In this document: positions 1-14,907 of the stretch, piece by piece | Position numbering within the stretch: the first letter of the stretch is position 1 | Layout of the letters: every line of letters begins with the position of its first letter | Origin: a bacterium | GTDB taxonomy: Bacteria > SM23-31 > JAUVVT01 | Assembly: GCA_030616165.1 (NCBI GenBank) | Contig: JAUWXV010000071.1 | Location: forward strand, 1-14,907 | Reading direction: 5' to 3' | DNA length: 14,907 bases | The notes under the pieces: generated by a model | Database searches by the model: none | The model's input: only the letters and a program-made list of their open reading frames with translations | Told to the model about the DNA's origin: nothing | Position numbers and translations under genes: made by a program

Positions 1-117
1 GTTTGATTTTTGAGCTTGCCTGAGCGATATTAGTTAATAGGAACTTAAAACATAACGAAAATTAAGATTAAAGTCATATTTGATTTTAATATGGGGAATA
101 TCGAATAAAGACAAAAT

Positions 118-1089
118 ATGAATGCTGTTGGAATAGATTTAGGAGGAACTTCGGCAAAACTCGCTGTTGTCGACAGCGAGGGAAAAATACTTCAACATCG
201 AAAATCCGTCTGGGACCGCAGGGAAGCAGTCGATGATATACTCGTGCCGTTAATTGCTGAATTAAAAGATATACTGAGATCAACACAGGAAGGTGGAAGT
301 GATGTTGCCGGAATAGGACTTTCAACTCCCGGTTACCTGAACGATGACCGCACGGGAATTATTTATGCGGCGAATCTTCAGATGCTAAATGGATTCCCGT
401 TGGTTAAAACTCTGGAAGAAGAGACCGGGATGAGGGTAATGATGGACACGGATGTCAATGCAGGTGGGCTGGCAGAGGCCGTTCTGGGAGCGGGTAAGGA
501 TTTCAAAAGAGTATTGTTTGTAAGTATTGGAACGGGTTTGGGAGGCTCTCTTATTGTTGACCGCAAGTTGGTTCGTCACACAAGACATGGCATAGGGCAT
601 CTGGGGCATATTATCCTTCAGCCTGATGGTGAAATATGCGGATGCGGTAATCGCGGTTGTGTTGAAACGCTTGTCTCTGCTCAGGGAATTCACAGAATCG
701 CTGAAAAGATTTTACCTCACTATCCCACTTCTATTCTTTATGAATACTCCCGTTCAGGGAAAAAAATTGAGGCACTTGATATTTATCTTGCTGCCCGAGA
801 CAAATCCGATACGGCTGCCGTAGAAATTCTTCAACAGGAAGGAGCATGGCTGGGATTAGCCTTATATAATTTTTGCGCAATTTGTGCCCCTGAGGTAATA
901 GTTGTCGGTGGAGGATTATCGGAAGCGGGAAATTTTATTCTGGATAAGGCGCGTGATGTTTTAAATGAGAGATTGAATCCTGATTTATACGGAAAAGTAG
1001 AAATTAAACAGTCTCATTTTGGAGTAAATGCCGGTGTGGTAGGAAATGCTGTAAATGTTATGCAGTTAATAAGAAAGAATATCACCTGA
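118..1089 (+). CDS. ROK-family sugar kinase
   Basis: This is a cytoplasmic ATP-dependent sugar kinase of the ROK family, which contains glucokinases and N-acetylhexosamine kinases. At 323 residues it has the usual length. Visible elements are the N-terminal phosphate motif GIDLGGTSAK (5-14), the DTDVNAG stretch (110-116) with the expected catalytic Asp112, the GTGLGG loop (138-143), the zinc motif CGCGNRGCVE (174-183), and a late glycine-rich VVGGGLSEAG (262-271). His164 with Cys174, Cys176 and Cys181 would bind the structural zinc. One oddity is that the family's GExGH sugar-contact motif reads GHLGH (160-164), with His replacing Glu, so the substrate may not be plain glucose. The ATG at 118 begins directly before the phosphate motif; the Shine-Dalgarno sequence is weak. 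A symporter follows 161 bp downstream on the same strand, suggesting uptake coupled to phosphorylation. The family is certain; the substrate is unknown. Confidence 0.93.
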   Translation: MNAVGIDLGGTSAKLAVVDSEGKILQHRKSVWDRREAVDDILVPLIAELKDILRSTQEGGSDVAGIGLSTPGYLNDDRTGIIYAANLQMLNGFPLVKTLEEETGMRVMMDTDVNAGGLAEAVLGAGKDFKRVLFVSIGTGLGGSLIVDRKLVRHTRHGIGHLGHIILQPDGEICGCGNRGCVETLVSAQGIHRIAEKILPHYPTSILYEYSRSGKKIEALDIYLAARDKSDTAAVEILQQEGAWLGLALYNFCAICAPEVIVVGGGLSEAGNFILDKARDVLNERLNPDLYGKVEIKQSHFGVNAGVVGNAVNVMQLIRKNIT

Positions 1090-1100
1090 GTAAAATTTGC

Positions 1101-1193
1101 TTAATCAGATATTTAGAAGTCAGAAAAGTGCCACGGGTAAGATAACCGCGGCAATCAAGGAAATTATTTAATAAGATATTTAGAGGTCAGAAC
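1101..1193. repeat. Palindromic repeat copy 1 framed by imperfect 25-bp direct repeats
   Basis: Between the kinase and symporter genes lies an imperfect hairpin at 1129-1153, with arms of 11 nt (9 of 11 paired) around an AGA loop. The 32-nt core 1129-1160 matches 28 of 32 positions with 6593-6624, so it is a dispersed repeat. Two near-identical 25-nt direct repeats, starting TTAAT and ending GTCAGAA, flank it at 1101-1125 and 1168-1192 and differ at two positions. They could be the edges of an inserted element or part of a larger repeat unit. I do not recognise a named family. Confidence 0.7.
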
Positions 1194-1250
1194 GAAATAA
1201 CCATTTATATCAATATCTATTTCTCATAGCAATAAATTTGTTTTGTTAGT

Positions 1251-2699
1251 ATGAATTTATCATTCCTGGATTTGCTGGTAATTGCCGCGTACCTTGGTAT
1301 TGTTGTCTGGTTGGGAATCTGGTCTGGCAAAACGCAAAAAAACACGAGGGATTATTTTCTTGGCAGCAAGATTATTCCCTGGTGGGCTATGATGATTTCA
1401 ATCGTAGCAACTGAAACAAGTGCCCTGACCTTCATCGGTATTCCATCTATGGCATATGGTTCTGATTTAACATTCCTTCAATTAAGTTTTGGTTATATCA
1501 TAGCCCGGTGTATTGTTAGTTTTACTCTCCTGAAACGATACTATGAACATGATGTGACAACGGCGTACGGTTATTTGACATACCGTTTCAGTCCACAGGT
1601 CAAAAATGTTACGAGTATCATATTTTTAATTGTCCAGGCATTAGGAAACGGCGTGCGTGTATTTGCAATCGCACTCGTCCTTGAAGTTATTACCGGTTAT
1701 TCCCTGATTTCTATTCTTATAGTAATTTGCGGTGTCACGATAATATATACCATACTGGGCGGCATGAAAGCAGTTATTTGGACAGATGTTCTGCAGGCGG
1801 GAATTCTCATTACGGGAGGAATTGTATCTGTTGTCCTTCTGCTTGTCAAATTGCCATTTTCTTTTTCAGAGCTTGTTTCAAATCCAATCATCGCTGAAAA
1901 GCTTACCCTGTTTAACTTTTCAACTTCATTATCAACTCCTTATACGTTCTGGGCATGTGTATTAGGCGGCGCTTTTTTCGGTATGGCATCACATGGAACG
2001 GACCAGGTTATGGTACAGCGACTATTAACCTGTACTTCTATAAAACAAAGTCAAAAAGCGTTAATAGTAAGTGGATTTGTTGTTGCCGTACAATTTTTTC
2101 TCTTTTTATTTGTTGGGATTTTATTGTATGCTTTCTATCATCTGTTACCTCATCACGGACAGGTAATACCTGATAATCCGGATAAAATATTTCCATATTT
2201 TATATCACAAGAATTCCCGATTGGTCTTGCAGGACTTGTCATCGCAGGAGTACTATCAGCAGCCATGTCAACGCTTTCGGGTGCGTTGAATGCTTTTTCA
2301 GCAACGACTATTACCGAGCTTTATGTACCTTACATGAAAAAAGAACGAAGTAATTCACAATTGCTGAACCTCTCGAGATTCGCAACATTCGCATGGGGAG
2401 TTGCAATGGTTGGTATTGCGTATATGGCACGTAATTGGGGTCAGGTATTAGAAGCAGGTTTGACTATTGCCTCTTTTGTGTATGGGGGTATGTTAGGTGT
2501 TTTTCTCCTTGGACTGTTCTTTCCCCACGTATCTTCTCGAGACGCAATAATTGGTATAGCAGCAGGTGTTCTATCCGTCGTATTGACGGCTTCTTATACG
2601 ACCGTTGCATGGCCGTGGTTTGTTATGATAGGCGCTGGAGCTACAATTTCAACTGCTTTAGTGGTTTCCTTAATGTTCTCAAAAATGATAAAACAATAG
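1251..2699 (+). CDS. Sodium:solute symporter (SSS family)
   Basis: This is an inner-membrane sodium-coupled symporter of the SSS family, which carries sugars, sialic acid, amino acids or vitamins. The protein has 482 residues made of about a dozen hydrophobic helices. Family marks are the early cytoplasmic loop with TRDYFLGSK (32-40), GGMKAVIWTDVLQAG (170-184) with the conserved TD and Gln, HGTDQVMVQRLL (248-259), and GVLSAAMSTLSGALNAFS (333-350), whose Ser340/Thr341 lie where the conserved sodium site is found in this fold. The ATG at 1251 lacks a clear Shine-Dalgarno sequence but sits at the start of the first helix. It lies between a ROK kinase and a cell-wall-hydrolase-like lipoprotein, so an amino sugar or muropeptide sugar is a reasonable guess for the cargo. 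The sequence alone does not fix the substrate. Confidence 0.93.
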   Translation: MNLSFLDLLVIAAYLGIVVWLGIWSGKTQKNTRDYFLGSKIIPWWAMMISIVATETSALTFIGIPSMAYGSDLTFLQLSFGYIIARCIVSFTLLKRYYEHDVTTAYGYLTYRFSPQVKNVTSIIFLIVQALGNGVRVFAIALVLEVITGYSLISILIVICGVTIIYTILGGMKAVIWTDVLQAGILITGGIVSVVLLLVKLPFSFSELVSNPIIAEKLTLFNFSTSLSTPYTFWACVLGGAFFGMASHGTDQVMVQRLLTCTSIKQSQKALIVSGFVVAVQFFLFLFVGILLYAFYHLLPHHGQVIPDNPDKIFPYFISQEFPIGLAGLVIAGVLSAAMSTLSGALNAFSATTITELYVPYMKKERSNSQLLNLSRFATFAWGVAMVGIAYMARNWGQVLEAGLTIASFVYGGMLGVFLLGLFFPHVSSRDAIIGIAAGVLSVVLTASYTTVAWPWFVMIGAGATISTALVVSLMFSKMIKQ

Positions 2700-2709
2700 C
2701 ATTTTAAAT

Positions 2710-2730
2710 TTTATAAAGAACTTTTATAAA
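2710..2730 (+). terminator. Weak AT-only hairpin after the symporter gene
   Basis: Eleven bases after the symporter stop codon, TTTATAAAG pairs with CTTTTATAAA across an AA loop with one bulged T, followed by TTTATAT. It could end transcription, but the stem is almost all A-T pairs and therefore weak. The rest of the 300-bp gap to the next gene shows nothing I can name. Confidence 0.25.
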
Positions 2731-2987
2731 TTTATATGTAATAAGTTAATTGAGCAAATATTTACAAAGAGCTTATTCAATTTTTCCTGACCATATAAAT
2801 GAAGAATCATATCAAAAGTATGTCAGCAAAAAATATACTTTTTAATGATAACCTGTTCTTCTGACAAGGCTGAATCCCGAATTTTGAAAAGATGGCTACG
2901 AGATGAAATTAGTCTATTTTTAAAAAGTCCTTGCGATTTTTATCGGTTTTGTTTATCATTACGGGGAATATTAGAAGATCTGTTAAC

Positions 2988-2992
2988 AGGAG
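2988..2992 (+). promoter_or_regulatory. Shine-Dalgarno AGGAG that fixes the start at 3000
   Basis: AGGAG lies seven bases before the ATG at 3000. The reading frame stays open up to a TTG at 2931, but only the ATG at 3000 has this site, and it places the Lys/Arg-rich start of a lipoprotein signal peptide at residue 1. Confidence 0.75.
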
Positions 2993-2999
2993 TTATAAA

Positions 3000-5900
3000 A
3001 TGAAGAAGCGTTTTATCTTTTTCCTATTGGCAGTATTAACTCTTTTAAACTGTGCACGATTCCGTCCGATAAGAGTACCCGGTCTGCCTGAGAAGGCTGT
3101 TCCCGAGATTGCACAAGAACTTCGAGGGGTCTGGGTTGCAAGATTCAACTGGGCTGATGAAGACCCTGAAGTTATGCGCCTCAGGATTATTGAGATCTTC
3201 GAGCGGATATCCCGCGGTAATTTCAATACTGTATTTTTTCAGGTCCGCGGGCAGGCGGAGACACTTTACCCTTCACCTATCGAACCTTGGTCGAAGCTTA
3301 CCGGTTTTAAAGATCCCGGTTTTGATCCTGTTGCACTTGCCGTAGAGGAGGCTCATAAACACGGTCTGAAATTTCATGCATACATGAACCTCCTTCCAAT
3401 GTGGAATGAAGAAAATCCACCGGAACCCGTAAACCATATCTATCATACCCATGGTCCCCAGTCCGGCGACAAGAATTGCTGGGTCTGCTATGGTCCAGAT
3501 GGGAAACCGATGAAGTTAAATGAGTATTATTATATGAATCCTGCGCTCCCGGAAGTTAAGAGTTATCTTAAGAAAGTATTCCGACACTTTGTGACAACAT
3601 ATGACGTTGACGGGATTCACTTTGACCGGATTCGCTATCCAGGCACAGATTACATCAATGACCCTTATTCCAAAAAAAAATTTAAAGCGGACAGCCTAAA
3701 AACTGCCGTTTCAAGAACGGACTGGGCGCGTCGCAAATTGACCGGCCTTGTGGAGGATGTTGTTACAGAAATCTTAATTGTTAAACCATATCTGCAAATT
3801 TCTGCAGCTACATGGGGGCTCTATAAGACAAAGGATGTTAAAGGATATGAACATTTTAATTCAGGGTATGCAAATTATTATCAGGATGCTATCGATTGGC
3901 TGGACAAAGGTATCATGGATTTTATTGTACCGATGATTTACTGGGATATGCCGGAACCTAAACCGAATTTTCATGAATTATGGGACGATTTCAAAAAGCG
4001 GACAGCGAATCATCATCATATTTTTCCCGGAATGAGGGTGCGTAAAGAATGGATAACAAACGGTGAAACTTTCAGGCAGGTGAAATATTTACGACAGAAC
4101 AGCGGTAGAGGACATGTTATGTGGTCTTATTCTGCCATCACAAATGATATGGAGTTGGAATTAGTTAGAAAATTTATTTATCCCAAAAAAGTAGTTTCAT
4201 CAGTCGATTTGAGACGTATATATTCTAAAAATGTGGTCTCCATTAAGTTCACAAGGGCTGATTCTACGGTTTTATCCGGTGAAGATGTAGAAATAGAGCA
4301 ATATTTTAGGCAGAAAACGGCAGATTCAGAAGGTCGGATCGGCATTATATTGCCGGAAATACCGGAACAATTTGAAATCAACACACTGGATTCAAATATT
4401 CCGATCCCAACCAGGGACTGGAAACAGCCGTTCAAATATACTGTGAAATCTGACGGGTCATATTACAGAGAAAGCCCCTGGGTGGAATTCAGGCGGATGC
4501 CCTCTGCTCTGACAAACCAATCGGGATACGATTTCTTGTGCAAAACATATTATCCTGCAAAAACATACATTAACGGTGACTCTGTAAAAATTTACAGAAC
4601 AGGGATATTTTTTAAAAATATCACCTTCAAAGAAGGAGCTAACCGGGTAAAGGCTGAGATAATAACACCGGATTCTTTAAAAGCAATATATGAGCGGGAA
4701 TTTTATTATGAAAAGGAGGACAGAACCCGCAAATCTTTCCCGTTGTGGATAGATGAGGAATCAATCGAACCCTCTGTAGGCCATGTCCTTCTTGACGATG
4801 ATGTTGTTCGGATAAGTTTTATGGGATCAAAAGGGCAGAATGCATATGCTGAGGTAAAACCGGGTAAAACAAAGATTGCATTATCCAGGGATGATTTTTA
4901 CGATTACAGCCAGTACAGTTGTGATATTTACTTAAAATCCCTGAAGAAACATGATGACCTTAAAATCACAATTTTTCTTGAGCCATCAGGGAAAGAAAAA
5001 GGTATCAAAAAACTTAAACATACCATAAAACCTGTCATCCGTGTACAAAACAGAGCGGATTTTCCTCTTGTCAAAGTGAAAAATGCCGGCTCGATAGTGA
5101 CGTATAATCTTGGGCAGATACGCCTCGGAGGTCCAATTATCGGAGAATATGATCCGGGAGTTATTTTTAAGGTGAACGGCACAATCGGCAACAAATACAG
5201 AGTTTATTTGAATAACGATGAAACAGGTTTCATCAATATTGCTAATGTTGAAATACTGCCTGAAAAAACCTCAAATCCGGGATACTATATCCGGTCTATG
5301 ATGGTGGGTCCCGGCATGAATGAAGATATAGTTTCTATACCATATCGCGAACCTGTGCCATATGCCGTCTTCCCGGAGCCGGACCTGAACAGGATAGTCA
5401 TTTCATTATACGGCGTCAAGACCAGCAGCACCTGGATAACGCACCTGAAAGGTCTGGAGACAATAAAAAAAGTTACCTGGGAACAACCTAAAAGTGAAAC
5501 TTACCGTGTTATCGTTAATTTGAAATCATCGAAAATCTGGGGGTATGAACTAAAACCAGAAGGCAGGTCACTTAAACTGAGAATAAAACATCCCCCGGTT
5601 TTGTTCATGAATAAAGACAGTATCAACATTCGCGGACTTAAAGTAGCAATAGAAGCAGGGCACGGAGGCAGCAGCAGGGGAGCAGTAGGACTTTCCGGAC
5701 TTTTTGAAAAAGAGGTGAATTTAGATGTATCGAAAGAACTGGAAAAAATACTTTTGGATAATGAAGTTGAGGTAATCCAGATACGCGAGACCGATATGGA
5801 TATGTCGATAACTGAAAAACATAATAAAGCAGATAAATCAGGAGCAGACCTGGTTGTAAGCATACATGCAAATGCCGGCGGTGGAGGTTATCTCAGAGTA

Positions 5901-6179
5901 TCCGGGACAAGTACATATTACAATAATCCTTTCTGGGCGGAGTTTGCGGAAAAAGTATATGAAAGGCTGCTTCAGATAGATTTAAAAGAATTTGGAGTAG
6001 TCGGTTCATTTAACTACAGGGTTATACGTCTGTCATCAAAACCGACGATATTAGTTGAACAGGCATTTATGAGCCACGCTGAAGATGAAGAAAAACTGGC
6101 TTCTAAAATATTTAGGAGAAGAATTGCCCGGAAGATTTTTCAGGGTATCGTGGATTATTTAGAATATTTGACTGAATAG
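3000..6179 (+). CDS. Lipoprotein: GHL10 glycosidase-like domain fused to N-acetylmuramoyl-L-alanine amidase
   Basis: This 1059-residue exported protein probably cuts peptidoglycan in two ways. Residues 1-18 form a lipoprotein signal (MKKR, hydrophobic core, lipobox LLNC with Cys18). Residues about 40-390 match GHL10 (DUF187): RGVWVARFNW, FFQVRGQAETLYPSPIEPWS, HGLKFHAYMNLLP, YDVDGIHFDRIRYPG (Asp209 the likely catalytic acid), and DFIVPMIYWDM. A long beta-rich linker follows, then an SH3-like stretch (about 700-756), an AMIN-like stretch (about 762-872) and a zinc amidase (Amidase_3, about 880-1056). The amidase keeps all expected residues: His888 in GHGG, Glu903 in FEKEVNL, His956 in SIHANA and catalytic Glu1020 in LVEQAF. 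Amidases strip peptides from glycan strands; E. coli DigH, a GHL10 protein, is known to cut such denuded strands. The fusion would supply both steps. The linker assignments are by eye. The upstream kinase and symporter could handle released sugars. Confidence 0.88.
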   Translation: MKKRFIFFLLAVLTLLNCARFRPIRVPGLPEKAVPEIAQELRGVWVARFNWADEDPEVMRLRIIEIFERISRGNFNTVFFQVRGQAETLYPSPIEPWSKLTGFKDPGFDPVALAVEEAHKHGLKFHAYMNLLPMWNEENPPEPVNHIYHTHGPQSGDKNCWVCYGPDGKPMKLNEYYYMNPALPEVKSYLKKVFRHFVTTYDVDGIHFDRIRYPGTDYINDPYSKKKFKADSLKTAVSRTDWARRKLTGLVEDVVTEILIVKPYLQISAATWGLYKTKDVKGYEHFNSGYANYYQDAIDWLDKGIMDFIVPMIYWDMPEPKPNFHELWDDFKKRTANHHHIFPGMRVRKEWITNGETFRQVKYLRQNSGRGHVMWSYSAITNDMELELVRKFIYPKKVVSSVDLRRIYSKNVVSIKFTRADSTVLSGEDVEIEQYFRQKTADSEGRIGIILPEIPEQFEINTLDSNIPIPTRDWKQPFKYTVKSDGSYYRESPWVEFRRMPSALTNQSGYDFLCKTYYPAKTYINGDSVKIYRTGIFFKNITFKEGANRVKAEIITPDSLKAIYEREFYYEKEDRTRKSFPLWIDEESIEPSVGHVLLDDDVVRISFMGSKGQNAYAEVKPGKTKIALSRDDFYDYSQYSCDIYLKSLKKHDDLKITIFLEPSGKEKGIKKLKHTIKPVIRVQNRADFPLVKVKNAGSIVTYNLGQIRLGGPIIGEYDPGVIFKVNGTIGNKYRVYLNNDETGFINIANVEILPEKTSNPGYYIRSMMVGPGMNEDIVSIPYREPVPYAVFPEPDLNRIVISLYGVKTSSTWITHLKGLETIKKVTWEQPKSETYRVIVNLKSSKIWGYELKPEGRSLKLRIKHPPVLFMNKDSINIRGLKVAIEAGHGGSSRGAVGLSGLFEKEVNLDVSKELEKILLDNEVEVIQIRETDMDMSITEKHNKADKSGADLVVSIHANAGGGGYLRVSGTSTYYNNPFWAEFAEKVYERLLQIDLKEFGVVGSFNYRVIRLSSKPTILVEQAFMSHAEDEEKLASKIFRRRIARKIFQGIVDYLEYLTE

Positions 6180-6296
6180 GCAGAAAATTACTTTAATTAG
6201 TGCCATGTTAAATAATAAATGATATATATTTTCCTGACATTTTTTGAAATTGAGAAGTAATAAACGAAATAAAATAAACTTTTACTTTATAAAGAA

Positions 6297-6400
6297 GGAC
6301 AGGACAATGTCCTGTCCCTACAAGATATTTAATCATAAATGATTATTATGTAGAGACAGGGCACAAAGTGCAGGCACAGTGTGAAGGCAGTGTTCTGTCC
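6297..6400. repeat. REP-like pair of facing hairpins
   Basis: A perfect hairpin at 6297-6317 (GGACAGGAC, loop AAT, GTCCTGTCC) is followed by CCTACA. A second hairpin faces it: TGTAGA, then GACAGGGCAC (6355-6364) pairing with GTGTTCTGTC (6390-6399) if two G-T pairs are allowed. The segments 6311-6322 and 6349-6360 are reverse complements with one mismatch. The head-to-head layout is like REP/BIME elements. A third copy of the hairpin-plus-CCTACA pattern is at 10995-11019. The whole 6180-6637 gap holds no supported gene apart from these repeats and the palindrome at 6578. Confidence 0.7.
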
Positions 6401-6577
6401 GTTAACATATTTTTGAAAATTATACAAATATAAAAATTAGGGAACTTTTTTTATTTTCTCATTAAAAAAATGCTTAACTCCAGTCAAATTTTTTTGTAAA
6501 AATTACAAAAAAGAACATATGTTATTTAACATGGCATTAGCTATTAGCGAGGATAAACGGAATTTGGTGGACTACGA

Positions 6578-6658
6578 AGCCCACTTATTATGTGCCTCGG
6601 GTAAGATACCCGAGGCAATCATGGGCTTATTATGCGAGATACACGAGGCGAGCATGGT
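6578..6658. repeat. Nested palindrome (repeat copy 2) with a partial tandem copy
   Basis: An 11-bp perfect inverted repeat, TGCCTCGGGTA and TACCCGAGGCA around AGA, lies at 6593-6617. A second inverted pair, AGCCCA (6578-6583) and TGGGCT (6622-6627), encloses it. The unit 6584-6625 is followed by a diverged copy at 6626-6658 that lacks about 9 bp from the left arm; 6605-6624 and 6638-6657 agree at 17 of 20 positions. The core matches the repeat at 1129-1160. It abuts or interrupts a broken phosphoesterase gene. Confidence 0.75.
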
Positions 6659-7041
6659 TTTCTTCGACGTCTGGTTCTTCCGGGGGAAAATCAAAAACTG
6701 GTCACCGGGCAGTTTATTTACGAAAAAATGTTTGTATCTAAGTATTTAGAATTGCACTAATGCATATGCCCTTATACGGCGGAAATAACTGGCATGGCGA
6801 ACAGGACCTGCGGAAAAAATTTGGACCACTATTTAATAAAGGTCAGATAGATTTGCTGATTTGCGGGCATACGCATAGATTTGCCAGAATTTCTCCACAG
6901 GAGGGAAAAAATGCATATCCCATAGTAATCGGTGGAACAAATAATAGAATTAAAATTGATGTGTCTGAAAATCAGTTCAAGACAACTGTCTCGCTAATTG
7001 ATGGTACTGTTGTGGATGAATTTATTACTGAAAAGAAGTAA
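6638..7041 (+). pseudogene. Remnant of a calcineurin-like metallophosphoesterase
   Basis: The C-terminal part of a metallophosphoesterase is visible in one frame from 6742: FRIALMHMPLYGGNNWHG, then LLICGHTHRF with the family's metal-binding GHTH (His codons at 6868 and 6874), and a beta-rich end up to the stop at 7041. An in-frame TAA at 6739 lies just before it. Upstream, a different frame (6638-6757) gives a protein-like stretch, RGEHGFLRRLVLPGENQK then FIYEKMFVSK, which would join the downstream frame if one base had been lost or two gained near 6743. The RGxH there recalls the family's GNHE motif. The first metal-binding motifs (DxHxD and GDxxD) are absent and there is no Shine-Dalgarno sequence before the ATG at 6760, so an active enzyme is unlikely. 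A 93-codon ORF from 6760 could still be translated. The upstream boundary is uncertain because it runs into the palindromic repeat. Confidence 0.65.
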
Positions 7042-7244
7042 GATTTATAATCGTTAGGTTGTTATACCAGACTGACCCAATTTTTCGCGGAGTCTTATCT
7101 GAAGAGCTTTATTAAAATAATATCTCTCTGTAATTTGGGTTTTTTTCATTAAGTAGACAGCATATTTTAAATAATGACCAATTAGGAATTTGTGGAGTTG
7201 TATAAATTTTGCCTGAAAATTATTTTATACCAGTAATATATTTT

Positions 7245-7274
7245 ATTAATTTTTAACGACGTTAAAAAATTAAT
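7245..7274. promoter_or_regulatory. AT-rich inverted repeat in the leader of the His-repeat lipoprotein gene
   Basis: ATTAATTTTTAAC (7245-7257) and GTTAAAAAATTAAT (7261-7274) are inverted copies around GAC with a single extra A. It could be an operator or a terminator for the pseudogene upstream (a T-rich run follows). Beyond this, the 630-bp gap 7042-7673 is very AT-rich and shows no gene; a long untranslated leader is possible. Confidence 0.35.
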
Positions 7275-7657
7275 TCTTTTCTATTTTTTTTCTTGCAATG
7301 TTAATGATTATTGTTTAGATTAATCGAGAAAATTCATTTCGAAAAAGGTAAGTCCTAAAGAAATTCAACATTCCTGGGTCTAAATAGAGTTTGGAATTGT
7401 TCATTTGATTATATATTACCCTTAATTATAATCTGAATATCCACATTTGATATATTTGATATCTTTGGTGTAAAAACATGCCAGCCAAGAGTTCAACCAA
7501 GGATACCAATCAATTCAATCATGGTTATTGGAGAAAAGTTAGTTTTGTTTTAAGATAATTTCTGCTTAAACATTAGAATATTATCTTATTCAATTAATCA
7601 TTATTTAATTTAAATTTTTCTTTCATCACAAAATCAAAATCGTTAACCGTCTCAAAC

Positions 7658-7667
7658 AAGGAGGTGA
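7658..7667 (+). promoter_or_regulatory. Near-perfect Shine-Dalgarno AAGGAGGTGA
   Basis: This full-length match to the 16S rRNA 3' tail ends six bases before the ATG at 7674. It is the strongest ribosome binding site seen on the plus strand in this window and fixes the start of the lipoprotein gene. It suggests high translation. Confidence 0.85.
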
Positions 7668-7673
7668 ATTACA

Positions 7674-9560
7674 ATGAGGAAAAAGATTAAATATCTAATT
7701 TTCATAGTTTTTTTCTTAACAAATTGCGCATTGCAGCAGCAATTGGGCATGGTAGAAGGGGAAAAAGTCAGCCGTAAAACTGAAGAAGGTCTTCATACTG
7801 TTATGTTCGAGACTCCTAATGGGAAGATAAGTGTGAACTTACCCGATGATACTGCAAGAGAAGATGTTATTTCAGGAACTGTTATCGCTGAACCTGCAGG
7901 TAAAACAGAAAAGGAACGTGCAAAAAATCGAGATGTTCTGAATGGTTATGTAGTAGAAATAGACAATCAAAGGACCCCCACAATTAACAAATTGGGGAAA
8001 TGGCTTATACCAGCTGTATCTCTACTCCCTATTATTCTCTGGGACCCAGATGGAAAAGAAGTTGGCGAAATAGAGATTCCTGTCCTTGACGAACCTCCAG
8101 AACCTGTTGATTTTCAAATCCCTACAATAGGACAAGCAGGACATCCAATTGTGATACCAGGAACTTTTGATGGTGATTATGCAAATACAGGAGTTCAAGT
8201 AGGAGACGAAGATGTTTCTTTTTTGGCAGAATCACCGAGACAAGCAATTTTTGAAAGTCCACAAGATATTACAGGTTCTACGGTTATCAGATTAACAGAA
8301 GGAGATTTTGAGGCAGACAGTGAATTTCGAAATATTGATGTTAACCTTGCGGCTCCCAAATTGACACTCACTAAAGGGGAGATGACTGAGTTAACTGTGA
8401 CAGTGGGAGGTCTTGAAGGTTTTGATGGAGAAATACCGCTTCAGATTACTAATGTGACACCGGGCGTTGTTGACATAGAAAGAGGAGGTACTATTATTAT
8501 TAAGCCGGATGATATAGAAGCAGGAGTTTATACACATACATGTCCTCTTACAGGTATTAGCCCAGGCGCTTTTGTTGTTTCTGCTAATGTTCTTACACCA
8601 TACGCATTTCTGGAGCTTATTTCACCAGCAGATGGAGAAGAGATTGATATATCTAACCCTACTTTTCAGTGGACACCTGTTGATATTCCAGATGTAACAT
8701 ATACTTTAACCGCCTGGCAACTACCTGAACAATTAGGAGAAAGAGTAGCAGAAGGATATAGGCTTACCGAAGGAGATTTGGCATATATCGAGCCATATTT
8801 TGTTGATGATGGAATTATAGGAACATCCTTAATTTCTCCGAGAGATTTAGAACCTGGGTTTACTTATGGCGGACAAGTGGAATCCTTTTTAGGAAACAAT
8901 CTCATTTCCTCAAGTATGCTTTTGGGATTTAGTTTAGAGGTTAAGGAAGGTGAGCATATTACGGAAGCTCCATATAATACTAGTTATATCCCGGTAGGCA
9001 ACAGGCATATTTCTAGAGAAGGTCCATATAAAACCTGGTATATTCCAAGAGGTACTATACATATTAGAAAGGGCGCTAACGAGTCGATGTATTATCCAAG
9101 GAGCTGGATACATATTTCCAGAGGTGAGTATGCATCAAAATACAGACCGAACAGGAGATATTATCATGTACCCTCAGGCAAATATGCAACAAGGGATGTA
9201 CCATATGGACATTTACTCGATGGTCCTTATACACAGTATATACCAGGAGGAGGAAGACATATATCCTCGGGTCAATATGATACAAAGTATATACCAAGAG
9301 GTGGACGGCATATATCTCAAGATACAAGGTACGCACCAGAAGGTTCTGTTCATATTAGATCAGGGGAAGATAGGACAAAAACAAGACCAAGCGGTTCTAC
9401 TCATGTCAGGAAAGGTGAAGATAGGTCAAAGTATCAACCAAGAGATAAAAATAGAGAACCTGAGGAACCTAAAGAGCCTGAAAAACCTAAAGAGCCTGAG
9501 AGTCCCAAGGACCCTGAAAAGCCTGAGGAGCCCGAGAAGCCTAAAGAAGAGAAGAAATGA
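7674..9560 (+). CDS. Surface-type lipoprotein with Ig-like domains and a ten-fold His-Ile repeat
   Basis: I do not recognise this 628-residue protein as a whole. It starts with a lipoprotein signal (MRKKIKY, hydrophobic core, LTNC, Cys18). A hydrophobic patch at 110-123 (WLIPAVSLLPIILW) may be a hairpin or membrane contact. Residues about 149-225 look like an IPT-type Ig-like fold, about 228-310 a second beta domain, and about 312-423 a fibronectin-III-like domain (ISPADGEEIDISNPTFQW). Residues 427-594 contain ten units of 14-18 residues, idealised as HISxGxYxTKYIPRGGR, with His at 428, 445, 463, 480, 498, 513, 529, 546, 560 and 577. The last 34 residues are almost only Pro, Glu and Lys, with short variants of EPEKPK. 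The regular His, Tyr and Arg spacing suggests a fibre, a polymer- or metal-binding surface, or a wall-spanning spacer. The next gene overlaps its stop, so the two are probably made together. Confidence 0.85.
   Translation: MRKKIKYLIFIVFFLTNCALQQQLGMVEGEKVSRKTEEGLHTVMFETPNGKISVNLPDDTAREDVISGTVIAEPAGKTEKERAKNRDVLNGYVVEIDNQRTPTINKLGKWLIPAVSLLPIILWDPDGKEVGEIEIPVLDEPPEPVDFQIPTIGQAGHPIVIPGTFDGDYANTGVQVGDEDVSFLAESPRQAIFESPQDITGSTVIRLTEGDFEADSEFRNIDVNLAAPKLTLTKGEMTELTVTVGGLEGFDGEIPLQITNVTPGVVDIERGGTIIIKPDDIEAGVYTHTCPLTGISPGAFVVSANVLTPYAFLELISPADGEEIDISNPTFQWTPVDIPDVTYTLTAWQLPEQLGERVAEGYRLTEGDLAYIEPYFVDDGIIGTSLISPRDLEPGFTYGGQVESFLGNNLISSSMLLGFSLEVKEGEHITEAPYNTSYIPVGNRHISREGPYKTWYIPRGTIHIRKGANESMYYPRSWIHISRGEYASKYRPNRRYYHVPSGKYATRDVPYGHLLDGPYTQYIPGGGRHISSGQYDTKYIPRGGRHISQDTRYAPEGSVHIRSGEDRTKTRPSGSTHVRKGEDRSKYQPRDKNREPEEPKEPEKPKEPESPKDPEKPEEPEKPKEEKK
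8952..9455 (+). repeat. Ten-unit coding tandem repeat, about 51 bp per unit
   Basis: The DNA encoding residues 427-594 repeats with varied unit length (42-54 bp). Recurrent pieces are CATATTTC or CATATATC followed later by TATATTCCA or TATATACCA. Middle units 6 and 7 are closest to each other, and outer units are more degenerate, as expected for a repeat that expands from inside. Unit lengths are all multiples of three, so the frame is kept. Confidence 0.8.
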
Positions 9561-10669
9561 TAAAAGGAGTGTTTAATGTGTGGACAAAAAAGATGGTGTT
9601 GTATTATTTATTGATAATCACTGCTGGCGGTCAAACAGGATGTGCCAATAACTTGAAGATGACAAATGCTTATGAAGATGGTTTTATTGCTAATGAGAAG
9701 TTTATTAATGGGCTTTATAATAATTTGAATTTAGAAGATTCTAAAGAGGTTTTCCGCTTCGTATTTTCCCATCTGGATAATGAAGTAGTTGTATACCCAA
9801 CAGAGAATTACTACTACTTTACCTTTACTGCAAAAGGTAAAACAATTTGGGGGACATTAAATCTTTCTGCTGATAATAGAGATGAAGGTGTATTTGGATT
9901 TGGATACATAGAGAAGATTGATAAGTTTAAGGAGCCAAATTATCCAGTTGTTGGTGGAGGTGGTGATTACAATTCAGAGGATGGTGTTTTTGTTAAAAAG
10001 ATTAATGACTTTAAATATTCTGTTACTTTTGAGGGAAAGACAATCGTTTTTAAGTTTAATGATATTGGCTTATCACCACCCCAAAAAGCCAAGTTACGAG
10101 GTGATGAAATTTTTGTTGGACCATCTTTTGACGAGTCTGGCTTAAAGTTTTTCCTAATTTTTAATAAAACGGAACAACATTTATACTGGGTTCTAAATGA
10201 GGATGGTTTTGTTCCTGAGAGTTTTAAAAAATACACAGATGATATAGTTATTGGTGACAGGACTGGATTTGCTTTTTATCTTGACAAAGAAAACAACAGG
10301 AAAATTCTTTTTGGTGTTGAAGGATTTAATGTCTGGCAAAATAATTGGTATGATGGACCTTTTGATCAATTGCCTGATAATTATGTTTACACTGGCCAAA
10401 TTGAAGTTAAGAAGTATATTGAAGCGAGTTATCCTTACAACAATGGAAGAATCGATAAGTATGGAAATTATCTCGATGAAGAGGGAGCACGTGTAGCGGT
10501 TGCACCTTACCTTGTCTATTTTTCTATAGATGATTTGATTTCTGTTATTGAGTCGTGTAAAGCTTCATCTCCCACTAAGTCTCATTTTTACTCTTGTATT
10601 ACTACACAAATATTCGATTTGCCGGAAGATGTTTATGAAGTGCCCAGGCTGCCACTGGCGCCCCCATAA
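9557..10669 (+). CDS. Unrecognised probable lipoprotein, translationally coupled to the repeat lipoprotein
   Basis: I do not recognise this 370-residue protein. The ATG at 9557 overlaps the upstream stop as ATGA, which suggests translational coupling. A GTG at 9578 is an alternative start and has the better Shine-Dalgarno site (AGGAG at 9565-9569, eight bases away). From the GTG the protein begins with WTKKM, a hydrophobic core and GQTGC, giving a short lipoprotein-like signal with an unusual Gln at position -3. The rest is rich in Tyr, Phe, Asn and Asp and alternates beta-like strands (ENYYYFTFTAKGKTIWG, FKYSVTFEGKTIVFKF), suggesting an exported beta-rich protein. Two Cys near the end (SCKASSPTKSHFYSC) could form a disulfide. 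It ends in LPLAPP. A role with the repeat lipoprotein is inferred from gene order only. Confidence 0.8.
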   Translation: MIKGVFNVWTKKMVLYYLLIITAGGQTGCANNLKMTNAYEDGFIANEKFINGLYNNLNLEDSKEVFRFVFSHLDNEVVVYPTENYYYFTFTAKGKTIWGTLNLSADNRDEGVFGFGYIEKIDKFKEPNYPVVGGGGDYNSEDGVFVKKINDFKYSVTFEGKTIVFKFNDIGLSPPQKAKLRGDEIFVGPSFDESGLKFFLIFNKTEQHLYWVLNEDGFVPESFKKYTDDIVIGDRTGFAFYLDKENNRKILFGVEGFNVWQNNWYDGPFDQLPDNYVYTGQIEVKKYIEASYPYNNGRIDKYGNYLDEEGARVAVAPYLVYFSIDDLISVIESCKASSPTKSHFYSCITTQIFDLPEDVYEVPRLPLAPP

Positions 10670-11439
10670 GAGAAAACGGAATTTTGGAAAATACTGGTTT
10701 TAAATAAAAAAGCCAAGGGCAAATTTGCAAACTTCAAATGAACAGGAGAAAGAAAAAAGTTTTGCTTCTTTGAGTTCCCTAATAAAACAATTTTACTTTG
10801 AGATTTCTCTCCGCTAAAGGCGGATCTGCCTTCGGAGGAGACTACGTCTCCCCCCTCCCCACTCTCAGCGTTGGAAGACTTCGGTCGAAACGACACGGAG
10901 GTGTTGTGCAACACTCACTTTCGCGGGAATGACAATACCTGTATTATAGCCTCAATGTATTAGATTTTTGCTGTTAGCTATTAGAAAACAAAGAGGGCGA
11001 ACAGCCGTTCGCCCCTACATTTGGATAAAAGACATTATTATAGGCTATTTTGTGGGAACACTTTCGATAGCAGAACTTATTATTGAATAATAAGATACGA
11101 AATTCGTGTAACCTTCTTCTTAAAGTACAGTCAGGCATTTTTGAAGAAACTGATTCAAAGGATTGGTAAAATTTTTTTAGACTAAATAATTCATAAAATT
11201 CTTTATTTTAAACAACCAAGTTATTGAACCTAAAACAATACTGAATCAAGTTCAGCACAGGGTTGATGGCTACGGAAACACTATATGATATTCCTTCCTG
11301 CTAAGCGGGATTCGAGAATTTATGTGCACCATTCTATTGCCAAATCCAATATGATAAAAGGTTGATGAACAGATGAAGTTATAAAGAATCAGATAGACAT
11401 ACATCTTCAACTTTTTTTTAAGGATTTGTAAGTTTTCAT
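10670..11439. other. Repeat-rich gap between convergent genes
   Basis: No coding region is supported in these 770 bp. They hold several short palindromes: GGAGAC-TAC-GTCTCC (10837-10851), GTGTTG-TG-CAACAC (10901-10914), the hairpin at 10995-11014, CTGAA-TCAAG-TTCAG (11241-11255) and TCCTGC-TAA-GCGGGA (11296-11310, one G-T pair). The segment 10807-10935 is richer in G+C than its surroundings. The mixture looks like a landing zone for unrelated small repeats, tolerated because both flanking genes end here. Confidence 0.6.
10995..11019 (+). repeat. REP-like hairpin with CCTACA tail
   Basis: GGGCGAAC and GTTCGCCC form an 8-bp perfect stem around AGCC, followed by CCTACA ending at 11019. The hairpin at 6297-6322 ends in the same CCTACA although its stem sequence differs. 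Similar stem-plus-CCCTACA elements are common in many bacterial genomes, from memory. It lies between two convergent genes. Confidence 0.65.
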
Positions 11440-12279
11440 TTACTTCACTGTTTGGTCAAGGGGAATACCCAGCCGCTCATAGAGTCTGCGTCGACCTTTC
11501 TTGTCACCTTCCAGGATATTGCGGGCATAAAGTGCAACATTCTCCGCAACCGCTCGCGGGACTACCACCACTCCATCTCCATCAGCTACTACCACGTCAC
11601 CCGGACAAACAAGTACGCCACCAATCGCCACCGGGCGGTTCACGGACTCAAGGTCGTTACGTCCCGGTCTGATTCCTCTCCCCACATGACGCAGGTAAAG
11701 AGGAACCCTCTCCTTTGCCACTTCATCAGTGTCGCGACTTGAGCCATCGGTAACAATCCCTACAGCCCCCCGTTCATACCACCCCATGATGTTATTGGAG
11801 CCAATGGTTCCGACGTCTGCCTCCTCTACATCATCAATTACTATCACATTTCCCGGCCTGATAATTGAGGTGAAAGCCTCAGAGGAGAAGTTTCCATACC
11901 AATTTCCTTCCCACTTACTGAAATCTTCGTCTGGAGCGGGCCTATCTGGTCGCTGAGTAGGTACGTAGCGAACGGTTAGAGCGATACCACAGAAACAGTG
12001 TATGAGGGAATCCGGGTCTTTCCACGCCGGGTGGATAGAGCGGTCAATCAGGCCGGTTTCCGGCAGTCCTACCATGTCCAATCCATCAGAGACATCTGCA
12101 ACACGAAGACCCTCGTAGAGTTTGAGGATAACCGCATTTTCTTCGTCTGTGTAGGTGCGTGTATCGATGAAATTAACCCCTTTAAGAAGTGCAGCTTCTT
12201 CAGCCGTCTGGGCCATAACCAAAACATTTAGTGCAAAAATTAACACAATTATCCCCACCGGAATAAGACTAAACCTCAT
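11440..12279 (-). CDS. Exported RraA-family (HMG aldolase-like) protein
   Basis: This 279-residue protein has the RraA fold, shared by 4-hydroxy-4-methyl-2-oxoglutarate/oxaloacetate aldolases and by RraA, the RNase E inhibitor. The key region is IGSNNIMGWYERGAVGIVTDGSSRD (159-183, written here without claiming every residue matters): Asp178, Arg182 and Asp183 fit the aldolase substrate- and metal-binding set. VADGDGVVVVPR (231-242) is the usual C-terminal core strand. The oddity is a clear signal peptide at the start (MRFSLIPVGIIVLIFALNVL, then VMAQ), whereas the family is normally cytoplasmic. The start is supported by GGAGGTG at 12284-12290. G+C is about 52% in the stretch 11461-11520, well above the AT-rich genes around it, which suggests horizontal origin. 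An export-linked lyase or aldolase acting on sugar acids is possible; the substrate is unknown. Confidence 0.87.
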   Translation of the reverse strand: MRFSLIPVGIIVLIFALNVLVMAQTAEEAALLKGVNFIDTRTYTDEENAVILKLYEGLRVADVSDGLDMVGLPETGLIDRSIHPAWKDPDSLIHCFCGIALTVRYVPTQRPDRPAPDEDFSKWEGNWYGNFSSEAFTSIIRPGNVIVIDDVEEADVGTIGSNNIMGWYERGAVGIVTDGSSRDTDEVAKERVPLYLRHVGRGIRPGRNDLESVNRPVAIGGVLVCPGDVVVADGDGVVVVPRAVAENVALYARNILEGDKKGRRRLYERLGIPLDQTVK

Positions 12280-12386
12280 GAAACACCTCCATAGTTTATG
12301 TTGTTGAATATAGATCAGCCTTCAGCCATTCATTAGATGCCGTGGAATAGTTGAGCCTGATTTATTCTTTCTCTATTCCTTTTTTG

Positions 12387-12422
12387 AATAGTCTAACTAT
12401 TGATAATATTCTTTAGAGAATA
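12387..12422. promoter_or_regulatory. Two adjacent short palindromes upstream of the RraA-like gene
   Basis: AATAGT-CTA-ACTATT (12387-12401) and TATTCT-TTAG-AGAATA (12407-12422) lie side by side, 108-143 bases upstream of the RraA-like start and downstream of the HU stop. They could be operators or a weak terminator for HU. Both stems are AT-rich, so chance is a real alternative. Confidence 0.3.
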
Positions 12423-12512
12423 ATAATCCACACTGTTAGCAACATTATTCCCTTACTTTTCTCAACTCTTCATACAGGCTGATGTCTAACTTTCCTGCTC
12501 AAATTATTATTT

Positions 12513-12764
12513 CTAGCTCCATTTCCCTGGTTTAAACTTCACAACATTCTTGGCTGCTATTCTTAACTTTTCACCTGTCTGAGGATTTCTTCCTGTTCGG
12601 GCTTTTCTTCTTACGACTTTAAAGGTTCCAAAACCAACAAGTGTTACACCTTTTTTAACATTTTTTTTAATGGCTTCGATAGTAGCATTTACAGCGTTCG
12701 CGGAATCTTTTTTACTCATATTAGTCTTTTTTGCTACTTCTGCAATTAATTGTCCTTTGTTCAT
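12513..12764 (-). CDS. HU-family DNA-binding protein (short C-terminus)
   Basis: This is a small histone-like protein that binds and bends DNA as a dimer in the nucleoid. The start MNKGQLIAEVAKKTNMSKKD, the GFGTF turn (44-48), the beta-arm RKARTGRNPQTGEKL with the DNA-intercalating Pro61, and the end KFKPGK are all typical. At 83 residues it is shorter than the usual 90 or so: it ends in WS directly after KFKPGK and lacks the last helix segment. A strong AGGAGGC at 12772-12778 fixes the start. The fact that the family end is replaced by WS and a stop suggests truncation or lineage variation; the core fold and DNA arm are intact. It probably has its own promoter in the 173-bp gap upstream. Confidence 0.95.
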   Translation of the reverse strand: MNKGQLIAEVAKKTNMSKKDSANAVNATIEAIKKNVKKGVTLVGFGTFKVVRRKARTGRNPQTGEKLRIAAKNVVKFKPGKWS

Positions 12765-12937
12765 TATTTTTGCCTCCTAAAATAAGGTTAATATATTACA
12801 CGCTAATTAAAGTTATTAGTTAAGTAGTAAATTTTATATTTTTCTTTTGTTACTATTTTTCAATATTTACATTTGAAGAGATTGTTTAAATCTCAATTTC
12901 GAATTAGAACAAATACATTTATGTTAACATTCAGCAG

Positions 12938-14497
12938 TTAATTGAACTCAGACTTGATGTAGAGAACGGCATCACCACTAAATGGAGATTTGAAGGAATG
13001 ATTACCATTTTCCATTGTCATCCTGCCGCTGCCTTCAATGGAACCAGAGTTGGGATTAAACCACTCAAAACTATATGTCCCAGCAGCAAGATTTACCGTA
13101 AATGCCGTATCTGACGATGGTTGATATACCAAATATTCTGACCCGGGATTAGCAAGACAATATGATGTCGAGGCAAGTTCGCTGTGCGGTATCATATAAG
13201 TCAGGTTCATCTTATCTGCATAAGTTCGGACGTATCCCATGCTCTTGCGAATTGGCTCCCACTTTGGGTCAAAGGGTGAATCGTTATGACCGTAGGCATT
13301 ATAATAATAAGAATCATAAGGGTCCATGAAAAGGGGATTTAGCCCCCTTAAAAAACTTTTCCAAACCCATTCCTTATTTCCCCCAACACCCCATAGGTGG
13401 TCTGTGTCTGCAATAATGACTTTGTTTCCATCTCCCTGCGGAGGATTGTCTCTATAGCCACCTTCGGAATTGGGCGAGACTGCATCTGCCGGAGAGTTGA
13501 ATACATCGGCGTTGTTCTGTTTATTATTTCCGGGCTCCCACTCGACGGTCATCCAGACAGGATGTTGTTTCGGTTTATGATTTTTCTCATAATTCTTTAT
13601 GAAGTTGATTATGTGGTAATGCCACTGCTCTGAATTACGATGGCTCTCATTACTGATTTCCCACATAACATTGTCAAGGTCATTAAGGGTGTCTATGACC
13701 TTTTTAACATAATTTTCCTGCAGTTCCCTTACGGCTTTGATTTTTGGATTATCGCTCATGCTGTGGGTTTCTTTCCCCTCGTTGTCTTCGTCAATATCCC
13801 CATTTATATCATTCACATTGTTTTCACCGTGAAAGGGATGACCATACCAGGGATTTTCTTCATCCGCTCCCTTTGCTTCTATACTCCAGCCTTCAAACAG
13901 CATAACCGAGACATAGATTCCCCGTTCACCAGCCTCAACCACCCTGGCTCTAAGCCTGTCGAAGTAAGGCTGATTAAATTTGTCAACATCGAACTTTGGT
14001 TTGCCGTCCAACGCATTTCCGGGACCTGTTCGCATATACACGTTTGGACTGAATAAAAAACCACTTGTCATATGAGGGTGCCATTTCGACTGTTCCCATG
14101 CCCACATTCGTATGAAATTATGATTATATTTCTTTAGCCAATCCAGGTATGCGGTAAAATCGAAGATATGGTTATCATTTTCTTTTGTAATGTCCTGCAG
14201 ATTATCCCATGTGTGTGACCCGGTCAATAGAATTGCCCTTCCACTCCCATCAGTAAAGTATCTTGGATTGATTGTAGAAACTTTGAGAGGACCTATGGGT
14301 TTTCCTGCCTTCACTATTTCTGACTGGACTACCACTAACATTAAGATAGATATAAATATCAATTTTAACTTCAAAACTGTAGAAAAAAATGAGTGATATA
14401 ATAACGATAACCAATCAAGAGGCGACTTGTATCTGTCATTTGATATTTGAAAATATGGAATTATGATTTTTAAGACCTTTTTTATCTCCGGACTCAT
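12938..14497 (-). CDS. Exported GH-A-like glycosidase (DUF4038-like) with collagen-binding-like C-terminal domain
   Basis: This 519-residue protein resembles the DUF4038-type (beta/alpha)8 glycosidases, some of which act on plant cell-wall side chains (GH140 apiosidase has this domain pair). Early motifs are NPRYFTDGSGRAILLTGSHTWDNLQ (77-101 region) and NFIRMWAWEQSKW (127-139). DNVMWEISNESH (275-286) gives the clan GH-A acid/base Glu284 after Asn283. The partner nucleophile is not certain; VIIADTDHLWG (360-370) and VWMTVEWEPG (314-323) are candidates. An Asp/Asn-rich insert (226-240) may bind calcium. The C-terminal beta domain (about 445-516: YLVYQPSS, AAGTYSFEWFNP) is like the putative collagen-binding domain. 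The start is fixed by AGGAGG at 14502-14507. It creates an unusually long N-terminal part before the hydrophobic signal or anchor (43-58), so the protein may be membrane-anchored. Confidence 0.85.
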   Translation of the reverse strand: MSPEIKKVLKIIIPYFQISNDRYKSPLDWLSLLYHSFFSTVLKLKLIFISILMLVVVQSEIVKAGKPIGPLKVSTINPRYFTDGSGRAILLTGSHTWDNLQDITKENDNHIFDFTAYLDWLKKYNHNFIRMWAWEQSKWHPHMTSGFLFSPNVYMRTGPGNALDGKPKFDVDKFNQPYFDRLRARVVEAGERGIYVSVMLFEGWSIEAKGADEENPWYGHPFHGENNVNDINGDIDEDNEGKETHSMSDNPKIKAVRELQENYVKKVIDTLNDLDNVMWEISNESHRNSEQWHYHIINFIKNYEKNHKPKQHPVWMTVEWEPGNNKQNNADVFNSPADAVSPNSEGGYRDNPPQGDGNKVIIADTDHLWGVGGNKEWVWKSFLRGLNPLFMDPYDSYYYNAYGHNDSPFDPKWEPIRKSMGYVRTYADKMNLTYMIPHSELASTSYCLANPGSEYLVYQPSSDTAFTVNLAAGTYSFEWFNPNSGSIEGSGRMTMENGNHSFKSPFSGDAVLYIKSEFN

Positions 14498-14501
14498 ATA
14501 A

Positions 14502-14507
14502 CCTCCT
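14502..14507 (-). promoter_or_regulatory. Shine-Dalgarno AGGAGG fixing the glycosidase start
   Basis: On the minus strand AGGAGG lies four bases before the ATG at 14497. It supports the long form of the protein over shorter starts nearer the hydrophobic segment. Confidence 0.7.
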
Positions 14508-14907
14508 GATAAAAAGTCAGTATGTTATGAATTATTTTAGATTTCATCTTTAAATAAATAAAAAGAAGAATAAATGTCAAGATATTTAAAAAATATTTTT
14601 TAATTTCTCACAGTAATGTCTAAATTTCCTTTAGAAATGGATATTGAAAACGACGTATTAAATTTTATTTAAGCAATAACCAATTAAATAGTGATTACAC
14701 CATATAAAAAGGAAACATCCATCGGAGCGAAAAACGAGGAAATTTCCATACCTTTAGAGTATGTATCTGAAAAGTAAGAGTAATTTATGAATAAAAAATT
14801 TATAAATATTTTTATTAATAGGCAAATAAAAAATGCACTTCAAGAGATACTTTAAGAAGAATCGGTTAATTATACAGAACGTTTTTATTATAATATTCAG
14901 AAATAAT
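14508..14907. other. AT-rich upstream region, no supported gene
   Basis: These 400 bases hold no gene I can support. A 28-codon open stretch (14691-14777, ending IPLEYVSEK) and a 22-codon ORF (14787-14855, beginning MNKKFINIF) look faintly protein-like and could be remnants, but neither has a good ribosome binding site. The promoter of the glycosidase should be here; I could not identify it with confidence. Confidence 0.4.

Follow-up and report, generated by a model that had tools for sequence, protein, structure and literature searches.

The gene at positions 7674 to 9560 of the window, by which we mean the whole 14,907-nucleotide stretch of contig JAUWXV010000071.1 analysed here (a bacterium of GTDB lineage SM23-31), encodes a 628-residue protein that, judged from its sequence, is best explained as an exported envelope protein built from a conserved head and an interchangeable C-terminal part. 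In this protein the C-terminal part includes ten His-Tyr-Pro units and a tail rich in Pro, Glu and Lys. We tentatively favour, at a probability of about 0.38, a reading in which the repeat would serve as a flexible multivalent basic arm that sticks, at the cell surface, to an acidic polymer. The features are as follows.

7674 to 9560, + strand: whole ORF, exported protein with the His repeat, 628 aa; strong Shine-Dalgarno sequence, aaggaggtgaattacaATG, 5' of the ATG
7674 to 7742, + strand: signal peptide, residues 1-23, with a candidate atypical lipobox LTN-C (Cys18); read directly
7746 to 8600, + strand: conserved head of three beta domains (residues ~25-309); from relatives, alignment and model
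within 7746 to 8600, + strand: head subdomains at residues about 30-145, 146-223 (TIG-like) and 222-309 (Ig-like); from the model and fold matches
8166 to 8239, + strand: family signature FDGxxxN...AESPR; from the head-family alignment
8601 to 8951, + strand: residues 310-426, probably one more Ig-like or FN3-like domain; from the pattern SPADG..NPTFQWTPV..YTL
8955 to 9452, + strand: ten His-Tyr-Pro repeat units, residues 428-593; from unit reading and column conservation
9456 to 9557, + strand: Pro/Glu/Lys tail, residues 595-628; from composition
9557 to 10669, + strand: downstream gene, probable lipoprotein (GQTGC), without a family; 4-base overlap (ATGA) with the stop of the repeat gene

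Export signal, repeat units and tail

Residues 2-23 form a helix in the AF2 model, and the lipobox pattern [LVI][ASTVI][GAS]C was compared with the candidate LTN-C, in which Asn at position -1 is atypical. Head-family relatives with a readable N terminus carry a hydrophobic (Sec-like) leader, in most cases without a lipobox. The lipid anchor claimed in a preliminary description of this DNA is therefore uncertain, and lipidation of the protein, as read from sequence, is possible.

The ten units conform to the consensus H-[IVL]-x-x-G-x-Y-x-[TS]-x-Y-x-P-x-G, with the opening His at residues 428, 445, 463, 480, 498, 513, 529, 546, 560 and 577 and with unit lengths, in order, of 17, 18, 17, 18, 15, 16, 17, 14, 17 and 17 residues. 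His, Pro, Thr/Ser and the Ile/Val/Leu that follows His are kept in all ten units, and the remaining columns are less strict (Gly at position 5 in 8/9, the second Tyr in 8/10, the late Gly in 7/10 and the first Tyr in 6/10). Self-identity of the protein at a lag of 17 amounted to 37 residues, a value that none of 5000 same-residue shuffles reached at any lag from 5 to 59. These results confirmed the ten-fold repeat of about 17 residues proposed earlier, whose coordinates were right to within one residue, the first His being residue 428 (nucleotide 8955) rather than 427. The 34-residue tail described behind it was likewise found, at residues 595-628, and holds 13 Glu, 10 Pro and 9 Lys.

At the DNA level, Tandem Repeats Finder called no array over the His repeat; the 18-nt tandem repeat that it located lies under the Pro/Glu/Lys tail. 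Gapless DNA repeats within the His array are 60-86% alike, and 111 of 278 identical-residue pairs between units use different codons. Since the regularity is stronger in the protein than in the DNA, the array looks old and diverged and would be held by amino-acid constraint rather than produced by fresh slippage. That His, Thr/Ser and Pro are fixed in 10/10 units despite this divergence speaks for selection acting on these residues' side chains.

The earlier statement that no named repeat has this form was borne out, as profile and sequence searches of Pfam, NCBIfam, PHROGs and PDB sequences returned no acceptable match. The Rad4 BHD_3 model of Pfam was rejected for the repeat region (18.8 bits versus a cut-off of 27, over 19 residues only). 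Also dropped was kinship with 'H-x4-S-x2-W-P' repeats of the WPPNH type, which the His units seemed to us to resemble: pattern scans gave scattered chance sites only, the plasmid matches are annotated as pentapeptide-repeat and hypothetical proteins, and the literature searched made no mention of it.

Searches for relatives of the repeat were equally negative. It is single-copy within its own genome, the full protein was not found in the other five genomes examined of its phylum, and no convincing match to the repeat was obtained in 386 genomes across the domain, the phylum included, or in 45 further genomes reached through head-family loci or matches. The weak matches from the 386-genome search that were read (L004, L005, L006, L010 and others) proved Ig-like or due to chance rather than relatives, and a weak repeat match in the Mariniphaga genome (L240, E 0.006) was rejected because its ORF looks DUF1080-type by eye. 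Automatic searches for relatives with the full-length protein came back empty for genome contigs, viral contigs, phages and plasmids; matches to the repeat in phage and plasmid records were all due to chance, and viral contigs searched with a hand-made probe alignment (the query plus invented variants) gave none. On present sequences, the His repeat appears to lack a name and to be confined, so far, to a single genome.

The downstream gene at 9557-10669 is a possible operon partner. Near the head relatives no homologue of it was seen, the loci compared giving short chance matches only. Scans found no RNA families or tRNA, and no clear terminator was seen 3' of the repeat gene. Elsewhere in the window, positions 2931-6179 encode a 1082-aa protein with a GHL10 glycoside-hydrolase-like domain and a C-terminal Amidase_3 peptidoglycan amidase, and positions 6519-7041 hold two short ORFs of 76 and 93 aa; since the match of the second is confined to the C-terminal end of a calcineurin-like phosphoesterase (PF00149), the pair resembles a gene that is broken or frameshifted.

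The head domains and the head family

Over residues 30-300, the AlphaFold model of the head, built with 36 alignment rows, has pLDDT values of about 92-98. The middle domain (residues 145-223 of the model) matched TIG-type domains of CGTases and a Bacteroides protein with Z about 6, and the third matched Ig-like domains of bacterial alpha-2-macroglobulins with Z about 8, middling values that would indicate a common fold only. The Pfam TIG model (PF01833) scored below its gathering threshold on the window protein itself (E 0.41, 11.1 bits versus 20.9), but it was found in 7 of 36 head-family members (E up to 0.01, best 8e-8); five members matched NCBIfam Soli_cterm. Residues 310-426 showed neither a Pfam match nor a confident fold in the model, and the stretch around residues 305-350 gave weak matches to large proteins. 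The beginning of the region is shared with the relative L224; the sequence pattern listed above suggests that this region is probably another Ig-like or FN3-like domain.

The top Foldseek match was the surface glycan-binding protein SGBP-B of Bacteroides ovatus (PDB 6e57), which is likewise exported and consists of a string of TIG/Ig-like domains. SGBP-B differs, however, in that identity is 12-13% and the TM-score 0.14, and no SusC/SusD-type genes were seen in the ORFs of the window.

Because automatic relative searches failed, relatives of the head were sought with the motif FDGxxxN...AESPR, whose choice was guided in part by a presumed likeness to other sequences. Scanning 84,980 species genomes yielded 45 stretches (L131-L175), and in 43 of them the encoded protein is related to residues ~25-309 (phmmer E 2e-21 to 1e-74). 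These proteins, with the fuller signature FDGxxxNT...LAESPR, share with the window protein a leader and the three-domain head at 25-48% identity over about 280 residues. The signature is invariant in the alignment, partly by construction since the relatives were drawn by it, which does not apply to the similarity elsewhere. The head profile, which itself includes the row of the window, matched the window protein with E 1.1e-97. Literature searches with the motif gave no paper on it.

Bacterial members of the family come from Acidobacteriota, Aminicenantes, Bacteroidota (mostly Chitinophagales), Armatimonadota, Verrucomicrobiota, Eremiobacterota, Melainabacteria and Pseudomonadota MAGs. As the profile matched 9 of 247 Acidobacteriota genomes (seed included) and one of six in the window's own phylum, namely its own genome, the spread of the head is patchy. 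The tree placed the window's copy without support, the nearest rows being Acidobacteriota and Aminicenantes. By sequence, the head defines a widespread, unnamed family that spans several bacterial phyla and has no dedicated Pfam model; the preliminary description did not notice this kinship of the front 280 residues.

Two loci stood out in their distribution. A Methanoregulaceae archaeon MAG (L169) carries the head, weakly grouped with Armatimonadota in the tree, which may reflect either binning contamination or transfer. In an Obscuribacterales MAG (L235) the head profile gave twenty matches, some of which are pieces of one ORF, a pattern that we read as a lineage-specific expansion.

While the head is kept, the part behind it differs from member to member. 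Long, coiled-coil-like C-terminal parts are present in L162, L168 and L174, the proteins L173 and L142 have no more than a few residues after the head, and others carry further unnamed parts. The nearest longer relative, a Mariniphaga protein (L224), is 41% identical over residues 8-357 and has a different end. Neither the 17-residue His repeat nor the Pro/Glu/Lys tail was seen in any head relative read, and the few genes scanned beside seven relatives showed no shared theme. One further protein (L236, positions 8028-11690) combines the head with TPR repeats and a C-terminal caspase-like CHAT domain (E 5e-69), an unusual pairing.

Readings of the repeat and tail

The repeat contains 29 Lys/Arg versus 14 Asp/Glu, together with 10 His and 18 Tyr, giving a net charge of +15 (plus 10 His), a pI of 10.0 and a FoldIndex of -0.25, which scores as unfolded. 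AlphaFold, run on the repeat alone and on the full protein, assigned a pLDDT of 24-41 to most of it; since no homologous rows cover the repeat, this is weak evidence and does not refute a fold. The beta-solenoid-like rod suggested in the preliminary description accordingly found no support in the prediction or in the FoldIndex, within that limit.

These data, taken with the signal sequence, the strong ribosome-binding site, the head with its TIG/Ig-like matches (SGBP-B among them) and the variable C termini of the family, led us to the flexible-arm reading. The head and the Ig-like domain behind it would form a stalk at the cell surface, from which evenly spaced His-Ile and Tyr-x-Pro stickers on the flexible basic arm would bind an acidic polymer, for which a surface polysaccharide or exopolysaccharide, a wall polymer or DNA are candidates. 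Firm attachment would arise from the sum of many weak contacts, and the Pro/Glu/Lys tail may hold the protein end extended and soluble. Against this reading, the regular spacing of Gly and Pro would also suit a beta-hairpin ladder, and the basic repeat might just as well turn back onto acidic parts of its own protein, the head (net -27) or the Ig-like domain (net -16).

The latter charges, opposite to the +15 of the repeat, could instead reflect an internal clamp or assembly arm that docks on the head or on the product of the downstream gene, whose overlap by 4 bases fits such a partner. We consider this the least probable of the readings, as it has neither structural nor co-occurrence support: no homologue of the downstream gene was seen near relatives, and the head elsewhere carries quite different C termini or none.

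The low predicted order also suits an inert duplicated spacer, in which repeat and tail would hold the head off the surface or cross the wall and their residues would bind nothing, and relatives such as L173 and L142 manage without such a part. There would, however, be little reason for a pure spacer to retain His and Tyr, and His, Pro and Thr/Ser persist in every unit although the DNA has diverged; we therefore regard it as doubtful, albeit worth serious weight beside the flexible arm. In composition, the tail resembles the Pro/Glu/Lys regions of Gram-positive surface proteins such as the group B Streptococcus protein BAC. Unlike those proteins, the window protein has no sortase signal after the tail, and NF038253, which residues 588-625 match weakly (E 0.074, 10.8 bits versus a cut-off of 1700), is hit far below threshold and through composition.

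A beta-hairpin ladder or solenoid rod would have two short strands per unit (HIS and YxTKYI), turns at x-G and P-x-G, and His or Tyr aligned on the stack for metal or sugar. The constant positions of Gly and Pro, the alternation of beta-branched with aromatic residues and the 10/10 His are consistent with it. The units vary in length from 14 to 18, however, and Tyr is missing at alignment position 8 in 4/10, features rare in stacked solenoids; the repeat is moreover very basic with few hydrophobic residues, and the weak AlphaFold test produced no fold. This arrangement is in our judgement unlikely. The hairpin repeats of choline-binding proteins (CW_binding, PF01473) resemble it in principle, being short tandem units, located behind other domains, in which Gly and aromatic residues recur at intervals. 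Choline-binding repeats serve in wall attachment and comprise about 20 residues with Trp/Tyr, without a fixed His or Pro, and Pfam scans of the window protein gave no PF01473 match.

A bolder proposal, which we hold distinctly unlikely, is that the units constitute a new class of surface repeat, ordered by themselves or upon ligand binding, whose regularly spaced His, Tyr and Arg would bind metal or polymer and which would be one of many interchangeable payloads on a widespread, unnamed export head.

Irrespective of the role of this one repeat, the wider gain is a head whose C termini change fully, from coiled coils and TPR-CHAT to short tails and the His repeat. As read from the sequences, the mix of payloads behind the head points to a display or delivery platform.
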